Shown piece after piece: positions 1-64,000 of a DNA stretch of 64,000 nucleotides. The notes beneath the pieces are model-generated. The model saw only the letters and a program-made list of their open reading frames with translations. It was not told where the DNA came from and made no database searches. The position numbers and the translations under genes are program-made. Each line of letters begins with the position of its first letter. Position 1 is the first letter of the stretch. Origin of the DNA: Euzebya rosea (GTDB lineage: Bacteria > Actinomycetota > Nitriliruptoria > Euzebyales > Euzebyaceae); assembly GCF_003073135.1 (NCBI RefSeq), contig NZ_PGDQ01000006.1:248001-312000 (forward strand), in the 5' to 3' direction.

Positions 1-717
1 GGGCTGCGGCCGGGTGACCGGACACGTGCCCACCAAGCCGGCCTGTCCGACGCCGACCTGCAGGCGATGCTGCGCGACGGCGGACTGGACGTCGTGGAGA
101 TCGACGTCATCAGCGGCTGGGGCGGCACGGGGGAGCAGCAGGCCAGCGCGCGACGCCACGAGCAGCGGGTCTTCGAGCTGGCCGACGCGCTCGGCGGACG
201 CCATGTCACGGTCGTCGGTGACGTCGAGGGGTCGCGGGATCGGGTCGCGTCGACGTTCGCCGACCTGTGCGACCGGGCCGCCGCGCACGACCTGGGCGTC
301 GGGCTGGAGTACCTCCCGTGGACGACCGTGCCCGACCTGCCCACCGCGCTGCGGATCGTCGAGGACGCCGGACGGCCGAACGGCAGGGTCGTCATCGACA
401 GCTGGCACCACTTCCGGGGCGCGGACGACATCCACCAGCTCGAGGACGTCCCCGCCGAGCTGGTCGCCGCCGTCCAGATCGACGACGCCGGGCCTCGCCA
501 GGACGACGTGCCGCTGGTGGAGGAGACCATGGACCGCCAGCTGCCCGGGGACGGCACCTTCGACCTGCGGTCGTTCCTCCGGGCGCTGCGGCACGTGCTC
601 GCCACGACGCCGCTGTGCGTGGAGGTCATCTCCCCGCGGCTGGCGGTGATGCCACCGACCAAGGCGGTTGCGTTGGCCGCGGCGGCGACTCGGTCCGTGC
701 TCGGCGCGCGTCGCTGA
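1..717 (+). CDS. Sugar phosphate isomerase/epimerase family protein (5' end missing)
   Basis: The reading frame is open from base 1, so the true start lies left of the window; an internal ATG at 67 is not the start. The product resembles xylose-isomerase-like TIM-barrel proteins (AP endonuclease family 2 fold). Residues typical of the metal/substrate barrel are visible: a Glu in the strand GLEYLPW, an Asp-x-Trp-His in VVIDSWHHF, and an Asp in VQIDDAG. This family isomerises or epimerises sugars and related hydroxy-carbonyl compounds in the cytoplasm. The substrate is unknown, and the upstream context that might identify it is outside the window. It ends in TGA, 15 bp before the convergent SnoaL gene. 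Confidence 0.8.
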   Translation, partial: GLRPGDRTRAHQAGLSDADLQAMLRDGGLDVVEIDVISGWGGTGEQQASARRHEQRVFELADALGGRHVTVVGDVEGSRDRVASTFADLCDRAAAHDLGVGLEYLPWTTVPDLPTALRIVEDAGRPNGRVVIDSWHHFRGADDIHQLEDVPAELVAAVQIDDAGPRQDDVPLVEETMDRQLPGDGTFDLRSFLRALRHVLATTPLCVEVISPRLAVMPPTKAVALAAAATRSVLGARR

Positions 718-732
718 GGCCGTCCCGTGGGG

Positions 733-1197
733 TCAGGCCGTCTGCGGGGTGCGGCGTCGCGGGTGTCCGCTGTAGGTGCGGGCCGGCCCGCCGCCATCGG
801 GTTCCGACCCGATGCCGTGCAGCTCGTGGCGGGCGATCCGCCAGCCGTCGCCGGTGAGGACGAGGGACTGGACGTACCGGCCGTGCAGCAGCCACGTCCC
901 ACCGGTGTCGCGGAAGCGGTGGAAGGCCTGGACGACGGCGGTCTGGGTCGCCCGGTCCCACTGGGCGTCGACGACGTGGCTGCCGATGAGGTGACTGGTG
1001 GCCTCGCACCGATCCAGCGCCTTCCCGACGTAGGCGACGATCTCGTCTCGGCCCGTCAGCTCCGTGCCCAGCAGCCACGCGGTCGCGTCCTCGGTGAACA
1101 GCGTGGCGAGGCTGTCGAGGTCCACCGCGTCGATGTGGTCGGCGTATCGGCCGAGCAGCCCACGGATGGCCTCGAGGTCGTTGGCGGTGTTGGACAT
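733..1197 (-). CDS. SnoaL/NTF2-like domain protein
   Basis: A 154-residue protein of the SnoaL-like NTF2 fold, a small alpha+beta cone used by polyketide cyclases, steroid isomerases and dehydratases. The N-terminal helix (LEAIRGLLGRYADHID), the segment DLDSLATLFTEDATAW and the motif LTGRDEIVAYV are characteristic. The C-terminal 15 residues are Arg/Pro rich and probably disordered. It is transcribed away from the alpha/beta hydrolase at 1255; a palindrome at 1221-1234 lies in the shared promoter gap. Reaction and substrate are unknown. It is the first of five NTF2-like genes here, most sitting beside CoA-ester catabolism genes. Confidence 0.82.
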   Translation of the reverse strand: MSNTANDLEAIRGLLGRYADHIDAVDLDSLATLFTEDATAWLLGTELTGRDEIVAYVGKALDRCEATSHLIGSHVVDAQWDRATQTAVVQAFHRFRDTGGTWLLHGRYVQSLVLTGDGWRIARHELHGIGSEPDGGGPARTYSGHPRRRTPQTA

Positions 1198-1220
1198 GGC
1201 GGCTCCTCAACGCAGGTGAC

Positions 1221-1234
1221 TTACTGATAAGTAA
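1221..1234. promoter_or_regulatory. Palindromic operator, family 2 (TTACT-N4-AGTAA)
   Basis: TTACTGATAAGTAA is a perfect 5-bp inverted repeat around a 4-bp centre, lying between the divergent SnoaL gene (start 1197) and the hydrolase (start 1255). Near-identical sites occur at 30446-30459 (11 of 14 identical, all differences transitions) and 34774-34787 (12 of 14), also in divergent promoter gaps. The size and symmetry suit a TetR-type repressor. The regulator itself is inferred. Confidence 0.5.
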
Positions 1235-1254
1235 ACTATGACAGGATCCGTCGC

Positions 1255-2145
1255 ATGACCAGTCCTCCACCACCCTGGTTGGGCGCCGCCCTCGCCCGCG
1301 AACCGCGCTCGGTCGCGACGACGGTCGACGGGGTGGCCCAGCACCGGCTGGAGTGGGGGACGCCCGGGCAGCCGCTCGTGGTCCTCCTGCACGGCGGCGG
1401 GGCACACGCGCGGTGGTGGAGCGCCGTCGCCGGGCTGCTGGCGGATTCGTGGCACGTCGTCGCGCTGGACATGGTCGGCCACGGCCGCTCGTCACATCGC
1501 GCCGGCTACACCTTCGGCAGCTGGGTCGACCAGGTGATGGCCGTGGTGGAGGAGGTGGGCGCGGCGTCCCCGCTGGTCGTCGGGCACTCCATGTGCGGCG
1601 TCGTGGCGGCGATGGTCGGGGCCGAGCACGGGGACGGGCTCGGCGGAGTGGTCGTCGTGGACACCCCGCTGGACATCCCCCGACCGGAGTCCATCGGCCA
1701 CGCCGAGCAGATCATGGCATCGCGGCGGTACGCCGAGTCGGCCGAGGCCCTGACCAGCAGGTTCCGCCTGCTGCCCGACCAGCCGGTCGTCCACCCCTCC
1801 CTCCTGGCGCACCTCGCCGAGCACGCGGTCGTGGAGACCCCCGACGGGTGGACGTGGGCGTTCGACCCGACCCTGTTCGTGGGCCACCCAGCCGACCGAC
1901 CACGAGAGGTCGGGGAGGTGCTGGCGGCCAGCGGCTGCCCCACGACGGTGATCGTGGCCGACGACTCCCCCGTCGTGCCGCCCGTGCAACGCGACCGCAT
2001 GGACCGGCTCGCGCGGGATCACCAGCACCTCTCGGTGGTCGTCGAGCCGGGCCACCACCACCTGATGCTCGACCGTCCACGGGAGCTGGCCCGCCTGGTC
2101 AGCGAGGCTGGCCCTCGCCGACGTGGCGCTGGCTACCGGCGCTGA
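1255..2145 (+). CDS. Alpha/beta hydrolase
   Basis: A 296-residue alpha/beta-hydrolase-fold protein. The oxyanion-hole motif is HGGGAH near residue 43. The nucleophile elbow is G110-H-S112-M-C114-G, so the usual second Gly of GxSxG is Cys. The acid loop is in the VADDSP region, and the catalytic His is in EPGHHHLMLDRP near the C-terminus. There is no signal peptide, so it is cytoplasmic. It probably hydrolyses an ester, lactone or C-C bond of a catabolic intermediate, in keeping with the CoA-ester genes elsewhere. Divergent from the SnoaL gene; its 3' end overlaps the convergent lipoprotein gene by 13 bp. Confidence 0.85.
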   Translation: MTSPPPPWLGAALAREPRSVATTVDGVAQHRLEWGTPGQPLVVLLHGGGAHARWWSAVAGLLADSWHVVALDMVGHGRSSHRAGYTFGSWVDQVMAVVEEVGAASPLVVGHSMCGVVAAMVGAEHGDGLGGVVVVDTPLDIPRPESIGHAEQIMASRRYAESAEALTSRFRLLPDQPVVHPSLLAHLAEHAVVETPDGWTWAFDPTLFVGHPADRPREVGEVLAASGCPTTVIVADDSPVVPPVQRDRMDRLARDHQHLSVVVEPGHHHLMLDRPRELARLVSEAGPRRRGAGYRR

Positions 2146-2612
2146 TCGATGATCTCGCCGTCGTCGTCGTAGGCCGTGACCTGTCGACCGTCGTCGTCTC
2201 CCGGCAGCTCCAGCCAGAACCAGGTCAGGCCGTGGGCCCGCACGACCGCCGCGTCCCCCATGACCCCCTGGAGGCTCTCGACCTCGACACGCACGGTCCG
2301 ATCGTCGACGGGTCCGGCGACCAACGTGATCGGTTGGCCGTTGCGTGTCGTGGCGAACTCGGTCGCCTCGGTCAGCGTGATGGGTCGTGTGTACTCACCG
2401 ACACCGCTCACACCCCGGTCGTAGCGATGTTCGAGGTGCTGCGCTGGCGTCACGACGAGCTGCCAGTCGTCGCCGCGGGTCAGGACGTGCGACCCGTCGG
2501 CGGGAACGTCGAAGACCTCGGCCATCCCGGGCAGGTCCGACCCCGCACACCCGCTGATGAGGACCGCGGTCAGCACCACCGCGGTCACGACACCCACAAC
2601 GCGACTGTCCAC
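2133..2612 (-). CDS. Hypothetical lipoprotein
   Basis: A 159-residue protein starting at GTG. A short hydrophobic signal ends in the lipobox LISG-C22, so the mature protein should be lipid-anchored outside the membrane. The rest is a predicted beta-rich globular domain without a family I recognise. Its 3' end overlaps the convergent hydrolase gene. The next gene in the same direction starts almost 100 bp upstream, so it is probably transcribed alone. Function unknown. Confidence 0.7.
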   Translation of the reverse strand: MDSRVVGVVTAVVLTAVLISGCAGSDLPGMAEVFDVPADGSHVLTRGDDWQLVVTPAQHLEHRYDRGVSGVGEYTRPITLTEATEFATTRNGQPITLVAGPVDDRTVRVEVESLQGVMGDAAVVRAHGLTWFWLELPGDDDGRQVTAYDDDGEIIDQRR

Positions 2613-2710
2613 CCCGACCCCCGGAACCCGATCGACACTGGTCGGTCAGGAGACTACCGGTCTCCGGGGCGGAGTCATCTCGGGTCGGTTGCCGCGGAGT
2701 CCGGTCCAGC

Positions 2711-5116
2711 TCAGCAGGTGCCGATGGAGTCGGGTTCGGGGATGTCGACGAAGGCGAAGGCGTCGTTCACCCCGTCGGTGACCTCGAACAGCCCGTTGAG
2801 GCTGCTGTCGGGTTGCTCGAACTCACTGGCAGGGAGGGAACCGTCGTAGGGGACGTTGGCGATGTCGAGCTCGAGGGCGTAGGTGCTGGTGCCGTAGAGG
2901 TCCGACAGGACGAAGAACTGGTCGGCAGCGCCGTCGAAGTAGGTCCCGCTCAGGACCGCCCCGTAGGTGAAGAAGTCCCAGCAGGCGGTGATGTCGCGGG
3001 GCTGGGTGGCGTTGATGCTCACGGTCCCCACGGCGCCGGCCTGGCCCCCGGTCCCGGGCGTGCAGTCGGGGACGGTGCCGGGACTCTCGATGTTGAGGAA
3101 CGCGAAGGCGTTGTCGACGCCGTTGGTCACCTCGAACAGCCCGTTGAGGGCACCGTCGGGCTGCTCGAGCTCGTTGGCAGGCAGGCTGCCGGAGTACCCG
3201 CCGAAGTTGATGTCGAGGTCCATGGTGTAGGTGCCGGCGACGTTGTCCAGCGCGAAGAACTGGTCGTTGGCACCGTCGAAGTAGGTGCCGAGGATTTTCG
3301 ACGGGGAGGCCCAGCAGGCGGTGATGTCACGGGGTTCGGTGGCGTTGATGCTCACCGTCCCGATGACACCGCCCGTGCCGCCGGAGTCCGACTCGCAGGC
3401 CGGGAGGGCGAACCGGTCGGGCATGACCACGGTGGCCTGGGTGCTCGCGCCCGACGGTGACGTCGTGGTGAAGGTGCCGTCGTAGCCGTTGGCGGTGGTG
3501 AAGTCGTCGGCGTGCAGCGTGCCGGTGTGGAGCTCGCCGAACCGCATGACCCGCAGGGTGTAGTTGGGCACGTCCTGGCTGAGCTCGAACAGCAGGTCGG
3601 CCCCGGCGTCGGCGTAGGTGCCGCGGATGAGGTTGTCGACGGTGTTGCGGTCCTCGCATGCGGTGATCGGCAGCGGGGTGCCGCTGGCATCGAACTCGAT
3701 CGTCCCGATGCCGTCGCCGGCGCCGTCCTGGTCGCAGCTGGGGAGGTCGAACCGGTCGGGGATCTCCACCGTTGCCTGTGTGCTGGCGCCCGACGGCGTC
3801 GACGTGGTGAACGTGCCGCTGTATCCCCGGTCGGTGACGACGTCGTTGCCGTTCAGGACGCCGGTGTGGAGCTCACCCTGGTGCATGAAGCGGAGGGTGT
3901 AGTTGGGCACGTCCTGGCTGAACTCGAAGAGGAGGTTGCCGTCGCCGGCGGCGTAGGTGCCCCTGATGAGGTTGTCGACGGTGTTGCGGTCCTCGCACGC
4001 GGTGATCGGCAGCGGGCTGCCGGACGGGGTGACCTGGATCGTGCCGATGACACCGTCGTCCTCGGGGAAGCCACCCGCAGCCGCCCGGGCTGCGCTGCTG
4101 ACGCTGTCCGGGATCGCGGACTGGGGGCCGAACGTGATGATCTTCCCCGGCCTCGCCATGCCCAGGTAGTCCTGCACGTCCGTCACCAGACCCGTCTCGT
4201 TGCCGTACACGATGGACATGTTCTCCCGGCCGCCGACGGCTCCCGCCGCGAGGGAGTAGGCCCAGCCGTCCTCGTTGAACCCGTTGACCAGCCCGACGAT
4301 GGATGGCGTGGGGATCTCGGATGCGACCCGTGCCGAGGTCTCGGCGCGGGACGGACCGGCGAGCCTCGTCACGGTCACGCCGAGCTCGACCAGCTGATCC
4401 TCGACGGCCTGGCTGATGGCTGCCGTCCCGCCCAGGATGGTGACGTTGTCGACGCGGCGCTCGAGGATGAAGGCATGCACGGCGGGGTGCAGCTCCTCGA
4501 GGGGGTTCACCACGATCGGCTGACCACGCAGGCCGGCGAGGCCCCCCGCGGCGGCGGAGTCCGCCGGGTTGTTGTCGCGGGCGAGGAAGATGCTGGAGAC
4601 GTCATCGAACGTCCTGGCGATCTCCAGCGAGGTCTCGACCCGTCCCGACCCGGCGAGCCGTGCCACGCAGTACCCCATGTTCCTGATCTCGTCCTCGACG
4701 GTGGCCGAGATCGCGGCCGGCCCGCCGAGGATGGTGACGTACATCTCCGCCTCGTCGCACGTCAGGCTCGGGAGCGGCAAGAGGCGTTCGATCTCCAGGC
4801 GGACCGCGCCATCCAGCCGGTCCGTGGGGTTCAGCAGCAGTGGGCCACGACCCACCGCGTTTGCCCACGACGACCCGCCGAGGTTGTCGGCGAAGACGTT
4901 GGAACGGCCGATGGCGATGCTCGTGATCCTGGGGTCGTCGTCGTCGAAGAACCGCTCGGAGATCTGGATCGACGCGGCGGTCGGGTCCGTGGTGTCGGCG
5001 ACTCGCTCGTCGCCGCTGGTCCCCTGGGCGCTCGCCGGTGCCACCAACAAGGCCAGCAGCACCGCCAGCCCGGTCGCGATCGTGGTCAGCAAGGACGCGG
5101 AGGGGCGTGACGCCAT
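2711..5116 (-). CDS. Cell wall-binding repeat 2 (CWB2) surface protein with duplicated C-terminal modules
   Basis: An 801-residue secreted protein. A signal peptide covers residues 1 to about 31 (cleavage after APASA). Residues about 45-350 carry CWB2-like repeats, recognised by the recurring VTILGG-AAIS-VED and RLAG-R-ET patterns; in other Gram-positives these anchor proteins to wall polymers. After a linker come two copies of a module of about 110 residues (starting near 356 and 469, both with PLPITACEDRN and IRGTY), then two copies of a different module of about 105 residues (near 585 and 696, both starting with GTVSINAT and carrying RDITACW). Each module has one Cys near its start and most have another near the end, suggesting disulphides. 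The C-terminal modules match no family I can name. Confidence 0.85.
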   Translation of the reverse strand: MASRPSASLLTTIATGLAVLLALLVAPASAQGTSGDERVADTTDPTAASIQISERFFDDDDPRITSIAIGRSNVFADNLGGSSWANAVGRGPLLLNPTDRLDGAVRLEIERLLPLPSLTCDEAEMYVTILGGPAAISATVEDEIRNMGYCVARLAGSGRVETSLEIARTFDDVSSIFLARDNNPADSAAAGGLAGLRGQPIVVNPLEELHPAVHAFILERRVDNVTILGGTAAISQAVEDQLVELGVTVTRLAGPSRAETSARVASEIPTPSIVGLVNGFNEDGWAYSLAAGAVGGRENMSIVYGNETGLVTDVQDYLGMARPGKIITFGPQSAIPDSVSSAARAAAGGFPEDDGVIGTIQVTPSGSPLPITACEDRNTVDNLIRGTYAAGDGNLLFEFSQDVPNYTLRFMHQGELHTGVLNGNDVVTDRGYSGTFTTSTPSGASTQATVEIPDRFDLPSCDQDGAGDGIGTIEFDASGTPLPITACEDRNTVDNLIRGTYADAGADLLFELSQDVPNYTLRVMRFGELHTGTLHADDFTTANGYDGTFTTTSPSGASTQATVVMPDRFALPACESDSGGTGGVIGTVSINATEPRDITACWASPSKILGTYFDGANDQFFALDNVAGTYTMDLDINFGGYSGSLPANELEQPDGALNGLFEVTNGVDNAFAFLNIESPGTVPDCTPGTGGQAGAVGTVSINATQPRDITACWDFFTYGAVLSGTYFDGAADQFFVLSDLYGTSTYALELDIANVPYDGSLPASEFEQPDSSLNGLFEVTDGVNDAFAFVDIPEPDSIGTC
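2715..3363 (-). repeat. Tandem duplicated 'INAT' modules in the CWB2 gene
   Basis: Two consecutive segments of the CWB2 gene encode modules of about 105 residues, each opening with GTVSINAT, RDITACW and GTYFDGA-DQFF, and each ending with LNGLFEVT-GV-AFAF. Long stretches of the two DNA copies match, so this is a fairly recent or homogenised duplication. Confidence 0.7.
3365..4051 (-). repeat. Tandem duplicated 'ITACEDRN' modules in the CWB2 gene
   Basis: Two consecutive segments encode modules of about 110 residues sharing LPITACEDRNTVDNLIRGTY, SQDVPNYTLR, GELHTG, and SGASTQATV-PDRF. This pair differs from the downstream pair, but both families share the ITAC start and GTY motif, so all four modules may descend from one ancestor. 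Confidence 0.7.
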
Positions 5117-5153
5117 GAGGTGATCCCGTTTCAGGAGCGAGTACTGTGCGTGA

Positions 5154-6092
5154 TCACGCTAATGAACGGCGCTCAGTCGGGCAAGGGTGATCCGGTGGTC
5201 GTGTTTGGCTAGTCCGTCCGCGGGCCTGTGTCAGGACCACGCCGAGGACGATGAGCGCGCCACCGCCCAGCCCGATCAGCGACAGGTCCTCCCGGAGGAT
5301 CGTCCAGCTCCACGCCACGCCGAAGAGCGGGACGAGGAAGGTGTAGCTGCCGACCTCGTTGGCCGGCAGCACGCCCAGGGCCAGGTTCCACACGATGTAG
5401 GGGATCAACGTCCCGCCGACGACCAGCTGGACGAACCACAGCCACCGCAGGCCCTCCAGCGCGCCGATCCCGGCCATCGCGCCGGGGGCCAGCGGCACCA
5501 GCCACACCGCGCCGAACAGCAGGCCGGTGAACGTCAGCGTCAGGGGGTGCATGCGGCCCTGCACCGCCTTGGTCAGCACCGTGTAGCCGGCGAAGGACAC
5601 CTGGGCGAGGAACACCAGCGCCGCCCCCCATGGGTTGCGGACCGTCAGCGCCGTCCCGCCGCCGGTGGCGAAGACGATGACCACGCCCGCGCCGGCCAGC
5701 GCCAGCACCATCCCGACCACCGCTCGCGCCGACACCCGCTCCCGCAGGACCAGCGCCGACATCGCCGCGGTCACCGCCGGCTGGGTCGCCACCACCAGAC
5801 CGGCCATCGCCGGGGCCAGGTAGTTCTGCCCGGTCGCCAGCAGCAGCTGCGAGCCCGGCACCGACAGCAGGCCGGCAAACACGAGGATCACCACGTCCCG
5901 ACGGTCGAGCCTCGGACGCAGGCGGGGCACGAACGCCAGGATGGCCAGCACCGCAGCCACGACGGCGATGAAGCGCACGACCACGATCTCGGTTGCCGTC
6001 AGCACCTCCAGCAGCTCGTGGTTGGCCACGAACTGCAGGCCCCACAGCGCCATCGCCACCGTCAGCGACACGCGGGCGGTCCGTGCGGTCAT
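5154..6092 (-). CDS. EamA/DMT-family inner-membrane transporter
   Basis: A 312-residue integral membrane protein with ten predicted transmembrane helices arranged as two EamA domains of five (residues about 8-142 and 155-295). Typical family segments include ALWGLQFVANH at the start and PLFGVAWSWTILREDLS in the second domain. Members of this drug/metabolite transporter superfamily export amino acids, metabolites or drugs by proton exchange; the substrate is not predictable. The ATG at 6092 has GAGGAG nine bases upstream. It is divergent from the selenoprotein operon, and an operator lies between them. Confidence 0.85.
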   Translation of the reverse strand: MTARTARVSLTVAMALWGLQFVANHELLEVLTATEIVVVRFIAVVAAVLAILAFVPRLRPRLDRRDVVILVFAGLLSVPGSQLLLATGQNYLAPAMAGLVVATQPAVTAAMSALVLRERVSARAVVGMVLALAGAGVVIVFATGGGTALTVRNPWGAALVFLAQVSFAGYTVLTKAVQGRMHPLTLTFTGLLFGAVWLVPLAPGAMAGIGALEGLRWLWFVQLVVGGTLIPYIVWNLALGVLPANEVGSYTFLVPLFGVAWSWTILREDLSLIGLGGGALIVLGVVLTQARGRTSQTRPPDHPCPTERRSLA

Positions 6093-6114
6093 GCGATCGG
6101 GCTCCTCGACAGCT

Positions 6115-6134
6115 TTACCAACCGGTCAGTTGGT
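6115..6134. promoter_or_regulatory. Family 1 operator between EamA gene and selenoprotein operon
   Basis: Arms ACCAAC (6117-6122) and GTTGGT (6129-6134) form a perfect inverted repeat. On the reverse strand the site contains ACTGACCGGTTGGTAA, which is identical over 16 bases to the operator at 16992-17007 upstream of the LIV binding protein. This suggests that the selenoprotein operon and the LIV system answer to the same TetR-type repressor. Confidence 0.6.
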
Positions 6135-6176
6135 TGTATTGTGCGCATCATTGCACCGAAAGGAGGAGTTGGCGAG

Positions 6177-7295
6177 ATGAGCGACCTCATCGAGATCGAG
6201 GACCTCGACGTCCAGGAGCGGTTCTTCGAGGAGGGGTGGACCGACGGCCTGCCGATCGTCCCCCCGACCCCCGATCGCGTGCTCGACATGATGCTGGCGG
6301 CCGGGGTGACCGACCCCGACGACGTGCTCGGCACCGTCCCCCAGCGGGGCCTGGCCGTCACCGTGGAGAAGGCCGCCATCAACGCGGTCATGGCTGGCTG
6401 CCGGCCGGAGTACTTCCCGATCGTCATCGCCGGCCTGTCCGCGATGCTCGACCCGGCGTTCAACGCCCACACCGCCACCACCAGCACCGGCGGCGCGGCC
6501 ATCTGCACCATCGTCAGCGGCCCCATGGCCCGCGAGGTCGGGATGAACGGCACGCACAACGCGCTCGGCTCGGGCAACCGGGCCAACGCCACGATCGGTC
6601 GGGCCATCCGCCTGGTCGCCGGCAACGTGCTTGGCGCGAAGAGCGGCGGGCTGGACGGCAGCTCGATGGGGCACCCGGGCAAGTACACGCTCTGCTTCGC
6701 CGAGGACCCGCCCCGTGCGCCGTGGCAACCGCTGTCCGCCGACCTCGGCTTCGATGCCGACGACACCGTCGTGACGGTCGTTCCCACCGAGGGTCCGCGG
6801 CAGGTCGCCAACCACCTCGTCGAGGACCCCGAACGCCTCCTGCTGACCTTCGCCGCCGCGATGAAGGTCCCCTCCAACTTCGTGTCCGGCAAGGGTGGGC
6901 AGGGCGTCGTCGTCCTGGGCCACGAGCACCACCTCGCCGTCGTCGAGGCCGGCTGGAGCCGACGAGACGTCCAGGAGTTCCTCGCCGAGGCCTCGCGCAT
7001 CACCCCAGAGGAGCTGCGCGCCGGCGGCATCGACCTGCCCGAGGGCAGCTCCCACGACCTGGTTCCCGGCCCCGACGGCAAGCTCGCGACCGTCCCCACC
7101 CCTGACGACGTGTTCGTCGTCACCGCCGGCGGTGCCGGCGCCGGCTGGTCGGCCTACATCCCGTCCTGGGCCCCCGTCGACGTCGCCATGGCTCGCGCCG
7201 TCAGCCGCCGGGTGCGGCCACCGGGCGAGGCGCTGCCCGACTGCGGCCCCGACGGCTGCGAGGTCACCCTCCCACCCATGGGGGAGGACTCGTGA
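6177..7295 (+). CDS. Conserved protein of unknown function, partner of the UGSC selenoprotein
   Basis: A 372-residue soluble protein starting at ATG 6177, with AGGAGG at 6161-6166 as ribosome-binding site; an in-frame extension upstream to 5187 is antisense noise. I do not recognise a characterised family. Visible features are an acidic N-terminus followed by WTDGLPIVPPTP, Gly/Ala-rich central segments (TATTSTGGAAICTIVSGP; GSGNRANATIGRAIRL), HEHH near residue 250, and a C-terminal Cys pair in DCGPDGCEV. Its TGA overlaps the GTG of the selenoprotein gene by four bases, so the two are translationally coupled and probably work together. The Cys pair may exchange disulphides with the partner's U/C centre, which is inference. 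Confidence 0.75.
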   Translation: MSDLIEIEDLDVQERFFEEGWTDGLPIVPPTPDRVLDMMLAAGVTDPDDVLGTVPQRGLAVTVEKAAINAVMAGCRPEYFPIVIAGLSAMLDPAFNAHTATTSTGGAAICTIVSGPMAREVGMNGTHNALGSGNRANATIGRAIRLVAGNVLGAKSGGLDGSSMGHPGKYTLCFAEDPPRAPWQPLSADLGFDADDTVVTVVPTEGPRQVANHLVEDPERLLLTFAAAMKVPSNFVSGKGGQGVVVLGHEHHLAVVEAGWSRRDVQEFLAEASRITPEELRAGGIDLPEGSSHDLVPGPDGKLATVPTPDDVFVVTAGGAGAGWSAYIPSWAPVDVAMARAVSRRVRPPGEALPDCGPDGCEVTLPPMGEDS

Positions 7296-7822
7296 CCGTC
7301 ATCCGCGTCCATCGGCCCGACATGGCCACCTCGTCCGCCGACGCGCTGGACCTGGCCCCACGCGTGCCGCTGCCCGACGACGCCAGGCTGCTCATCGTCG
7401 ACAACGGCAAGCCCAACGCCAAGGCGCTACTCGGCCACATCGGCGAGCGGCTGCGCGACCTCCTGGGCATCGCCCACGTCGAGGTCCACACCAAACCCTC
7501 TGCCGGCGCCCCGCTGGACGCCGACGTGACCCGGATGCTGGCGGCTCGCTCGCACCTGGTGATCTCCGGCCTCGGTGACTGAGGGGCCTGCACCGCGTGC
7601 AGTTTGCACGACTCCGTCCAGTTCGAGCGGCTGGGAATCCCCGCCACGCTCGTCATGACCGAGCCCTTCCAGGGCCTGGCTGCCCGCTTCGGGGCCACCC
7701 TCGGCGCGCCCGCCTACCCCACGGTCATGGTCCCCCACCCGGTGTCCACCAAGGACGACGCGGCGCTCCAGGCGCTCGCCGACCGTTTCGCCCCCGACGT
7801 GGCCGCCCGCCTCTCCACCTGA
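7292..7822 (+). CDS. UGSC-family selenoprotein (Sec97 encoded by in-frame TGA)
   Basis: A 176-residue protein if the TGA at 7580-7582 is read as selenocysteine. Residues before the stop (HLVISGLGD) and after it (GACTACSLHDS) form one continuous domain in the same frame: GLGD-U97-G-A-C100-T-A-C103-SLHDS-x4-E. This is the UGSC-family signature, here with Ala for Ser. Read as a stop, the product would be a 96-residue fragment ending at the active site, while good coding sequence with the family's C-terminal half (PATLVMTEPF; YPTVMVPHPVS) continues to TGA 7820-7822. A SECIS-like hairpin starts 13 bases after the TGA. GTG start overlaps the upstream stop (GTGA). Likely a redox enzyme; substrate unknown. 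The selA/B/C/D genes are not in this window. Confidence 0.88.
7580..7582 (+). other. UGA recoded as selenocysteine
   Basis: The in-frame TGA sits exactly where UGSC-family proteins carry Sec or Cys, followed by Gly-Ala-Cys. Frame and protein similarity continue without a shift on both sides, which a nonsense mutation in a decaying gene would not be expected to preserve so neatly. Confidence 0.85.
7596..7610 (+). promoter_or_regulatory. Bacterial SECIS-like hairpin
   Basis: CGTGCA (7596-7601) pairs perfectly with TGCACG (7605-7610) around a GTT loop. Bacterial SECIS elements lie just downstream of the UGA and carry a G at the loop apex, where SelB binds. The E. coli fdhF element likewise has a TGCA stem closed by a G/T-rich loop about 11 bases after the UGA; here the gap is 13 bases. 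A competing weaker stem, CTGCA/TGCAG, overlaps it at 7588-7602. Confidence 0.75.
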
Positions 7823-7852
7823 CACACCCCGTCGTGTGGCCCCCCGTGCGTC

Positions 7853-7888
7853 CCCGTACGCCCTGTACGTCCCGTACGCCCCGTACGC
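7853..7888 (+). repeat. Period-9 tandem repeat (CCCGTACGC type), four copies
   Basis: The tetramer GTAC recurs at 7856, 7865, 7874 and 7883, giving four near-perfect 9-bp units. It lies in the 278-bp gap between the selenoprotein gene and the convergent ligase gene. The rest of the gap is C/G-rich and shows no gene or clear terminator. The repeat may arise by slippage. Confidence 0.7.
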
Positions 7889-8100
7889 CCGATCCCGACG
7901 GATTCGTACCCACCGGCTGACGCAATCGTCCCCTCCTCCACCGTCGAACCCGCTGGGGGAGGGCGGTCCGCCGGCGGAATCGTCCCCGTCGCAGCGACGC
8001 AGGGCTCCGAGTGGGGACGAATCCCGTCAGGGGGATGGGGCCCGGCCTCCCTCCCGGGATCCCGGGGGAGGGGCCGACGAGCACACGGGGGAGGGGTGGG

Positions 8101-9717
8101 TCAGCGGGTGACGACGTAGCCGATCGTGTCGCGGTCGACGACGCCGGGGGCGGTGGGGGAGGCCTCGAGCAGGTGCTTCTGGACCCGCTGGGAGGTGTTG
8201 CGGGGGAGGGACTGCACGGCGGCCACGTAGCGGGGGACCGCGAAGTGGGGCAGGCGGGTCTGGCAGTGGTCAAGCACCGACGCCACGTCCAGCGTCGCCC
8301 CCTCGCGGAGCTCGAGGTAGGCCAGGATCTCCTCGCCGCTGATCTCGTCGGGCACCCCGACGACGGCGCTGCCGGCCACCGACGGGTGATCCTCCAGCAC
8401 CACCTCGACCTCGAAGGCCGACACGTTCTCGCCCCGCCGGCGGATCGCGTCCTTCTGGCGGCCGACGAAGTACAGGAAGCCGTCGTCGTCCAGCCAGCCC
8501 CGGTCGCCGGTGTGGAACCACAGGTTGCGGAAGGCCTCCACCGTCGCCTCCGGCATGCCCTCGTACTGCTCGATCATGATGTGGGGCACCGACGGCCGGG
8601 TGACGATCTCGCCCACCTCGCCGGCCGGCAGCGTCCGGTCGTCGCCGTCGACCACCGCGACCTCGCAGTCCTCCAGCGCCGTGCCGCACGACCCCAGCCG
8701 GTACGCGCCGGCCCGGTTCATCGTCACCGCCCCGGTCTCGGTCATCCCGTACAGCTCGTGCAGCGGCACCCCGAACCGGTCGGTGAACGCCTCGGCCACC
8801 GGCTTCGGCGCGCCTGCCCCGTAGCCCACCCGCACCCCGTGGCCGGTGTCCACCGACCGGGCGGGCTGCTTGAGCAACATCGTCAGCAACGAGCCCAGGT
8901 AGTGCACGGCCGTCACGCCCTCCTCGGCGCACTCCTCCCAGAACCGGCTGGCGGAGAAGCGCTCGCGGATGACGACGCGGCCCTCGACCAGCATCGCCGC
9001 GAGGGTCGAGACGTACCGGGCAGCGACGTGGAACAACGGGAAGGTGGTGAACAGCACCTCGCCCTGCCGGAACCCGGCGCCCCGCCCCACCGACCACGCC
9101 AAGCGGGTGTTGGCCCGGTGCGACAGCACGACGCCCTTCGACGGCCCGGTCGTGCCGGAGGTGAACAGCACCACCGACGGATCGGTGTCCGACACGTCCA
9201 CCGTCGGTCCCGGCCGGACCCCGTCCACGAAGTCGGCCATGGACACCACGTCGGCGTCCCCGACCCGGCCGGGCAGGCCGTCGACGGCACCGCAGACCAC
9301 CAGCGTCCGCAACGCCGGCAGGTCGTCGGCCACCTCCCCGATGCGGTCCAGCGCCCGTCGGTCCACCACGGCGAGGGACGCGCCGGTCAACCCCAGCGCG
9401 TGTCGCAGGCCGTCGCCCCGTGACGCCGTGTGCAGCGGCACCTCCACTACGCCGGCCTTCGCCATGCCGATCCAGCTGTGCACGAAGGACGGTCCGTTGG
9501 GCAGCATCACCGCCGCTCGGTCGCCCCTGCCGACCCCCGCCCGAGTCAGCGCGGCGGCCATGACCTCGGTCCGGTCGTCGAGCTCGGCGTAGGTGATGGG
9601 GACGCCCGGCGCGCCCGGGGACGCGCCGTCCGGGCTGATCGTGACGACCGGTGTGTCGGGTGACGCACCGGCCCGCTCGCGGACGATTCGTCCGATGTGG
9701 TGGCCGAGGTAATCCAT
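8101..9717 (-). CDS. AMP-dependent acyl-CoA synthetase/ligase
   Basis: A 538-residue member of the ANL superfamily, activating a carboxylic acid with ATP and CoA via an acyl-adenylate. The phosphate-binding loop is LFTSGTTGPSKG near residue 189; the adenine-binding motif is LYGMTETGA; the Asp of the ribose motif lies in WFHTGDRGW; and the hinge is GRQKDAIRRRGENVSAFEVE. The C-terminal catalytic Lys is probably in the RVQKH region. The layout is like the ligase at 58058. The ATG at 9717 lies inside a conserved 17-bp motif (9715-9731), so the transcript may have a very short leader. Substrate unknown. Confidence 0.9.
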   Translation of the reverse strand: MDYLGHHIGRIVRERAGASPDTPVVTISPDGASPGAPGVPITYAELDDRTEVMAAALTRAGVGRGDRAAVMLPNGPSFVHSWIGMAKAGVVEVPLHTASRGDGLRHALGLTGASLAVVDRRALDRIGEVADDLPALRTLVVCGAVDGLPGRVGDADVVSMADFVDGVRPGPTVDVSDTDPSVVLFTSGTTGPSKGVVLSHRANTRLAWSVGRGAGFRQGEVLFTTFPLFHVAARYVSTLAAMLVEGRVVIRERFSASRFWEECAEEGVTAVHYLGSLLTMLLKQPARSVDTGHGVRVGYGAGAPKPVAEAFTDRFGVPLHELYGMTETGAVTMNRAGAYRLGSCGTALEDCEVAVVDGDDRTLPAGEVGEIVTRPSVPHIMIEQYEGMPEATVEAFRNLWFHTGDRGWLDDDGFLYFVGRQKDAIRRRGENVSAFEVEVVLEDHPSVAGSAVVGVPDEISGEEILAYLELREGATLDVASVLDHCQTRLPHFAVPRYVAAVQSLPRNTSQRVQKHLLEASPTAPGVVDRDTIGYVVTR

Positions 9718-9731
9718 GCGTATGAATATAC
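9715..9731. promoter_or_regulatory. Family 3 promoter motif (YATGCKYATGAATATMC)
   Basis: CATGCGTATGAATATAC overlaps the ligase start codon. The same 17-bp motif occurs at 37884-37900 and 40291-40307, with 13 of 17 positions invariant, each time just upstream of a CoA-ester gene. It could be an operator or an extended promoter element. Confidence 0.5.
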
Positions 9732-9765
9732 TTGTTGAGACCCGGGACGGAACGGGTCTAGACTT

Positions 9766-9787
9766 ACTTACCGACCATTCGGTAAGT
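9766..9787. promoter_or_regulatory. Family 1 operator upstream of the SnoaL-LIV operon
   Basis: Arms ACTTACCGA and TCGGTAAGT form a perfect 9-bp inverted repeat around CCAT. The site lies 31 bp upstream of the GTG at 9819 and between divergent genes. It matches the site upstream of the LIV binding protein at 16 of 22 positions. A TetR-type repressor is the likely ligand. Confidence 0.65.
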
Positions 9788-9818
9788 TAGTGCCATCGAT
9801 GCTGAGGAGCCGCTCCGC

Positions 9819-10289
9819 GTGACTGATCTGGCCGCAATCCGCGAGGTCGAGCAGGTGTTCGTCACCTACTTCGACCGAGTCGACGCCAAGGACCCCGAGG
9901 GGGCCGCGGCGGTCTTCGCCGAGGACGCGCGCATCGACATCATGACGGGTCGCGTCGTGGAGGGTCGGGACGCCTACGCGCGCACCCTCGCTGCGGTGCT
10001 CGGCCAGTACGGCCGGACCTCCCACCACGTGTCCAACTTCCAGGTCACCGTCGACGGCGACCGGGCGCAGCTGATGGCCTACGTCGACGCGGTGCACCGC
10101 ATGAAGGACGACGGCCGCATCTGGCAGCTCTGGGCCCGGATCGTCGACGTGCTCGAGCGCCGCGACGGCGAATGGACCGTCGTCGAGCACACCCTCCACG
10201 GGGTCGACTCCGAGCCCCCGTGGGACGCCATCCCCGACGACTGGTATCCGGGCCACCCGGACCGCCCGTTCGCCGACACCGCCAGCTGA
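9819..10289 (+). CDS. SnoaL/NTF2-like protein leading the LIV operon
   Basis: A 156-residue NTF2-fold protein, starting at GTG 9819 with GAGGAG at 9804-9809. Family features are the first helix with FVTYFDRVDAKDPEGAAAVFAEDARID, the motif VVEGRDAYA, and the paired histidines of TSHHVSNFQVTV. It is the first gene downstream of the operator at 9766 and lies 46 bp before the LIV permease genes, so it is probably co-transcribed with them. Its likely role is isomerase, cyclase or dehydratase on the imported compound or its CoA ester, but no substrate can be assigned. Confidence 0.82.
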   Translation: MTDLAAIREVEQVFVTYFDRVDAKDPEGAAAVFAEDARIDIMTGRVVEGRDAYARTLAAVLGQYGRTSHHVSNFQVTVDGDRAQLMAYVDAVHRMKDDGRIWQLWARIVDVLERRDGEWTVVEHTLHGVDSEPPWDAIPDDWYPGHPDRPFADTAS

Positions 10290-10335
10290 TCCCTCCCCCA
10301 CCCCCCGAACCAAGAGCCTACGGAAGGTCCTCGCG

Positions 10336-11208
10336 GTGTTCCTGCTGCAACTCCTCCTCAACGGGATAGCGATCGGCGCGATCTACGCGCTGGTCGCCCT
10401 GGGCTTCGTGCTCGTGTTCAAGGCCACCTCGGTCCTGAACTTCGCGCACGGCTCCTTCCTGATGATCGCTACCTACCTGGCGGTGACCTTCATCGACGTG
10501 CTCGAGCTGCCGTTCGCCGTCAGCCTGGTGGTCATCGCCGTCGTCCTCGCCGCAACCGGCGTGATCCTCCACTACGGGATCATGCGGCACATGGTCGGCA
10601 AGCCGTTCTTCTCCGTCGTGCTGGTCACCGTCGGCCTGGAGATCGTCATCCGGGCCGGCCTGCTGATCTTCTACGGCCCCACACCGCGCGGACGCCTGAC
10701 CGCCCTGCCGCAGGGTCAGCTGAACTTCGGCACCGTGACCATCCCCTACGTCAACGGGTTCATGGTCCTGGCCGCCGCCATCTCCGTCGGTGCATTCCTG
10801 GTCTTCTTCCAGCGCAGCCGTTTGGGTCTGCACATGCGCGCGGTCGCGGAGAACCTCGAGGCTGCCGCCGCGATGGGCATCGACCCCAACAAGATCTACG
10901 CCGCCGCTTGGGGGATCGGCCTGACCATGGCCGCCATCGGAGGCGTCATGTACGCCCACTACACCCCGTCGGTGTCGCTCGGCGTGGCCGTGATCGGCCT
11001 GCGGGCGTTCCCCGCGGCGATCCTCGGCGGGATCGACTCCGTCGGCGGCGCCATCCTGGGCGGCCTGCTCGTCGGCATCGTGGAGAGCGTTGGCGCCGGC
11101 TACCTGGGCGCGGAGTACCGCGACGTCATCGCCTTCGGGATCATGTTCGCCGTCCTGCTGTGGCGCCCCTCCGGGCTGTACGGCACCCGCGACCTGGTCC
11201 GGGTCTGA
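10336..11208 (+). CDS. livH: Branched-chain amino acid-type ABC transporter permease, LivH family
   Basis: A 290-residue inner-membrane permease with about eight predicted helices. The family signatures GIAIGAIYALVALGFVLVFKAT near the N-terminus (split here as start and middle) and RAVAENLEAAAAMGID, the cytoplasmic loop that contacts the ATPases, are present. It pairs with LivM to form the translocation channel. Gene order H-M-F-G with gaps of a few bases or overlaps indicates one transcript. In catabolic islands such LIV-type systems often carry aromatic or other carboxylic acids rather than Leu/Ile/Val, and the neighbours here favour that. Confidence 0.9.
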   Translation: MFLLQLLLNGIAIGAIYALVALGFVLVFKATSVLNFAHGSFLMIATYLAVTFIDVLELPFAVSLVVIAVVLAATGVILHYGIMRHMVGKPFFSVVLVTVGLEIVIRAGLLIFYGPTPRGRLTALPQGQLNFGTVTIPYVNGFMVLAAAISVGAFLVFFQRSRLGLHMRAVAENLEAAAAMGIDPNKIYAAAWGIGLTMAAIGGVMYAHYTPSVSLGVAVIGLRAFPAAILGGIDSVGGAILGGLLVGIVESVGAGYLGAEYRDVIAFGIMFAVLLWRPSGLYGTRDLVRV

Positions 11209-11218
11209 GGAGCCAACC

Positions 11219-12340
11219 GTGAAGACTGCCACCACCGACTACCGCCAGGACCTGCGGCTGCTGCGCACGCGCGGCCAGCGCCTCAACGCCTTCGCCGTCG
11301 TCATCGTCGCCATCGCCGTCCCCTTCGCGCTGTCCTCCGGCTTCGACCCGCCGCTGGACTTCCCGTGGACCGCCTGGTTCCCCGCCATCAACCTGGCGCT
11401 CATCGCCACGATCGGCGCCGCCGCCCTCAACCTGCTGCTCGGCTACACCCACCAGGTCAGCGTCGCCCACGCCGCGTTCCTGATGCTCGGCACGATGCTC
11501 GGCGCCTGGATGGGCCAGCTGCACGGCGTGAACTTCGTCGTCGTGATGGTCGCCTCGCTGATCGTCGGCGGCCTCGTCGGGGTGATCGTCGGTCTGCCAG
11601 CCCTGCGCTTCAAGGGCCTGTACCTGCTGATCGCCACCTTCGGCGTCCACTTCTTCTTCCTGCTGGCCTACAAGAAGTTCATCGTCGGCTACTTCGGGTT
11701 CAACGCCATCATCTTCACCGCCCCCGAGGTGCCCGCCTGGCTGCACTGGCTGCCGTTCATCACGCCCGACGACAACGGCGTCTTCGCCATCGCCGGCAAC
11801 TTCCGCTGGTACTGGGTCCTGCTGCCGATGGCGACGCTGTCGATCCTCTTCCTTTCCAACGTGGTCCGCAGCCGCGAGGGACGCGCCTTCATGGCCATCG
11901 CCGAGAAGGACGTGTCGGCGTCGCTGATCGGCATCAACGTCACCCGCACCAAGCTGACGGCGTTCGCGCTGTCCTCGGCCTTCGCGTCCCTCACCGGGGC
12001 CCTCGGCGCCTACTACATCGGCGCCCGCGGCGAGGACTCCTTCCCGTTCGAGCTGGTGCTCTTCTACGCCATCATGATCATCGTCGGCGGCATCTCGTCG
12101 TTCCAGGGAGCGGTGTTCGGCGCGTTCTTCTACTACCTGGCGCCGGTGCTGTTCGACTGGATCCGTGCGGAGGTCCCGGGCATTCGCTCCGTGGAGTTCC
12201 TGCAGGACTACGCCAACGAGACCAACCTCGCGATCTTCGGTGTGCTCATCGTGATCGTCCTGGTCGCCCGCCCCACCGGCCTCGTCGGTGTGTGGAAGTC
12301 ACTGAAGGGATACGTGAGCTCGTGGCCGTACAGCAGCTGA
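11219..12340 (+). CDS. livM: Branched-chain amino acid-type ABC transporter permease, LivM family
   Basis: A 373-residue membrane protein. GTG 11219 is chosen because AGGAG lies eight bases upstream and the gene follows livH by 10 bp; an upstream in-frame extension would lie within livH. About ten hydrophobic segments are visible, and the LivM signature (LNLLLGYTHQVSVAHAAFL) and ATPase-contact loop (AIAEKDVSASLIGINV) are clear. It is longer than a typical 320-residue LivM owing to an extracytoplasmic insertion around WLHWLPFITPDDNG. It forms the heterodimeric channel with LivH. Confidence 0.9.
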   Translation: MKTATTDYRQDLRLLRTRGQRLNAFAVVIVAIAVPFALSSGFDPPLDFPWTAWFPAINLALIATIGAAALNLLLGYTHQVSVAHAAFLMLGTMLGAWMGQLHGVNFVVVMVASLIVGGLVGVIVGLPALRFKGLYLLIATFGVHFFFLLAYKKFIVGYFGFNAIIFTAPEVPAWLHWLPFITPDDNGVFAIAGNFRWYWVLLPMATLSILFLSNVVRSREGRAFMAIAEKDVSASLIGINVTRTKLTAFALSSAFASLTGALGAYYIGARGEDSFPFELVLFYAIMIIVGGISSFQGAVFGAFFYYLAPVLFDWIRAEVPGIRSVEFLQDYANETNLAIFGVLIVIVLVARPTGLVGVWKSLKGYVSSWPYSS

Positions 12341-13152
12341 ACCCACACGCCGCAGGCGCCGACGCCGGCCTGGTCGTCCAGGGCCTGGCCGTGGACTACT
12401 CCGGCAGCGTCATCGCGCTGGACGGCGTGTCCATGCAGGTCCCCCCGGGCGGGTTCGTGTCCGTCCTCGGCGCCAACGGGGCCGGCAAGACCACCCTCGT
12501 CCGCGCCATCACCAACCTGCTGTTCGTGCACGACGGCAACGTCAGCCAGGGCAGCATCACCCTCGACGGCACGCCGATCGAGGCCGCCAGCGCCAGCAAG
12601 GTCGTCCGCGCCGGTGTCTGCCAGGTCCCCGAGGGGCGCATGCTCTTCCCCCGCCTGACGGTGGAGGAGAACCTGCTGGTCGGCGCGGCCAGCCGACGCG
12701 ACGGGGACGGCATCGACGCCGACCTCGAGAAGATGTTCGAGCTGTTCCCCCAGCTCGTGTCGCGCCGGACCGATCGGGCCGGCTACCTCTCCGGCGGCGA
12801 GCAGCAGATGATCGCCGTCGGCCGGGCGCTGATGGCCAAGCCCCGCCTGCTGATCTGCGACGAGCTGTCGCTGGGGCTGGCCCCCATGATCGTCCGCGAC
12901 CTCTTCGACCTGCTGACCCAGCTCAACGAGGAGGAGGGGATGGGCGTGCTCGTCATCGAGCAGAACGCCCGCGTCGCCCTGGCCCACAGCAAGTACGGCT
13001 ACGTCCTGGAGACCGGCCGGGTGGTGGTCGAGGGGACCAGCAAGGACCTGCGAGAGGACGGCTACGTGCAGGAGTACTACCTGGGCGGGGCCGGAGATGC
13101 CAAGGACGCCTACGAGGCCGTCGTCGCCCGCTACACCGGGAGGGCCTCGTGA
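12322..13152 (+). CDS. livF: ABC transporter ATP-binding protein, LivF family
   Basis: A 276-residue ATPase. The GTG at 12322 overlaps the end of livM by 19 bases, and a purine-rich GAAGGGA at 12304-12310 may serve as ribosome-binding site. Walker A is GANGAGKTT, the Q-loop region is CQVPEGRMLFPRLTVEENL (typical of LivF), the signature is LSGGEQQ, and Walker B is LLICDEL. The D-loop and switch His region are altered to EQNARVALA, which is normal for LivF. It powers import together with LivG. The C-terminus is about 30 residues longer than usual. Confidence 0.9.
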   Translation: MAVQQLNPHAAGADAGLVVQGLAVDYSGSVIALDGVSMQVPPGGFVSVLGANGAGKTTLVRAITNLLFVHDGNVSQGSITLDGTPIEAASASKVVRAGVCQVPEGRMLFPRLTVEENLLVGAASRRDGDGIDADLEKMFELFPQLVSRRTDRAGYLSGGEQQMIAVGRALMAKPRLLICDELSLGLAPMIVRDLFDLLTQLNEEEGMGVLVIEQNARVALAHSKYGYVLETGRVVVEGTSKDLREDGYVQEYYLGGAGDAKDAYEAVVARYTGRAS

Positions 13153-13979
13153 GCGCCCCCGTCACCCAGACCATGACCAACACCCCCGCGACCCAGGCCG
13201 CCCCGATCCTGACGCTCAACGACGTCACCGTGCAGTTCGGCGGGCTGAAGGCCTGCAACGGGGTGACCGCGCAGGTCCACCGTGGCGAGCTGTTCGCGCT
13301 GATCGGCCCCAACGGTGCCGGCAAGACGTCGTTGGTGAACGCCATCACCGGCGTCTACCAGCCCAACCCCGGCGCGGTCGTGGACTACACCGACGCCGAC
13401 GGGACGACCCACAGCCTCCTCGGGCGCAAGCCCCATCAGGTCGTGCGCATGGGCCTGTCGCGGACCTTCCAGAACCTCGGCCTGTTCCCGCAGCTGTCGC
13501 TGCTCGACAACATGATGCTGGGCCGCTACATCCATCAGCGCGGTGGGGTGTTCGCTGCCGGCTTCCGGACCCGCAAGGCCGTGAAGGAAGAGGTGGAGGC
13601 GCGCGCCGCCGTCGAACGGGTCATGGACCTGCTGGAGATCTCCCACCTGCGGTTCGAGCCGGTGGGTGACCTGCCCTACGGCCTGCAGAAGCGCATCGAG
13701 CTGGGTCGCGTGCTGGCGATGGAGCCCGACCTGCTGCTGCTGGACGAGCCGATGGCCGGCATGACGGTGGAGGAGAAGCTGGACGTCGTCCGCTTCATCT
13801 ACGAGATCCGTGCCGAGCTCGACGTCACCGTGCTGCTGATCGAGCACGACATGGCCGTCGTGATGAGCATCGCCGACCGCGTGCTCGCCCTGAACTTCGG
13901 CGAACCGATCGCGCTGGGCACCCCGGCGGAGGTCCAGCAGACCCCCGCCGTCGTCGAGGCCTACCTGGGAGCCGAGTGA
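13149..13979 (+). CDS. livG: ABC transporter ATP-binding protein, LivG family
   Basis: A 276-residue ATPase starting with GTG overlapping the livF stop (GTGA). Walker A is GPNGAGKTS and the Q-loop lies in GLSRTFQNLGLF. The signature reads LPYGLQKR instead of the canonical LSGGQ, which is common in LivG. Walker B is LLLLDEPMAGM, and the switch His is in LLIEHDMAVVM. An Asp/Pro-rich segment between Walker A and the Q-loop (VVDYTDADGTTHSLLGRKP) is a small insertion. It is predicted to pair with LivF on the cytoplasmic face. Confidence 0.9.
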   Translation: MSAPVTQTMTNTPATQAAPILTLNDVTVQFGGLKACNGVTAQVHRGELFALIGPNGAGKTSLVNAITGVYQPNPGAVVDYTDADGTTHSLLGRKPHQVVRMGLSRTFQNLGLFPQLSLLDNMMLGRYIHQRGGVFAAGFRTRKAVKEEVEARAAVERVMDLLEISHLRFEPVGDLPYGLQKRIELGRVLAMEPDLLLLDEPMAGMTVEEKLDVVRFIYEIRAELDVTVLLIEHDMAVVMSIADRVLALNFGEPIALGTPAEVQQTPAVVEAYLGAE

Positions 13980-15736
13980 TGTTCGAGACGATCTGGACCC
14001 CCCTGGCCGCCCGTGCGGCCGACGCACCCGACTCCGTGGCCGTGCTGCAGAAGCGGTTCGGCCTGTGGACCGCCACCACCTCCGCCGAGCTGGTCGCCCG
14101 GGTCGTCGCCACCGCCACCGCCCTGCGGGACGACGGGGTCGGCCGCGGTGACGTCGTCGTCCTCGTGCTGGCTCCCCACGAGGACCGGGTCGTCATCGAC
14201 CTCGCCGTCCAGCTGCTCGGAGGGCTGGTCGTCGGCGTGCCGTCCAACACCCCGCTGCCCCGGGTGCGTCACCTGCTGGAGGACAGCCCGCCCGCCGTGG
14301 CCGTCGTCCAGGGTCAGGCCGCGGCCGACGGCATCCTCGAGCTGCTCGACGACGGTGCCCTGCCCAAGCTGCGGCGCATGTACTACCTGGACCCGGCCGG
14401 CGTGCAGGAGTACGCCTCCCCCGTCCTGGCCCCCTTCCCGGCGGTCGACGCCGCGTCGGTGACCGCCCCGAGCACCGCCATGACGGCCCTCGCCGACGAG
14501 CTCGACCCGCTTGCCATCGCGGCCCGCACCACCACCTCGGGCACCTTCGCGCTGCCCGCCCCGGTGCTGCTCAGCCACGTCAACCTGGCCGCGGCGGCCA
14601 GCGCCACGATCGAGGCGTTCGACCTCGGCCCGGGCGACCGGGTCATGTCGTTCCGCCCCCTGTCGGACCCCGTCGAGCGTGGCGCCACGGTGTTCCCGGC
14701 GCTGCTGTCCGGGGCGACGCTGGTGCTGCCGGAGTCGCGGGCCAGCGTCGGGCAGGCGATGGTCGAGATCGCCCCCACCTACCTGCACCTCACCCCCCGC
14801 TTCGCCGAGGAGCTGGCCACCGACGTGCGGCTGCGCATGCAGGCCACCACCGGGCTCAAGGGCATGGTGCTCAAGTCGTGGAACGCCAAGCTGCGTGCCG
14901 CGGTGGAGGAGGGACGAACCCCCCAGCCCTCGGGCGTGTCGCGGGCGCTCGTCGGCCGGCACGTCCTGGGCAAGCTCGGCCTGGACCAGGTGCGCTGGCT
15001 GCTGGTCAGCGGCACGCCGATCTCACCCGAGGCAGTGGCGTTCTACGCCGCGCTCGGGGTCACGTTGCGCCGTGCCTACTCGATGGCGCAGGTCGGCGGG
15101 TTCGCCATGGCGACCACCGCAGGGACCGTCGGCTGGGAAACCGCCATGACCCCGGTCCCCGGCATCGAGGCCGGCGTCGAGCACGGTGAGCTGCTCCTGC
15201 GTGGGCCCTCCGTCAGCGAGGACGCCACCACCGACGGCTGGCTGCGCACCGGTGACTCCGCGGAGTCCGTCGACGACGGGTTCGTCGTCACCGGCAGGGT
15301 CGGCGACGACGTGCCGACCAGCAGCGGCGGGACCGTGACGGCACAGCAGGTCGCCGCCCGGCTGCGCTCCTCCCCCTACATCCGCGAGGCCGTCGTCGCC
15401 GTCGAGGACGGGTTCGTCGTCGCGGTCGTGGAGGCCGCCCAGGCCACCCTGTCGCGCTGGGCCAACAACAAGGGCCTGCGGTTCACCACCGCCCGGTCGC
15501 TGATCGCGCTGCCGGAGTCGCAGGAGCTGTTGCGCCGGGCCGTCGACACCGCGGCCGCACGCCTCGACGTGCAGCTCGACGACGTCAGGGTGCTGGCCGC
15601 GCCGCTCTCGGTCGCCGACGGCACCCTGACCGGCACCGAGAAGCCGGTGTGGGACGCGGTGCTCGCCGCCGAGGTCGTGCCGACCGGGGCGAGGGTGGAC
15701 ACCCCGACCGACGCCGCTGCACGCGCCCTGAAGTGA
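13979..15736 (+). CDS. Divergent AMP-binding (long-chain acyl-CoA synthetase-like) protein with eroded motifs
   Basis: A 585-residue ANL-fold protein; ATG 13979 shares a base with the livG stop. The fold is recognisable (N-terminal FETIWTPLAARAADAPDSVA, SGTPISPEAVAFYAALGV, DGWLRTGDSAE), and it most resembles long-chain acyl-CoA synthetases. The catalytic motifs are degenerate. The phosphate loop reads TTTSGTFALPAP (about residue 181) without the TGxPKG core, the usual YGMTE is YSMAQ, and the hinge GRxKD is GRVGDD. Either it binds a CoA ester without making it, or it is a highly diverged ligase. Its place in a LIV operon suggests sensing or channelling of the imported acid. Not a pseudogene by frame. 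Confidence 0.75.
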   Translation: MFETIWTPLAARAADAPDSVAVLQKRFGLWTATTSAELVARVVATATALRDDGVGRGDVVVLVLAPHEDRVVIDLAVQLLGGLVVGVPSNTPLPRVRHLLEDSPPAVAVVQGQAAADGILELLDDGALPKLRRMYYLDPAGVQEYASPVLAPFPAVDAASVTAPSTAMTALADELDPLAIAARTTTSGTFALPAPVLLSHVNLAAAASATIEAFDLGPGDRVMSFRPLSDPVERGATVFPALLSGATLVLPESRASVGQAMVEIAPTYLHLTPRFAEELATDVRLRMQATTGLKGMVLKSWNAKLRAAVEEGRTPQPSGVSRALVGRHVLGKLGLDQVRWLLVSGTPISPEAVAFYAALGVTLRRAYSMAQVGGFAMATTAGTVGWETAMTPVPGIEAGVEHGELLLRGPSVSEDATTDGWLRTGDSAESVDDGFVVTGRVGDDVPTSSGGTVTAQQVAARLRSSPYIREAVVAVEDGFVVAVVEAAQATLSRWANNKGLRFTTARSLIALPESQELLRRAVDTAAARLDVQLDDVRVLAAPLSVADGTLTGTEKPVWDAVLAAEVVPTGARVDTPTDAAARALK

Positions 15737-15770
15737 GCCGCCCCATGCCACTCGACCGGCAGGAAGCCGC

Positions 15771-16904
15771 GTGAGGGTCAGCACGATCAGGACCGTGGAG
15801 GACATGCGCCGGGCAGCCCACCGGCGCATGCCGCGCATGGTCGCGGACTTCATCGACGGCGGTGCCGAGGACGAGTCGACGGTCAGGGCCAACCGCAGCG
15901 GCTTCGCCGACGTGGCCCTGCGCCCGACGGTGCTCGACGGCAGCCTGACCCGGACGTTGTCCACCACCGTCGTCGGGCAGCACCTGTCGTTCCCCGTCAT
16001 GTTGTCGCCCGCCGGGCTGCTGCGCCTCGCCCACGCCGACGGCGAGGTGGGTGCCGCCCGGGCCGCGGCCGCCGCGGGAACCGTCTTCACCCTCAGCACC
16101 GGGTCGTCCTGCACCATCGAGGACATCGGCACCGACGGCCCGCGCTGGTTCCAGCTGTACCTGTGGAAGGACCGGGAGGTCGTCGCCGACCTGGTGCGCC
16201 GGGCACGCGAGGCGGGCTACAGCGCCATCGTCCTGACCGTCGACGTGCCGGTGGTCGGCCAGCGCGAACGCGACCTGCGCAACGGCATGACGTTGCCCCC
16301 ACGGCCGAGCCTGCCGAACCTGCTGGACGCCGCTCGCCACCCCGCGTGGGTGCGCGACTACCTGACGGGGCCGCCGCTGACGTTCGCCAACTTCACCGAG
16401 CTCGGCCGGGGGTCGGGCGCAACGTCGCTCGGCGAGTGGATCAACAGGGAGATGACCGACCCCGGCCAGAGCTGGGACGACCTGGCCTGGCTGCGCGAGC
16501 AGTGGGAGGGGCCGCTGCTGGTCAAGGGCCTCGTCTCGCCGGCGGATGCACGGCGGGCCGTCGACATGGGTGTCGACGGCATCGTGGTGTCCAACCACGG
16601 CGGCCGTCAGCTGGACGGCATGGTCGGCGCCGTCGCGGCCCTCCCGGCCGTGGTCGACGCCGTCGGCGACCGGGCCGACGTGATCCTCGACGGCGGGGTG
16701 CGGCGAGGGACCGACATCGTCAAGGCGTTGGCGCTCGGGGCGACCGCCGTGTCGGTCGGCCGTCCGTATGTCTGGGGCCTGGGCGCCGGCGGCGCCACCG
16801 GTGTGCTGCGGGTGCTGGACATCCTCCGGACCGAGCTGGACCGGACCCTCGCGCTGATGGGCGTGCGGTCGGTGGTCGACCTCGGGCCACACCACTTGGC
16901 CTGA
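15771..16904 (+). CDS. FMN-dependent alpha-hydroxy-acid oxidase/dehydrogenase
   Basis: A 377-residue TIM-barrel flavoprotein of the glycolate oxidase / L-lactate dehydrogenase / lactate 2-monooxygenase / mandelate dehydrogenase family. It oxidises an L-2-hydroxy acid to the 2-oxo acid through FMN. Family marks are the N-terminal DFIDGGAEDE, FQLYLWKDR, LTVDVPVVGQRERDLRNGM, KGLVSPADARRAVDMGVDGI, the active-site SNHGGRQLDG with catalytic His and Arg, and DGGVRRGTDIVKALALGA. Start GTG 15771, AGGAAG upstream. It follows the AMP-binding gene by 34 bp in the LIV operon, so the imported substrate or a product is probably a 2-hydroxy acid. Confidence 0.88.
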   Translation: MRVSTIRTVEDMRRAAHRRMPRMVADFIDGGAEDESTVRANRSGFADVALRPTVLDGSLTRTLSTTVVGQHLSFPVMLSPAGLLRLAHADGEVGAARAAAAAGTVFTLSTGSSCTIEDIGTDGPRWFQLYLWKDREVVADLVRRAREAGYSAIVLTVDVPVVGQRERDLRNGMTLPPRPSLPNLLDAARHPAWVRDYLTGPPLTFANFTELGRGSGATSLGEWINREMTDPGQSWDDLAWLREQWEGPLLVKGLVSPADARRAVDMGVDGIVVSNHGGRQLDGMVGAVAALPAVVDAVGDRADVILDGGVRRGTDIVKALALGATAVSVGRPYVWGLGAGGATGVLRVLDILRTELDRTLALMGVRSVVDLGPHHLA

Positions 16905-16950
16905 GTGGCCTGCCAACCTGACAATCGTTTGAATTGGCCTCGTGAAACCG

Positions 16951-16979
16951 TTGACGGTTCAGTCCGGGGCCTATTATGA
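16951..16979 (+). promoter_or_regulatory. Candidate sigma70-type promoter of the LIV binding-protein gene
   Basis: TTGACG (16951-16956) is followed after 17 bases by TTATGA, or after 15 bases by TATTAT. It stands in the 182-bp gap upstream of the binding-protein gene, with the operator at 16988 immediately downstream, a normal repressor position. Confidence 0.5.
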
Positions 16980-16987
16980 TCCTCGTA

Positions 16988-17009
16988 GCTTACTGACCGG
17001 TTGGTAAGC
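16988..17009. promoter_or_regulatory. Family 1 operator upstream of the LIV binding protein
   Basis: Arms GCTTAC and GTAAGC flank the palindromic core ACCGGT in a 22-bp near-perfect inverted repeat. Sixteen bases (ACTGACCGGTTGGTAA) are identical to the reverse strand of the site upstream of the selenoprotein operon. A TetR-type regulator is inferred. Confidence 0.65.
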
Positions 17010-17086
17010 GCCGTCCGTCGGACGGAGAGGGCCACGGTCAAGAAGTGGTTCATCGTTCCACTACAAGCAAGGGTCTGGAGCCGAAG

Positions 17087-18475
17087 ATGCGTACACGTCG
17101 TTGGATAGTGCTGGTGGGGCTGTTGGCCATCGTGGCCGCGGGCTGCAGCTCGAGTGATGACGGAGGTGCCGAGGAGTCCACGGACACCGGCGACACCGCC
17201 GAGGAGACGTCGGACGCCACCGAAGCCGACGCCGATGACAGCGGCGACGAGGACGCCGACGCCGACGCCGACGACAGCGGCGACGAGAGTGCCGACAGCG
17301 GTGACGCCGGCACGGTCCCGGATGCGCCGGACTTCGGTGTCGACAGCGACACCATCCGCATCGGCTGGCTCGGCGACGTGACCGGCCCGACCGCCGCCGC
17401 CCAGGGCTTCAACCTGGAGGGTGCCGAAGCCGCCGTGGCCTACCTCAACGAGCAGGGCGGCGTCCTCGGACGCGAGCTCGAGCTGGCCGTCCAGGACGAC
17501 CAGTACAACCCCGAGACGATGGCGACCAACTTCGCCGCCATCACCTCCGACAACCCCGTCCTGTCGATCATCCAGTGCGGCAACTGCGTGTCGCTGCTGC
17601 CCCAGTTCGCCAGCACCGGCATCCCGTTGATCAGCCCGCCGCAGACGGTGGACGCCCAGCTCGAGGTCCCCAACGTCTACAACAACCTCGCCCACTACGG
17701 TGACGAGGCCGACGTGGCCGTCGCCTACATCGCGGAGAAGGTCGGCGCCATCGAGGACGCCAACGTTGCCGTGGTCCACCTCGAGGTCCCCTCGGGTGCG
17801 GAGTGGAACGCCTACATCCAGCAGACGCTGGAGGAGCAGGGCGGCAACTACCTGGGCGCCATGACCATCAACATCGGTGCCCCCGACTACACCGGCGTCG
17901 TCACCCAGCTGGCCCAGATGCGCAACAACGACGGCCTCAACTACGTGGCCTTCCACGGTGCGCCGGAGACCGGCCTCGGCATGATCAGCGAGATGGTCAC
18001 GCAGGGCCTGACCGACGTCCCCATGGTCGGCATCCACGGCCTTGCCGGTGCCACCATCTTCCAGGAGGGCCCGCCCGAGGCCGCCGACCTGCTGGCCGGT
18101 GCCCACTCGTTCCTGTCCCCGTTGGACGACTGCGAGATGTGCGCCACCATCCGTGACTTCGTCGCTGGTACCGAGTGGGAGGACGCGGCGATCGAGACCA
18201 ACTTCGCCGACGGCTGGCACGAGGTCCTGATCGCGGCCGAGGCCATGGAGCGTGCGGCGGCCGACGCCGGCGAGCTCAGCTGGGACTCGATGAACGCCGC
18301 ACTCACCTCGGCGCCCTTCGACACCGGCGGCCTGACCTGCGAGGTCGACTGGACCAACGGCAACCAGTCGCTGTGTGCCGCAGTCTTCGAGTGGAACGGC
18401 GAGTTCATGGAGCCCGCCAAGCCCTTCGAGGAGTACGCCGGCGACATCGACGGCGTCTACGGCGCCGGCGGCTAG
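17087..18475 (+). CDS. LIV-type ABC transporter substrate-binding lipoprotein
   Basis: A 462-residue lipoprotein. ATG 17087 is preferred over an upstream in-frame GTG because it has TCTGGAG seven bases before it and starts a proper signal (MRTRRWIV) ending in the lipobox VAAG-C20. Residues about 25-75 form a highly acidic Asp/Glu/Ser/Thr linker. The remainder is a Leu/Ile/Val-binding Peripla_BP_6 domain: IRIGWLGDVTGPTAAAQGF, GGVLGRELELAVQDDQYNP, and so on. It has its own promoter and operator, allowing excess over the permease. A Cys cluster (CGNCVS; DDCEMCAT) is unusual and may form disulphides. Ligand unknown. Confidence 0.9.
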   Translation: MRTRRWIVLVGLLAIVAAGCSSSDDGGAEESTDTGDTAEETSDATEADADDSGDEDADADADDSGDESADSGDAGTVPDAPDFGVDSDTIRIGWLGDVTGPTAAAQGFNLEGAEAAVAYLNEQGGVLGRELELAVQDDQYNPETMATNFAAITSDNPVLSIIQCGNCVSLLPQFASTGIPLISPPQTVDAQLEVPNVYNNLAHYGDEADVAVAYIAEKVGAIEDANVAVVHLEVPSGAEWNAYIQQTLEEQGGNYLGAMTINIGAPDYTGVVTQLAQMRNNDGLNYVAFHGAPETGLGMISEMVTQGLTDVPMVGIHGLAGATIFQEGPPEAADLLAGAHSFLSPLDDCEMCATIRDFVAGTEWEDAAIETNFADGWHEVLIAAEAMERAAADAGELSWDSMNAALTSAPFDTGGLTCEVDWTNGNQSLCAAVFEWNGEFMEPAKPFEEYAGDIDGVYGAGG

Positions 18476-18516
18476 CCGAACCGAGTTCGGTAGCACGAGC
18501 GAAGAAGCCCGGGACG

Positions 18517-20193
18517 ATGACGTCGATGACCACCACCCCCCGATCCGACACCGGAGCGGACGTGGAGTCCACCGACGTCATCGTCCTCGGCAGTGGTGCG
18601 GCGGGCCTGACCGCCGCCCTGACCGCCCGCATCGAGGGCGCCGACGTGGTCGTCCTGGAGAAGGGCGATCTCGTCGGGGGGACCAGCGCCTGGTCCGGCG
18701 GCGCCCTGTGGATCCCCGTCAACCCCAAGGCCGACGAGGCGGGCCTGGACGACAGCCGAGAGGACGCGCTGGCCTACATCGCCTCGTTGTCCAACGGCAT
18801 GATCGATCCGGCGATGGCCGAGGTCTTCGTCGACACGGGCGCGGAGATGGTGGAGTACCTCGAGGCCAACACGCCGATGGCCTTCGAGCTGGTGCCGGGT
18901 TTCCCGGACTACCAGCCCGAGCAGCCCGGCGGGAAGCCCCGGGGCGGCCGGTCGCTGCAGGCCGCGCTGTTCCCGTTCGACCAGCTCGGGGAATGGCGGA
19001 CGCGGGTGACCGTGGGCCGCCAGCTGGGCGCGAACGCGGCCGGGGTCAGCATGGCCCTGTCGGAGACCCCGCTGGGCCACACCGCTCCCGACGGCGTCCC
19101 GCCCGCCGAGCTCGCCCGCCGCCAGGAGCACGACGAACGCGGCATGGGCCAGGCCCTGGTCGGCCGGCTCCTCAAGGGGTTGCTGGACCGTGGCGTCGAG
19201 CCACGAGTCGAGCACCGTGCGGTCCGCCTGGTCGTCGAGGACGGCCGGGTGGTCGGCGTGACGGCAACGACCCCCGGCGGCGAGGTGGAGCTGCGCGCGC
19301 GACGTGGTGTCGTGCTGGCGACCGGGGGGTTCGAGTGGGATCCGGAGCTGGTGCGGGCGTTCCTCCGCGGCCCGCTCGAGCGGCCGGTGTCGGTGCCCAC
19401 CAACACCGGCGACGGGCTTCGCATGGCGATGCGGATCGGGGTGTCGCTCGGGACCATGCGAGAGGCGTGGTGGACCGCCACGATCGACGTGCCCGACCAG
19501 CACGGCCGCACGATCCCGTGGATGGTCAACGGCGAGCGCACCCGCCCGCGCACGATCATGGTCAACCGGGACGGCAAACGGTTCGCCAACGAGTCGGCCA
19601 ACTACAACGCCTTCGGTGCGGCCTTCCACCAGATCGACCCGGTGCGCTTCGACTACAGCAACCTGCCCGCCTGGATGGTCTTCGACCGCGGCTACGTCGA
19701 GCGCTACGGGCTGGGCACATGGCGAGGCGACGGGCCGACGCCCTCGTGGATCACCGTCGCCGACTCACTCGCCGATCTCGCCAGCGACATCGGGATCGAC
19801 CCGACCGCGCTGGAGGACACCGTCGCGCGCTGGAACGCCAACGTCGCCGACGGCCACGACCCCGACTTCCACCGCGGCGAGAGCGCGCACGATCAGTGGT
19901 GGGGCGATCCGGCGCTGACCGGAAGCACCGCCGCCAGCCTCGGTCCGCTCGACACCGCCCCGTTCCACGCAGTCCGCGTGTACCCGGCGGCGCTGGGCAC
20001 CAAGGGCGGCCCACGGACCACCGCGGACGCACAGGTGCTCGACGTCGACGGCGACCCGGTCCCCGGCCTGTACGCGGCCGGCAACGCGGCCGCATCGGTC
20101 TTCGGGATGACCTACGGCGGCGCCGGCGGCACCCTCGGCCCGGCCTGCGTCTTCGGCTACCGGGCCGGGAGGCACCTCACCAGATCTGCCTAG
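18517..20193 (+). CDS. FAD-dependent dehydrogenase of the KstD / fumarate reductase flavoprotein family
   Basis: A 558-residue flavoprotein; ATG 18517 or 18526. The dinucleotide-binding motif is VIVLGSGAAGLTAALTA, followed by GGTSAWSGGALWIP, typical of 3-ketosteroid dehydrogenase-like enzymes. Near the C-terminus YAAGNAAASVFGMTYGGAG and TLGPACVFGYRAGRH match the FAD-binding end of the family. Here the KstD motif YPGxG is YGGAG: the Tyr is kept but the Pro is lost. Enzymes of this group insert a C=C next to a carbonyl or reduce one. It follows the LIV lipoprotein by 41 bp, so probably acts on the imported compound. A strong hairpin follows at 20244. Confidence 0.82.
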   Translation: MTSMTTTPRSDTGADVESTDVIVLGSGAAGLTAALTARIEGADVVVLEKGDLVGGTSAWSGGALWIPVNPKADEAGLDDSREDALAYIASLSNGMIDPAMAEVFVDTGAEMVEYLEANTPMAFELVPGFPDYQPEQPGGKPRGGRSLQAALFPFDQLGEWRTRVTVGRQLGANAAGVSMALSETPLGHTAPDGVPPAELARRQEHDERGMGQALVGRLLKGLLDRGVEPRVEHRAVRLVVEDGRVVGVTATTPGGEVELRARRGVVLATGGFEWDPELVRAFLRGPLERPVSVPTNTGDGLRMAMRIGVSLGTMREAWWTATIDVPDQHGRTIPWMVNGERTRPRTIMVNRDGKRFANESANYNAFGAAFHQIDPVRFDYSNLPAWMVFDRGYVERYGLGTWRGDGPTPSWITVADSLADLASDIGIDPTALEDTVARWNANVADGHDPDFHRGESAHDQWWGDPALTGSTAASLGPLDTAPFHAVRVYPAALGTKGGPRTTADAQVLDVDGDPVPGLYAAGNAAASVFGMTYGGAGGTLGPACVFGYRAGRHLTRSA

Positions 20194-20243
20194 CGGCACG
20201 TCCGCAGGCACACCGGACCCACCCCCTGGGTACACCACACGAG

Positions 20244-20272
20244 GGCCCCGTCGCGATCGCGGCGGGGCCTTC
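20244..20272 (+). terminator. Hairpin terminator after the LIV/KstD-like block
   Basis: GGCCCCG (20244-20250) pairs with CGGGGCC (20263-20269), enclosing the self-complementary CGCGATCGCG, and is followed by TTCGT. A second smaller hairpin, ACCGGC/GCCGGT, lies at 20291-20309 and may serve the convergent VOC gene. Confidence 0.6.
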
Positions 20273-20375
20273 GTCAACGCGTGTCCCCTCACCGGCGCTT
20301 CGAGCCGGTCAGCCGACGCGCCTCGGGGGTGTGTCGTCTCACCCGCGCTGCGCGCTGGTGTGCCGACAAGCGCGG

Positions 20376-20891
20376 TCAGGCGGAGCGGCTGACGCCGACG
20401 CCGCTTGGGGTGTCGGTGCCGAAGCGCGCCAGCTCGCGGGGGAGGTCGAGGCGGCCGATGCGGGTGCGGGCCTGGCGGTCGGCGTCGGTGATGTCCTCGG
20501 CGGGAATCAGCCAGACGACCTCGAACTCGATGCCGTCCGGGTCGACGCCGTAGAGGCTCTTGGTGGTGCCGTGGTCCGACGCACCCTTGAGGGCGCCGGC
20601 GTCCTGAAGGCGTTGGGCGATCCGCTGAAGGTCGGCGAGGGTGTCGACCTCCCAGGCGAGGTGGTACAGGCCGACGGCGCTGCGTCCTGCGGGGGAGGCC
20701 GACGCGTGTTCACCGATGCTGAACAAGCCGAGGTCGTGGTCGTTGGTGGAGTCGGGGGCGGTCATGAACACCGCGCCGGGGATGACCAGCAGCGGATCAC
20801 GCCGGAAGTCGAAGACCTGCTCGTAGAACGTGGCGGTGCGGTCGGCGTCGCGGACGTACAGGACGGCGTGGTTGAGGCGGTGGACGCCCAT
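20376..20891 (-). CDS. VOC-family protein (glyoxalase / extradiol dioxygenase-like)
   Basis: A 171-residue vicinal-oxygen-chelate protein with two beta-alpha-beta-beta-beta modules. Candidate metal ligands are His8 (RLNHAVLYV), His in GLYHLAWEV, and the terminal Glu in DGIEFEVVW, which match the 2-His-1-carboxylate facial site. It could be a small ring-cleaving dioxygenase, glyoxalase-type lyase or epimerase. It lies 29 bp downstream of the ribA gene on the same strand, probably in one operon under the MarR-type regulator, whose operators are upstream of ribA. Confidence 0.8.
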   Translation of the reverse strand: MGVHRLNHAVLYVRDADRTATFYEQVFDFRRDPLLVIPGAVFMTAPDSTNDHDLGLFSIGEHASASPAGRSAVGLYHLAWEVDTLADLQRIAQRLQDAGALKGASDHGTTKSLYGVDPDGIEFEVVWLIPAEDITDADRQARTRIGRLDLPRELARFGTDTPSGVGVSRSA

Positions 20892-20920
20892 GTCGTTGCT
20901 CCTTCGGGGGTGTGCCGTCC

Positions 20921-21568
20921 TCAGACGGCGAGTGGCAGGTTGATGGTGTGGCCCGTGTGACGGACCTTCGCGTCGAGGTACCGCTCGTTGGCGGTGGACA
21001 GGTGCACGCCGGTCGCGCGGACGCCGCGGACGTCGACGCCCAGGGCCGTCAGCTGGCTGACCTTGTCGGGGTTGTTGGTCAGCAGCTCCACGCCGCCGAC
21101 CCCCAGGGCGGTCAGCATCTGCTCGACCACGCGGTAGTCGCGCTGGTCATCGAGGTGGCCGAGCGCTCGGTTGGCCTCGTAGGTGTCCAGGCCACTGTCC
21201 TGCAGGGCGTAGGCGTCGAGCTTCTCGTACAGGCCGATCCCGCGGCCCTCCTGGCGCAGGTAGAGGAGGTGGCCGCCGGCGGTGGCGATCCGCTCGACGG
21301 CCTCGCGCAGCTGGGGACCGCAGTCGCAGCGGGCCGACCCGAAGACGTCGCCGGTCAGGCATTCCGAGTGGGGTCGGACGAGGGCGACCTCACCCGGCGT
21401 CCCGAACGTCCAGGCGAGGTGCTCGCGGCCGTCCACGAGGCCGTGGAAGGTCGTGACGACACCCTCGACCTCGTAGCCGTCGGGGAACGCCATCGGCACG
21501 ACGACCTGCTGGCGGATGGTGGCGGCCGGCTCGCGACCGACGGCGGGTGCCACTGGGGTGAGGGACAT
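20921..21568 (-). CDS. ribA: GTP cyclohydrolase II
   Basis: A 215-residue stand-alone GTP cyclohydrolase II, the first enzyme of riboflavin synthesis, converting GTP to 2,5-diamino-6-ribosylamino-4(3H)-pyrimidinone 5'-phosphate, formate and pyrophosphate. Zinc ligands C70, C81 and C83 form the Cx10CxC motif. The GTP and catalytic motifs RQEGRGIGLYEKLDAYALQD and LLTNNPDK are intact. In most Actinobacteria the housekeeping enzyme is fused to RibB, so a single-domain copy co-transcribed with a VOC protein and controlled by a MarR protein may be a specialised duplicate supplying flavin for the catabolic flavoenzymes here (inference). Confidence 0.93.
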   Translation of the reverse strand: MSLTPVAPAVGREPAATIRQQVVVPMAFPDGYEVEGVVTTFHGLVDGREHLAWTFGTPGEVALVRPHSECLTGDVFGSARCDCGPQLREAVERIATAGGHLLYLRQEGRGIGLYEKLDAYALQDSGLDTYEANRALGHLDDQRDYRVVEQMLTALGVGGVELLTNNPDKVSQLTALGVDVRGVRATGVHLSTANERYLDAKVRHTGHTINLPLAV

Positions 21569-21590
21569 GGGGGACTCCGGGGAACAAGTG

Positions 21591-21608
21591 GTTGAGCGTT
21601 TGACTAAC
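21591..21608. promoter_or_regulatory. MarR operator copy 1
   Basis: GTTGAGCGTTTGACTAAC contains GTTGARCGYTTGA, the reverse complement of the motif at 21642-21654. It lies 23 bp upstream of the ribA start. Confidence 0.6.
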
Positions 21609-21636
21609 TTCCCACAGACTGCCGCGCCGACCGCCT

Positions 21637-21656
21637 GTTGTCAAGCGTTCAACAAA
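21637..21656. promoter_or_regulatory. MarR operator copy 2
   Basis: GTTGTCAAGCGTTCAAC contains the imperfect palindrome TTGT-N10-ACAA with core TCAARCGYTCAAC, shared with copy 1 in opposite orientation. It lies 17 bp before the MarR start, so the protein probably represses both itself and ribA. Confidence 0.6.
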
Positions 21657-21672
21657 AAACTAGGATGGCGGC

Positions 21673-22158
21673 ATGGACGAACCCCGATGGCTGAAGGACG
21701 AGGAGAAGTCGACGTGGCGCCTCTACATCTCCGCCACGCGGCTGGTGGAGGAGGCGCTGGACCGCCAGATGCGCGAGGACGCCGGCATTCCCCACTCCTA
21801 CTACGAGATCCTGGTCCACCTGTCGTCGGAGGAGGACCACAGCCTCCGCATGAGCGAGCTCGCGGTTCGGACCCTGTCCTCGAAGTCACGGCTGTCCCAT
21901 GCGGTGTCCAAGCTCGAGGCGCTGGGGTGGGTGCACCGAGCCGCATGCCCGAGCGACAAGCGGGGTCAGCTCGCCGTCCTGACCGACGAGGGCATGGCGG
22001 CCCTGGTCGAGGCCGCGCCGGGGCACGTCGAGGAGGTGCGACAGCGGCTGTTCGATCCCCTGACCGTCGAGGAGCAGGCGGTCCTCGGCCGTGCCTGCCG
22101 CAAGATCCTGATGGCGCTGGGGGAGGATCCGGACCGCATCGCGGCGGACATCGACTGA
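21673..22158 (+). CDS. MarR-family transcriptional regulator
   Basis: A 161-residue winged-helix regulator. The DNA-binding helices are in MRMSELA-type sequence SLRMSELAVRTLSSKSRLSHAVSKLEALGWV, residues about 56-86, followed by the wing CPSDKRGQLAVLTDEGM. MarR proteins act as dimers on palindromes and are released by small phenolic or other acidic ligands, or by oxidation. One Cys is present just before the wing. Its divergent arrangement with ribA-VOC and two operator copies in the 104-bp gap make it their likely repressor. Confidence 0.9.
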   Translation: MDEPRWLKDEEKSTWRLYISATRLVEEALDRQMREDAGIPHSYYEILVHLSSEEDHSLRMSELAVRTLSSKSRLSHAVSKLEALGWVHRAACPSDKRGQLAVLTDEGMAALVEAAPGHVEEVRQRLFDPLTVEEQAVLGRACRKILMALGEDPDRIAADID

Positions 22159-22180
22159 CCGCGTCCACACCGCTTGGAGG

Positions 22181-22978
22181 TCACGCCGTGCGGGCCATCC
22201 GCTCGGCCAGCGCCAGGTAGCGAGTGTCGTCCACCGGGACGAAGCGGCGCAGCTGTGCCTCGGCCAGCTCGGCCCGCACCGCGGTGACGCGGTCGGCGGT
22301 CAGCAGCGCCCGACGAACGGCTGACCGCACGGCCGGGGCGAGCCCGGTCCGGGCAACAACCGGCTGCACCGGATGGGGGCCGAGGGCCGCGATGGCGACG
22401 AGGTCGAGCTCGGGGTCACGACGGCTGACGCGGTGCCACACCGTGGAGTCGATGGCCGCAGCCTCCACCGCACCAGCGCACAGCAGCTGGAGGGATCGCA
22501 GGTGCGAGCCCGACCGGACGAAGTCCACCGCGTCGACGTCGATGCCCTCCTGCACGAGGGCGAGGCGGAGGCTGTGGTAGCCGCTCAGGCTGACGTCGTC
22601 GTTGTAGGCGATGCGGCGTCCCGGTAGCTCGGCGAGGGTCGCCGGGCCCCCCGGTCCCACCACGACATCGCCGAAGTAGACGGGCTGCCCCTTGCTCCGC
22701 GGGTCGAGCGGCACCCACGCGGCACCCACCAGGCGGATCGGCGGATCGGGGACGGCGGTCAGCCACACCCACGACGTCGCGCACACGAACGCCACGTCGA
22801 CCTCGCCGCTGCTGAACGGCTCGGGCTCGCCGGCCCGGGGCCCCGACCGAGTGGCGTCGAACGACAGGTCGACCGCACGGCCCAGCGAGGCCGCCAGGTG
22901 GTCCGCCAGCGCCTCGAAGAGCGAGGCGGGGATGCTCGGCGCCAGGTAGGTCCGAAGGCGCAGCGGGCGGCTCGACAC
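22181..22978 (-). CDS. PhnD-like periplasmic-binding-fold protein without signal peptide
   Basis: A 265-residue protein of the ABC phosphate/phosphonate-binding fold (PF12974-like): LRTYLAPSIPASLFEALADHLAASLGR, then GEVDVAFVCATSWVWL, GRRIAYNDDVSLSGYHSLRLAL, and AAIDSTVWHRVSRRDPEL. It has no signal peptide or lipobox and no transporter genes beside it, so it probably works in the cytoplasm as an enzyme subunit, sensor or ligand carrier. It is the last gene of a four-gene operon, 10 bp after the TPP enzyme. Ligand unknown. Confidence 0.72.
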   Translation of the reverse strand: MSSRPLRLRTYLAPSIPASLFEALADHLAASLGRAVDLSFDATRSGPRAGEPEPFSSGEVDVAFVCATSWVWLTAVPDPPIRLVGAAWVPLDPRSKGQPVYFGDVVVGPGGPATLAELPGRRIAYNDDVSLSGYHSLRLALVQEGIDVDAVDFVRSGSHLRSLQLLCAGAVEAAAIDSTVWHRVSRRDPELDLVAIAALGPHPVQPVVARTGLAPAVRSAVRRALLTADRVTAVRAELAEAQLRRFVPVDDTRYLALAERMARTA

Positions 22979-22988
22979 GCCGGAGAAC

Positions 22989-24638
22989 CTACTCGCCGAC
23001 CTTGCGGGCGAACGCCTCCTCCAGCCAGCCGGCCCGCACGTCGCGGTTGACCGGGATGTGGGCCACCAACGGCTCGCGCAGGTCCACGCACTCCGCCGCC
23101 AGCGCCTTCAGGTCGTCGAGGGTGTCGATGCGCACGCCGCGGGCGCCGACCGACTCGGCGACGGCGACCAGGTCGGGCGTGGTGAACAACGACTGCTCCT
23201 CGGGCAGTCCGAGCATCCGCAGGAAGTGAAGCTCGGCGCCGTAGGCCCCGTCGTCGAACACCAGCACCAGCATCGGCACCTGCTCGCGGGCCAGCGTCTC
23301 GAGGTCGCCGAGGCCCATCATCAGCCCGCCGTCGCCGATGGCCAGCACGGTCAGCCGCTCGGGGTGGGCCACCGCCGCACCGATCGCCGACCCGAGTCCC
23401 AGCCCCACCGACCCGAAGTCGAGGGAGAACAGGAACGCCGACGGCTCGGGCACCGACAGGTAGCTCGCCGGGAACCCGCAGAAGTGGCCGCCGTCGGTGA
23501 TCAGCTGGCGGTTCGCCGGCAGCAGGGGTTCCAGCTCCGCGCAGACCGTCCGCGGGTCCAGCGCTCCCTCGGCCCCGGCGTCCTCGTGGGCTGCGCCCAG
23601 GTCGAAGGACCGCAGCCGCTCGGCCACCGCCTCGGTCCGGTAGCCGGGTCCGGCTCCGGCGACCATCTCGCGCAGCCGCGTCGCGACGAGCCGTGCGTCC
23701 CCCACGACCTGGACCGCCGCAGGGGTGTACCGCCCGACCGCCGCCGGGTCGACGTCGACGTGGATCAGCTCGGTGGGTGCGTGCAGCAGCGCCCCCGCCC
23801 GGTTGGTGAAGCTGTTCACCCCGGCGCCCAGCACGACCACGACGTCGGCGTCGGCGATCAGCTCGGCGCCCAGGGGTGTGGCGAAGCCGCCGCAGATGCC
23901 GACCGACCACGGATGCCCGTCGAACCACGACTTGCCCGGCAGCGTGGTCGCCAGCAGCGCCCCGACCTCGTCGGCCAGCGCGATCGCCGCCTCGCGGGCG
24001 TCGGCGCGGATCGCCCCTCGCCCGGCCAGCACGACCGGCCGCTCGGCGGTCCGCAGCAGCGCCGCCGCCTCGGCCAGCGCGGCCTCGTCGGGCTCGACGA
24101 CCGGTGCCGACGTCGCCTCCTGAACCCCGGCGACAGGCGACGGACCCGATGACTCCTCGTCCTGGACATCCGTCGGCATGGACAGCGCGACGGGGCCCGG
24201 CCCGCGGCGTGCACGGGCGAACGCCGCCGCCACGTCCGCGGTGGCGGTGGCCGAGGAGAACGGCTGCACCGGCACACCGGCCGCGGCCAGCAGCGCCTCC
24301 TGGTCGCAGTCCTGCGGCAGGCCGGGCACGCCGTGCGGGGTGTCGCCGGTCAGCAGCACCAGGGGGGTGCCGGCCTTCCGGGCGGAGATCAGCGCGGTCA
24401 GCGTGTTGGTCAACCCCGGACCCTGCGTGACCGAGCACACCCCGACCCGTCCGCTGGTCCGGGCATATCCGTCGGCCATCGCCAGCGCCGCCGACTCGTG
24501 GCGGGCGGCGACCATCCGCACGTCGTGCACCGACGTCAGGTGCGGGATCAGCTTGAGGTTGCCGTCGCCCATCACCCCGAAGACCTCGGTGACACCCTCG
24601 GCCACCAGCGCAGCGGCGACCGCCTCCCATGCCTTCAC
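22989..24638 (-). CDS. Thiamine pyrophosphate-dependent enzyme (acetolactate synthase / benzoylformate decarboxylase family)
   Basis: A 549-residue TPP enzyme with N-terminal pyrimidine-binding, central, and C-terminal diphosphate-binding domains. The catalytic Glu is in RHESAALAMADGYART (about residue 47). The Mg/TPP motif is IGDGGLMMGLGDLETLAREQ followed by FDDGAYG, where the usual NN of GDGx(24-27)NN is replaced by DD. Its GTG start overlaps the stop of the AhpD-like gene (GTGA). It probably decarboxylates a 2-oxo acid or carboligates, but the product cannot be named. Long frame extensions upstream are antisense or shadow sequence. Confidence 0.85.
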   Translation of the reverse strand: MKAWEAVAAALVAEGVTEVFGVMGDGNLKLIPHLTSVHDVRMVAARHESAALAMADGYARTSGRVGVCSVTQGPGLTNTLTALISARKAGTPLVLLTGDTPHGVPGLPQDCDQEALLAAAGVPVQPFSSATATADVAAAFARARRGPGPVALSMPTDVQDEESSGPSPVAGVQEATSAPVVEPDEAALAEAAALLRTAERPVVLAGRGAIRADAREAAIALADEVGALLATTLPGKSWFDGHPWSVGICGGFATPLGAELIADADVVVVLGAGVNSFTNRAGALLHAPTELIHVDVDPAAVGRYTPAAVQVVGDARLVATRLREMVAGAGPGYRTEAVAERLRSFDLGAAHEDAGAEGALDPRTVCAELEPLLPANRQLITDGGHFCGFPASYLSVPEPSAFLFSLDFGSVGLGLGSAIGAAVAHPERLTVLAIGDGGLMMGLGDLETLAREQVPMLVLVFDDGAYGAELHFLRMLGLPEEQSLFTTPDLVAVAESVGARGVRIDTLDDLKALAAECVDLREPLVAHIPVNRDVRAGWLEEAFARKVGE

Positions 24639-25234
24639 TTGCGGGCTCCCACGATGGTCGCGTCGGACCCCCACGGGGTGATCGTCCCCTCCCGCTCGTG
24701 GAAGCGATCGGGCAGCTCGTCGACCATGTCCCACGCCATCGACAGCCGGCCGTAGCCGACGTACAGGCCGATGTGCATGCCGAGCTCGACGATCTCCGGT
24801 TCGCTGTAGTGCTCGCGCAGGTCGGCGATCGTCGCGTCGCTGATCGACAGGTGGTCGCTGGCCATCAGGTCGGCGAACCGCAGCGCCGCCCGCTCGGCGT
24901 CGGTCAGGTCCGGCGCCTCCTCCGGCTGCTCCAGCGAGCAGACCAGGTCCTCGGTGACACCCGCCTCGACCCCGTCGGCGTAGCGAATCGCCATGCACGA
25001 GCGGCACTGGTTGTGGAACGCCACCCGCAGCCGGACGATCTCGATCAGCCGGGCCGGCAGGGTGCTGCGCGACCGGATCGCGCCGGTGAACCGAACGTAG
25101 GCCTCGGCCAGCTCGGGCCGGTGCGCGTAGATGCGGACGTTGCCGAGCTCCAGGTCGGTCCGCCCCTCGGGCTGCACGAGCTCGCGCAGCTCGGGGGTCC
25201 ATTCCTCCGGGGGCAGCAGGCGGATGCGGCTCAC
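24635..25234 (-). CDS. Carboxymuconolactone decarboxylase / AhpD-like protein
   Basis: A 199-residue all-helical protein of the CMD/AhpD fold. The redox motif CRSCMAIRYAD gives the CxxC and following His-like position seen in alkylhydroperoxidase AhpD-type proteins; here Ile-Arg replaces the usual His-rich turn. GTG 25234 overlaps the aldolase stop by four bases. It could act as a peroxidase with the flavin- or thiol-based enzymes, or as a decarboxylase/lactonase in an aromatic route. The coupling to aldolase and TPP enzyme genes suggests a shared pathway. Confidence 0.85.
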   Translation of the reverse strand: MSRIRLLPPEEWTPELRELVQPEGRTDLELGNVRIYAHRPELAEAYVRFTGAIRSRSTLPARLIEIVRLRVAFHNQCRSCMAIRYADGVEAGVTEDLVCSLEQPEEAPDLTDAERAALRFADLMASDHLSISDATIADLREHYSEPEIVELGMHIGLYVGYGRLSMAWDMVDELPDRFHEREGTITPWGSDATIVGARK

Positions 25235-25929
25235 GACGCGACCAGCTCGCCGAGGTCCTCGCCTGCGGCGGCCATCGCGTTCCTCGCCTTGCGCTGCACC
25301 AGGCCCCAGGTGTGGGTCAGGTAGTTGGCGCGGGTCACGAGGTCCTTCACGCGGCCGACCATCTCCTCGGGCATGTCCGGTGCCCCGGTCGGGGTGATCC
25401 GCACGTCGAGCTCCGCGGCGTACTCCAGGGTGACCATCAACGACACGGCCTGCCCGAGGTCCTCGTGGACGCAGATGGCGCCGTGGAAGGGGATCAGCAG
25501 CGTGTGGTTGCCCCCCAGGGCCGGGCCGACGGACTCGAAGTCGTCGTCGGGGCACATGGCGGTCTCGCCGGCGAAGAAGCTGGCCAGGTTGTGGTAGGTC
25601 TTCGGCGGCCGGTTCATCGCGCACAGCGCCGTGATCCACGGGCCGTGGGTGTGGACGATGGCGTGCACGTCGTCGCGCTCGGCGTAGATGCCCTGGTGGA
25701 AGTCCGCCCCCAGGCTGATCGTCCGGTCGCCGTCGACCTGGTTGCCGTCGAAGTCGATCCGCACGACGTCGTCGGGGGTGATCTCCTCGAACGTCTTGTC
25801 CAGCACGTTCATCCAGAAGGTGTCGCTGTCGGGGTCGCGCATCGACACGTGGCCACCGATCTCGGACCCCAGTCCGTAGGTGGCGAGGCCTCGGCAGGCG
25901 AGGGCGATCTGCTCGGCGGGGGAGGGCAT
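25231..25929 (-). CDS. Class II aldolase/adducin family protein
   Basis: A 232-residue zinc aldolase-fold protein (fuculose-phosphate aldolase / ribulose-5-phosphate 4-epimerase family). The ATG at 25929 is chosen because AAGGAG lies six bases upstream; an in-frame start 13 codons earlier has no such site. Zinc ligands are in IVHTHGPW and in PFHGAICVHEDL; the acidic residue is in DFHQGIYAER. It probably performs a reversible retro-aldol or a decarboxylation of a hydroxy acid. It is the first gene of the aldolase - AhpD-like - TPP enzyme - PhnD-like operon, divergent from the reductase genes. Confidence 0.85.
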   Translation of the reverse strand: MPSPAEQIALACRGLATYGLGSEIGGHVSMRDPDSDTFWMNVLDKTFEEITPDDVVRIDFDGNQVDGDRTISLGADFHQGIYAERDDVHAIVHTHGPWITALCAMNRPPKTYHNLASFFAGETAMCPDDDFESVGPALGGNHTLLIPFHGAICVHEDLGQAVSLMVTLEYAAELDVRITPTGAPDMPEEMVGRVKDLVTRANYLTHTWGLVQRKARNAMAAAGEDLGELVAS

Positions 25930-25982
25930 GACGGGCTCCTTGGACGACACCGGTGCAACGGACGACACCGCTGGCGTTCAAT

Positions 25983-25999
25983 TATGCATATGGTTAACC
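25983..25999. promoter_or_regulatory. Possible weak family 3 motif between divergent operons
   Basis: TATGCATATGGTTAACC matches 13 of 17 positions of YATGCKYATGAATATMC. It lies in the 97-bp gap between the aldolase and reductase operons. AT-rich promoter sequence is expected here, so the match could be chance. Confidence 0.3.
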
Positions 26000-26026
26000 T
26001 CAATGTCGACTCTGGGAGGATGTTCG

Positions 26027-27019
26027 ATGACGAGCTACCTGATCGCCGGTGCCGGATCGTTGGGCACTGTCTACGGTGCGGTCCTGGCGCGGGCCGGCCA
26101 CGACGTGCAGCTGCTGGCTCGCCGGGCCCACGCGGACGCCGTCACGAGCAGGGGAGGGGTGGAGCTGCGGTCCTTCGGATCCGTCGACCACCCGACCCTT
26201 CGCGCCACCCACGACCCGTCCCGCCTCGACCCCGTCGATGCGGTCGTGCTGGCCTGCAAGGCTCCCGACACCGCGGAGGTGCTGGACGGCATCGCCCACC
26301 TCGCCGACGGGGTGACGGCGGCCATGTCGATCCAGAACGGGGTGACCGCCGCCGACACGCTGGCTGGCTGGTGCGCCCCGTCCGCTGTCGTCGGGGCGGT
26401 CAGCATGGTCGGCGGCACCCTCGAGTCGCCGGGGGTCGTGGCCCACACCTTCGCCGGCCCGACCTTCCTCGGGCCGCTGGAGCCCACCGAGCCCGCCGCC
26501 GTCACCACCCTGGCCGGTGACATCGAGGGAGCCGGTTTGGAGGTCGTGACGACCGACCGCATCCGGTCCGTGGAGTGGTCCAAGCTGGTCCACGCCTCCC
26601 CCTCCATGGCCATCACCGCGCTGACCCGGCTGCCGTTCCACCGGGCGTTCGTCGTCCCCGAGCTGGCGGAGGTCTTCCTCGACCTCGTCGTCGAGGGGGT
26701 GGCCGTGGCGAGGGCCGCGGGGGTCGAGGTCGACGACTGGCCACACATCCTCCCCGTGCGGTCGCTGGCCGACATGCCGCGGGAGGAGGGGCTGGCCACC
26801 ATCCGAGCTCGCGGCGAGGCGATGGTCGAGGCCGGCATGACCGAGGTGCGGATCTCCATGCTGCAGAGCGTCGAACGGGGCCGGCCCACGGAGGTCGACG
26901 CCATCCACGGGACCCTGGCCGACTGGGCCGACCGCCTGGAGGTCGACGCCCCCGCCACGACCGTGGTGCAGCGGCTCCTGGCCGGCCTCGACCGCGTCAT
27001 CCGGGAGGAGGCGACGTGA
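26027..27019 (+). CDS. 2-dehydropantoate 2-reductase-family protein (paralogue A)
   Basis: A 330-residue ApbA/PanE-fold NADPH-dependent reductase. ATG 26027, with GGGAGGA seven bases upstream. The Rossmann motif is GAGSLG at residues 8-13; the catalytic Lys is in EWSKLVHASP, and the substrate-binding ERGRPTEVDAIHG is present. The canonical member reduces ketopantoate in pantothenate synthesis, but paralogues in catabolic clusters reduce or oxidise other hydroxy acids. It is translationally coupled (GTGA) to paralogue B. Possibly the pair forms a heterodimer. Confidence 0.87.
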   Translation: MTSYLIAGAGSLGTVYGAVLARAGHDVQLLARRAHADAVTSRGGVELRSFGSVDHPTLRATHDPSRLDPVDAVVLACKAPDTAEVLDGIAHLADGVTAAMSIQNGVTAADTLAGWCAPSAVVGAVSMVGGTLESPGVVAHTFAGPTFLGPLEPTEPAAVTTLAGDIEGAGLEVVTTDRIRSVEWSKLVHASPSMAITALTRLPFHRAFVVPELAEVFLDLVVEGVAVARAAGVEVDDWPHILPVRSLADMPREEGLATIRARGEAMVEAGMTEVRISMLQSVERGRPTEVDAIHGTLADWADRLEVDAPATTVVQRLLAGLDRVIREEAT

Positions 27020-27984
27020 GCGGCCAGCGCAGCTGGGCTGTCGTCGGCGCCGGAGCCATGGGCAGCGTCATCGGCGGCCACCTGGCGCTCGCCGGGCATC
27101 CGGTCACCCTCGTCGACGTCCGGCGGGACCACATCGACGCCATCCGGGCGCACGGGCTGGAGATGCGACGTCCAGACGGCGCCCCCTCCACCGTGGAGGT
27201 CGCCGCCACCACCGACCCGGCCGAGGACCTGTCCCCGGTCGACGTGCTGCTGTTCATGTGCAAGTCCTTCGCGACCGTCGACGCGGCCCGGTCGGTCGCC
27301 CATGCGCTGGCACCCGGGGGAGTGGCGGTCACCCTGCAGAACGGCCTGGGCAACGACCGGCGGCTGGCAGAGGTGTTCGACGTCGACCGGGTGGTCCCCG
27401 GGACGACAACCGTCGGGGCGGAATCCGTCGCGCCGGGCGTGGTGCTGATGGCCCCGGCCACCGCCGCCGGCCGGTCGATGACGGAGATGGGGCCGCCCCG
27501 AACGGTCGTCGACGGCGTGCCCGATGTGGTCGTCGACGTCGCCGCCGACCTGGTCGCGGCCGGGTTGCCCGCACGGGCCCTGCCGTCGGCCGACGGGGTC
27601 ATCTGGAGCAAGGTGGCGATGGCCGCGTCGATGGGCTGCCTGACCGCGGCGCTGCGCCGGACCGTGGCCGATGTGATCGGTGACCCGCACGCATGGTCGC
27701 TGTGGACCGACATGTTCGAGGAGGTCGTTGCGGTCGCCGCCGCAGCCGGGGTCGAGCTGGACGTCGAGGCCCTGCGCGCCCACTGCGTCGACACCTACAC
27801 GTCCGTCGGCCCGCACGTCACGTCCATGGCCGCCGACGTCGTCGCGGGCCGACGGACGGAGGTCGACGCCCTGGCGCTGGGCGTGGCGGAGGAGGGGCGC
27901 CGGGTCGGCGTCCCCACGCCCGTGACCGAGACCGTCGGCCGGATCATCGCCTCCCTCGAGGCCACGTACGACCGAACCCTGTGA
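27016..27984 (+). CDS. 2-dehydropantoate 2-reductase-family protein (paralogue B)
   Basis: A 322-residue ApbA/PanE-fold protein starting at GTG overlapping the stop of paralogue A. It has its own complete Rossmann motif (GAGAMG), catalytic Lys in VIWSKVAMAAS and binding motif AGRRTEVDALALG, so neither copy is an obviously inactive subunit. The two proteins differ a lot in the middle and C-terminal halves, so the duplication is old. The SnoaL gene 37 bp downstream is probably in the same transcript. Confidence 0.87.
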   Translation: MSGQRSWAVVGAGAMGSVIGGHLALAGHPVTLVDVRRDHIDAIRAHGLEMRRPDGAPSTVEVAATTDPAEDLSPVDVLLFMCKSFATVDAARSVAHALAPGGVAVTLQNGLGNDRRLAEVFDVDRVVPGTTTVGAESVAPGVVLMAPATAAGRSMTEMGPPRTVVDGVPDVVVDVAADLVAAGLPARALPSADGVIWSKVAMAASMGCLTAALRRTVADVIGDPHAWSLWTDMFEEVVAVAAAAGVELDVEALRAHCVDTYTSVGPHVTSMAADVVAGRRTEVDALALGVAEEGRRVGVPTPVTETVGRIIASLEATYDRTL

Positions 27985-28021
27985 ACCCCGAACCCCCACA
28001 CCCAAGAGGAGCCACGAAGCC

Positions 28022-28447
28022 ATGAACGTCGAGGACCGCCTGCTGGCCATGGACCTGCTGCACCGCTACGGCCACTGCTACGACCAGGGCGACATCGACG
28101 CCATGGCCGAGTGCTTCACCGAGGACGCAACCTTCACCATCAACGGGTCCGTCGGTGCGATGCCGACCGCGATCGAGGGACGGGAGGCGATCCGCCAGGC
28201 GATGGGCGAGCGGCGGGCCGCCACCGCCCACGCCCAGCGCCGCCACATCATCACCAACGTCGTCCTCGACCCCGTCGACGGCGACCCCGACCGCATCCGC
28301 GCCGCCAGCTACCTGCTGGTCGGCTCGACGGAGGACGGCACCCTGCACCTGCCCTCGACCGGCCGCTACACCGACGTGCTGGCCCGCGCGGGTGACGGCT
28401 GGCTGATCGCCGAACGGGTCCTGACCCTGGACTCCACGATCGGCTAG
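28022..28447 (+). CDS. SnoaL/NTF2-like protein
   Basis: A 141-residue NTF2-fold protein. The Tyr/His/Asp-rich start (LLHRYGHCYDQGDIDAMAECFTEDATF) matches the SnoaL_4 group that includes ring-hydroxylating dioxygenase small-subunit relatives and aromatic hydratases. The motif IEGREAIRQAMGERR and the sequence AHAQRRHIITNVV follow. ATG 28022 with AAGAGGAG upstream. It ends the reductase operon; a hairpin follows at 28448. Function unknown. Confidence 0.8.
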   Translation: MNVEDRLLAMDLLHRYGHCYDQGDIDAMAECFTEDATFTINGSVGAMPTAIEGREAIRQAMGERRAATAHAQRRHIITNVVLDPVDGDPDRIRAASYLLVGSTEDGTLHLPSTGRYTDVLARAGDGWLIAERVLTLDSTIG

Positions 28448-28475
28448 GCCGTGCCGGGCGTCCGCCGGCCACGGC
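28448..28475 (+). terminator. Hairpin terminator after the reductase-SnoaL operon
   Basis: GCCGTG (28448-28453) pairs with CACGGC (28470-28475) with an inner CCGG/CCGG pairing, followed by TCGTTCGGTTT. Confidence 0.6.
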
Positions 28476-28507
28476 TCGTTCGGTTTGAGGGCGGGTAATC
28501 CTCCAGC

Positions 28508-28759
28508 ATGATCGGATTCCTCATCGCTGGCCTCGTCATCGGAGCCCTGGCCCGGCTCTTCACCCGCGGACGCCAGGGCCTCGGCCTCGGCGCAACCCTC
28601 CTGCTCGGGGTCGTCGGTTCCGTGATCGGTGGGCTCCTCGCCAACCTCATCGGGACCGGCTCGATCTTCGAGCTGAACATCATCGGGTTCATCGCCTCGG
28701 TCGTCGCCGCCGTCCTGCTGCTCGGCGTCGTCCAGGGCGCCTCGGGCAAGCGCGCATGA
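28508..28759 (+). CDS. GlsB/YeaQ/YmgE-family small membrane protein
   Basis: An 83-residue protein with three hydrophobic helices and the Gly-rich pattern of the transglycosylase-associated (GlsB/YeaQ/YmgE) family: GFLIAGLVIGALARL at the start, LLLGVVGSVIGGLLANLIG in the middle. These proteins are abundant stress-induced membrane proteins in many bacteria; their molecular role is not clear. It stands alone between a terminator and a bidirectional hairpin, unrelated to the catabolic genes. Confidence 0.88.
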   Translation: MIGFLIAGLVIGALARLFTRGRQGLGLGATLLLGVVGSVIGGLLANLIGTGSIFELNIIGFIASVVAAVLLLGVVQGASGKRA

Positions 28760-28765
28760 CACCCC

Positions 28766-28790
28766 GCCGCCGGGGTCAACCCCCGGCGGC
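28766..28790. terminator. Bidirectional hairpin terminator
   Basis: A perfect 10-bp stem (28766-28775 with 28781-28790) encloses a five-base loop. It lies between the small membrane protein gene and the convergent flavoprotein gene and runs over the latter's last codons. Confidence 0.75.
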
Positions 28791-30341
28791 TGCCGCCCCC
28801 GCCCGGCGCCCGAACACCAGCGCCGGGCCGATGGTCCCGCCCGCACCCGGGTAGGCCATGCCGAGCGGGCTGGCCGCGGCGTTGCCGGCGGCGAACAGCC
28901 CTTCGATCGGTCCGCCCGCCACGTGCTGGACCCGACCGTCGACGTCGGTACGGGGGCCGCCCTTGGTGCCCAGCGTCCCCGGGATCACCCGTACGGCGTA
29001 CAGGGGCCCGTCATCGAGCGGACGCAGGGTCGGCTGGTCCAGACTTCGGTCGCCGACGAACCGGTCGTAGGCCGAGCGGCCACGTCCGAAGACGGGGTCC
29101 TCGCCACGGGTCGCGGCCTCGTTGAACGCCGCGACGGTCGCCGACAGCGAGGCCGGGTCGACGTCGATGGCCGCCGCCAGCCCCTCCACCGTGTCGGCGC
29201 GGACGAGCCAGCCGGGGTCCGGTTCGCCGGGCATCAGCGGCCCGATGGGATAGGTCCGCCGGTAGCCGCCGTCGACGACCAGCCACGACGGGTCCCGCGT
29301 GAAGCCGAACGCGCCCGGGTCGAAGTCGTGCAGGGACCGGCCGACGTCGTTGTAGTTCTGCGCCTCGTTGGCGAATCGCTGCCCGCGGCCGTCGACCATG
29401 ATGGCGCCCGGACGGGATCGCTCCGCCAGCAGCAGGCGGTGCAGCGGCGCCCCCTCCACCTGCTCGCCGGGGATCGCCATCGCGGGGCACCACCACGCCT
29501 CGGACATGTTGCCCAGCGCCGCCCCGGCCGCCATGGCCATCCGCAACCCGCCACCCGTCGCCCCGGGTGCGCCGGTCGGTGCGGGGGAGGGATGGCGCAG
29601 GAACGCCCTGGCCAGCGCCGGATCCCGCTCGAACCCGCCGGTGCACAGCACGACCGAGCCATCGACCACCTCACCCGAGGGCAACGTCACCCCGACGACA
29701 CGGTCGCCCTCGCGCCGCAGTCCCTCGGCGGGTGCCTCGGTCCGCACGTCGACACCCCCCCGCTGCACCGCCGCCAGCAGGCTCGCGACGACCGCGGCGC
29801 CCATCGTCAGCACCCCCTCCTGCTGGCGGCGGGTCAACACCTTTCGGTCCAGGGCGTTGGCGATGATCTCGTGCTGGGTCATCGGCAGTCGCCACGACAG
29901 CGGCGGCCGCACCAGCGCGGCGACGTCGTCGGCGGGCGCGAACGGCATCGGCTCGAGCGACCGGCCGCCCTCGCGCCCGCCGGGCAGCTCGCAGTGGTAG
30001 TCGGGGTACCCCAGGGCCACCCACTCGTGATCGGTCGCCGCCTGCACCCATCTCGCCGTCGCCCCGGCGTCGGCGACGAAGGTGTCGACCAGGTCCTCGT
30101 CGACGTCGCCCAGCGCGAGCCCGCGCAGGTACCGCCGCGCGTCTGCGGCGGTGTCGGGGAACCCGGCGGCCTCAGCCAGGTCGTTGGCGGGCAGCCACGC
30201 CACACCGCCCGACAGGGCGGTGGTCCCGCCGACGCTCGCGGTCGACTCCAGCAGCGTGACTGCAGCCCCCTCTCCCGCGGCGGACAGCGCGGCCGCGAGG
30301 CCAGCGGCCCCCGACCCGACGACGACGACGTTGTTGCCCAT
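28776..30341 (-). CDS. KstD-like FAD-dependent dehydrogenase
   Basis: A 521-residue flavoprotein. ATG 30341 begins MGNNVVVVGSGAAGLAAAL, with AGGAG upstream; a 17-codon N-terminal extension is unlikely. It carries the GGTTALSGGVAWLP motif and C-terminal AAGNAAASPLGMAYPGAG with GTIGPALVFGRRAG, matching the 3-ketosteroid Delta1-dehydrogenase end including the conserved Tyr-Pro-Gly. It is a paralogue of the flavoprotein at 18517. It is divergent from an acyl-CoA dehydrogenase gene across a gap with two operator-like palindromes. The role is desaturation of a ketone or acyl ring; steroid specificity is not established. Confidence 0.85.
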   Translation of the reverse strand: MGNNVVVVGSGAAGLAAALSAAGEGAAVTLLESTASVGGTTALSGGVAWLPANDLAEAAGFPDTAADARRYLRGLALGDVDEDLVDTFVADAGATARWVQAATDHEWVALGYPDYHCELPGGREGGRSLEPMPFAPADDVAALVRPPLSWRLPMTQHEIIANALDRKVLTRRQQEGVLTMGAAVVASLLAAVQRGGVDVRTEAPAEGLRREGDRVVGVTLPSGEVVDGSVVLCTGGFERDPALARAFLRHPSPAPTGAPGATGGGLRMAMAAGAALGNMSEAWWCPAMAIPGEQVEGAPLHRLLLAERSRPGAIMVDGRGQRFANEAQNYNDVGRSLHDFDPGAFGFTRDPSWLVVDGGYRRTYPIGPLMPGEPDPGWLVRADTVEGLAAAIDVDPASLSATVAAFNEAATRGEDPVFGRGRSAYDRFVGDRSLDQPTLRPLDDGPLYAVRVIPGTLGTKGGPRTDVDGRVQHVAGGPIEGLFAAGNAAASPLGMAYPGAGGTIGPALVFGRRAGAAAAGG

Positions 30342-30387
30342 GGGCTCCCGGCTCCTCTGCGTCAGCGGTGCACCGGTCGGTCCCCGG

Positions 30388-30409
30388 CACAACCAAACAC
30401 TTGGTTGAT
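30388..30409. promoter_or_regulatory. Family 1-like operator (CAACCAA-N4-TTGGTTG)
   Basis: CAACCAA (30390-30396) and TTGGTTG (30401-30407) form a perfect 7-bp inverted repeat. It matches the reverse strand of the site at 62526-62545 at 15 of 20 positions and lies 46 bp upstream of the flavoprotein start. Confidence 0.55.
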
Positions 30410-30443
30410 CCTTGCACGTCGGAGCCCACGCCGTCTACGATCG

Positions 30444-30459
30444 ACTTACCAGTAAGTAA
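30444..30459. promoter_or_regulatory. Family 2 operator upstream of acyl-CoA dehydrogenase
   Basis: ACTTAC-CA-GTAAGT is a perfect inverted repeat (30444-30457). Offset by two bases it reads TTACCAGTAAGTAA, like the site at 1221. Confidence 0.5.
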
Positions 30460-30532
30460 CCAGTCGACTCCAGCACCATGCCAGAACGACCGGGCTGCCG
30501 GACGAGCCGAGGGCAGCCCGCGAGGAGCCACC

Positions 30533-31681
30533 GTGGAACGCACCATCTTCGAGGAGGAGCACCTCCACTTCCGTGACGCCGTCAGGCGGTTCGTGGAGAA
30601 GGAGGTCGTGCCCAACCGGGAGGCGTGGGAGGCGCAGGGCCGGGTCGACCGCTCGTTGTTCACCGCCGCCGGCCAGGCCGGGCTGCTCGGCATCGCCGCA
30701 CCCGAGGCGCACGGCGGCGGCGGCATGACCGACTTCCGCTACAACGCGATCATCTCCGAGTGCCTCGCCGAGGCCGACGTCCTGTCCGCTGGCCTCGGCC
30801 TGTCGCTGCAGGCCGACATCGCCCTGCCCTACCTGCTGCACCTGGCCACCGAGGAGCAGCAGGCACGCTGGCTGCCCGGCGCCATCTCCGGCGAGACCAT
30901 CCTCGCGCTGGCCATGTCCGAGCCGGGTGCCGGCTCCGACGTCGCCGGCATCGCCACCACCGCCCGCCTCGACGGTGACCACTACGTCGTCGACGGCGCC
31001 AAGACCTTCATCACCAACGGCCAGAACGCCGACCTGATCATCACCGCCGTCAAGACCGACCCGAGCGAACGGCACAAGGGCATCAGCCTGCTGGTGATCG
31101 AGGCCGACCGCGACGGGTTCTCCCGTGGACGCAAGCTGGCCAAGGTCGGCCAGCACGCCGCCGACACCTCCGAGCTGTTCTTCGACGGCGTCCGCGTGCC
31201 GGTCGACAACCGGCTGGGGGAGGAGGGCACGGGCTTCTACGCCATGATGGGCAACCTGGCCCAGGAGCGGCTGTCCATCGCCGTGCAGGCCGTCGCCCAG
31301 GCCGAACGGTCCGTCGCCACGAGCGTGGAGTACGCCACGCAGCGCCAGGCGTTCGGCAGCCCGATCGGCAGCTTCCAGCACATCCGCTTCACCCTCGCCG
31401 AGCTGCAGACGCAGGTCGACGTCGCCCGCACCTACGTCGACCGCCTGCTGATGGACTTCGTCGAGGGGCGGCTGTCCGACGTCGACGCCGCCAAGGCGAA
31501 GTGGTGGACCACGGAGCTCTGCCAGCAGATCGTCGACAAGTGCGTCCAGGTCCACGGCGGCTACGGCTACATGGCCGAGTACCCCGTCGCGCGGGCGTGG
31601 GTCGACAGCCGGATCCAGACCATCTACGGCGGCACGACCGAGATCATGAAGGAGATCATCGGTCGCTCCATGGGGCTGTAG
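30533..31681 (+). CDS. Acyl-CoA dehydrogenase (LCAD/IVD-type catalytic base)
   Basis: A 382-residue flavoprotein that forms a trans-2-enoyl-CoA, passing electrons to ETF. GTG 30533 with GAGGAG six bases upstream. The FAD and substrate motifs LAMSEPGAGSDVAG and FITNGQNADLIITAV and the C-terminal QVHGGYGYMAEYPVAR are standard. In the C-terminal motif YGGTTEIMKEIIGR, the Glu of YEGT is Gly, the pattern of long-chain and isovaleryl enzymes whose base comes from a different helix. It is followed by the fused hydratase/dehydrogenase 39 bp later, giving consecutive beta-oxidation steps. Confidence 0.92.
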   Translation: MERTIFEEEHLHFRDAVRRFVEKEVVPNREAWEAQGRVDRSLFTAAGQAGLLGIAAPEAHGGGGMTDFRYNAIISECLAEADVLSAGLGLSLQADIALPYLLHLATEEQQARWLPGAISGETILALAMSEPGAGSDVAGIATTARLDGDHYVVDGAKTFITNGQNADLIITAVKTDPSERHKGISLLVIEADRDGFSRGRKLAKVGQHAADTSELFFDGVRVPVDNRLGEEGTGFYAMMGNLAQERLSIAVQAVAQAERSVATSVEYATQRQAFGSPIGSFQHIRFTLAELQTQVDVARTYVDRLLMDFVEGRLSDVDAAKAKWWTTELCQQIVDKCVQVHGGYGYMAEYPVARAWVDSRIQTIYGGTTEIMKEIIGRSMGL

Positions 31682-31720
31682 CCCGCCGCCGTGCCAGCCA
31701 CCACGAAGGGGTCACCGACC

Positions 31721-33814
31721 ATGTCCGAGACACGCTGCGTACGCCGAGACGACCGGGGCCGTGTGGCCGTGCTGGCCATGGACCGCCCGGGGTCGTCGAT
31801 GAACGTCGTGGACGAGCGGCTGTTCACCGACCTGCGCCGTGAGGTCGACGACGTGCTGGCCGACGACGGCATCGACGCGTTCGTCCTGGCGTCCGGCAAG
31901 GACGGCTCGTTCGGGGCCGGGGCCGATATCCGTTGGCTGCCCGAGCTGGCTGCCAGCGACGACGCCGAGGACTTCCTCGCGGGGGTGCACGAGCTGATGG
32001 CCCGGATCGCCCGCGGGTCGACCCCGATGGTCGCCGCCGTCAACGGCTCGGCCTTCGGTGGGGCGCTGGAGCTGGCGCTGGCCGGCCACGCCATCGTCGC
32101 CGTCCCCGGTGCGCAGCTGGGGCTGCCCGAGGTCGGCCTGTCGTTGCTGCCCGGCGGCGGTGGCACCCAGATGCTGCGCCGCTTCGTCCCGCTCGACCGG
32201 GCGCTGGCCATGCTGACGTCCGGCAAGCCCGTCGCCGTCGAGGACGCCGGCGGGCTGGTGGCCCGCGTCGTCCCGGCCGACGAGCTGGTCGACGCGGCCG
32301 TCGAGGTGGCGGCGTCGCTGGCCGGCACCGACCTGGTGGCCGACCCCGTCGCGTCGGAGGGTGATGTGGCCCTGATCGCGTCGACCCGTGAGGAGCTCGC
32401 CGGGTCCCGTCGAGGCCTGTCGACCGCGGCCGCCACGATCCTCGACGTCGTCGCCGTCGGGGTGGCCGAGGGGCTCGACGCGGGCCTGGCCGCCGAACGC
32501 GCCGGCTTCCTCTCCCTCCTCCGCTCGACGGAATCCCGCGCGGCCCTGCACCTGTTCAGCGCCCAGGACGACGTCAAGCGCCGCAGCCGTGGCGGCGGGG
32601 CCCCCGTCGAGCGGCTCGGCGTCGTCGGTGGCGGGCAGATGGGCGCCGGCATCGCCTCCACTGCTGTCAGCCGCGACCTGGACGCCATCGTCCGGGACGT
32701 CGCCGAGGACTCCCTCGGCCGCGCCCGCGCCTACCGCGACAAGGTCCTGTCCCGCACCGCACCGGCCGAGGGTGAGGACCCGCGGGTCGACCGCTGGGCC
32801 GACACCACCGAGTGGGAGGGGTTCGGCGAGGTCGACGCCGTCGTCGAGGCCGTCTTCGAGCTCCCCGAGATCAAGGACGAGGTGCTGCGCGCCCTGAGCG
32901 ACGAGGTCGGCGAGGACACGCTGATCGCCAGCAACACCTCCGCCATCCCGATCGCGTCGCTGGCCGCCTCGGTCACCCGGCCCGAGCGGTTCCTCGGCAT
33001 GCACTTCTTCTCCCCGGTCGAGCGCATGCCGCTGGTCGAGCTGATCCCCCACGCGGGGACAGCGGCCGAGACCACCCAGCGGGCCGCCGCGCTCGGCCGT
33101 CGGCTGGGCAAGGTGCCCGTCGTCGTCGGCGACGCGCCCGGCTTCATGACCTCCCGTGTGTACGCCCGCTGGCTGGCCGAGGGCATCCGCCTGCTGCTCG
33201 ACGGCGTGGACGTGGCGACGATCGACCGTGCCGCGCAGGCCGTCGGGTTCCCGGTCGGGCCGCTGCTGGCCACCGACGAGGCCACCCTCAACCTGGTGGT
33301 GCAGGCCAGCATCACGCAGGTCGCCGAACCCGTCATGGCCGACCGGCTGGACGTCGCCGGGGTCCGCAAGGCCCTGGAGACGCTGATGGCCGCGGGCGTG
33401 GAGGGGCGCCGGCAGGGCCGTGGGTTCTACAGCTACGACGAGGGGCAACGCGTCGGCCCCAACCCCGACGTGCTGGGCCTCCTCGGCGTGACGCCGGCGG
33501 AGGTGGACGCCACGGTGGTCGGCGAGCGGCTGCTGCTGGCCTTCGCGACGGAGTGCTGGCGCTGCGACGCCGACGGCACGATCTGCCACCCCGACGACGG
33601 CGACGTCGCGGCGGTGCTGGGCATCGGATTCCCCCGTGTGCTCGGCGGGCCGTTCCACTGGGCCGACGAGGTCGGCGCCACCGAGATCGTCCGTCGTTGC
33701 GACGTCCTGGGCGACGCGTTCGAGCCCGGCCCGGAGCTTCGCCGGCTGGCCGCCGAGGGCGGTCGCCTGGCCGACCTCCCCCGCCGCCCCGCCCCCTTCG
33801 CCGACCGGGGCTAG
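31721..33814 (+). CDS. Fused enoyl-CoA hydratase / 3-hydroxyacyl-CoA dehydrogenase
   Basis: A 697-residue bifunctional protein of the FadB/FadJ type. ATG 31721 is preferred over GTG 31691. Residues 1 to about 200 are the crotonase domain, with oxyanion loops GAGADIRWL and GSAFGGALELALAGH and both candidate catalytic Glu residues (ALE and LPEVGL). From about residue 298 comes the NAD domain (GVVGGGQMGAGIAS), with the catalytic His in GMHFFSPVERMPL and the C-terminal dimer domains. It hydrates enoyl-CoA and oxidises the product to 3-oxoacyl-CoA. The typical partner thiolase is not adjacent; the nearest are at 43203 and 49392. Confidence 0.92.
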   Translation: MSETRCVRRDDRGRVAVLAMDRPGSSMNVVDERLFTDLRREVDDVLADDGIDAFVLASGKDGSFGAGADIRWLPELAASDDAEDFLAGVHELMARIARGSTPMVAAVNGSAFGGALELALAGHAIVAVPGAQLGLPEVGLSLLPGGGGTQMLRRFVPLDRALAMLTSGKPVAVEDAGGLVARVVPADELVDAAVEVAASLAGTDLVADPVASEGDVALIASTREELAGSRRGLSTAAATILDVVAVGVAEGLDAGLAAERAGFLSLLRSTESRAALHLFSAQDDVKRRSRGGGAPVERLGVVGGGQMGAGIASTAVSRDLDAIVRDVAEDSLGRARAYRDKVLSRTAPAEGEDPRVDRWADTTEWEGFGEVDAVVEAVFELPEIKDEVLRALSDEVGEDTLIASNTSAIPIASLAASVTRPERFLGMHFFSPVERMPLVELIPHAGTAAETTQRAAALGRRLGKVPVVVGDAPGFMTSRVYARWLAEGIRLLLDGVDVATIDRAAQAVGFPVGPLLATDEATLNLVVQASITQVAEPVMADRLDVAGVRKALETLMAAGVEGRRQGRGFYSYDEGQRVGPNPDVLGLLGVTPAEVDATVVGERLLLAFATECWRCDADGTICHPDDGDVAAVLGIGFPRVLGGPFHWADEVGATEIVRRCDVLGDAFEPGPELRRLAAEGGRLADLPRRPAPFADRG

Positions 33815-33862
33815 CCCGTTCGTCGGGTGTTGGGCCGCCCGTGGTGATTGCCCGACACGCGT

Positions 33863-33891
33863 CGGGGAGGGCGGCGCCCCGCCGCTCCCCG
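33863..33891. terminator. Bidirectional hairpin between convergent genes
   Basis: CGGGGAG and CTCCCCG pair around an inner GGCGG/CCGCC stem. A smaller hairpin, CCCGAC/GTCGGG, lies at 33851-33866. They separate the fused oxidation gene from the convergent NTF2-like gene. Confidence 0.55.
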
Positions 33892-33896
33892 GCTGC

Positions 33897-34703
33897 TCAG
33901 CCGGTCGCGAGCGCCTTGCGGAGGCGCCGGACCAGGCCCCAGCGGTCGCGGACCATCTCCAGCTCGGTGACCGCGCCGTCGGCCACGCGGGCCATCAGGG
34001 TGGCCTGCATGCGCCCCTCCAGGCCCAGCGCCTCGTCCGACACGCCGGGCAGCCCGCCGGCGTAGGTGCCTCGCAGGGTCACGGCGGCCGCGGCCCGGTC
34101 GCCGGCGGTGAACAGGTCGTCGACCTCCACCGACAGCCCCTCCAGCACCGCCGCGCCGTCGCCGGTCTCCATCAGCCGCACGCCGTCGGCCGACAACGCC
34201 GCCGACGAGTCGGCCGCCAGCGCGTCCAGCCACGCCCGCAACGCCTGCTCCGTCGCGGGGTCGCCGGGGGTGTCCACGGTCGTGGCCCAGGGGTCGGGAT
34301 GGCCCGGCTCCAGCGGCGCGGTGAACGAACCGGTCGACTGCTCGTCCCTGCCCTGGAAGTCCTGCTCGACCCGGCAGATCCGCAGTCGCTCGCCGTCCCA
34401 CTCGTACGTGGAGATGCCCGGCCACACCGCCAGCGCCCCCGGCTCGCCGACCGGCGCGCCGTGCTCGCTGAACCGCATGGCCAGCCGGTTGCCCGACAGG
34501 ATCATGTCGTGCACCGTCAGCACCAGGGTGGGGTAGCGGGCGAACGCCGCCGACACCGCGTCGGTGTAGGTCGCCATGTCCAGCGTCCGACCCGAGATCA
34601 CGACCCGGTAGTCCTCGCGCATCAGGTCGGCCGTCACCGACTGGTCGTGGACGCAGGTGTAGTCGATGCAGTACCGGCGCATCAGCGCGACGAACGGTTC
34701 CAT
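33897..34703 (-). CDS. Two-domain NTF2/SnoaL-like protein
   Basis: A 268-residue protein. Residues 1 to about 125 are a SnoaL-like domain (YCIDYTCVHDQSVTADLMREDYRVVISGRTLDM; VLTVHDMILSGNRLAMRFSEHG). Residues about 150-260 look like a second, more diverged NTF2-like half (ALRAWLDALAADSSAALS; DLFTAGDRAAAAVTLRGTY). The fusion is about twice the family's usual length and could form an internal pseudodimer. It is divergent from the enoyl-CoA hydratase at 34842 with a shared operator. Function unknown. Confidence 0.7.
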   Translation of the reverse strand: MEPFVALMRRYCIDYTCVHDQSVTADLMREDYRVVISGRTLDMATYTDAVSAAFARYPTLVLTVHDMILSGNRLAMRFSEHGAPVGEPGALAVWPGISTYEWDGERLRICRVEQDFQGRDEQSTGSFTAPLEPGHPDPWATTVDTPGDPATEQALRAWLDALAADSSAALSADGVRLMETGDGAAVLEGLSVEVDDLFTAGDRAAAAVTLRGTYAGGLPGVSDEALGLEGRMQATLMARVADGAVTELEMVRDRWGLVRRLRKALATG

Positions 34704-34751
34704 CAGGGGGCTCCTCGGGGTGGCGACGACCCCCGCCGAAGGGGGGACGCG

Positions 34752-34780
34752 TTGACCTCCCCACCGTATTGACCTACTGT
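34752..34780 (+). promoter_or_regulatory. Candidate promoter of the hydratase operon
   Basis: TTGACC (34752-34757), 17 bases, then TACTGT (34775-34780). The -10 element overlaps the family 2 operator. Confidence 0.4.
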
Positions 34781-34787
34781 TAAGTAA
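34774..34787. promoter_or_regulatory. Family 2 operator upstream of enoyl-CoA hydratase
   Basis: CTACTGTTAAGTAA has TACT/AGTA arms around four bases and matches the site at 1221-1234 at 12 of 14 positions. It lies between divergent genes. Confidence 0.5.
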
Positions 34788-34841
34788 TCAATTGTTCCGG
34801 CCCGGAACCAGAGCCGAATACGGGGCCGCAGGAGGCACGAG

Positions 34842-35615
34842 TTGGACAACAGCTACGGCATGCTCAGCGTGGGGGTGGAGGACGGCGTCTGCGTCGTCAC
34901 GCTCGACCGGCCCGAGAAGCTGAACGCGCTGACCTACGAGTTCTGGACCGACGTGGTCCGGCTGCTCGACGACGCCGAGGCCGACGACACCGTCCGTGCG
35001 CTCGTCGTCCGTGGCGCGGGTGACAACTTCTGCGCCGGTGGCGACATCGACGGGTTCGGCGAGCTGGCCGACATCCCCGCACGCCGCCGCTACCAGCACC
35101 TCGCCATGGCCGCCTACCGCGCCTGGGAGGTCTTCCCCAAGCCGACGATCGCTGCCGTCCACGGCTGGGCCCTCGGCGGCGGCTGCGAGCTGACGATGGT
35201 CACCGACCTCGTCGTCTGCGACACCACCGCCCGCTTCGGTACCCCCGAGGCCGCCGTCGGGCTGATGCCCGGCCTCGGTGTCGTCCGTGGCCACGCCAAC
35301 ACCAACCTCCACTGGCTCAAGCTCATGATCTTCACCGGCGCGAGGCTCGGCGCCGAGGAGGCCCGGCTGGCCGGCCTGGTCACCACCGTGACCGAGGAGG
35401 GCCAGCACGTGGAGGAGGCCATGCGGCTCGCCCACCGGGCCGCCGAGAAGCCCGCCACCGCCCTGCGCGTGGCCAAGGCCATCCTCAACCGTGGTTCGGC
35501 GGAGGGCTATGACTACTCCGTCGAGGCCACCGCCCTGCTGCACAGCACTGACGACCAGCGGGAAGGGGTCGCCGCCTTCGTGGAGCGCCGCCAGCCCGCC
35601 TTCCGTGACAGGTGA
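34842..35615 (+). CDS. Enoyl-CoA hydratase/isomerase
   Basis: A 257-residue crotonase-fold protein. It starts at the rare TTG 34842, chosen because GGAGG lies at 34831-34835, six bases upstream, and the protein then begins in register with the family. The oxyanion-hole segment is FCAGGDIDGF, and HGWALGGGCELTMVTDLVV and FGTPEAAVGLMPGLGVV cover the active site. One acidic catalytic position is Glu in GGCE. It is coupled to the carboxyltransferase gene (GTGA overlap), suggesting hydration followed or preceded by carboxylation, as in leucine or isoprenoid degradation. Confidence 0.88.
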   Translation: MDNSYGMLSVGVEDGVCVVTLDRPEKLNALTYEFWTDVVRLLDDAEADDTVRALVVRGAGDNFCAGGDIDGFGELADIPARRRYQHLAMAAYRAWEVFPKPTIAAVHGWALGGGCELTMVTDLVVCDTTARFGTPEAAVGLMPGLGVVRGHANTNLHWLKLMIFTGARLGAEEARLAGLVTTVTEEGQHVEEAMRLAHRAAEKPATALRVAKAILNRGSAEGYDYSVEATALLHSTDDQREGVAAFVERRQPAFRDR

Positions 35616-37168
35616 CCACCGTGGACCGACCGACCCCCCCGACGATGCAGGAGCGGCTCGAGGAGCTGCAGAAGCGCCGTGACATCGCCCTCGCCATGGG
35701 CGGCCCCGAGAAGGTGCAGCGCCACCACGACAGCGGCCGCCTGACCGTCCGGGAGCGCATCGCTGGCGTCCTGGACGAGGGCAGCTTCTACGAGATCGGC
35801 ATGCTGGCCGAGCCCGAGCTGCGCAAGGAGAAGCCCATCCCGGGCGACGGCTGCGTCACCGGCTTCGGTCGCATCGACGGCCGCAAGGTCTGCCTCATCG
35901 GCATCGACGCCACCACCCTCGCCGGCACCACCGCCCCGATCAGCATGCGCAAGCAGGGGCGCATCGCGGCCTACGCGGCCAAGAAGGGCTTGCCGCTGAT
36001 CCTGCTGTGCGACGCCGACGGCGGACGCATCCCCGACGTCATGGGCTGGCGGTTCTCGGGCCTGCCGTTCGACTTCTCCTCCTTCCTCCAGACCCCCGAG
36101 GGTTACCCCGAGATCCCGCGCATCGCGGCGGTGCTCGGCCCGGGCTACGGCGACTCCGCGCTGCACGCCGGGACCGCCCACATCATCGTGATGACCGAGA
36201 CGTCCTCCATCGCGCTGTCCGGCCCGTCGGTGGTGGAGTCCGCCATCGGCGAGAAGGTCACCGACCAGGAGCTCGGCGGCCCCGAGCACGCCCAGGAGAT
36301 CGGCACCGCCCACCTGGTCGTCCCGACCGAGGACGAGGCGTTCGACGCCATCGCCGCCTACCTGTCCTACCTGCCCAACAACGCCGCCCGGCCCGCGCCG
36401 CGGGCCCCGGCCGTCGAACCACGCCTGGACCGCGAGACCCTCCTCGACGTGGTGCCGACCAACCCCAAGCAGGCCTACGACATGCACGACGTCATCGACG
36501 CGATCGTGGATGCCGACACGTTCCTGCCGTGGCGTCCCGAGGCCGGCAAGGCCCTGATCACCGCGTTCGTCCGCATGGAGGGGCAGGCCGTCGGCATCAT
36601 CGCCAACAACCCCCGCCACGGCGCCGGCGCGCTGGACGCCCGGGCGCTGGAGAAGGCGCACAACTTCATCGACATGTGCGACACGTTCAACCTGCCGCTG
36701 GTCTTCCTGCAGGACGTGCCCGGCCTGATGATCGGCATCCAGGCCGAGCGGCAGGGCATCGTGCAGTGGTACGAGCGGCTCGTCGCCCGGCTGGCCCGCA
36801 CCAAGGTCCCGCACGTCGCCGTCGTGGTCCGCAAGGCCTTCGGCGGTGGCCACTACGCCATGGGCGGCCGGCCCACCCTCCCCGACCTGCTGGTCTGCTG
36901 GCCCATCGCCGAGCTCGGCTTCATGGCCCCCGAGACCGGCGTCGTCACCGTCAACCGGCGGATGCTGGAGCAGGCCGAGGCCGACGGCGGCCGCGAGGCC
37001 CGCGACAAGCTGGAGATGGAGCTGACCCAGGAGTGGATCGACGAGTCCGCCGCATGGGAATCCGCGGCGCACACGTTCGTGGATGACATCATCGACCCCC
37101 GTGACACCCGCTCGGTCATACTCACGGGGATCGAGTTCGGGTGGGGCGACCGGGATGGAGTGGGGTAA
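35612..37168 (+). CDS. Acyl-CoA carboxylase carboxyltransferase (beta) subunit
   Basis: A 518-residue biotin-dependent carboxyltransferase of the propionyl-/methylcrotonyl-/geranyl-CoA carboxylase group. It moves CO2 from carboxybiotin to an acyl-CoA. N-terminal half: RDIALAMGGPEKVQRHHDSGRLTVRERI (broken here), and APISMRKQGRIAAYAAKKGLP. C-terminal half: FNLPLVFLQDVPGLMIG and KAFGGGHYAMGG. No biotin carboxylase/BCCP gene follows in the window, so the alpha subunit must be elsewhere. GTG 35612 overlaps the hydratase stop. Confidence 0.9.
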   Translation: MTTVDRPTPPTMQERLEELQKRRDIALAMGGPEKVQRHHDSGRLTVRERIAGVLDEGSFYEIGMLAEPELRKEKPIPGDGCVTGFGRIDGRKVCLIGIDATTLAGTTAPISMRKQGRIAAYAAKKGLPLILLCDADGGRIPDVMGWRFSGLPFDFSSFLQTPEGYPEIPRIAAVLGPGYGDSALHAGTAHIIVMTETSSIALSGPSVVESAIGEKVTDQELGGPEHAQEIGTAHLVVPTEDEAFDAIAAYLSYLPNNAARPAPRAPAVEPRLDRETLLDVVPTNPKQAYDMHDVIDAIVDADTFLPWRPEAGKALITAFVRMEGQAVGIIANNPRHGAGALDARALEKAHNFIDMCDTFNLPLVFLQDVPGLMIGIQAERQGIVQWYERLVARLARTKVPHVAVVVRKAFGGGHYAMGGRPTLPDLLVCWPIAELGFMAPETGVVTVNRRMLEQAEADGGREARDKLEMELTQEWIDESAAWESAAHTFVDDIIDPRDTRSVILTGIEFGWGDRDGVG

Positions 37169-37173
37169 CGAGG

Positions 37174-37788
37174 ATGGCATCGACGACCAAGGCAGCGCCG
37201 GGCAAGGTCGACAAGCGCAAGCGCACGGGGCGCAAGGCGCAGATCATCGACGTGTCCACCGAGCTGTTCCGCGAGAAGGGCTACCACGCCACCTCGCTGG
37301 ACGACATCGCTGATCGCATCGGCTTCACCAAGCCGGCGATCTACTACTACTTCAAGTCCAAGGAGGACATCCTCTTCGCCATCGTCGACGAGATCGTCGA
37401 CAGCGGGCTGGAGCGGATGGAGGCCGTCGCCGCCACCGACCTGACGCCGACGGAGAAGATGCACGACCTGCTGGTGGAGAACACCCGGGTCATCCTGGAG
37501 AACCTCGACGCCAACAGCGTCTTCTACAACGAGCGCGGCCTGCTCTCGGCCGAACGCGAGGAGGCCATCCGCGACCGCGAACGCGAGTACACCCGCGTCG
37601 CCCGCCAGATCTACATCGACGGGGTCGCTGCCGGCGAGTTCACCGACGTCGACCCGGCGCTGGCCACCGCCACCCTCCTGGGCGCCTCGATCTGGGCCCA
37701 CCGCTGGTTCGACCCCAACGGCGCCATGACCACCGACGAGGTCGCCGAGCAGATCGCCACCCTCCTGCTGGAGGGGTACCGGGCCTAG
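37174..37788 (+). CDS. TetR/AcrR-family regulator
   Basis: A 204-residue repressor; ATG 37174 is favoured over a GTG 11 codons earlier. A Lys/Arg-rich N-terminal arm precedes the HTH: QIIDVSTELFREKGYHATS, LDDIADRIGFTKPAIYYYF. The C-terminal ligand domain resembles the TetR_C group controlling fatty-acid or steroid catabolism (FNDERGLLSAERE-like NERGLLSAEREEAI). It lies six bases after the carboxyltransferase stop, so it is co-transcribed. It is the only TetR protein in the window and a candidate binder of the palindromic operators; which family it binds cannot be told. Confidence 0.88.
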   Translation: MASTTKAAPGKVDKRKRTGRKAQIIDVSTELFREKGYHATSLDDIADRIGFTKPAIYYYFKSKEDILFAIVDEIVDSGLERMEAVAATDLTPTEKMHDLLVENTRVILENLDANSVFYNERGLLSAEREEAIRDREREYTRVARQIYIDGVAAGEFTDVDPALATATLLGASIWAHRWFDPNGAMTTDEVAEQIATLLLEGYRA

Positions 37789-37808
37789 CCCTCGGCACGG
37801 AGTTCCAC

Positions 37809-37838
37809 GATCGGGCGGGCCCACGGGCTCGCCCGATC
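37809..37838 (+). terminator. Hairpin terminator after the TetR gene
   Basis: GATCGGGCG (37809-37817) pairs with CGCCCGATC (37830-37838), with an inner GCCC/GGGC stem, followed by CTCGTTGT. Confidence 0.75.
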
Positions 37839-37883
37839 CTCGTTGTCGGGGATGTGTCGCTGGCCCGACCCTTCGCGGTCAAC

Positions 37884-37900
37884 TATGCTCATGAATATCC
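37884..37900. promoter_or_regulatory. Family 3 promoter motif upstream of acyl-CoA dehydrogenase
   Basis: TATGCTCATGAATATCC lies 34-51 bp before the ATG. It matches the motifs at 9715 and 40291 at 13 invariant positions. Confidence 0.5.
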
Positions 37901-37934
37901 CTATTTAGCGTGGCGCCCGTCGGGGGCGTCGGAG

Positions 37935-39113
37935 ATGGACGGGCGTGCCGTGATCGACTTCACCTTGACCGAGGAGCAGCAGGCGCTGCGGGACATGGCC
38001 GGCCGGGTGGCCGACGAACGCTGGGCCGCCAAGGCGCTGGAGTGGGACCGCGACGCCACGTTCCTGCCCGACGCCGACCGCACGGCGCTGGCCGAGCTCG
38101 GGCTGCTCGGCATCGCCATCCCCGAGGCGTACGGCGGCGCCGGCGGCGAGCTGCTCGACGCCCTGCTCGTCGTGGAAGAGCTGGCCAAGCGCAACCAGAT
38201 CGTGGCCTTCCAGGTCTTCGAGGCCAACACCGGCCCCACCCGCGTCATCGAGCTGTTCGGCACCGACGAGCAGAAGGAGCGGCTGCTGCCGCCCATCGTG
38301 CGGGGCGAGTCGACCCTGGCCGTGTCGATCTCCGAGCCCGACGCCGGGTCCGCGGCGACCGACCTGACCACGACCGCCCGGCTCGACGGGGACCACTACG
38401 TCATCGATGGCATGAAGCGCTGGTGCTCCGGCGCCGGCCACGCCGAGCAGTACCTGATCTACGTCCGCCTCGACGACAACCCGGGCGCGCGGGGCATCGG
38501 TGCGGTCGTCGTCGACAAGGACGCCGAGGGCCTGACGTTCGGCCCTCAGGAACAGATGATGGGCTTCCGCGGCATCCCGTCGGCCGACATGTTCCTCGAC
38601 AACGTCCGCGTCCCGGCGGAGAACCTGATCATCCCCGCCGGCGGGTTCAAGCAGCTGTTCGAGGCGTTCTCCATCGAGCGGCTGGGCAACTCCACCATGA
38701 GCCTCGCCATCGGCCAGGCCTGCGTCGACCGCACCGCCGCCTACGTGCAGGAACGCCACCAGTTCGGCAAGCCGATCATCGAGTTCCAGACCGTGCAGGA
38801 GCAGCTGGCCGACATGATCCTGCAGGTCGAGGCCGCCCGGCTGCTGATCTGGCGGGCCGCTGCCGCAGCCGGCCGGGGCACCCCCGATCCGCTGCAGGCG
38901 TCGATGGCGAAGTGCTTCGCCAACGAGATGGCCAAGAAGGTCTCCGACAAGGCCGTGATGCTGCACGGCGGGTACGGTTACCACCCGGACTACCACGTCG
39001 AGCGGCACCACCGGGACGCCCACGGCTGGGCCCTCGGCGGGGGCACGCCGACCATCCAGCGCACCCGGATCATCTCCCAGTACCTCGGCCGTCGGTTCGA
39101 CCAGCGGGGCTGA
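37935..39113 (+). CDS. Acyl-CoA dehydrogenase
   Basis: A 392-residue flavoprotein; ATG 37935, or GTG 37950 which gives the common VIDFTLTEEQQALRDMA start. SISEPDAGSAATDL and the substrate-binding region MKRWCSGAGHAEQYLIYVR are visible; the C-terminal part has HGGYGYHPDYHVERHHRDAHGW and TIQRTRIISQYLG. The C-terminal 'YEGT'-type Glu is absent (GGGTPTIQ), so this enzyme either uses another base or acts on a special substrate. It is preceded by a terminator and a family 3 motif, so is transcribed separately from the TetR operon. Electron acceptor would be ETF. Confidence 0.87.
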   Translation: MDGRAVIDFTLTEEQQALRDMAGRVADERWAAKALEWDRDATFLPDADRTALAELGLLGIAIPEAYGGAGGELLDALLVVEELAKRNQIVAFQVFEANTGPTRVIELFGTDEQKERLLPPIVRGESTLAVSISEPDAGSAATDLTTTARLDGDHYVIDGMKRWCSGAGHAEQYLIYVRLDDNPGARGIGAVVVDKDAEGLTFGPQEQMMGFRGIPSADMFLDNVRVPAENLIIPAGGFKQLFEAFSIERLGNSTMSLAIGQACVDRTAAYVQERHQFGKPIIEFQTVQEQLADMILQVEAARLLIWRAAAAAGRGTPDPLQASMAKCFANEMAKKVSDKAVMLHGGYGYHPDYHVERHHRDAHGWALGGGTPTIQRTRIISQYLGRRFDQRG

Positions 39114-39214
39114 GCCAGCTGACAGCCGTTCGCAATACCGCCGCCCCGTCGGGCGGTCCAGCGGTTACGTTGAGGGTGATAAACCGACTGAATACGCGAA
39201 CGAGAGGTACGGGG

Positions 39215-40009
39215 ATGGCTGGAGTGCGGGACAGGGACGGGCGACGTCTGGACGTCACCCCTCGAAGCGTCACCCGCAGCCGTCCGCAGAAGACCGCGAC
39301 CATCGTGGCCGCCGGGATCGTCGACCGGATCACCGCGGAGGGACTCGGCGAGGGCGACCCGCTGCCCCCCGAGCGGGTCCTCATGGAGGACTTCAACGTC
39401 GGCCGCGGCACCATGCGCGAGGCGTTGCGCTACCTCGAGCTGCAGGGCGTGTTGACCATCAAGACCGGTCCCAAGGGCGGCCCGGCGGTCGCGGCCCCCG
39501 ACTCGCGCCACCTCGCCTCGACCTTCGCCCTGCTGATGCAGTTCGCGGGGACGGAGTTCCGGTCGGTCATCGAGGCGCGGCAGGGCCTGGAACCCGTCAC
39601 CGCCCGGCTGGCCGCCAGCGCCGATGACGCCCACACCGTCGAGGCCCTGCAGGAATCCGTCGAGCGGATGGGCGCCAACCTGTCGGACTGGGACACCTTC
39701 CTCGACGAGAACCGCCAGTTCCACGACCTGATCGCCTGGGGGTCGGGCAACCCGATCTTCGGCTACCTGATCAACTCGCTGCACTGGATCACCGACGGGA
39801 CCGTCCTCGGCATCGACTACCCCCTGCGGTTCCGCAAGGCTGTGCTCGAGGCCCACCAGGCCATCGCCGACGCCGTCGCCGCCGCCGACCCCGAGGCCAG
39901 CGAAGCGGCGATGAAGGCCCACATGGACGACACGCTGACGTACTTCGAGAAGCGCTACAGCAACGTCCTGACCCACAAGCTGTCCTGGGAGCACTTCGGC
40001 GGCGCGTGA
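39215..40009 (+). CDS. GntR/FadR-type transcriptional regulator
   Basis: A 264-residue regulator. ATG 39215 with GAGAGG seven bases upstream. An N-terminal winged helix spans residues about 25-95 (GEGDPLPPERVLMEDFNVGRG, TMREALRYLELQGVL), followed by a helical FCD effector domain (FRSVIEARQGLEPVTARLAA; ENRQFHDLIAWGSGNPIF; EAHQAIADAV) with likely metal/acid-binding Asp, His and Asn. The family senses carboxylic acids or acyl-CoAs. It lies about 100 bp after an acyl-CoA dehydrogenase gene and upstream of the duplicated-protein operon, and may control either. Confidence 0.88.
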   Translation: MAGVRDRDGRRLDVTPRSVTRSRPQKTATIVAAGIVDRITAEGLGEGDPLPPERVLMEDFNVGRGTMREALRYLELQGVLTIKTGPKGGPAVAAPDSRHLASTFALLMQFAGTEFRSVIEARQGLEPVTARLAASADDAHTVEALQESVERMGANLSDWDTFLDENRQFHDLIAWGSGNPIFGYLINSLHWITDGTVLGIDYPLRFRKAVLEAHQAIADAVAAADPEASEAAMKAHMDDTLTYFEKRYSNVLTHKLSWEHFGGA

Positions 40010-40015
40010 CACATG

Positions 40016-40034
40016 GTGGCGGCTTCGCCGCCAC
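40016..40034 (+). terminator. Hairpin terminator after the GntR gene
   Basis: GTGGCGGC (40016-40023) pairs perfectly with GCCGCCAC (40027-40034) around TTC, seven bases after the stop codon. Confidence 0.65.
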
Positions 40035-40035
40035 G

Positions 40036-40111
40036 GTCCTCGGGCTCGTGACCGGCGATGCTTGTTGGTCCTCGCTCCGCTCGTCGGGTCCTCGGGCTCG
40101 TAACCGGCGAT
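40036..40111 (+). repeat. 24-bp direct repeat in a 344-bp non-coding gap
   Basis: GTCCTCGGGCTCGT(G/A)ACC plus GGCGAT occurs at 40036-40059 and again at 40088-40111 with one difference. The gap 40010-40353 also holds GGCGATCCGCGG and a later GGATCGCCGG in reverse, and two GTTGTTGGTCC-like pieces. I see no open gene in it; it ends with the promoter of the next operon. Confidence 0.65.
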
Positions 40112-40290
40112 CCGCGGCGGCTTCCTCGACCCCTCGCTTCGCATCGGGGCGCTGCGGGAGCCACCACGGATCGCCGGCGCCCTGCGGCGGTGCAGCTCTG
40201 GGATCTGCGGTTTGCAGCACACACCCGTTGTTGGTCCACGGCGGCGGTGCAGTGCTGGGGTCGGCGGGTCGTAGCAGACTCCTACTTAAC

Positions 40291-40307
40291 CATGCGCATG
40301 AATATCC
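40291..40307. promoter_or_regulatory. Family 3 promoter motif upstream of the duplicated-protein operon
   Basis: CATGCGCATGAATATCC, 46-63 bp before the ATG at 40354, is one of three copies of YATGCKYATGAATATMC in the window. Confidence 0.55.
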
Positions 40308-40353
40308 TCTATGCTTGGCAGGGTGTATGTCGAGTCGTGTGGAGGAGAGCGTC

Positions 40354-41220
40354 ATGGGTGACCTGCTGGAGTCCGAGCCGCACCCGCAGGAGGTCGTGGT
40401 GGAGGAGGGGGGTCGGCGTGTCGTCACGATGGACTCCGCCCGGTACGTCGACGCGTCCAACACCGACCGCGACGTGGTCGTCGCCGCGTCCTACATCGGG
40501 GTGCTGCCCGCCAGGCTGATGGCGCCGCACCGGCCCCGGGCGGTCATCGGGCACGACGGGGGGATCGGCAAGGACGCCGCCGGCATCCAGGGTTTGTACT
40601 ACCTCGAGGCGCTCGGCATCCCTGCCGTTGCCGCCGACGGGGCCTCCGCCGAGCTCGGCAACGGGCAGGACCTGTACGACGAGGGCATCGTCAGCCGGGT
40701 CAACATCCTGGCCGAGCAGTGCGGGGTCACCCGGGGCATGCCCGTCGCCGAGGCCGCCCGGCTGCTGCTGACCACCGACCCCTCCGACACCGAGGTCGGC
40801 ACCAAGGTCCGGCGCGAGGTGGTCGAGACCTCACCCACCGGCCGCCAGGTCGTCGTCACCGACTCCATCATCTTCGCCCGGCCCGAGGACCGGGACCGCA
40901 ACGTCCTGGTCACCGCCGGCCACACCGGCCGGTCCGGCGCGTCGTTCCTGCTGGAGTTCCGCCCGTGGGGCTTCATCTGCTCCGACGGCGGCGGCGGCAA
41001 GAACGACTCGGGCACCGCGGGGCTGGCGATCGTGGAGGAGCACGGCCTGGCCGGGGCCAGCGTCTCGGCCCTCACCGCCGCGATCGGCGACGCCCGCTCC
41101 AGCTACGACGACGGCATCATCGCCGCCTGCAACGAGCCGGCCCGCCGCCGTGGCGTGACCGTCGGCATGCCCGCCAAGCAGGCCGCCCACCTGCTGCTCG
41201 CCGAGGCCCCGACGTCGTGA
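40354..41220 (+). CDS. Unrecognised protein made of two homologous halves (paralogue 1)
   Basis: A 288-residue soluble protein; ATG 40354 is set by GGAGGAG six bases upstream. Residues 20-139 and about 163-282 align with each other: both start GRxVV-x2-DS, then DRxVxV-A near position 20, a basic RP/RPW turn, DGG-GK, G-x2-GL, E-x2-G, a YD-x-GI motif, N-x2-A, GVT-x-GMP and AA-x-LLL. This is an internal duplication of about 120 residues. No known family is recognised; the conserved Asp, Lys and DGG positions suggest an enzyme or ligand binder. It is coupled by GTGA to a DUF35 protein, then ligase and thiolase-fold genes. A paralogue lies at 59759. Confidence 0.8.
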   Translation: MGDLLESEPHPQEVVVEEGGRRVVTMDSARYVDASNTDRDVVVAASYIGVLPARLMAPHRPRAVIGHDGGIGKDAAGIQGLYYLEALGIPAVAADGASAELGNGQDLYDEGIVSRVNILAEQCGVTRGMPVAEAARLLLTTDPSDTEVGTKVRREVVETSPTGRQVVVTDSIIFARPEDRDRNVLVTAGHTGRSGASFLLEFRPWGFICSDGGGGKNDSGTAGLAIVEEHGLAGASVSALTAAIGDARSSYDDGIIAACNEPARRRGVTVGMPAKQAAHLLLAEAPTS

Positions 41221-41657
41221 TCGGCCTCCCGAGCCCCTCGCCCCTCACCGAACCGTTCTGGGACGGTGCGGCCGACCGGCGGCTGGTCCGACAGGTCTGC
41301 GAGGACTGCGGCACCAACCTGTTCACCCCCCGCATCGCCTGCCACGCCTGCCAGTCCGAACGGTTGACCTGGCAGGACAGCGCCGGCATCGGGACGGTCC
41401 ACAGCCACTCCGTCGTCCACCGCTCGCCCACCGGCGACCGCGACGTCCCCTACGTCGTGGCGATCGTCGACCTCGACGAGGGCTGGCACATGATGACCAA
41501 CATCGTCGGCGTCGACCCGGCCGACGTGCACATCGGCCAGCGCGTCAGCGTCGCCTGGGAGGATCGGGACGGCCGCCGCCTACCCGTCTTCACCCCCGCC
41601 GACGACACCGCCGCCACCGATCCCTCCACCACCGACACCGAGGGGGCGACGGCATGA
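41217..41657 (+). CDS. DUF35 zinc-ribbon / OB-fold protein
   Basis: A 146-residue protein with an N-terminal rubredoxin-like zinc ribbon (C28, C31, C42, C45 in CEDCG and CHACQ) and an OB-fold (TVHSHSVVHRSP; VPYVVAIVDLDEGWHMMTNIVG; GQRVSVAWEDRDG). DUF35 proteins partner thiolase-fold or ketoacyl enzymes, as in steroid side-chain degradation and acetoacetyl-CoA assembly, holding the CoA ester. A thiolase-fold gene two genes downstream fits. The C-terminal 18 residues are a Thr/Ser/Asp tail. GTG start overlaps the upstream stop; the stop overlaps the ligase ATG. Confidence 0.88.
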   Translation: MIGLPSPSPLTEPFWDGAADRRLVRQVCEDCGTNLFTPRIACHACQSERLTWQDSAGIGTVHSHSVVHRSPTGDRDVPYVVAIVDLDEGWHMMTNIVGVDPADVHIGQRVSVAWEDRDGRRLPVFTPADDTAATDPSTTDTEGATA

Positions 41658-43198
41658 ACGTCGGCCTGACCGTCACCCGATCCGCCCGCCGGTACCCCGA
41701 CCGGGTCGCCGCGTTCGACGACACGGGCGAGCTGACCTGGGCCGAGCTGGACCGCCGCTCCAACCAGGTCGCCCACCTGCTAACCGACATGGGCGTCGAG
41801 CGGGGCGACCGGGTCGCCCTGCTGGCCCCCAACCGGCTGGAGGTCTGCGAGGTCCTGGCCGGCGTCGCCAAGGCCGGCATGGTCTACGTCGGCCTCAACT
41901 TCCGCCTGTCCGCCCACGACCTGTCCCACATCCTCGGCAACGCCGAACCGTCGGTGATCATCGCCTCCGCCGACCTTGCCGCCCTGGCCCACGAGGTCGC
42001 CGACCCCGCCGGCATCCCCGTCCTGGAGCTCGACGACGAGGGGGAGGAGGGATGGGCGGCCCGTCGCGACCGCGCCGACGCCAGCGACCCCTCCACCCTC
42101 CACGAGGTCCGGCCCGAGGACGAGTTCTGCATCGTCTACACGAGCGGGACGACCGGCACGCCCAAGGGAGTGTGGTTCGACCACTCCCGCGTCATGCAGC
42201 ACGCCCCGGTGGCCTGCATGGAGTACGAGATCGACCACACCAGCCGGTACCTGGTCGCCATCCCCCACAACTCCTCGGTCAACATCACCCTCGTGCCCTG
42301 CATGATGGTCGGCGCGGCCGTCGGGTTCGTCGACAGCCGCGGCTTCGACCCGCAGGGCTTCGTCGACGCGATCGCCCACCACCGGGCGACCCACACCTAC
42401 CTGGTGCCCACCCAGCTGTACCGGCTGCTCGACCGGGTCCCTCCCGGCTCGACCGCCCTGGACGGACTGGTCACCCTCGGCTACGGCGCCGCCCCGATGG
42501 CGCCCGACAAGGCCCGTGCGTTGGTCGAGCGGTTCGGGCCCATCTTCGTGCAGCTGTACGGGATGGCCGAGGTCGCCTCCATCGGCACGATGCTGCGCAA
42601 GGCCGACCACCTGGCCGCACTCGAGGGCCGGCCCGAGCTGTTCGGATCGGCCGGCCAGTCCTCCTACCTGATGGACGTCCGTGTCGTCGACGCCGACGGC
42701 CGCGACGTCGGCACGGGCGAGCGGGGAGAGGTCATCTTCGCCGCCCCGTACATGATGAAGGGCTACTACGGCGAGCCCGAGCGGACCGCCCAGACGCTGG
42801 TCGACGGGTGGGTCCGCTCCGGGGACATCGCCACCGTGGACGAGGACGGGTTCCTCTACATCGTCGACCGGGTCAAGGACATCATCATCCGGGGTGGCTA
42901 CAACATCGCGCCCAGCGAGGTCGAGGCTGTCATCCACCGGCATCCCGACGTGCTGGAGGTCGCCGTCATCGGCGTGCCCGACGACCGCTGGGGCGAGGCG
43001 GTGGAGGCGGTGGTCGCACTTCGCAGCGACAACGGCGAGATGCCGGACCTGCAGGCGTGGTGCAGGGCGCAGGGCCTGCCGACCCTGAAGATCCCCGAGA
43101 CCGTCGTCCGGGTGGACGCGCTGCCCAAGAACGCCGTCGGCAAGATCGACAAGGCGACGCTGCGCAGCGCCCGCTGGTCCAGCGACCGGCAGGTCTAG
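41654..43198 (+). CDS. Acyl-CoA synthetase (AMP-forming)
   Basis: A 514-residue ANL ligase with ATG overlapping the DUF35 stop. Phosphate loop VYTSGTTGTPKGVWFDH; LYGMAEVAS; SGDIATVDEDGFLYIVDR; hinge DRVKDIIIRGGYNIAPSEVE; C-terminal catalytic Lys in LPKNAVGKIDK. All motifs are canonical, so it should be active. It resembles FadD3/FadD13-like medium-length acid ligases. In the operon it would activate the acid processed by the thiolase-fold and dehydrogenase genes that follow by 4 and 23 bp. Confidence 0.92.
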   Translation: MNVGLTVTRSARRYPDRVAAFDDTGELTWAELDRRSNQVAHLLTDMGVERGDRVALLAPNRLEVCEVLAGVAKAGMVYVGLNFRLSAHDLSHILGNAEPSVIIASADLAALAHEVADPAGIPVLELDDEGEEGWAARRDRADASDPSTLHEVRPEDEFCIVYTSGTTGTPKGVWFDHSRVMQHAPVACMEYEIDHTSRYLVAIPHNSSVNITLVPCMMVGAAVGFVDSRGFDPQGFVDAIAHHRATHTYLVPTQLYRLLDRVPPGSTALDGLVTLGYGAAPMAPDKARALVERFGPIFVQLYGMAEVASIGTMLRKADHLAALEGRPELFGSAGQSSYLMDVRVVDADGRDVGTGERGEVIFAAPYMMKGYYGEPERTAQTLVDGWVRSGDIATVDEDGFLYIVDRVKDIIIRGGYNIAPSEVEAVIHRHPDVLEVAVIGVPDDRWGEAVEAVVALRSDNGEMPDLQAWCRAQGLPTLKIPETVVRVDALPKNAVGKIDKATLRSARWSSDRQV

Positions 43199-43202
43199 GC
43201 CC

Positions 43203-44360
43203 GTGGTGACCAGCCCCCTGCAGCAGGCCCGCGTCGTGGGCGTGCACGCCACCGCCCAGGCCAAGCAGCTGGACCGCACGGCCCTGTCGGCCTGCCTCGA
43301 GGCCGCCCTGGGCGCGCTGGACGACGCCGGGCTGTCCCCGGCCGACGTCGACGGCATCGCCGGACGGTGGCCCGGGCCCGGCGGCACCGTCATGCATCCG
43401 GGGTCGGTGGACTGGACGTCCCTGCTCGGCCATCCGCTGCGGTGGGTGCAGGACACCTACCCCCAGGGCGTACCGGCCGTGCTCGACGCCGCCGCTGCGA
43501 TCGCGGCGGGCCTGTGCCACACCGTGCTGGTCGTCGGGGGGCAGGCCGCGATCCGCTCGGGCGGGGCCGTCGCCGCCTACACCCGGCCCGACAACGAGTT
43601 CGTCGCGCCGTGGGGTGCGTTCACCGCCGTGCACTTCGCGATGGTCGCCCAGCGGCAGCACCACCTGCATCCGGAGTACCGGCAGGGGGCCGCACAGGCC
43701 GCTGCGACGGTGCGCAACCGCGGGCACGCCAACCCCGACGCGGTGATGTTCGGCAAGGGGCCGTACACCGCCGAGGACGTGCTCGGTGCGCCGATGATCG
43801 CCTCGCCGCTGACCCTCCTCGACCTGTGCCTGGCGACCGAGGGCGCGGCGGCCATGGTCATCACCGCCGCGGACCGTGCGGCCGACACGCGTGCACCGGT
43901 GCGGGTGCTGGGCGGGTCCAGCGAGTGGCACCGCCAGCAGTACGTCGACCCGGCCCGCCACGAGGAGATCTGGACGATCGGCCGCGCGGCCGCCACCGAC
44001 ACCTACCGCATGGCAGGCGTCGCGCCGGCCGACGTCGACGTCGCGCTGCTGTATGACATCAACTCCTTCGAGATCCTCCGCCAGCTGGAGGTCGCCGGGC
44101 TGTGTCCGCCGGGTGAGGCCGCCGGCTACGTCACCGACGTCGGCATCGGCGAGGGGTCGCCGGTCCCGGTCAACCCCGACGGCGGCCTGCTGTCCTACAG
44201 CCACATCGGCTGGGGCGGGCCGACGCTGAAGGTCGTCGAGGCCGTGCACCAGCTGCGCGGCGAGGCTGGGCAACGACAGGTCGCCGACGCCGGGGTGGCC
44301 CTAGTCACCGGGGCCGGGTCCGGCGCGCAGTACCACAACACGCTCCTGCTGGGGCGCTGA
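43203..44360 (+). CDS. Thiolase-fold protein lacking the catalytic Cys (possible Ltp2-like retro-aldolase)
   Basis: A 385-residue protein of the thiolase superfamily, SCP-x/lipid-transfer branch. Alignment of YPQGVPAVLDAAAAI with the usual CxSGxxA motif puts Tyr86 where the nucleophilic Cys should be, and the C-terminal CxG motif is also gone (VTGAGSGAQYHN). The His motif is kept as LLSYSHIGWGG. A true thiolase is therefore unlikely. In steroid side-chain degradation, the Cys-less Ltp2 with a DUF35 partner is a retro-aldolase; the DUF35 gene at 41217 supports that reading. Start GTG 43203, four bases after the ligase stop. Confidence 0.82.
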   Translation: MVTSPLQQARVVGVHATAQAKQLDRTALSACLEAALGALDDAGLSPADVDGIAGRWPGPGGTVMHPGSVDWTSLLGHPLRWVQDTYPQGVPAVLDAAAAIAAGLCHTVLVVGGQAAIRSGGAVAAYTRPDNEFVAPWGAFTAVHFAMVAQRQHHLHPEYRQGAAQAAATVRNRGHANPDAVMFGKGPYTAEDVLGAPMIASPLTLLDLCLATEGAAAMVITAADRAADTRAPVRVLGGSSEWHRQQYVDPARHEEIWTIGRAAATDTYRMAGVAPADVDVALLYDINSFEILRQLEVAGLCPPGEAAGYVTDVGIGEGSPVPVNPDGGLLSYSHIGWGGPTLKVVEAVHQLRGEAGQRQVADAGVALVTGAGSGAQYHNTLLLGR

Positions 44361-44383
44361 CACCGAGTGAGGAAGGAACGACG

Positions 44384-45232
44384 ATGAAGGTCGCAGTGCT
44401 GGGGGCCGGGATCATGGGCAGCGGGATCGCCCAGCTGTCCGCCATGGCCGGCCACGACGTGGCGGTCCGCGACATCGACGAGCCCGCCCTGGACCGTGGC
44501 CGGACGGCCGTGGAGTTCTCGCTGGGCAAGCTGGTGGAGAAGGGCCGCATGACGGGGGAGGAGGCCGACGCCGTCCGTGGCCGGCTGTCGTGGACGACGG
44601 ACCTTGCCGGGTCGGTGGCCGACGTCGACGTCGTGGTCGAGGCGGTGCCCGAGGTGCTGGCCCTCAAGCAGGAGGTCCTGACCGCCGTGGTGGCGGCGGC
44701 CCCGGCCGGGGCGCTGATCGGCACCAACACCTCCCAGCTGTCGATCACCTCGATCGGTGCGGCGCTGGGGGACGCGGCCGGGCGGCTGGTCGGCATGCAC
44801 TTCTTCAACCCGCCCGTGCTGATGAAGCTGTGCGAGCTGGTCCGCGGGCTGGCGACCGGGGACGAGGCGCTGGAGCGGGCACGGTCGTTCGCCGAGGGGT
44901 TGGGGAAGACGGTGGTGGTCTGCCGGAAGGACAGCCCCGGGTTCATCACCTCCCGCGCCTACGCGATCCTGCGGATGGAGTGCCTGCGCATGCTGGAGGA
45001 GGGCGTGGCCACCGCCGAGGACATCGACACCGCGATGAAGCTGGGCTTCAACTTCCCGATGGGGCCGCTGGAGCTCGGGGACTTCAACGGCCTGGACACC
45101 TACCTGCACGCCGTGGAGTCCCTCGCCGAGGCCCACGGCGACCGCTTTCGCCCAACCGTGGGCCTGCGCAACATGGTCGCCGCCGGCCACCTGGGCCGGA
45201 AGGCCGGCAAGGGCTTCTACGACTACGACTGA
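44384..45232 (+). CDS. 3-hydroxyacyl-CoA dehydrogenase
   Basis: A 282-residue NAD-dependent dehydrogenase of the 3-hydroxybutyryl-CoA dehydrogenase type. The Rossmann motif is VLGAGIMGSGIAQLSAMAGH; the catalytic His lies in GMHFFNPPVLMKL with the following Asn/Glu in the expected spacing; and the C-terminal helix domain has MKLGFNFPMGPLELGDFNGLD. It is 23 bp after the thiolase-fold gene and closes the operon. Product would be a 3-oxoacyl-CoA. Confidence 0.93.
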   Translation: MKVAVLGAGIMGSGIAQLSAMAGHDVAVRDIDEPALDRGRTAVEFSLGKLVEKGRMTGEEADAVRGRLSWTTDLAGSVADVDVVVEAVPEVLALKQEVLTAVVAAAPAGALIGTNTSQLSITSIGAALGDAAGRLVGMHFFNPPVLMKLCELVRGLATGDEALERARSFAEGLGKTVVVCRKDSPGFITSRAYAILRMECLRMLEEGVATAEDIDTAMKLGFNFPMGPLELGDFNGLDTYLHAVESLAEAHGDRFRPTVGLRNMVAAGHLGRKAGKGFYDYD

Positions 45233-45257
45233 CCCAGCGTCGGCTTCAGGTCGTGGC

Positions 45258-45581
45258 TCACCCCTCGCTGGTGCACTCCTGGAAGGCCTCCTGCAGGACC
45301 GCGGCCACCTCGGGGTCGTCGACCTCGTCCTGCGAGGGGTCCAGCGCGTTGACGGTGTCGGCGTCGAGCTCCTCGTAGAGGCCGTCGACCACGCACTCGG
45401 CCTGGGTCTGGGTCACCGCACCACCCTCGGTCAGCGCGTCGACGATGAGCTGCCGCTGGTCGCCGTCCTCCCCACCGCCGCACGCGGTGCCGAGCAGCAG
45501 CAGGCTGATCAGCGCAGCGCCGAACCGGCGGGTCCTGATGGTCGTGGGGCTCGTGGGCGATGGTGAGATCGTCGACGGCAT
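45258..45581 (-). CDS. Hypothetical lipoprotein
   Basis: A 107-residue protein with a basic N-terminal region and hydrophobic signal ending in LLGTA-C34. The mature part is small, acidic, and contains two Cys (AECVVDG and FQECTSEG) that may form a disulphide. The helical content and ECVVDGLYEEL resemble small DUF4333/DUF732-type extracellular lipoproteins, but I cannot assign it. Convergent with the dehydrogenase gene. Confidence 0.65.
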   Translation of the reverse strand: MPSTISPSPTSPTTIRTRRFGAALISLLLLGTACGGGEDGDQRQLIVDALTEGGAVTQTQAECVVDGLYEELDADTVNALDPSQDEVDDPEVAAVLQEAFQECTSEG

Positions 45582-45687
45582 GGCGGATCCTCTCTGTCGT
45601 GGACTGGTGAGCCGTCAGCCCATCGCGACGAGCGGTCGTTCCGCATCAGGGACCCACCCCGATCCTTTCACCTGATCAAGGATTATA

Positions 45688-45705
45688 AATAGCTTGATAT
45701 CTATT
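45688..45705. promoter_or_regulatory. AT-rich inverted repeat upstream of the TRAP operon
   Basis: AATAG (45688-45692) and CTATT (45701-45705) surround CTTGATAT, 55 bp before the binding-protein start. It is a plausible operator or promoter element; no other copy is seen. Confidence 0.35.
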
Positions 45706-45759
45706 GATCGGTGTGTCTAGGGTGAGTCTCCCGAGAGAGCCGACACGGGAGCACGAGCC

Positions 45760-46944
45760 ATGGGGAAGTCATCCAGTCCTGTCCGCGCGAGCCTGGCCAG
45801 CGGGCTGCTCGCACTGATGCTGCTCCTGGCCGCATGCAGCGGATCCGACAGCGCGTCGGAGACCACTGACGCCGCCGGGTCCGACGACGACGCCACCAGC
45901 GCCGAGCCGGCCGGCGACACCGCCGACCTCGAGGACGTCGAGTGGGACATGGCCGCCTTCCTCGCCGAGGACACCGGTCAGGGACGGGCCTACGCCCGGT
46001 GGATGGAGGAGATCCAGGAGCGCTCCGGCGGCGCGGTGACCATCAACCCGTTCTGGAGCGGCGAGCTGCTCGGCCCGCAGGACATCAAGACCGGCCTGCA
46101 GGACGGCCGGGTGCAGCTCGGCAATCTCTCCTACGCCTACACGCCGACCGAGTTCCCGTTGACGCAGATGGTCGAGATCCCCTTCCTCGGGGAGAACCTC
46201 GGCGCACAGGTCACCGCGATGAACACCCTGTACGCCGAGAACGAGGAGTTCCGAGCCGAGTGGGAGGACCAGGGCATCAAGGTGCTGTCGTTCGTGCCCA
46301 TCGCCCCGTCGCTGACCGGTGCGCAGGAGCAGGTGGACTCCATCGACTGGTTCGAGGGACGCAACGTCCGCGCCGCCGGCTTCTACGTCAAGGCGCTCGA
46401 GGCCGTCGGCGCCAACCCCGCTGCCATCCCCGTCGGCGAGACCTACGAGGCGATGCAGCGCGGCACCGTCGACGCCTACGGCGGGATGATCCTGGACGTC
46501 ATCCCCTCCACCGGCCTGCACGAGGTGGGCCCGCACATCCACGACGCCCGGCTGGGCCACTACGCCATCACGACCTGGGGCATGGCCCTGGACACCTACG
46601 AGTCGTTGAGCGAGGACATGCGGGCGCTGGTCGACGAGGTCTCCGCCGAGTTCCCCCAGTGGGTCGTCGAGACCACGACCGCCGCGGAGGACGAGGCCTG
46701 CACGATCATCCTGGAGGAGGGCGGGTCGGTCTCGATCTTCCCCGAGGAGGAGACGCAGCGGTGGCGCGACGCCATCGGGGAGGGGCCGCGCCAGGCATGG
46801 GAGGACCTCGCCACCGAGGCGGGGGCGACCGACCCCGCGGGCATGTACGACCAGTTCGTCGGCTACTACGAGGACGCCGCGAGCGGGGAGTTCGCCGGCT
46901 ACGAGTCGGGCATCAGCCGATGCGCCGAGGTGCAGGACTCCTGA
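45760..46944 (+). CDS. TRAP transporter substrate-binding lipoprotein, DctP family
   Basis: A 394-residue extracytoplasmic binding protein with lipobox LLLAA-C26, an acidic linker, and the DctP fold. The marks are RWMEEIQERSGGAVTINPFWSGELL, the central WFEGRNVRAAGFYVKALEAVGANPA (with the Arg that normally grips the carboxylate), and GTVDAYGGMILDVI. TRAP binding proteins deliver organic acids to the DctQM permease, driven by sodium or proton gradients. DctP proteins are usually periplasmic in Gram-negatives; a lipid-anchored form suits a Gram-positive envelope. Confidence 0.9.
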   Translation: MGKSSSPVRASLASGLLALMLLLAACSGSDSASETTDAAGSDDDATSAEPAGDTADLEDVEWDMAAFLAEDTGQGRAYARWMEEIQERSGGAVTINPFWSGELLGPQDIKTGLQDGRVQLGNLSYAYTPTEFPLTQMVEIPFLGENLGAQVTAMNTLYAENEEFRAEWEDQGIKVLSFVPIAPSLTGAQEQVDSIDWFEGRNVRAAGFYVKALEAVGANPAAIPVGETYEAMQRGTVDAYGGMILDVIPSTGLHEVGPHIHDARLGHYAITTWGMALDTYESLSEDMRALVDEVSAEFPQWVVETTTAAEDEACTIILEEGGSVSIFPEEETQRWRDAIGEGPRQAWEDLATEAGATDPAGMYDQFVGYYEDAASGEFAGYESGISRCAEVQDS

Positions 46945-46946
46945 TC

Positions 46947-47444
46947 GTGACCCGCGCCCGCGACCTCCTGGCGGCCACCTCGCGGATGCTCTCGTGGATC
47001 TCGGGGGCCATGGTCATCGCCCTCGTGCTGATCCTCGTCGCCAACGTGGCGATGCGGGCGCTGCTGACCTCCTCGGTCCAGGGGAGCGTGGAGTTCAGCG
47101 AGGTGCTGCTGGCCTTCGTGGTCTTCGCCGGCCTGGCCTACGCCCAGCAGTCGGGCAGCCACGTCCGGACCGAGCTGGTCACCTCGCGGCTGCCCGACCG
47201 GATCGCCCGGCCCGCACGGGTCGTCGGCCTGCTGGTCGCGGCTGCGGTGCTGGTGTGGTGCACCGTCGCCACCGCCGGGCGGGGCATCGAGGCGTGGCAG
47301 GCCGGCGAGGCGCGGTTCGGGGTGCGGTCCGTGCCGACGTGGCCCGGTCGGCTGGCGGTGCCCGTCGGGCTCGGCCTGCTGTCGCTGGAGGTCCTCGCCT
47401 CGGCGCTGGCCACGGCCGCCGGCCGCCCCGAGCAGGACGGCTGA
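46947..47444 (+). CDS. TRAP transporter small permease, DctQ family
   Basis: A 165-residue membrane protein with four helices. GTG 46947, two bases after the dctP stop; an ATG at 46920 is the alternative. Typical segments: WISGAMVIALVLILVANVAMR and VEFSEVLLAFVVFAGLAYAQQ, with SHVRTELV before the third helix. Required with DctM for substrate import. Confidence 0.85.
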   Translation: MTRARDLLAATSRMLSWISGAMVIALVLILVANVAMRALLTSSVQGSVEFSEVLLAFVVFAGLAYAQQSGSHVRTELVTSRLPDRIARPARVVGLLVAAAVLVWCTVATAGRGIEAWQAGEARFGVRSVPTWPGRLAVPVGLGLLSLEVLASALATAAGRPEQDG

Positions 47445-47449
47445 CCGAC

Positions 47450-48781
47450 GTGGATCCCATCCTGGTCCTGATCGTCGCGCTGGTCCTGCTGGTCGCGCTC
47501 ATCGCGACGGAGGTACCGGTGGCGTTCTCGCTGCTGACCTCCGGTGCGGTCGGGCTGGTGCTGCTGCGCGACGCCGGCTACGCCTTCAACACCGTCGCCA
47601 ACACGCCGTACTCCGCCACGGCCGTGTTCACGCTGACGCTGATCCCGATGTTCGTGATCATGGGGATGCTGGTGGTCCAGGCGGGGATCGCCACCGACGT
47701 CTACGGGTTCGCCGCGCGGACGTTCGCGCGGATGCCGGGCGGGTTGGGGCTGGCGACGGTGGCGGCCTGTGCCGGGTTCGCGGCCGTGACCGGGTCCAGC
47801 GCGGCGACCGTGGCGACGATCGGGCGGATCTCCATCACCGAGATGCGCCGCCACGGGTACTCCGCGTCGTTCGCGGCGGGCATCGTCGGGGCGGCGGGGA
47901 CCCTCGGGATCCTGATCCCGCCGAGCGTGGTGCTGATCGTCTACGGGACGCTGAGCGGGGAGAGCGTCGGGCAGCTGCTGATCGCCGGCATCGTGCCCGG
48001 CGTGCTGTCGGCGGTGCTGTACGGCGTGCTGGTCATGTACCGCCAGCGGGTGGAGGTGTCCCCGTCGTTCGTCTTCGAGGGCGAGGGGGTCGAGTCGTCG
48101 GCGGACGTGTCGGGTGGGCAGGGCTGGGCGGCGGTAGCCAAGATCGCCGTGCTGTTCTCGATCGTGGTCGGCGGGATCTACAGCGGCGTGTTCACCGCGA
48201 CCGAGTCGGGGGCGGTCGCGGCGTTCGCCGCGCTGGTCCTGCTGGTGTGGACGGCCTGGCGACGGCCGGACATGTCGGTGTGGGGGCGGGTGCGGGACGC
48301 CATCCACGAGACCACCGCCGTGACCAGCATGATCTTCATGCTGCTGATCGGGGGAGGGGTCTTCACCTTCTTCATGGCCTCCGGCGGGTACGCGCGGGAC
48401 TTCGCCACGTGGATCGTCGACCTACCCGTCAGCGGCATCGCCGTGGTCATCTTCTTCCTGCTGATGATGATCCCGCTCGGCATGGTCCTGGACGGCCTGT
48501 CGATCATGCTGATCACCGTCCCCCTGATGCACCCGGTGGTCGTCGAGCTCGGCTACGACGGCGTCTGGTTCGCCATCCTGGTCGTGAAGATGATCGAGCT
48601 CGGCCTGATCACCCCACCGGTGGGGATCAACGTCTACGTCGTCGCGGGTGCTTCCCCCGACCTGACCGTCGAGGACGCCTTCAAGGGCGTCCTCTGGTTC
48701 GGCGCCGTCGACGCCATGACCATCGCCGTCCTGTTCGCGTTCCCCGCGCTGGTGACGTATCTACCGGGGTTGATCGGCTGA
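47450..48781 (+). CDS. TRAP transporter large permease, DctM family
   Basis: A 443-residue membrane protein with about twelve helices. GTG 47450, five bases after the dctQ stop. Family segments are VPVAFSLLTSGAVGLVL, the re-entrant AAVTGSSAATVATIGRI and GILIPPSVVLIVYG, and ELGLITPPVGINVYVVAG. It overlaps the convergent cupin gene by 21 bp. The three-gene TRAP set with its own promoter gap is the second uptake system of the island. Confidence 0.93.
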   Translation: MDPILVLIVALVLLVALIATEVPVAFSLLTSGAVGLVLLRDAGYAFNTVANTPYSATAVFTLTLIPMFVIMGMLVVQAGIATDVYGFAARTFARMPGGLGLATVAACAGFAAVTGSSAATVATIGRISITEMRRHGYSASFAAGIVGAAGTLGILIPPSVVLIVYGTLSGESVGQLLIAGIVPGVLSAVLYGVLVMYRQRVEVSPSFVFEGEGVESSADVSGGQGWAAVAKIAVLFSIVVGGIYSGVFTATESGAVAAFAALVLLVWTAWRRPDMSVWGRVRDAIHETTAVTSMIFMLLIGGGVFTFFMASGGYARDFATWIVDLPVSGIAVVIFFLLMMIPLGMVLDGLSIMLITVPLMHPVVVELGYDGVWFAILVVKMIELGLITPPVGINVYVVAGASPDLTVEDAFKGVLWFGAVDAMTIAVLFAFPALVTYLPGLIG

Positions 48782-49300
48782 TTCGTGGTCGGCGTCCGCC
48801 TGGATGGGTGGGCCGCCGCCGAGCATCACCACGTGCAGCACCAAGGGTTCGGGGCCGGGGTTGCGCCATGCGTGCTCGGCGCCGCGCTGCACGACCACGT
48901 CGCCCGGACCGAGTCGGACCTGCTCGCCGTCGGGCATGCGGAGGTCGACCCGGCCGGAGATGACCGTCACGTAGTCCTGGGTGGTGGTGGCGTGCAGGCC
49001 GTAGTCCTCGCCGGTGCGGCGGTAGGGGCTGTTTCGGCCCCACTTCTCGCCGGCCGCGATGGACGCCTCGACCACCTCGTCCGGGGGGATCGTCACCACG
49101 CGGAACACCGCGCCGCCGTGGGTCGGCTCGAAGGAGTAGGACGTCGGGGCCTCGCCGTCCATCGGGGACGTCGGCGGCTCCTCCACCCTCCACAGGTCGG
49201 TCACGGCGAAGCCCGGGCCGAACTCCACGGTCGGGGCCGGCACGTCCACCTCCAGGACCGACCTGCCGTCGGGGTCCACACCGGTGATGACTCGTCGCAC
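48761..49300 (-). CDS. Cupin-domain protein
   Basis: A 179-residue protein. GTG 49300 is chosen because GGAGG lies five bases upstream. A C-terminal cupin barrel spans residues about 90-160: TTQDYVTVISGRVDLRM, then GDVVVQRGAEHAWRNPG. The metal site is only partly present (one His in AEHAW, Gln/Tyr in the first motif). Many such proteins are decarboxylases, isomerases or sensors in aromatic or hydroxy-acid degradation. It is convergent with the TRAP genes and divergent from the thiolase gene. Confidence 0.82.
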   Translation of the reverse strand: MRRVITGVDPDGRSVLEVDVPAPTVEFGPGFAVTDLWRVEEPPTSPMDGEAPTSYSFEPTHGGAVFRVVTIPPDEVVEASIAAGEKWGRNSPYRRTGEDYGLHATTTQDYVTVISGRVDLRMPDGEQVRLGPGDVVVQRGAEHAWRNPGPEPLVLHVVMLGGGPPIQADADHESADQPR

Positions 49301-49391
49301 GCTGTCCTCCGCTTCCACGCCTATTGGTACAACTGTTATCCTACTTAGCGGATGCCGGCCGAGCCCGGGCGGCTCGACCGGAAGGTAGGAC

Positions 49392-50588
49392 ATGCGCACG
49401 TTGCGAGAGGCCGTGATCGTCGACGCGATCCGGACCCCCACGGGGAAGGGCAAGCCCGGCGGCGCGCTGGCCGACACCCACCCGGTCGACCTGTTCGGCC
49501 ACGTCCTCCGCGCCCTCGTCGACCGCACCGGCATCGACGCCGGCCGCGTCGACGACGTCATCGGCGGCAACGTCACCCAGATCGGCCAGCAGGGCGGCAA
49601 CATCACCCGCCAGGCCGTCCTCGCCGCCGGCTACCCCGAGCACGTCCCCGCCACCACCGTCGACCGCAAGTGCGGCTCCTCCCAGCAGGCCGCCCACTTC
49701 GCCGCCCAGGCCATCATGGCCGGCTCGATGGACCTCGTCGTCGCCGGCGGCGTGGAGATGCTCAGCCGGGTCCGCATGCAGTCCAACACCGCCGGCGCCG
49801 ACCACCTCGGCGATGGCGTCCGCGCCCGCTACCCCGACGGGCTGGTCAACCAGGGCATCGCCGCCGAACGGGTCGCCGCCAAGTGGTCGATCACCCGTGA
49901 GGAGTGCGACGCCCTCTCCCTCGCCTCCCACCAGCGCGCCCATCACGCCACCGAGCAGGGCTGGTTCGCCGAGGAGATCCTGCTCGTCCCCGGCCACGAC
50001 GGGACGCCCGTCACCGCCGACGAGGGCATCCGGCCGGCCACGACGATGGAGAAGCTGGCCTCCCTCGACGCCGTCTTCGGCACCGACGAGGCCCGCCGCC
50101 AGCACCCCGACCTGCCGTGGATCGTCACCGCCGGCAACTCCTCGCAGATCAGCGACGGCGCCTCCGCGGTGCTCGTCGCGGCCGCCGACGTCGCCGAGCA
50201 GCTGGGGCTGCGTCCCCGCGCCCGATTCGTCGACTTCGCCGTCGTGGGCGACGACCCGACGATGATGCTCACCGCCATCATCCCGGCCACCCAGAAGGCC
50301 CTCGACCGGGCCGGCCTGACGCTGGACGACATCGACCTGTTCGAGGTCAACGAGGCCTTCGCGTCCGTCCCCCTGGCATGGATGAAGGAGATGGGCGTCA
50401 CCGACGAGCGGGTCAACGTCAACGGCGGCGCCATCGCGCTGGGCCATCCGCTCGGCTGCTCGGGCACCCGGCTGATGACCACCCTCCTCCACGAGCTCGA
50501 GCGCCGTGACGGCCGCTACGGCCTGCAGGTCATGTGCGAGGCCGGGGGACAGGCCAACGCCACCATCATCGAACGGCTGTCCGCATGA
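49392..50588 (+). CDS. Acetyl-CoA acetyltransferase (thiolase)
   Basis: A 398-residue thiolase; ATG 49392, GGTAGG upstream. Nucleophilic Cys94 is in DRKCGSSQQAAH; the His motif is ALGHPLGCSGTRL and the second Cys is in MCEAGGQANA. It cleaves 3-oxoacyl-CoA to acetyl-CoA and the shortened acyl-CoA. The substrate covering loop VEMLSRVRMQ is typical of FadA-like enzymes. The stop overlaps the hydratase ATG by four bases. It is the only fully equipped thiolase in the window. Confidence 0.93.
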   Translation: MRTLREAVIVDAIRTPTGKGKPGGALADTHPVDLFGHVLRALVDRTGIDAGRVDDVIGGNVTQIGQQGGNITRQAVLAAGYPEHVPATTVDRKCGSSQQAAHFAAQAIMAGSMDLVVAGGVEMLSRVRMQSNTAGADHLGDGVRARYPDGLVNQGIAAERVAAKWSITREECDALSLASHQRAHHATEQGWFAEEILLVPGHDGTPVTADEGIRPATTMEKLASLDAVFGTDEARRQHPDLPWIVTAGNSSQISDGASAVLVAAADVAEQLGLRPRARFVDFAVVGDDPTMMLTAIIPATQKALDRAGLTLDDIDLFEVNEAFASVPLAWMKEMGVTDERVNVNGGAIALGHPLGCSGTRLMTTLLHELERRDGRYGLQVMCEAGGQANATIIERLSA

Positions 50589-51355
50589 CCAGCTCGACCG
50601 CGCTCGACCCCGCCACCGTCCGCGAGGCCATCGAGGTCGACCTCGACCACCGCGGGGTGCTGACGATCACCCTGGCCCGCCCGGACGCCGCGAACTCGCG
50701 CGACCAGGCGATGCGCCGCGAGCTGGCCGAGGTGTACACCGCCGCCGCGACCGATGACGCCGTCCGGGTCGTGGTGCTGACCGGCAAGGGGGACCGGCAT
50801 TTCTGCGCCGGCATGGACCTGAAGGAGGCCGGGCAGCCCGAGACCCCGGTCGAGCGACGCGAACGCCTCCGCGGTGCCCGCGACATCGAGCAGCTCGCCT
50901 GCCTGCCCCGTCCCACCATCGCCGCCATCAACGGCTACGCGCTTGGCGGCGGGTTCGAGATGGCGCTGGCCTGCGACATGCGGGTCATGGCCACCGACGC
51001 CAAGGTCGGCCTGACCGAGGTCCGCCACGGCCTGATGCCCGGCGGCGGCGGGACGCAACGCCTGCCCCGGCTGATCGGCTCGGCCCGCGCGGCGGAGCTG
51101 CTGTACCTCGGCAAGGTCCTCGACGGCCCCGCCGCCGAGCAGCTCGGCCTGGTCAACGCCAGCGTCCCCACCGCCGACCTGCACGACCGCGTCAGCACCC
51201 TCGCCGGTGCCCTCGCCGAGCAGTCGCCCAAGGCCCTCCGTGCGATCAAGGAGTCCCTGCTGGCCAGCGCCGAGCTGCCGCTGTCGGCTGGCATCGAGAA
51301 GGAGCTCGACGGCCTCCTCTTCCTGATCCAGGAGCAGCAGGCCGCCAAGGACTGA
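50585..51355 (+). CDS. Enoyl-CoA hydratase/isomerase
   Basis: A 256-residue crotonase-fold protein; ATG 50585 overlaps the thiolase stop. The oxyanion loop is FCAGMDLKEAG; active-site region NGYALGGGFEMALACDMRV and LTEVRHGLMPGGGGTQRLPRLIG have both catalytic Glu positions (FEM and LTE), so it should be a true hydratase. The N-terminal segment has VLTITLARPDAANS. It completes a thiolase-hydratase pair. Confidence 0.92.
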   Translation: MTSSTALDPATVREAIEVDLDHRGVLTITLARPDAANSRDQAMRRELAEVYTAAATDDAVRVVVLTGKGDRHFCAGMDLKEAGQPETPVERRERLRGARDIEQLACLPRPTIAAINGYALGGGFEMALACDMRVMATDAKVGLTEVRHGLMPGGGGTQRLPRLIGSARAAELLYLGKVLDGPAAEQLGLVNASVPTADLHDRVSTLAGALAEQSPKALRAIKESLLASAELPLSAGIEKELDGLLFLIQEQQAAKD

Positions 51356-51468
51356 TGCGGACGGCCGGGCAGACGGGCATGGGCACTACGCGTCGACGCC
51401 CCTGACGTGAACTGCCGATGGTGCCGACCGAGCGCACCCACAGGTCCACGGGAGAGGAAGTGGCGTCC

Positions 51469-51849
51469 ATGGCGTGTCGGATCAGCGAGCTCGTGCTCGA
51501 GTGCCGCGACCCCGAGCTGCTTGCACGGTTCTGGTGCGAGGTGCTGGACTTCGTCGTGCTCGACCGCGAGGAGGGCGGACTGGTGGAGATCGGACCGCGG
51601 GAGGGGTTCGGCGGGCCGCAGCCGACGATCATCCTCATCCCGGGAGAACCGGCGACGGCGACCAAGCCCCGGCTGCACATCGACGTCAACGCCACCGACC
51701 GCGACCAGGACGCCGAGCTCGAACGCCTCCTCGCCCTCGGCGCACGCCCGGCCGACATCGGCCAGGGGAAGGACGTGTCATGGCACGTCCTCGCCGACCC
51801 CGAGGGCAATGTGTTCTGCCTGCTTCGGGCCCGCCTCGATCCCCTCTGA
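51469..51849 (+). CDS. VOC-family (glyoxalase-like) protein
   Basis: A 126-residue single-subunit VOC protein. ATG 51469, GAGGAAG eight bases upstream; an upstream in-frame GTG at 51418 gives 17 extra residues. It has the pattern ELVLECRDPELLARFWCEVLDF and KPRLHIDVNATDRDQD, DPEGNVFCLLRA, i.e. the Glyoxalase_6 group. The metal-binding residues are only partly conserved. The reaction is unknown. It lies about 110 bp after the hydratase. Confidence 0.82.
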   Translation: MACRISELVLECRDPELLARFWCEVLDFVVLDREEGGLVEIGPREGFGGPQPTIILIPGEPATATKPRLHIDVNATDRDQDAELERLLALGARPADIGQGKDVSWHVLADPEGNVFCLLRARLDPL

Positions 51850-51880
51850 GCCGCTGGAAGGAGGGACACTCGGCCTGCCG

Positions 51881-52171
51881 TCAGAGCGCTTCGGTGCGCA
51901 ACGCCAGCGACGACAGGAGGCCCGCGGCGCCGACCACGACGAACCAGCCGCTCGGTTCGGCCAGACCGGTGAGCAGCACCAGGCCGAAGACACCGGCCGA
52001 CAGCAAGTGGACGAGTGGCTCGGCTGGATGGGGTCGAGCCACCAGTCGCCATGCAGCCCACAGCAGGGCAGCGGGGATCGGCAACAGGAACCAGGCGCCC
52101 CCGGAAACTGCCGCCATGGCAAGTGCCACAGCGCCCACACCGAGCACAGCGGCGACGACGTGCCTCACCAA
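51881..52171 (-). CDS. Small hypothetical membrane protein
   Basis: A 96-residue protein with three hydrophobic helices (VVAAVLGVGAVALAMAAVSG; WFLLPIPAALLWAAWRLV; LSAGVFGLVLLTGL and a fourth short one). It starts at TTG 52171 or GTG 52168, with GGAGGAG eight bases upstream of the former. No family recognised. Convergent with the VOC gene. Confidence 0.6.
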   Translation of the reverse strand: MVRHVVAAVLGVGAVALAMAAVSGGAWFLLPIPAALLWAAWRLVARPHPAEPLVHLLSAGVFGLVLLTGLAEPSGWFVVVGAAGLLSSLALRTEAL

Positions 52172-52329
52172 GATCTGCGCTCCTCCCCTGATCGCCCCGG
52201 CATCCTGAACGGGCCTTGTCGTGGTCCCTTTGATCGTAGACTATCGGTTTCGTTGATGTTGGCGGACAGCCGTTCGAGTGTCTGCGACAAGGTGAGGCGC
52301 GGGCCGTTGCCCGCACGGCAGGGGAGGGG

Positions 52330-52833
52330 GTGTCGATGGTTCGCCACTGGCTCGTCGCCGGGATGCTCGTCGTCATCGGCGGTGCGGTGCTCGCGACCAA
52401 CGGCGGGGGCGAACGTGATGCCCCTGCTGGGCAGTGGTCGCTGGGCGGGGTGACGGTTGCGTTCGACGGGACGACACCGGACACGAGTCACGGCCCCATC
52501 ACGGTCCCGGATGGTGGCGAGGGCATCGCGGCGATGTGGCGGCAGCTCGGCATGTCCGGTGCCCCGCCGGCCCCCGGTCGGGGACGTCTAGCGCTCTTCG
52601 TCCCGCTCGAGCGCAGCTGCAGCGCCCGGGACATCGACGACATCACGGTCGTCGAGACGAGCCCGGTCCGCCAGACGGTCGAGGTGATCGTCAGTCCCGG
52701 CTGCGTGCCGGAGGTCGACGACGAGGTGGTGCCCGCCGTCCCCCGCCCCGGTGCGTCCCGCAGCCTCGTGGTGCTGCACGTGCCGTGGGAGTCCGAGCAG
52801 CACCCGAATCCGGTGATCACCGACCGGCGCTGA
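52330..52833 (+). CDS. Hypothetical exported or membrane-anchored protein
   Basis: A 167-residue protein starting at GTG 52330. One hydrophobic N-terminal helix (WLVAGMLVVIGGAVLA) may be a signal or anchor, followed by a soluble domain with two Cys (RSCSARD, SPGCVPE) that could pair outside the cell. No family recognised. A 31-bp repeat shared with 55178 follows the stop. Confidence 0.6.
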   Translation: MSMVRHWLVAGMLVVIGGAVLATNGGGERDAPAGQWSLGGVTVAFDGTTPDTSHGPITVPDGGEGIAAMWRQLGMSGAPPAPGRGRLALFVPLERSCSARDIDDITVVETSPVRQTVEVIVSPGCVPEVDDEVVPAVPRPGASRSLVVLHVPWESEQHPNPVITDRR

Positions 52834-52852
52834 CGCGCGTGGCGCCGGTGGT

Positions 52853-52884
52853 TGTCGCTACGAGGTGCGACCACACCCACCCAC
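52853..52884 (+). repeat. 32-bp dispersed repeat, copy 1
   Basis: GTTGTCGCTACGAGGTGC and the following GACCACACCCACCC match 55178-55209 at all but one position. TGTCGC can pair with GCGACC nearby, so it may work as a terminator or transcript-end element. Copies flank the XRE-cupin and MFS genes. Confidence 0.6.
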
Positions 52885-52902
52885 GACGCCGCACAGCCAG
52901 CA

Positions 52903-53478
52903 TCAGTGGGACAGGTGCACGCGTTCCCCGTGTGAGCCGAAGATCCCGATGATCTCGACCATCCCGGCGCGGGTGCCGAACCAGTGCGGGGTCAGGGTGC
53001 TGAACTCGACCGCCTCGCCGGGGACGATCGTCAGGTCGTCCTCGCCCAGCAGCAGCCACAGCCGGCCGCTCAGGACGTAGATCCAGTCCCGTCCCTCGTG
53101 CACGGGCAGCGGGTCGGGGGGTGTGCTGCGTTCGGCGTCGATGACGCAGCGAAAGGCCTGCAGGCCCGTTGCCGTGCCGTAGTGGGTCAACGGCCACATC
53201 GTCATCCCGGCGCCGACGATCGGATCGCGCTGGACCCGGGGGTCGGGGCGGACCGTCGGCCCCAGCAGCTCGTCGACGGTCACCCCGAGGGCGCCTGCCA
53301 GCCCGGGGAGGTGGTCGATGGCCAGGCGGCGCTTGCCGGACTCGAGACGGCTGAGGGTGGACACGTCGAGGTGGGCGGCGGCGGCGACCTGCTGCAGCGT
53401 CAGGTTCCGTTCGGTGCGCAGCAGTCGGATGCGGTTGCGAACGCGCTCGTCCAGCGGGGCGTCGAGGTCGTCGGTCAT
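52903..53478 (-). CDS. XRE-family regulator with C-terminal cupin
   Basis: A 191-residue regulator (start at ATG 53478; a 12-residue extension is possible). The N-terminal HTH covers residues about 12-66: RIRLLRTERNLTLQQVAAAA, LDVSTLSRLESGKR. The cupin C-terminal domain has DWIYVLSGRLWLLLGEDDLTIVPGEAVEFSTLTPHWFG. Such two-domain regulators often control an adjacent transporter or amino-acid or osmolyte metabolism. It is divergent from the MFS exporter at 53583 with a 104-bp gap, so it probably regulates it. Confidence 0.88.
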   Translation of the reverse strand: MTDDLDAPLDERVRNRIRLLRTERNLTLQQVAAAAHLDVSTLSRLESGKRRLAIDHLPGLAGALGVTVDELLGPTVRPDPRVQRDPIVGAGMTMWPLTHYGTATGLQAFRCVIDAERSTPPDPLPVHEGRDWIYVLSGRLWLLLGEDDLTIVPGEAVEFSTLTPHWFGTRAGMVEIIGIFGSHGERVHLSH

Positions 53479-53582
53479 CGGGGCCACCGTATGCGCGGTT
53501 TGCCAACTCAGCAATCAGGGGTGCCGATCAAGCAACTCGACCTACCGTTCCCTCCACGCAGATCACGACCCGGAGGTTCCGA

Positions 53583-55157
53583 ATGTCATCCACCCCCTCG
53601 CCTCGCAACGACGGCATGCTCGTGCACGACGACCGACGCAAACGGCAGATCCTCTTCGCGTCGTGCACCGCGCTGATGGCCGTGATCGCCTCGGTCACGG
53701 GCCTCAACGTCGCCCAGCAGGAGCTTGCGCTCGACTTCGGCGCTTCCCAGAGCACCGTCCTGTGGATCATCAACGCCTACGCCCTGGCGCTGGCCGCCAT
53801 GCTGATGCCCATCGGCGCCATCGGCGACCGGTGGGGCCGCAAGCCCGTCCTGCTCGCCGGCCTGACCGTGTTCGTGCTCGCCACCGTCGCCGCGGCCCTC
53901 GCCCCCTCCTCCGACTTCATGATCGTCGTCAGGGTCGTGGCCGGGGTCAGCGCGGCCATGATCATGCCGGTGACCCTGTCGGTCATCACCTCGACCTTCC
54001 CGGAGGAGGAGCGGGCCCAGGCCATCGGGGTCTGGGCAGGGGTCGCGGGCGGCGGTGGGTTGATCGGGATGTTCGTGGCGGCCCTGATGGTCGACCTGGT
54101 CGACTGGCGCTGGCTGTTCGTCCTGCCGATCGCCCTTGCGGTCGTGGCCGCTGTGGCCACGGTCCGGGCCGTCCCCAACTCCCGCGAACGGACCGACCAG
54201 CCGTTCGACCTCCGGGGGTCCCTGTTGTCCATGGTGGCGGTCAGCGGCCTCGTCTTCGCCATCCACGAGGGGCCCGTCCACGGGTGGACCGACCCCGTCA
54301 CGCTCCTCGCCCTTCTCGGCGGCCTGCTCGCCACCCTGGGGTTCGTCGTCACCGAACGACGCAGCCTGGCGCCGCTGCTGGACGTGCGCGTCTTCGGTGA
54401 CCGGCGACTCGCCACCGGCTCGGTCGCCCTGATCGTGCTCTTCGGCGTGCTCGGCGGGGTGTTCATCGTCCTGTTCCCCTACTTCCAGGGGGTGCTCGGT
54501 TGGTCGGCGCTCCGGTCGACCGCCGCGCTGCTGCCGATGGGGCTGCTGATGATGGCCTCCTCGGGACTCGCTCCGAAGCTGGCCAACGCCATCGGCAACC
54601 GGACCACCAGCCTGGTCGGCATCGGCATCGCCGGCGTGGGGCTGGCCACCATGGCGCTGCTGGTCTCCGTTGACGGTGGCTACCTGTCGGTCCTCCCCGG
54701 CATGCTCGTGATCGGCGCCGGGATGGGCCTGACGATGACCCCCTCGACGGAGGCGATCACCGCGTCGCTCCCGGCCGACCGGCAGGGCGTTGCCTCGGCA
54801 CTCAACGACACCACCCGCGAGCTGGGCAGCGCGCTCGGTGTGGCGCTGCTCGGGGCGGTGCTGTCCGCCGGCTACCGGGACGCGATCGGCCCTCGCCTCG
54901 TCGGGTTCCCCGTTGACATCGCCGAGGTTGCCAGCCAGGGCCTCGGGGCCGCCCACGGTGCCGCCGCACAAGCGGGTGACCGGGCGAGCCTCCTGCTCGA
55001 CGGCGCCCACCTCGCGTTCGTCGAGGCCTGGTCCCGGTCCATGTGGGCGGGCGTCATCGCCATGGCCGGACTGTTCGTGTACGTCCTCCTCGCCGCACCG
55101 AGGACGCAGCCGGTCGGGAACGACTCGCCCGCACCGCAGGTCCCGCAGCCCATGTGA
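53583..55157 (+). CDS. MFS drug-type exporter, DHA2 (EmrB/QacA) family
   Basis: A 524-residue membrane protein with about fourteen helices. ATG 53583, GGAGG six bases upstream. Motif A is PIGAIGDRWGRKPVLLAG; motif C-like segment AGVAGGGGLIG (with Gly-rich bend); C-terminal half ends with WSRSMWAGVIAMAGLFVYVLLA. DHA2 pumps expel lipophilic or cationic compounds by proton exchange. Control by the divergent XRE-cupin regulator is likely. The following repeat (55178) contains a terminator-like hairpin. Confidence 0.9.
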   Translation: MSSTPSPRNDGMLVHDDRRKRQILFASCTALMAVIASVTGLNVAQQELALDFGASQSTVLWIINAYALALAAMLMPIGAIGDRWGRKPVLLAGLTVFVLATVAAALAPSSDFMIVVRVVAGVSAAMIMPVTLSVITSTFPEEERAQAIGVWAGVAGGGGLIGMFVAALMVDLVDWRWLFVLPIALAVVAAVATVRAVPNSRERTDQPFDLRGSLLSMVAVSGLVFAIHEGPVHGWTDPVTLLALLGGLLATLGFVVTERRSLAPLLDVRVFGDRRLATGSVALIVLFGVLGGVFIVLFPYFQGVLGWSALRSTAALLPMGLLMMASSGLAPKLANAIGNRTTSLVGIGIAGVGLATMALLVSVDGGYLSVLPGMLVIGAGMGLTMTPSTEAITASLPADRQGVASALNDTTRELGSALGVALLGAVLSAGYRDAIGPRLVGFPVDIAEVASQGLGAAHGAAAQAGDRASLLLDGAHLAFVEAWSRSMWAGVIAMAGLFVYVLLAAPRTQPVGNDSPAPQVPQPM

Positions 55158-55161
55158 GCGG

Positions 55162-55209
55162 GGTGGGTGGGCCCTCGTTGTCGCCACGAGGTGCGACCAC
55201 ACCCACCCC
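55162..55209 (+). repeat. 32-bp dispersed repeat, copy 2, with terminator-like hairpin
   Basis: Bases 55178-55209 repeat 52853-52884 with one change. An outer GGGTGGGT (from about 55160) pairs with ACCCACCC (to about 55208), giving a long stem after the MFS stop and before the convergent SDR gene. Confidence 0.6.
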
Positions 55210-55232
55210 ACGCGCCCCGGACCAGGGCCCGA

Positions 55233-55982
55233 TCAGAGCTTGTGGGCCTCGCCGCCGTCGATGACGAACGTGGCCCCCGTCACGAAGGACGCCAGGGGAG
55301 AGGCGAGGTAGCAGACCATCGGGCCGAACTCCTCGGTCCGACCCATCCGCCCCGCCGGGATCTTGCGCAACCGGCGGCGCAGCATCTCTGGGTCCTCCGT
55401 CACCGCCGACTGGGCGTCGGTGTCGAACGCGCCCGGGGCGATCGCGACGACCTGGACGCCCCGACCCGCCCACTCCGCCGCCAGCGCCTCGGTCATCCGC
55501 AGCATCGCGCCCTTCGTCGCGGAGTACGACACCAGGTACGGCTTGCCCTTCAGCCCCGACGTCGACGCCACGTTGATGATCCGGCCGTGCCCCTGCGCCA
55601 GCATCACGCGGCCGGCAGCCCGGGACAGCACCGCCGGTGCGGTCACGTTCACCGCGAACACCCGCGACCACTCCCCTGGGTCCTGGTCCTCGAACGGCCC
55701 CGCCGGGGCGATGCCGGCGTTGTTGACCACGACGTCCAGCCGCCCGAAGGACTCCAGCGCCTCGTCGACCAGCCCGGCGACCGCGTCGGCCTCCTCCATG
55801 TCACAGGTCACCGCATGCACGCGTCCCGGTGACGCCTCGACCAGCTCGGCCAGCGCATCAGACGAACGCGCGGCCGCCACGACCCGCACCCCCTCGTGGA
55901 CCAGCGCCAGCACCGCCGCCCGGCCCAGCCCGCGGCTGGCCCCGGTGACGATGGCGACGTGTCCGTCCAGCTGCAGGTCCAT
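55233..55982 (-). CDS. Short-chain dehydrogenase/reductase (SDR)
   Basis: A 249-residue classical SDR. The cofactor motif is VTGASRGLGRAA; NNAG is NNAGIAP; the active site has Ser in INVASTSGLKGK and YSATKG (YxxxK). An Asp/Arg choice after strand 2 (AARSSDA) suggests NADP(H). ATG 55982 overlaps the acyl-CoA dehydrogenase stop by four bases, so they form one transcript. It probably oxidises a hydroxy acid or ketone in the same route. Confidence 0.9.
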   Translation of the reverse strand: MDLQLDGHVAIVTGASRGLGRAAVLALVHEGVRVVAAARSSDALAELVEASPGRVHAVTCDMEEADAVAGLVDEALESFGRLDVVVNNAGIAPAGPFEDQDPGEWSRVFAVNVTAPAVLSRAAGRVMLAQGHGRIINVASTSGLKGKPYLVSYSATKGAMLRMTEALAAEWAGRGVQVVAIAPGAFDTDAQSAVTEDPEMLRRRLRKIPAGRMGRTEEFGPMVCYLASPLASFVTGATFVIDGGEAHKL

Positions 55983-57130
55983 CAGCCCTCCACCCCGTCC
56001 AGGTACTCCTCGCCCAGGGCCTTGGCGATCCCCAGCCGCAGCACCTCCGACGCACCCTCGTAGACCCGCATCGGCCGTGCCGTCCGGTAGGCCCGCTCGA
56101 CGACGGAGTCCGCCACCAGCCCCCACCTGCCCATCACCTGCACGCACCGGTCGACGATCCGCCCGACTGCCTCCGACGCGGCCAGCTTGGCCATCGAGGA
56201 GTGGGGCAGCGCCGACAACGGGTCCTGCCTGGCACGTGCCGCCGAGCGGTAGGTCAGCAGCCGCGCCTGCTCCAGGTCGGTCCACGAGTCGGCCAGCAGC
56301 GCCGCCACGGCACCCAGCCGGGCCAGCGGACGGCCGAACTGCACCCGTTCGTTGGCGTGGCGAGTGGCCTCGCGCAGCGCCGCCTCGGCCAGCCCGATCG
56401 ACGCCCCGGCCACCGACACACGGAACACCGCCAGGGTCGACAGCACCAGGTCGAACCCGCGGCCGGGCTCGCCCAGCCGGTTCGCCGGATCCACGACCAC
56501 GTTGTCGAAGGTGACCGAGCCCAGCACGTGCGGGGCGATGATCGGCGGAGTCGGCCCGAAGGTGATCCCCTCGGCGTCGGCGGGTACCAGCACGACGGAG
56601 AAGCCGTCCCCCTCCTTGGCCAGCACCGTGTAGAAGGCCGCATGGCCCGCGTTGGAGATGAACGCCTTCTCGCCGTCGACCACCAGCCCGTCGGCGGTCT
56701 CGGTCACGGTCGTGGTCAGCGACTTGAGGTCGGACCCCGCGACCGGCTCGGTCAGCGCCAGCGCCGCCAGGACCTCGGCCCGGGCGACGCGGGGGAGCCA
56801 GCGCTCCTGCTGCTCGGCCGACCCGCCACGCGTGATCGCGTAGCTGCCGATGCCCTGCAGCGCGAACAACGAGTCGAGGTGGGAGGACGTGCCCATCAGC
56901 CCCTCCCGCGCCACGCACACCGCCAGCGGGTCGACGTCGTCGAACCGGCCGCCGTGCACCTTGGGGACCATCAGCTCGGTCAAGCTGCTGTCCTGCAGCG
57001 CCGACAGGACGGCAGGGTGGATCCGGTCGCTCAGCCCGTCGGCCTCCACGGCCACATCGGCGATGCCGGCAGCGACACCCCGCGCCTCCTCACGGATCGC
57101 GGCGTACCGCTCGGGCAGCTCGAACTCCAT
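55982..57130 (-). CDS. Acyl-CoA dehydrogenase
   Basis: A 382-residue flavoprotein; ATG 57130, with GAGGAG seven bases upstream (a GTG one codon earlier is possible). Family motifs: LALTEPVAGSDLKSLTT, KAFISNAGHAAFYTVLA, and at the C-terminus MRVYEGASEVLRLGIAKALG, where Glu of YEGA is the likely base. The N-terminal half is a helical domain with ALQDSSLTELMVPKVHGG. It is coupled to the SDR and divergent from the hydratase at 57277. Confidence 0.9.
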   Translation of the reverse strand: MEFELPERYAAIREEARGVAAGIADVAVEADGLSDRIHPAVLSALQDSSLTELMVPKVHGGRFDDVDPLAVCVAREGLMGTSSHLDSLFALQGIGSYAITRGGSAEQQERWLPRVARAEVLAALALTEPVAGSDLKSLTTTVTETADGLVVDGEKAFISNAGHAAFYTVLAKEGDGFSVVLVPADAEGITFGPTPPIIAPHVLGSVTFDNVVVDPANRLGEPGRGFDLVLSTLAVFRVSVAGASIGLAEAALREATRHANERVQFGRPLARLGAVAALLADSWTDLEQARLLTYRSAARARQDPLSALPHSSMAKLAASEAVGRIVDRCVQVMGRWGLVADSVVERAYRTARPMRVYEGASEVLRLGIAKALGEEYLDGVEG

Positions 57131-57276
57131 CACGTTGCTCCTCGGGCCCGCTCGGGGCGGTTGTGGTCGGCGCCGCTCGGCGCGTCCGGTTGGCGCCCAG
57201 GGGACGCGCTATTTATGATCACTAATCGTATGCTAGACGGCAAGCCGGAGTCGAACGAGGAAGAGGCGGTCAGGGC

Positions 57277-58050
57277 ATGACGGACGTGGTCAGCGAGCGG
57301 CGGGGCGAGGTCGCCTGGATCCGGTTGAACCGGCCGGACCGGATGAACGCCTACGACCAGGCGATGGCCGACGAGCTGATCACGGCCATCCGTGACGCCG
57401 CGGACGCCGGCGTGATCGTCATCACCGGCACCGACCGGGCGTTCTGCGCCGGCGGATTCCTCGCCAACCTGCAGGACCCCGACCCCGCCGAGCTGCGCGG
57501 CATGTTCTACAACTCGCTGCGGTTCACCGACGAGATCCGCAACTCGCCCCGCCCGGTCATCGCCGCCGTCAACGGCGCCGCGGCCGGTGGCGGCAACGAG
57601 CTGGTCGTCGCCTGTGACCTGGCGATCGCCTCGGACCGCGCCACCTTCGGGCAGACCGGCCCGAAGATCGGCAGCGCCCCGGTGCTCGGCGGCACCAACC
57701 TGCTGGCCGCCCAGATCGGCGAGAAGCGCGCCAAGGAGGTCAGCTTCCTCTGTCGCCGCTACGACGCCGCCACCGCCGCCGAGTGGGGCTGGGTCAACGA
57801 GGTCGTCCCCCACGACGAGCTCGACGAGGCGGTGACCCGCTGGGCCGACGACCTGCTGGCCAACAGCCCGCGCTACCTGGAGATCGCCAAGATCAGCTCC
57901 AACCTGTGGTGGAACGCCTCGCGCGACAACATGCTGCAGGGGCTCGGCATGCTCGTGCAGGCCATCGGCTCCGACGACATGGTCGAGGGCGCCAGCGCGT
58001 TCATGCAGAAGCGTCCGCCGCAGTGGCCCGGCCGCGCGACGAGGGACTGA
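57277..58050 (+). CDS. Enoyl-CoA hydratase/isomerase
   Basis: A 257-residue crotonase-fold protein; ATG 57277. The oxyanion loop is FCAGGFLANLQDP; active-site NGAAAGGGNELVVACDLAIAS and FGQTGPKIGSAPVLGGTNLL. The first Glu is retained in NEL, but the second hydratase Glu position is Gly/Ser (GPKIGS), and the C-terminus has KISSNLWWNASR. The segment TGPKIGS...GGTNLL recalls DHNA synthase (MenB)-like and 2-ketocyclohexyl (BadI) hydrolase-type crotonases, which do ring-closing or ring-opening rather than hydration. Seven bases before the ligase start. Confidence 0.85.
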   Translation: MTDVVSERRGEVAWIRLNRPDRMNAYDQAMADELITAIRDAADAGVIVITGTDRAFCAGGFLANLQDPDPAELRGMFYNSLRFTDEIRNSPRPVIAAVNGAAAGGGNELVVACDLAIASDRATFGQTGPKIGSAPVLGGTNLLAAQIGEKRAKEVSFLCRRYDAATAAEWGWVNEVVPHDELDEAVTRWADDLLANSPRYLEIAKISSNLWWNASRDNMLQGLGMLVQAIGSDDMVEGASAFMQKRPPQWPGRATRD

Positions 58051-58057
58051 TCGATCG

Positions 58058-59713
58058 ATGAGCCGCACCGCCGCAACCTACGACGAGATGGTCCCGACCT
58101 TCGCCGACCCCGAGCAGTGGACGCTGCCACGCGTCCTCGCGACCCGGGCAGCCAGCCACGGCGACCGGACCTACCTGGACTGCCCGGAGGAGGGCGTGGC
58201 GCTGACCTACGCCGAGGTCCACCACCGCGCCGGCCTGATCGCCACCGGGCTGCTGGACATCGCCGACCCCGGCGACCGGGTGCTGATCATGGCCCCCAAC
58301 TCCTCCGCCTACGTCCTGTCGTGGTTCGGCGCCGCCATGGCCGGCATGGTCGAGGTGCCGATCAACACTTCCTACCTGGGCGACTTCCTGGCCCACCAGG
58401 TCCGCGTCGCCGGGCCGACCGTCGCCGTCATCGACGCCGGGTTCGCCGACCGCTTCCTCGCCATCCCCGAGGCCACCAGCAGCATCCGCCGGTTCGCCGT
58501 GCTCGGTGAGGACGAGCCGACGACGGCTGCCTGCGCCCGGCTCCGCGACGCCGGCTGGGACGCCGCCCCCTGGGCCGACCTGGCCGCCGACGAGACACGC
58601 GACGAGCTGCCGGACCCCGATCCGAAGGACCCGGTGGGCATCCTCTTCACCTCAGGCACGACCGGCCCCTCCAAGGGGGTCGTGATGGCCAACGCCCACA
58701 TGTACTTCTTCGCCGACGAGTGCGTCAGCCTGACCCGGCTGACCGACGAGGACACCTACCTGGTGATGGGGCCGCTGTTCCACGGCAACGCCCAGTTCCT
58801 CGCGGCGTACCCGGCGCTGATCGCCGGTGCACGGTTCGTGCTGCACACCCGCTTCTCCGCGACCCGCTGGACCGACCGGATCCGCGACGCCCGCGCGACG
58901 GTCACCAACTTCGTCGGCGTGATGATGGACTTCGTCTGGAAGCAACCGGCCCGGGACGACGACGCCGACAACGATCTGCGCTGTGTCTTCGCCGCCCCGA
59001 CCGCCAGCTATGTCGACGCGTTCCGCGACCGGTTCGGCGTCGAGGCGTTCGTGGAGGTGTTCGGGCTGACCGAGACCTCGATGCCGATCATGACCCCCTA
59101 CGGCGTCGACCGTCCCGCAGGGGCGGCCGGCCGGCTCAACGCCGACTGGTTCGACGTGCGCCTGGTCGACCCCGAGACCGACGAGGAGGTCCCCGTCGGC
59201 GAGGTCGGCGAGCTGGTCGTCCGGCCGAAGGTGCCGTGGATCACGACGCTCGGCTACTACGGGATGCCGGAGAAGACCGTCGAGGCCTTCCGCAACCTGT
59301 GGTTCCACACCGGCGATGGGCTGCGGCGCGACGACGACGGTTGGTTCTACTTCGTCGACCGGCTCAAGGACGCCCTGCGGCGGCGGGGCGAGAACATCTC
59401 CTCCTACGAGGTCGAGTCACCCCTGCTGGCCCACCCCGACATCGCCGAGTGCGCCGTCATCGCCGTCCCCGCCGACCACGACGCTGGCGAGGACGAGGTC
59501 ATGGCCGTCGTCGTGCCGAGCCCCGGCGCGACCATCGACGCCGACACGGTGTGGGCCTGGGCAGCCGACCGCGTGCCCGACTTCGCCATCCCCCGATACG
59601 TCCGCGTCGTCGACGCCCTGCCCATGACCCCGTCGGGCAAGATCCGCAAGAGGGAACTCCGCGCCGACGGCGTCACCGCCGACACCGCCGACCGCACCCG
59701 CCAGCCCGCCTGA
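58058..59713 (+). CDS. AMP-dependent acyl-CoA synthetase
   Basis: A 551-residue ANL ligase; ATG 58058, seven bases after the hydratase. Phosphate loop LFTSGTTGPSKGVVMANAH; FGLTETSMP; WFHTGDGLRRDDDGWFYFVD; hinge DRLKDALRRRGENISSYEVE; C-terminal catalytic Lys in MTPSGKIRKREL. It is closest in this window to the ligase at 8101, with the same central segments. Substrate unknown, but pairing with a ring-cleaving-type crotonase fits cyclic acids. Confidence 0.92.
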   Translation: MSRTAATYDEMVPTFADPEQWTLPRVLATRAASHGDRTYLDCPEEGVALTYAEVHHRAGLIATGLLDIADPGDRVLIMAPNSSAYVLSWFGAAMAGMVEVPINTSYLGDFLAHQVRVAGPTVAVIDAGFADRFLAIPEATSSIRRFAVLGEDEPTTAACARLRDAGWDAAPWADLAADETRDELPDPDPKDPVGILFTSGTTGPSKGVVMANAHMYFFADECVSLTRLTDEDTYLVMGPLFHGNAQFLAAYPALIAGARFVLHTRFSATRWTDRIRDARATVTNFVGVMMDFVWKQPARDDDADNDLRCVFAAPTASYVDAFRDRFGVEAFVEVFGLTETSMPIMTPYGVDRPAGAAGRLNADWFDVRLVDPETDEEVPVGEVGELVVRPKVPWITTLGYYGMPEKTVEAFRNLWFHTGDGLRRDDDGWFYFVDRLKDALRRRGENISSYEVESPLLAHPDIAECAVIAVPADHDAGEDEVMAVVVPSPGATIDADTVWAWAADRVPDFAIPRYVRVVDALPMTPSGKIRKRELRADGVTADTADRTRQPA

Positions 59714-59716
59714 CCG

Positions 59717-59757
59717 CCGCCGCAGCGACCGCCGGCTCGCGGCGGCGCGGCGGCGCG
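59717..59757 (+). terminator. GC-rich hairpin after the ligase gene
   Basis: GCCGCCGC and GCGGCGGC repeats between the ligase and the convergent duplicated-protein gene can form a stem of about eight base pairs, suitable as a bidirectional terminator. Confidence 0.45.
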
Positions 59758-59758
59758 A

Positions 59759-60655
59759 TCACCCCTCCAGCAGCCGAACGGCCGCCTCGCGGGCCGACAT
59801 GCCCACGGTGACCCCGCGGGCCACGGCCACGGTGTTGGCGGCGCTGATCGTGCCGTCGGCCCACGTCGACAGGCCATCGCCCATGCGGGCGGTGCGGGCG
59901 TCGACGGTGGCGCCGGCCAGGCCCTCGGCCTCGACGATCGCCAGGCCGGCGATGCCCGAGCCGTCGCGGCCCCAGCCACCGTCGGAGCAGATGAACCCGT
60001 GGGGGGCGACGTCCAGCAGGTAGGGCACGGCGCTCCGGCCGGTGTGGCCGGCGGTGCACAGGACGTTGCGGCCCCGGTCCTCCTCCTCCCCGAAGGCGAT
60101 CGAGTCGGTGCACACCACCTGCCGGCCGTCGGCCGCCGTGTGCACGACCGTCCGGTTGGTGATCGCCGACGGCTCGCCGGCCGCGCCCGGATCACGCTCG
60201 AGCATCAGCACCGCCGCCTCCTTCGCCGGCATGCCCTCCTGCACGCCGCAGCGACGCGCCGGTTCGTTCAGCCGCGAGATGACGGCTCGCTCGAACAGGT
60301 CCACGCCGTTGCCGAGCTCGACGGTCATCACGTCGACGGCCGCGGCGGGGATGTCCAGCGCCTCGAGGTACCAGAGCCCCGCGATGCCGGCGCCGTCCGG
60401 ACCGATGCCGCAGTCCATGCCGATCGCCCCGCGGGGACGGTGCGAGGCGATGAACCGGGCCGGCAGGACTCCCGCGTAGGAGGCGTTGCACACCACGTCG
60501 CGGTCACGGTTGGCCGCCGCCACGTGATAGGCCGAGTCGCACGCCACCACCCGCCCACGCGGAGAGCTGTGGACGACGGTCTGCAGGTCGGGCACGGGGC
60601 CGTGCTCGTGGGAGATCGGGTCGGGAGTGCTCAGGACGAGGATCCTGCGGTCCAC
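59759..60655 (-). CDS. Unrecognised protein made of two homologous halves (paralogue 2)
   Basis: A 298-residue protein, homologous along its length to that at 40354. The GTG at 60655 lies 25 bases inside the upstream SnoaL gene. Half 1 begins GRVVACDSAYHV and half 2 GRQVVCTDSIAF; both have the DRDVV/RGRNVL strand, an RP/PH turn, DCG-GP or DGGWGR, GIAGL, and a closing GMPAKEAA or GMSAREAA. The DGG-GK of paralogue 1 is partly changed (MDCGIGP), but the general pattern is kept. It follows the P450 and SnoaL genes in a coupled operon, whereas paralogue 1 heads a ligase/thiolase operon. Function unknown. Confidence 0.78.
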   Translation of the reverse strand: MDRRILVLSTPDPISHEHGPVPDLQTVVHSSPRGRVVACDSAYHVAAANRDRDVVCNASYAGVLPARFIASHRPRGAIGMDCGIGPDGAGIAGLWYLEALDIPAAAVDVMTVELGNGVDLFERAVISRLNEPARRCGVQEGMPAKEAAVLMLERDPGAAGEPSAITNRTVVHTAADGRQVVCTDSIAFGEEEDRGRNVLCTAGHTGRSAVPYLLDVAPHGFICSDGGWGRDGSGIAGLAIVEAEGLAGATVDARTARMGDGLSTWADGTISAANTVAVARGVTVGMSAREAAVRLLEG

Positions 60656-61176
60656 GAGGCCCAGGTGTCCAGCGACTCGGGCAGCTCGGCCTCCGCCCTC
60701 GGGGTGTTCGGCCAGCGCTTGCGAAGGCCTTCCGACAACCCGTCGGCCAGCTGGGCAAGCGGCATGGCGTACAGCTGGCGGACCCGGCGTTCGACGAACC
60801 GCCACCCGTCGGCGGTTCGGCGGTACCGGTCGTGATAGCGGAGCGCCACCCAGAACGCCCCGTCGGGCATGCCGAGCTCGGCGTGGGCGGTGACGATCCC
60901 GTGGGCCTCGTCGTCGGAGGCGAACTCCACCGTCTGGCTGTGGGGGATGTGGAAGCTCGCCTCGAACATCCGCATCCGCTCGACGTAGTGGTCGACGACC
61001 TCGTCCCGGCCGGACACCGGGCCGACGGTCGACTCGAAGACCGCGTCGTCGGTCCACAGCGCCCGCAGCGCGTCGAGGTCACGGTCGTCCACGACCCGGC
61101 CGTAGGTGGCGACGAGGTCCGACAGCGCCTGCCGGTCCTCCAGCCTGCGGATGCGTGTCTCGATGTCGGTGGTCAT
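60631..61176 (-). CDS. SnoaL/NTF2-like protein
   Basis: A 181-residue NTF2-fold protein. ATG 61176 is preferred, with TTGGAG five bases before it; a start at 61218 would overlap the P450 stop (ATGA) and add 14 residues. The pattern RRLEDRQALSDLVATYGRVVDDRDLDALRALWTDDAVF is split here as start and end; VSGRDEVVDHYVERM and FHIPHSQTVEF follow, a SnoaL_4 type. It probably assists the P450 pathway, for instance as isomerase or cyclase. It overlaps the following duplicated-protein gene. Confidence 0.82.
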   Translation of the reverse strand: MTTDIETRIRRLEDRQALSDLVATYGRVVDDRDLDALRALWTDDAVFESTVGPVSGRDEVVDHYVERMRMFEASFHIPHSQTVEFASDDEAHGIVTAHAELGMPDGAFWVALRYHDRYRRTADGWRFVERRVRQLYAMPLAQLADGLSEGLRKRWPNTPRAEAELPESLDTWASWTAGSSS

Positions 61177-61214
61177 GGCGTCTCCAAGGGGGGTCGTGGA
61201 CAGGGTGTCGGAGG

Positions 61215-62444
61215 TCATGCGCGCTGCAGGGTCACGTCGACGCGCGAGGGGGAGACCAGCAGGAACCCCTCGGGCTGCGGGGGCGTGTCGTCGACGAACG
61301 TCGCGCCGGCCACCCGCTCGACCAGGGCGCCCACGCCGTGCAGCAGCTCGGTGCGGGCCAGCTGGGACCCGGTGCAGTGGTGGCGTCCCGCGCCGAACGG
61401 CAGGATCGTCCCGGCGTTGGTGAACTGCCGCTCGGGCGCGTCGGTGAAGCGGTCGAAGGCGAACGTGTCGGGCTCGTCGAACACCGACTCGTCGCGGTTG
61501 GCCGATGCCAGCAGGACCACCAGCCGGGACCCCTCGGCGATGTGGGTGCCGTGCACCTCCACGTTCTGGGTGGCCCGTCGTGTCAAGCCGTGCACCGGCG
61601 GGAACACGCGCAGGGTCTCGGCGATGACCGACCCGATCAGCGACGGGTCGTCACGGAGGGCCTGCCACCGCGCCGGGTCGCTGAACAGGTGCACGAACAG
61701 GCTGGACAGCGCGCGCTCGGTCGTCTCCACGCCGGCGGTCAGCAGGAACGCGGTGAAGGCCAGGATCTGCTCGACCGGCAGCGGTTCGCCGTCGTAGGTG
61801 GCGGTGCACAGGTCCGACAGCAGGTCCTCGCCGGGCGACTCGCGCCGCTCGGCGATGATCGGGTCGAGGAAGGTCTTGAGGTCGGCGACCGCCTCGAACG
61901 CCCGCGCGCGCTTCTCGGGATGGCCGATGGAGGAGACCCCGCCGGCGGCGATGTCGTCGTACCACTCGCGGAAGCGGTGGGCGTCCTCGATGCCGAGCAG
62001 CTCACCGATGGCCAGCAGCGGGATCCACATCGCGTACTCGCTCTTGAGGTCGACCGGGCCGTCGGCGGTGGCGACCTCCTCGGCCACCCGGCGGGCGGTG
62101 TCGGCGACGAAGGCGTCGAAGGACTCCACGGCCTTGGGGCTGCGCAGCCGGCGGGCGACGATGCCGCCCTTCTTCTGGTGCTCGCGGCCCTGCCACTGGA
62201 GGATCGACGGCCCGTACACCGGCGCGCCCGGTCCCTCCCGCAGGGTGGCGTAGCGCTCCTCGTCGGCCAGTACGCCCTTGACGTCGTCGTAGCGCGAGAG
62301 CACCCAGGCGTCCAGCCGCTGGCTGAAGAACAGCGGCGCGTCGTGGCGGCAACGGCGGAACAGGTCGTGGCGGTCGACGGTCGGATCGTCGGCGGCGAAG
62401 CGTTCGAAGTCCTCCATCGCGGGTGGGGTGGCGACGCTCGTCAT
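61215..62444 (-). CDS. Cytochrome P450
   Basis: A 409-residue soluble bacterial P450, hydroxylating a lipophilic substrate with electrons from ferredoxin. The heme-binding loop is LPFGAGRHHCTGSQ with Cys357; the I-helix is LTAGVETTER (oxygen activation, Thr-Thr); and the ExxR is in ETLRVFPPVH. No ferredoxin or reductase gene is adjacent. The first gene of a P450 - SnoaL - duplicated-protein operon, divergent from an SDR. The family is like the terpene- or steroid-oxidising CYP families, but cannot be fixed. Confidence 0.93.
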   Translation of the reverse strand: MTSVATPPAMEDFERFAADDPTVDRHDLFRRCRHDAPLFFSQRLDAWVLSRYDDVKGVLADEERYATLREGPGAPVYGPSILQWQGREHQKKGGIVARRLRSPKAVESFDAFVADTARRVAEEVATADGPVDLKSEYAMWIPLLAIGELLGIEDAHRFREWYDDIAAGGVSSIGHPEKRARAFEAVADLKTFLDPIIAERRESPGEDLLSDLCTATYDGEPLPVEQILAFTAFLLTAGVETTERALSSLFVHLFSDPARWQALRDDPSLIGSVIAETLRVFPPVHGLTRRATQNVEVHGTHIAEGSRLVVLLASANRDESVFDEPDTFAFDRFTDAPERQFTNAGTILPFGAGRHHCTGSQLARTELLHGVGALVERVAGATFVDDTPPQPEGFLLVSPSRVDVTLQRA

Positions 62445-62525
62445 GGTTCGGCTCCTCGTGAAGGCGCGGCTGCGTGACCCCCTTTGCGGGGTATTGATGA
62501 ACCTAGACCCGAGACGGTGGTAGGT

Positions 62526-62545
62526 TCAACCGAATGTTTGGTAAG
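62526..62545. promoter_or_regulatory. Family 1 operator between the P450 and SDR genes
   Basis: On the reverse strand this site reads CTTACCAAACATTCGGTTGA, matching the site upstream of the LIV operon (9767-9786) at 15 of 20 positions. It lies 54 bp before the SDR ATG. AACCTA (62500-62505) and TAGGTT (62521-62526) form a further inverted repeat nearby. Confidence 0.5.
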
Positions 62546-62598
62546 TGGCGTCGACGTGGCGCTGCTCGACGACATCCATCACCCCGGAGGGCAGACAG

Positions 62599-63387
62599 AT
62601 GACACAACGACTCGCAGGCAAGGTGGCCGTGGTGACCGGCGCCGGATCGGGCATCGGCGCCGCATCCGCTCGACGGTTCGCCGAGGAGGGCGCGAAGGTC
62701 GTCCTCGTCGACCTCAACGCCGACGGCATCGAGGCCGAGACCCAGAAGATCCTCGACGCCGGCGGTACGGCCATGGCCATCCCGACCGACGTCACGTCGC
62801 TGGAGGCGTGCGACGCGATGGCGGCCGCCGCAGCCGAGGCCTACGGCCCCGTCGACGTGCTGTACGCCAACGCCGGCATCGCCGGGACCGGCAACGTCGT
62901 CGACTGCACCCCGGAGATGTGGGACAAGGTCATCGCCGTCATGCTGACCGGCGTCTGGTACTCCCAGCGCGCCATCGCCAAGCAGATGGTGGACAACGGT
63001 GGCGGGTCGATCATCAACCAGGCCAGCATCGGCGGGATCATCGGCGTGAAGGGCATCTTCCCCTACGCCGCCGCCAAGGCCGGCGTCATCGGCATGACCA
63101 AGCAGTCGGCCGTCGAGATGGGGCAGTACGGCATCCGCTTCAACGCCATCGCACCCGGCACCGCACCGACGCCGCTGGTCACCGCCACCTACGAGCAGAA
63201 GGGTGGCTCCGGCGGCGACTACACGTCGGTGGAGGAGGGGTTGGCCAACGCCACCGCCAAGTACCCGATCGGTCGCCTCGGAACGGTCGACGACATCGCC
63301 AACCTGGCGCTGTTCCTCGCCAGCGACGAAGCCGCCTGGATCACCGGGTCGGTCTACATCATCGACGGGGGCATGACCGCCGGCTGA
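62599..63387 (+). CDS. Short-chain dehydrogenase/reductase (SDR)
   Basis: A 262-residue classical SDR; ATG 62599, GGAGG eight bases upstream. Cofactor motif VTGAGSGIGAASA; the acidic Asp after strand 2 (VLVDLNADG) indicates NAD(H). NAG is ANAGIAG; Ser and YxxxK are in INQASIGGI and YAAAKAG. The C-terminus TGSVYIIDGGMTAG is typical. It may oxidise an alcohol made by the divergent P450. Confidence 0.92.
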   Translation: MTQRLAGKVAVVTGAGSGIGAASARRFAEEGAKVVLVDLNADGIEAETQKILDAGGTAMAIPTDVTSLEACDAMAAAAAEAYGPVDVLYANAGIAGTGNVVDCTPEMWDKVIAVMLTGVWYSQRAIAKQMVDNGGGSIINQASIGGIIGVKGIFPYAAAKAGVIGMTKQSAVEMGQYGIRFNAIAPGTAPTPLVTATYEQKGGSGGDYTSVEEGLANATAKYPIGRLGTVDDIANLALFLASDEAAWITGSVYIIDGGMTAG

Positions 63388-63501
63388 TCGCCGCCCGGCG
63401 CGGTCGGTCCGGGCATCCTCGGTGACCACATCGAGAGGGTTCGTTCCGAGACGATCGGTGAAGGCTCGTGGCACCCAGACCCGCCGATGACAGGGGACCC
63501 C

Positions 63502-64000
63502 GTGACCGACCAGCGCCCGCCCACGACCACCGACGCCGGCATCCCCGTGGCCAGCGACGAGTACTCCCTGACCGTCGGGTCCGACGGTCCCATCCTGCTG
63601 CAGGACCACTACCTGATCGAGCAGATGGCGCAGTTCAACCGGGAACGCATCCCGGAACGGCAGCCGCACGCCAAGGGCTCGGGGGCCTTCGGCCACTTCG
63701 AGGTGACCGGCGACGTGTCGGCCTGGACCAAGGCCGATGTGTTCCAGCCCGGTCGTGCGACCGATGTCGCGGCCCGGTTCTCCACCGTGGCCGGCGAGCG
63801 GGGCAGCCCCGACACGTGGCGTGACCCCCGTGGCTTCGCGCTGAAGTTCTACACCGAGCAGGGCAACTACGACATGGTGGGCAACAACACCCCCGTGTTC
63901 TTCGTCCGCGACCCGATGAAGTTCCAGCACTTCATCCGCTCCCAGAAGCGGCGGGCCGACTCGGGACTTCGCGACCACGACATGCAGTGGGACTTCTGGA
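63502..64000 (+). CDS. Catalase (3' end missing)
   Basis: The first about 166 residues of a heme catalase, running off the right edge. GTG 63502 is preferred, with GGGGA just upstream; ATG 63487 is the alternative. Motifs: the distal His in [12 protein letters not shown]; substrate-channel Val/Phe in [21 protein letters not shown] (broken); and the distal Asn in [18 protein letters not shown]. It removes H2O2, which the FMN oxidase, acyl-CoA oxidising enzymes and P450 may leak. Linkage to the SDR gene is not shown; the gap is 114 bp. Confidence 0.92.

Follow-up and report, generated by a model that had tools for sequence, protein, structure and literature searches.

The 64,000-nucleotide stretch of Euzebya rosea DNA analysed here (the window) contains a reading frame that starts with GTG at 7292 and terminates with TGA at 7820–7822. 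Its sole internal stop codon is another TGA, as an earlier sequence-only reading of the window had stated. The locus raises the question of whether this internal TGA is decoded as selenocysteine and, if so, in what kind of enzyme the resulting protein takes part. Read with the TGA as selenocysteine (Sec), nucleotides 7292–7819 specify 176 residues, and position 97 is surrounded by the motif GLGD-U-G-A-C-T-A-C-SLHDS. By contrast, ordinary gene calling with translation table 11 cuts the protein at residue 96 and yields an open reading frame at 7292–7582. The sequence-only reading had foreseen this fragment; however, the orphan second piece that it thought possible is absent from the list of open reading frames, which contains no piece of at least 80 residues in the same frame 3' of the TGA. 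The GC content of the genome is 71%, which gives rise to long open frames by chance, and therefore the openness of the frame was not used as evidence.

Features of the UGSC locus in the window
Feature	Position	Strand	Basis
Partner protein gene, 372 residues, ATG start; motifs GWTDGLPIVPPT, NAVMAGC and NRANATIGRA	6177–7295	+	Next to UGSC, or fused with it, in every locus examined
Ribosome-binding-site-like GGGGGAGGA, 5' of the GTG start of UGSC	7280–7288	+	Sequence
Predicted UGSC-family selenoprotein gene, 176 residues, GTG start, TGA-encoded Sec97	7292–7822	+	PF24696; purifying selection 5' and 3' of the TGA
TGA, very probably read as selenocysteine (Sec97), in an invariant Sec/Cys column	7580–7582	+	Alignments; Sec in 24 and Cys in 4 of the 28 loci from the phylum
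SECIS-like hairpin CGUGCA-GUU-UGCACG	7596–7610	+	Position, GUN loop and compensatory pairs common to other Sec genes; present in minimum free energy fold

A UGSC-family protein with an internal TGA

The Pfam profile PF24696 (UGSC) matches the fused translation with 151.6 bits, compared with a gathering cut-off of 25. Residues 6–175 are aligned to positions 2–171 of the 172 in the profile, and a single domain thus spans both sides of the TGA. Both the single domain and the family membership proposed from the sequence are borne out by this match. The NCBIfam equivalog NF041046, scored with Cys replacing Sec, gives 118.8 bits (E 1.9e-34) relative to a curated cut-off of 125. UGSC is already known as a selenoprotein family, to which the window gene adds a member. 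It was described as an abundant selenoprotein family of natural waters in the GOS survey of 2008, which counted 255 Sec sequences (PMC2398784), and a survey from 2016 reported 33 UGSC selenoproteins in 26 genomes. The window protein shares with the family (PF24696/NF041046, PMC2398784) one whole-length domain, the Sec/Cys column, the motif U-G-x-C, and the invariant residues Gly98, Cys100, and Phe126. It differs in the replacement of Ser99 by Ala, which is a trait of its clade, and in a hairpin stem shorter than those of most Sec relatives. A search of the literature found no function stated for UGSC, and no publication naming PF24696 or the "UGSC family".

The sequence Sec97-Gly98-Ala99-Cys100 is an instance of the Sec/Cys-G-[SA]-C motif that serves as the family criterion. 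The active column contains TGA in 24 and Cys in four of the 28 loci identified in a scan of the phylum, in agreement with the expectation that homologues have Sec or Cys at this place. In the aligned members, a set that leaves out the distant L045 with its U-D-G-C motif, the active column is always Sec or Cys, and Gly98 and Cys100 are invariant. Exactly one TGA is present in each of the 25 class-level family matches over the cut-off. Codon changes 3' of the TGA were compared between the window gene and three relatives. The closest pair, with L150, differs by 12 synonymous and no non-synonymous changes; the comparison with L034 gives 20 synonymous and nine non-synonymous changes (dN/dS about 0.17), and that with the distant L156 gives 23 and 27, respectively (NG86 dN/dS 0.26). 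The mostly silent character of the changes indicates selection acting on a translated product.

The genome of the window (G000) encodes all four components of the Sec machinery, each above its cut-off, as the sequence-only reading had asked to be checked. The summed score of selB is 308.7 bits, with a cut-off of 242; selA (449.7 bits) is located on contig C9 about 3 kb from selB; and selD scores 381.9 bits. The tRNA-Sec gene (selC), with a TCA anticodon and a score of 65 bits, shares a contig with the window and is also called by ARAGORN. The genome contains a second UGSC gene of the UGSC type (L021, G000:C12:32397-32894), which is likewise interrupted by one TGA.

The downstream hairpin and the distribution of Sec and Cys

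SelB and tRNA-Sec would decode the UGA at 7580 with the help of a short downstream hairpin. The candidate hairpin has a GUU loop, which starts 19 nucleotides after the UGA, and a stem of six base pairs, in agreement with the rules for loop, stem, and spacing. Its stem energy of -6.3 kcal/mol is weaker than in most Sec relatives. The limits of the published bSECIS model include a minimum free energy of -7.5 kcal/mol or lower (PMC13188914), and because the window copy retains only the inner six pairs, its stem alone misses this limit. The minimum free energy fold of the 51-nucleotide stretch 7580–7630 contains the hairpin and has an energy of -12.2 kcal/mol, which is not better than that of shuffled sequences (z +1.57). 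A hairpin with a loop 18–19 nucleotides after the UGA is present in 23 of 24 Sec genes, typically in the form GUCGUGCA-GUN-UGCACGAC. The one Sec gene that lacks it at the usual place is the distant L045 (G186:C87), in which U-G-x-C is replaced by GG-U-D-G-C with one additional residue. The best qualifying hairpin reaches -7.5 kcal/mol or lower in 21 of 24 Sec genes versus 14 of 84 Cys genes (Mann-Whitney p 1e-11, which serves as a guide only, because the genes are related). Two of the eight pairs of the hairpin are changed on both sides, and the resulting covariation score was reached by none of 500 shuffles and was lower in slid controls; nevertheless, such a score can be exaggerated by related sequences, and the conservation stems in part from protein coding.

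The presence of Ala in place of Ser in the U-G-A-C motif had been called unusual; however, it is a clade trait. In a tree of 100 members, constructed by a quick search with the motif columns masked and with SH-aLRT support only, the window protein and its homologue from the same genus fall within a strongly supported set of 19 proteins, all of which have Ala and 17 of which are Cys-type. Ala also occurs in the Sec copies L149, L161, and L162, and in a separate clade of fused Cys-type proteins. Ala at this position is thus nothing out of the ordinary. In the sampled tree, Sec occurs inside the Ala clade only in the genus of the window; Sec members may have been missed, because the scan of the genome collection searched with Cys codons at the site and therefore provided only Cys-type members, so that the proportions of Sec and Cys are no census.

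The nearest relatives outside the genus of the window are Cys-type, and one base change converts a Cys codon (TGC or TGT) to TGA. Together with the weakness of the window hairpin, this could be taken to indicate that the gene is a pseudogene or contains a sequencing error, in which a Cys codon was mutated or misread. Such an origin is exceedingly improbable: all four same-genus genomes (that of the window and three others) retain the TGA, the core of the hairpin, and its GUU or GUC loop. Furthermore, the frame downstream of the TGA is under purifying selection, and the genome contains the complete Sec machinery and another TGA-bearing UGSC copy. None of the outcomes named beforehand as contradicting selenocysteine has occurred: selB and selC are not absent, homologues do not lack both Sec and Cys at this column, and no close relative has a sense codon leading to a different, frame-shifted protein. 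Four findings exclude a reading frame due to chance: the single PF24696 domain on both sides of the TGA, the Sec/Cys column, purifying selection on the codons 3' of the TGA, and conservation of the TGA within the genus. Together with the Sec machinery, they make it highly probable that the TGA is decoded as Sec97 and that the product is a true UGSC-family selenoprotein, as the sequence-only reading had proposed. Recoding of the UGSC gene is demonstrated at the level of comparative genomics, from which translation through the UGA may be inferred.

The partner gene

More is learned about the locus from the gene immediately upstream of UGSC, which the sequence-only reading does not mention. Its stop codon overlaps the UGSC start by four nucleotides (GTGA), a Shine-Dalgarno-like site precedes each of the two genes, and the two are probably translated together. 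The 372-residue partner protein has no match among Pfam or NCBIfam families; its conserved residues include Asp23, Cys75, Arg142, Asp160, and Glu176. Its homologue is adjacent to UGSC in all 28 phylum loci, and adjacent or fused to it in all 80 loci from the genome collection (upstream in 41, downstream in 15, and within one chain in 24), counts that in sum (108) include a few contigs more than once. The scan covered 396 phylum genomes, and all 26 that have a UGSC gene over the cut-off also have the partner. The partner and UGSC proteins probably form one enzyme. A domain named Unknown_1, conserved and fused with UGSC, was reported in the 2008 GOS survey (PMC2398784). Unknown_1 is probably the partner described here, which is fused to UGSC in 24 loci; this identity is presumed.

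The sole exception to the pairing among the 396 phylum genomes is G172:C272:223-9041, with partner-like genes and no detected UGSC; these genes, with frames 664 and 782 residues long, apparently encode proteins in which the domain occurs twice in tandem. Fused UGSC-partner chains of about 550–660 residues, all Cys-type, occur in actinomycetes, sphingomonads, and a Gracilibacteraceae genome (L106–L130). A chain of 553 residues (L095, 8641–10299) has two regions that match the partner and one that weakly matches UGSC, the latter without C-G-x-C, and is possibly a derivative that has neither Sec nor Cys. Most of the sampled hosts belong to the actinomycetes, sphingomonads, and halophilic archaea. 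Cys-type UGSC with a partner is encoded by halophilic archaea and an Archaeoglobi genome (L085, L087–L091, L107), and thus the module crosses domains.

In some Sec-type modules, the partner carries an additional N-terminal domain with the motifs C-x-T-C and V-P-T. This domain resembles thioredoxins with an E value of 7e-7, and the Pfam Thioredoxin profile matches it weakly in nine of 13 members. The partner gene of L021, the second UGSC copy in the genome of the window, is one of those with the N-terminal thioredoxin domain. Since the L021 module exists beside the window module, the genome contains both module types.

No relatives of UGSC or the partner were detected by sequence in the PDB up to an E value of 10. 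The AF2 model of the partner has a pLDDT of 89.7, and its comparison with the PDB provided only weak, partial matches to chorismate mutase, fumarase, and cyclic amide hydrolases. The best Z score of 5.5 is too low for a fold to be named.

Fold, likeness to GrdB, and possible reaction

In the AF2 model (pLDDT 95.2), UGSC adopts a Rossmann/flavodoxin-like fold with five strands, in which Sec97 and Cys100 of the U-G-A-C motif are placed at the start of the helix that follows the third strand. The conserved residues Asn38, Lys40, Asp96-Sec97-Gly98-Cys100, Phe126, and His149-Pro150 fall in segments that follow strands. The topology of the model suggests that these segments correspond to the places where Rossmann-like folds position their active sites. 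A thioredoxin fold was considered for UGSC and rejected, because the order of helices and strands in the model is unlike that of thioredoxin. The 2008 GOS paper guessed, in line with the UxxC motif, that UGSC is a thioredoxin-like oxidoreductase (PMC2398784); such a protein would act alone, and the partner would be a separate enzyme. This is very unlikely given the Rossmann/flavodoxin-like model, the fusion of a true thioredoxin domain with the partner, as seen in sister modules, and the existence of UGSC and partner as one chain in 24 loci.

The Sec site of UGSC resembles that of GrdB, and UGSC is, as judged by profile comparisons, distantly related to the subunit that carries selenium in glycine and proline reductases. 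Among 70 UGSC members, 45 match the GrdB profile TIGR01917 (best E 1e-6), 23 match TIGR01918, and nine match PrdB; the window protein scores 15.1 bits against TIGR01917, below the family cut-off of 602. Alignment of UGSC residues 74–153 with GrdB residues 324–398 by hhalign has a probability of 95% and an E value of 2.2e-8, and places Sec97 on Sec350 of GrdB. The GrdB alignment used in this comparison was derived from GrdB-family genes in genomes related to a Gracilibacteraceae locus; its Sec350 is part of T-U-G-T-C-T-R-C. A search for GrdB in two genomes found none. UGSC has in common with GrdB (TIGR01917/TIGR01918) and PrdB (TIGR04483) about 75 residues flanking the Sec, including U-G-x-C-T-x-C, an ER-x-GIP segment after the Sec site, and a P-[HY]-P motif. 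GrdB and PrdB work with a partner subunit, as is proposed for UGSC. However, UGSC is about 176 residues long compared with about 431 in GrdB, the N-terminal part of which is missing from UGSC. The likeness is limited to the Sec region of UGSC. The possibility that the partner corresponds to a part of GrdB was ruled out by an hhalign probability of 0.2%. Because the partner has neither homology to GrdB nor a Pfam match, comparisons at this level show nothing equivalent to GrdE or PrdA, the subunit of the two reductases whose pyruvoyl group is formed from a Cys proprotein. Four points were not found stated in the literature consulted, although others may have noticed them earlier: that the partner is near-obligate throughout UGSC, that thioredoxin is fused to it in some modules, that the Sec site is homologous to that of GrdB, and that the predicted fold is Rossmann-like and unlike thioredoxin.

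The Sec protein of glycine and D-proline reductases acts while substrate is bound; a selenenylsulfide arises, which dithiols then reset, and in glycine reductase this dithiol is thioredoxin (PMC10298544). By analogy, the selenolate of Sec97 would attack a substrate held by the partner subunit, Sec97 would then form a selenenylsulfide with Cys100, and thioredoxin would reset it. The chances are even that the UGSC module is such a thioredoxin-fed reductase; the formation of the complex, the reductase reaction, and the reductant are all proposals. GrdB and PrdB break carbon-nitrogen bonds, for which Se-C intermediates have been proposed (PMC10298544). A more specific and tentative reading, which falls short of an even chance, is that UGSC and the partner may be the two subunits of an undescribed thioredoxin-powered reductase with a GrdB/PrdB-type Sec/Cys site. 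The partner would hold the substrate, in which the enzyme would cleave a bond between carbon and nitrogen or another heteroatom. This reductase would be distributed among sphingomonads, halophilic archaea, and many actinomycetes, with interchanging Sec and Cys versions.

The genes surrounding UGSC modules do not indicate a shared pathway: no family dominates among 105 neighbours picked by rough gene calling, the commonest being short-chain dehydrogenases (seven) and FAD/pyridine nucleotide oxidoreductases (five to six). The neighbours in the window include genes for AMP-ligase-like and SnoaL-like proteins, a branched-chain amino-acid-type ABC transporter, and an FMN-dependent dehydrogenase, which hint weakly at organic-acid catabolism. 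The opposite strand at 2711–5116 encodes a secreted-looking protein of 801 residues. Inspection of its translation by eye showed cell-wall-binding-like repeats and, after them, several modules of about 100 residues each that resemble one another (ITACEDRNTVDNLIRGTYA...).

GrdB is known from Stickland-fermenting clostridia, which the actinomycetes, sphingomonads, and halophilic archaea that carry UGSC do not resemble. These hosts, and the short-chain dehydrogenases, FAD oxidoreductases, and amidohydrolases among the neighbours, are consistent with a genuine selenoprotein in a module that acts on a peroxide, disulfide, or electrophile in detoxification, without cleavage of a carbon-nitrogen or other carbon-heteroatom bond. 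Such a function is conceivable, if somewhat doubtful; it is at odds with the closest characterised homology, which is to GrdB and PrdB as breakers of carbon-nitrogen bonds (PMC10298544).

The clade of the window protein, in which Sec is confined within the sample to one genus among Cys-type relatives, is a natural test of the benefit of Sec. With the near-obligate and often fused or overlapping partner, the thioredoxin fusion, and the GrdB-type site, UGSC is no longer an orphan selenoprotein but part of a defined module of two subunits, which lends itself to co-expression and assay.
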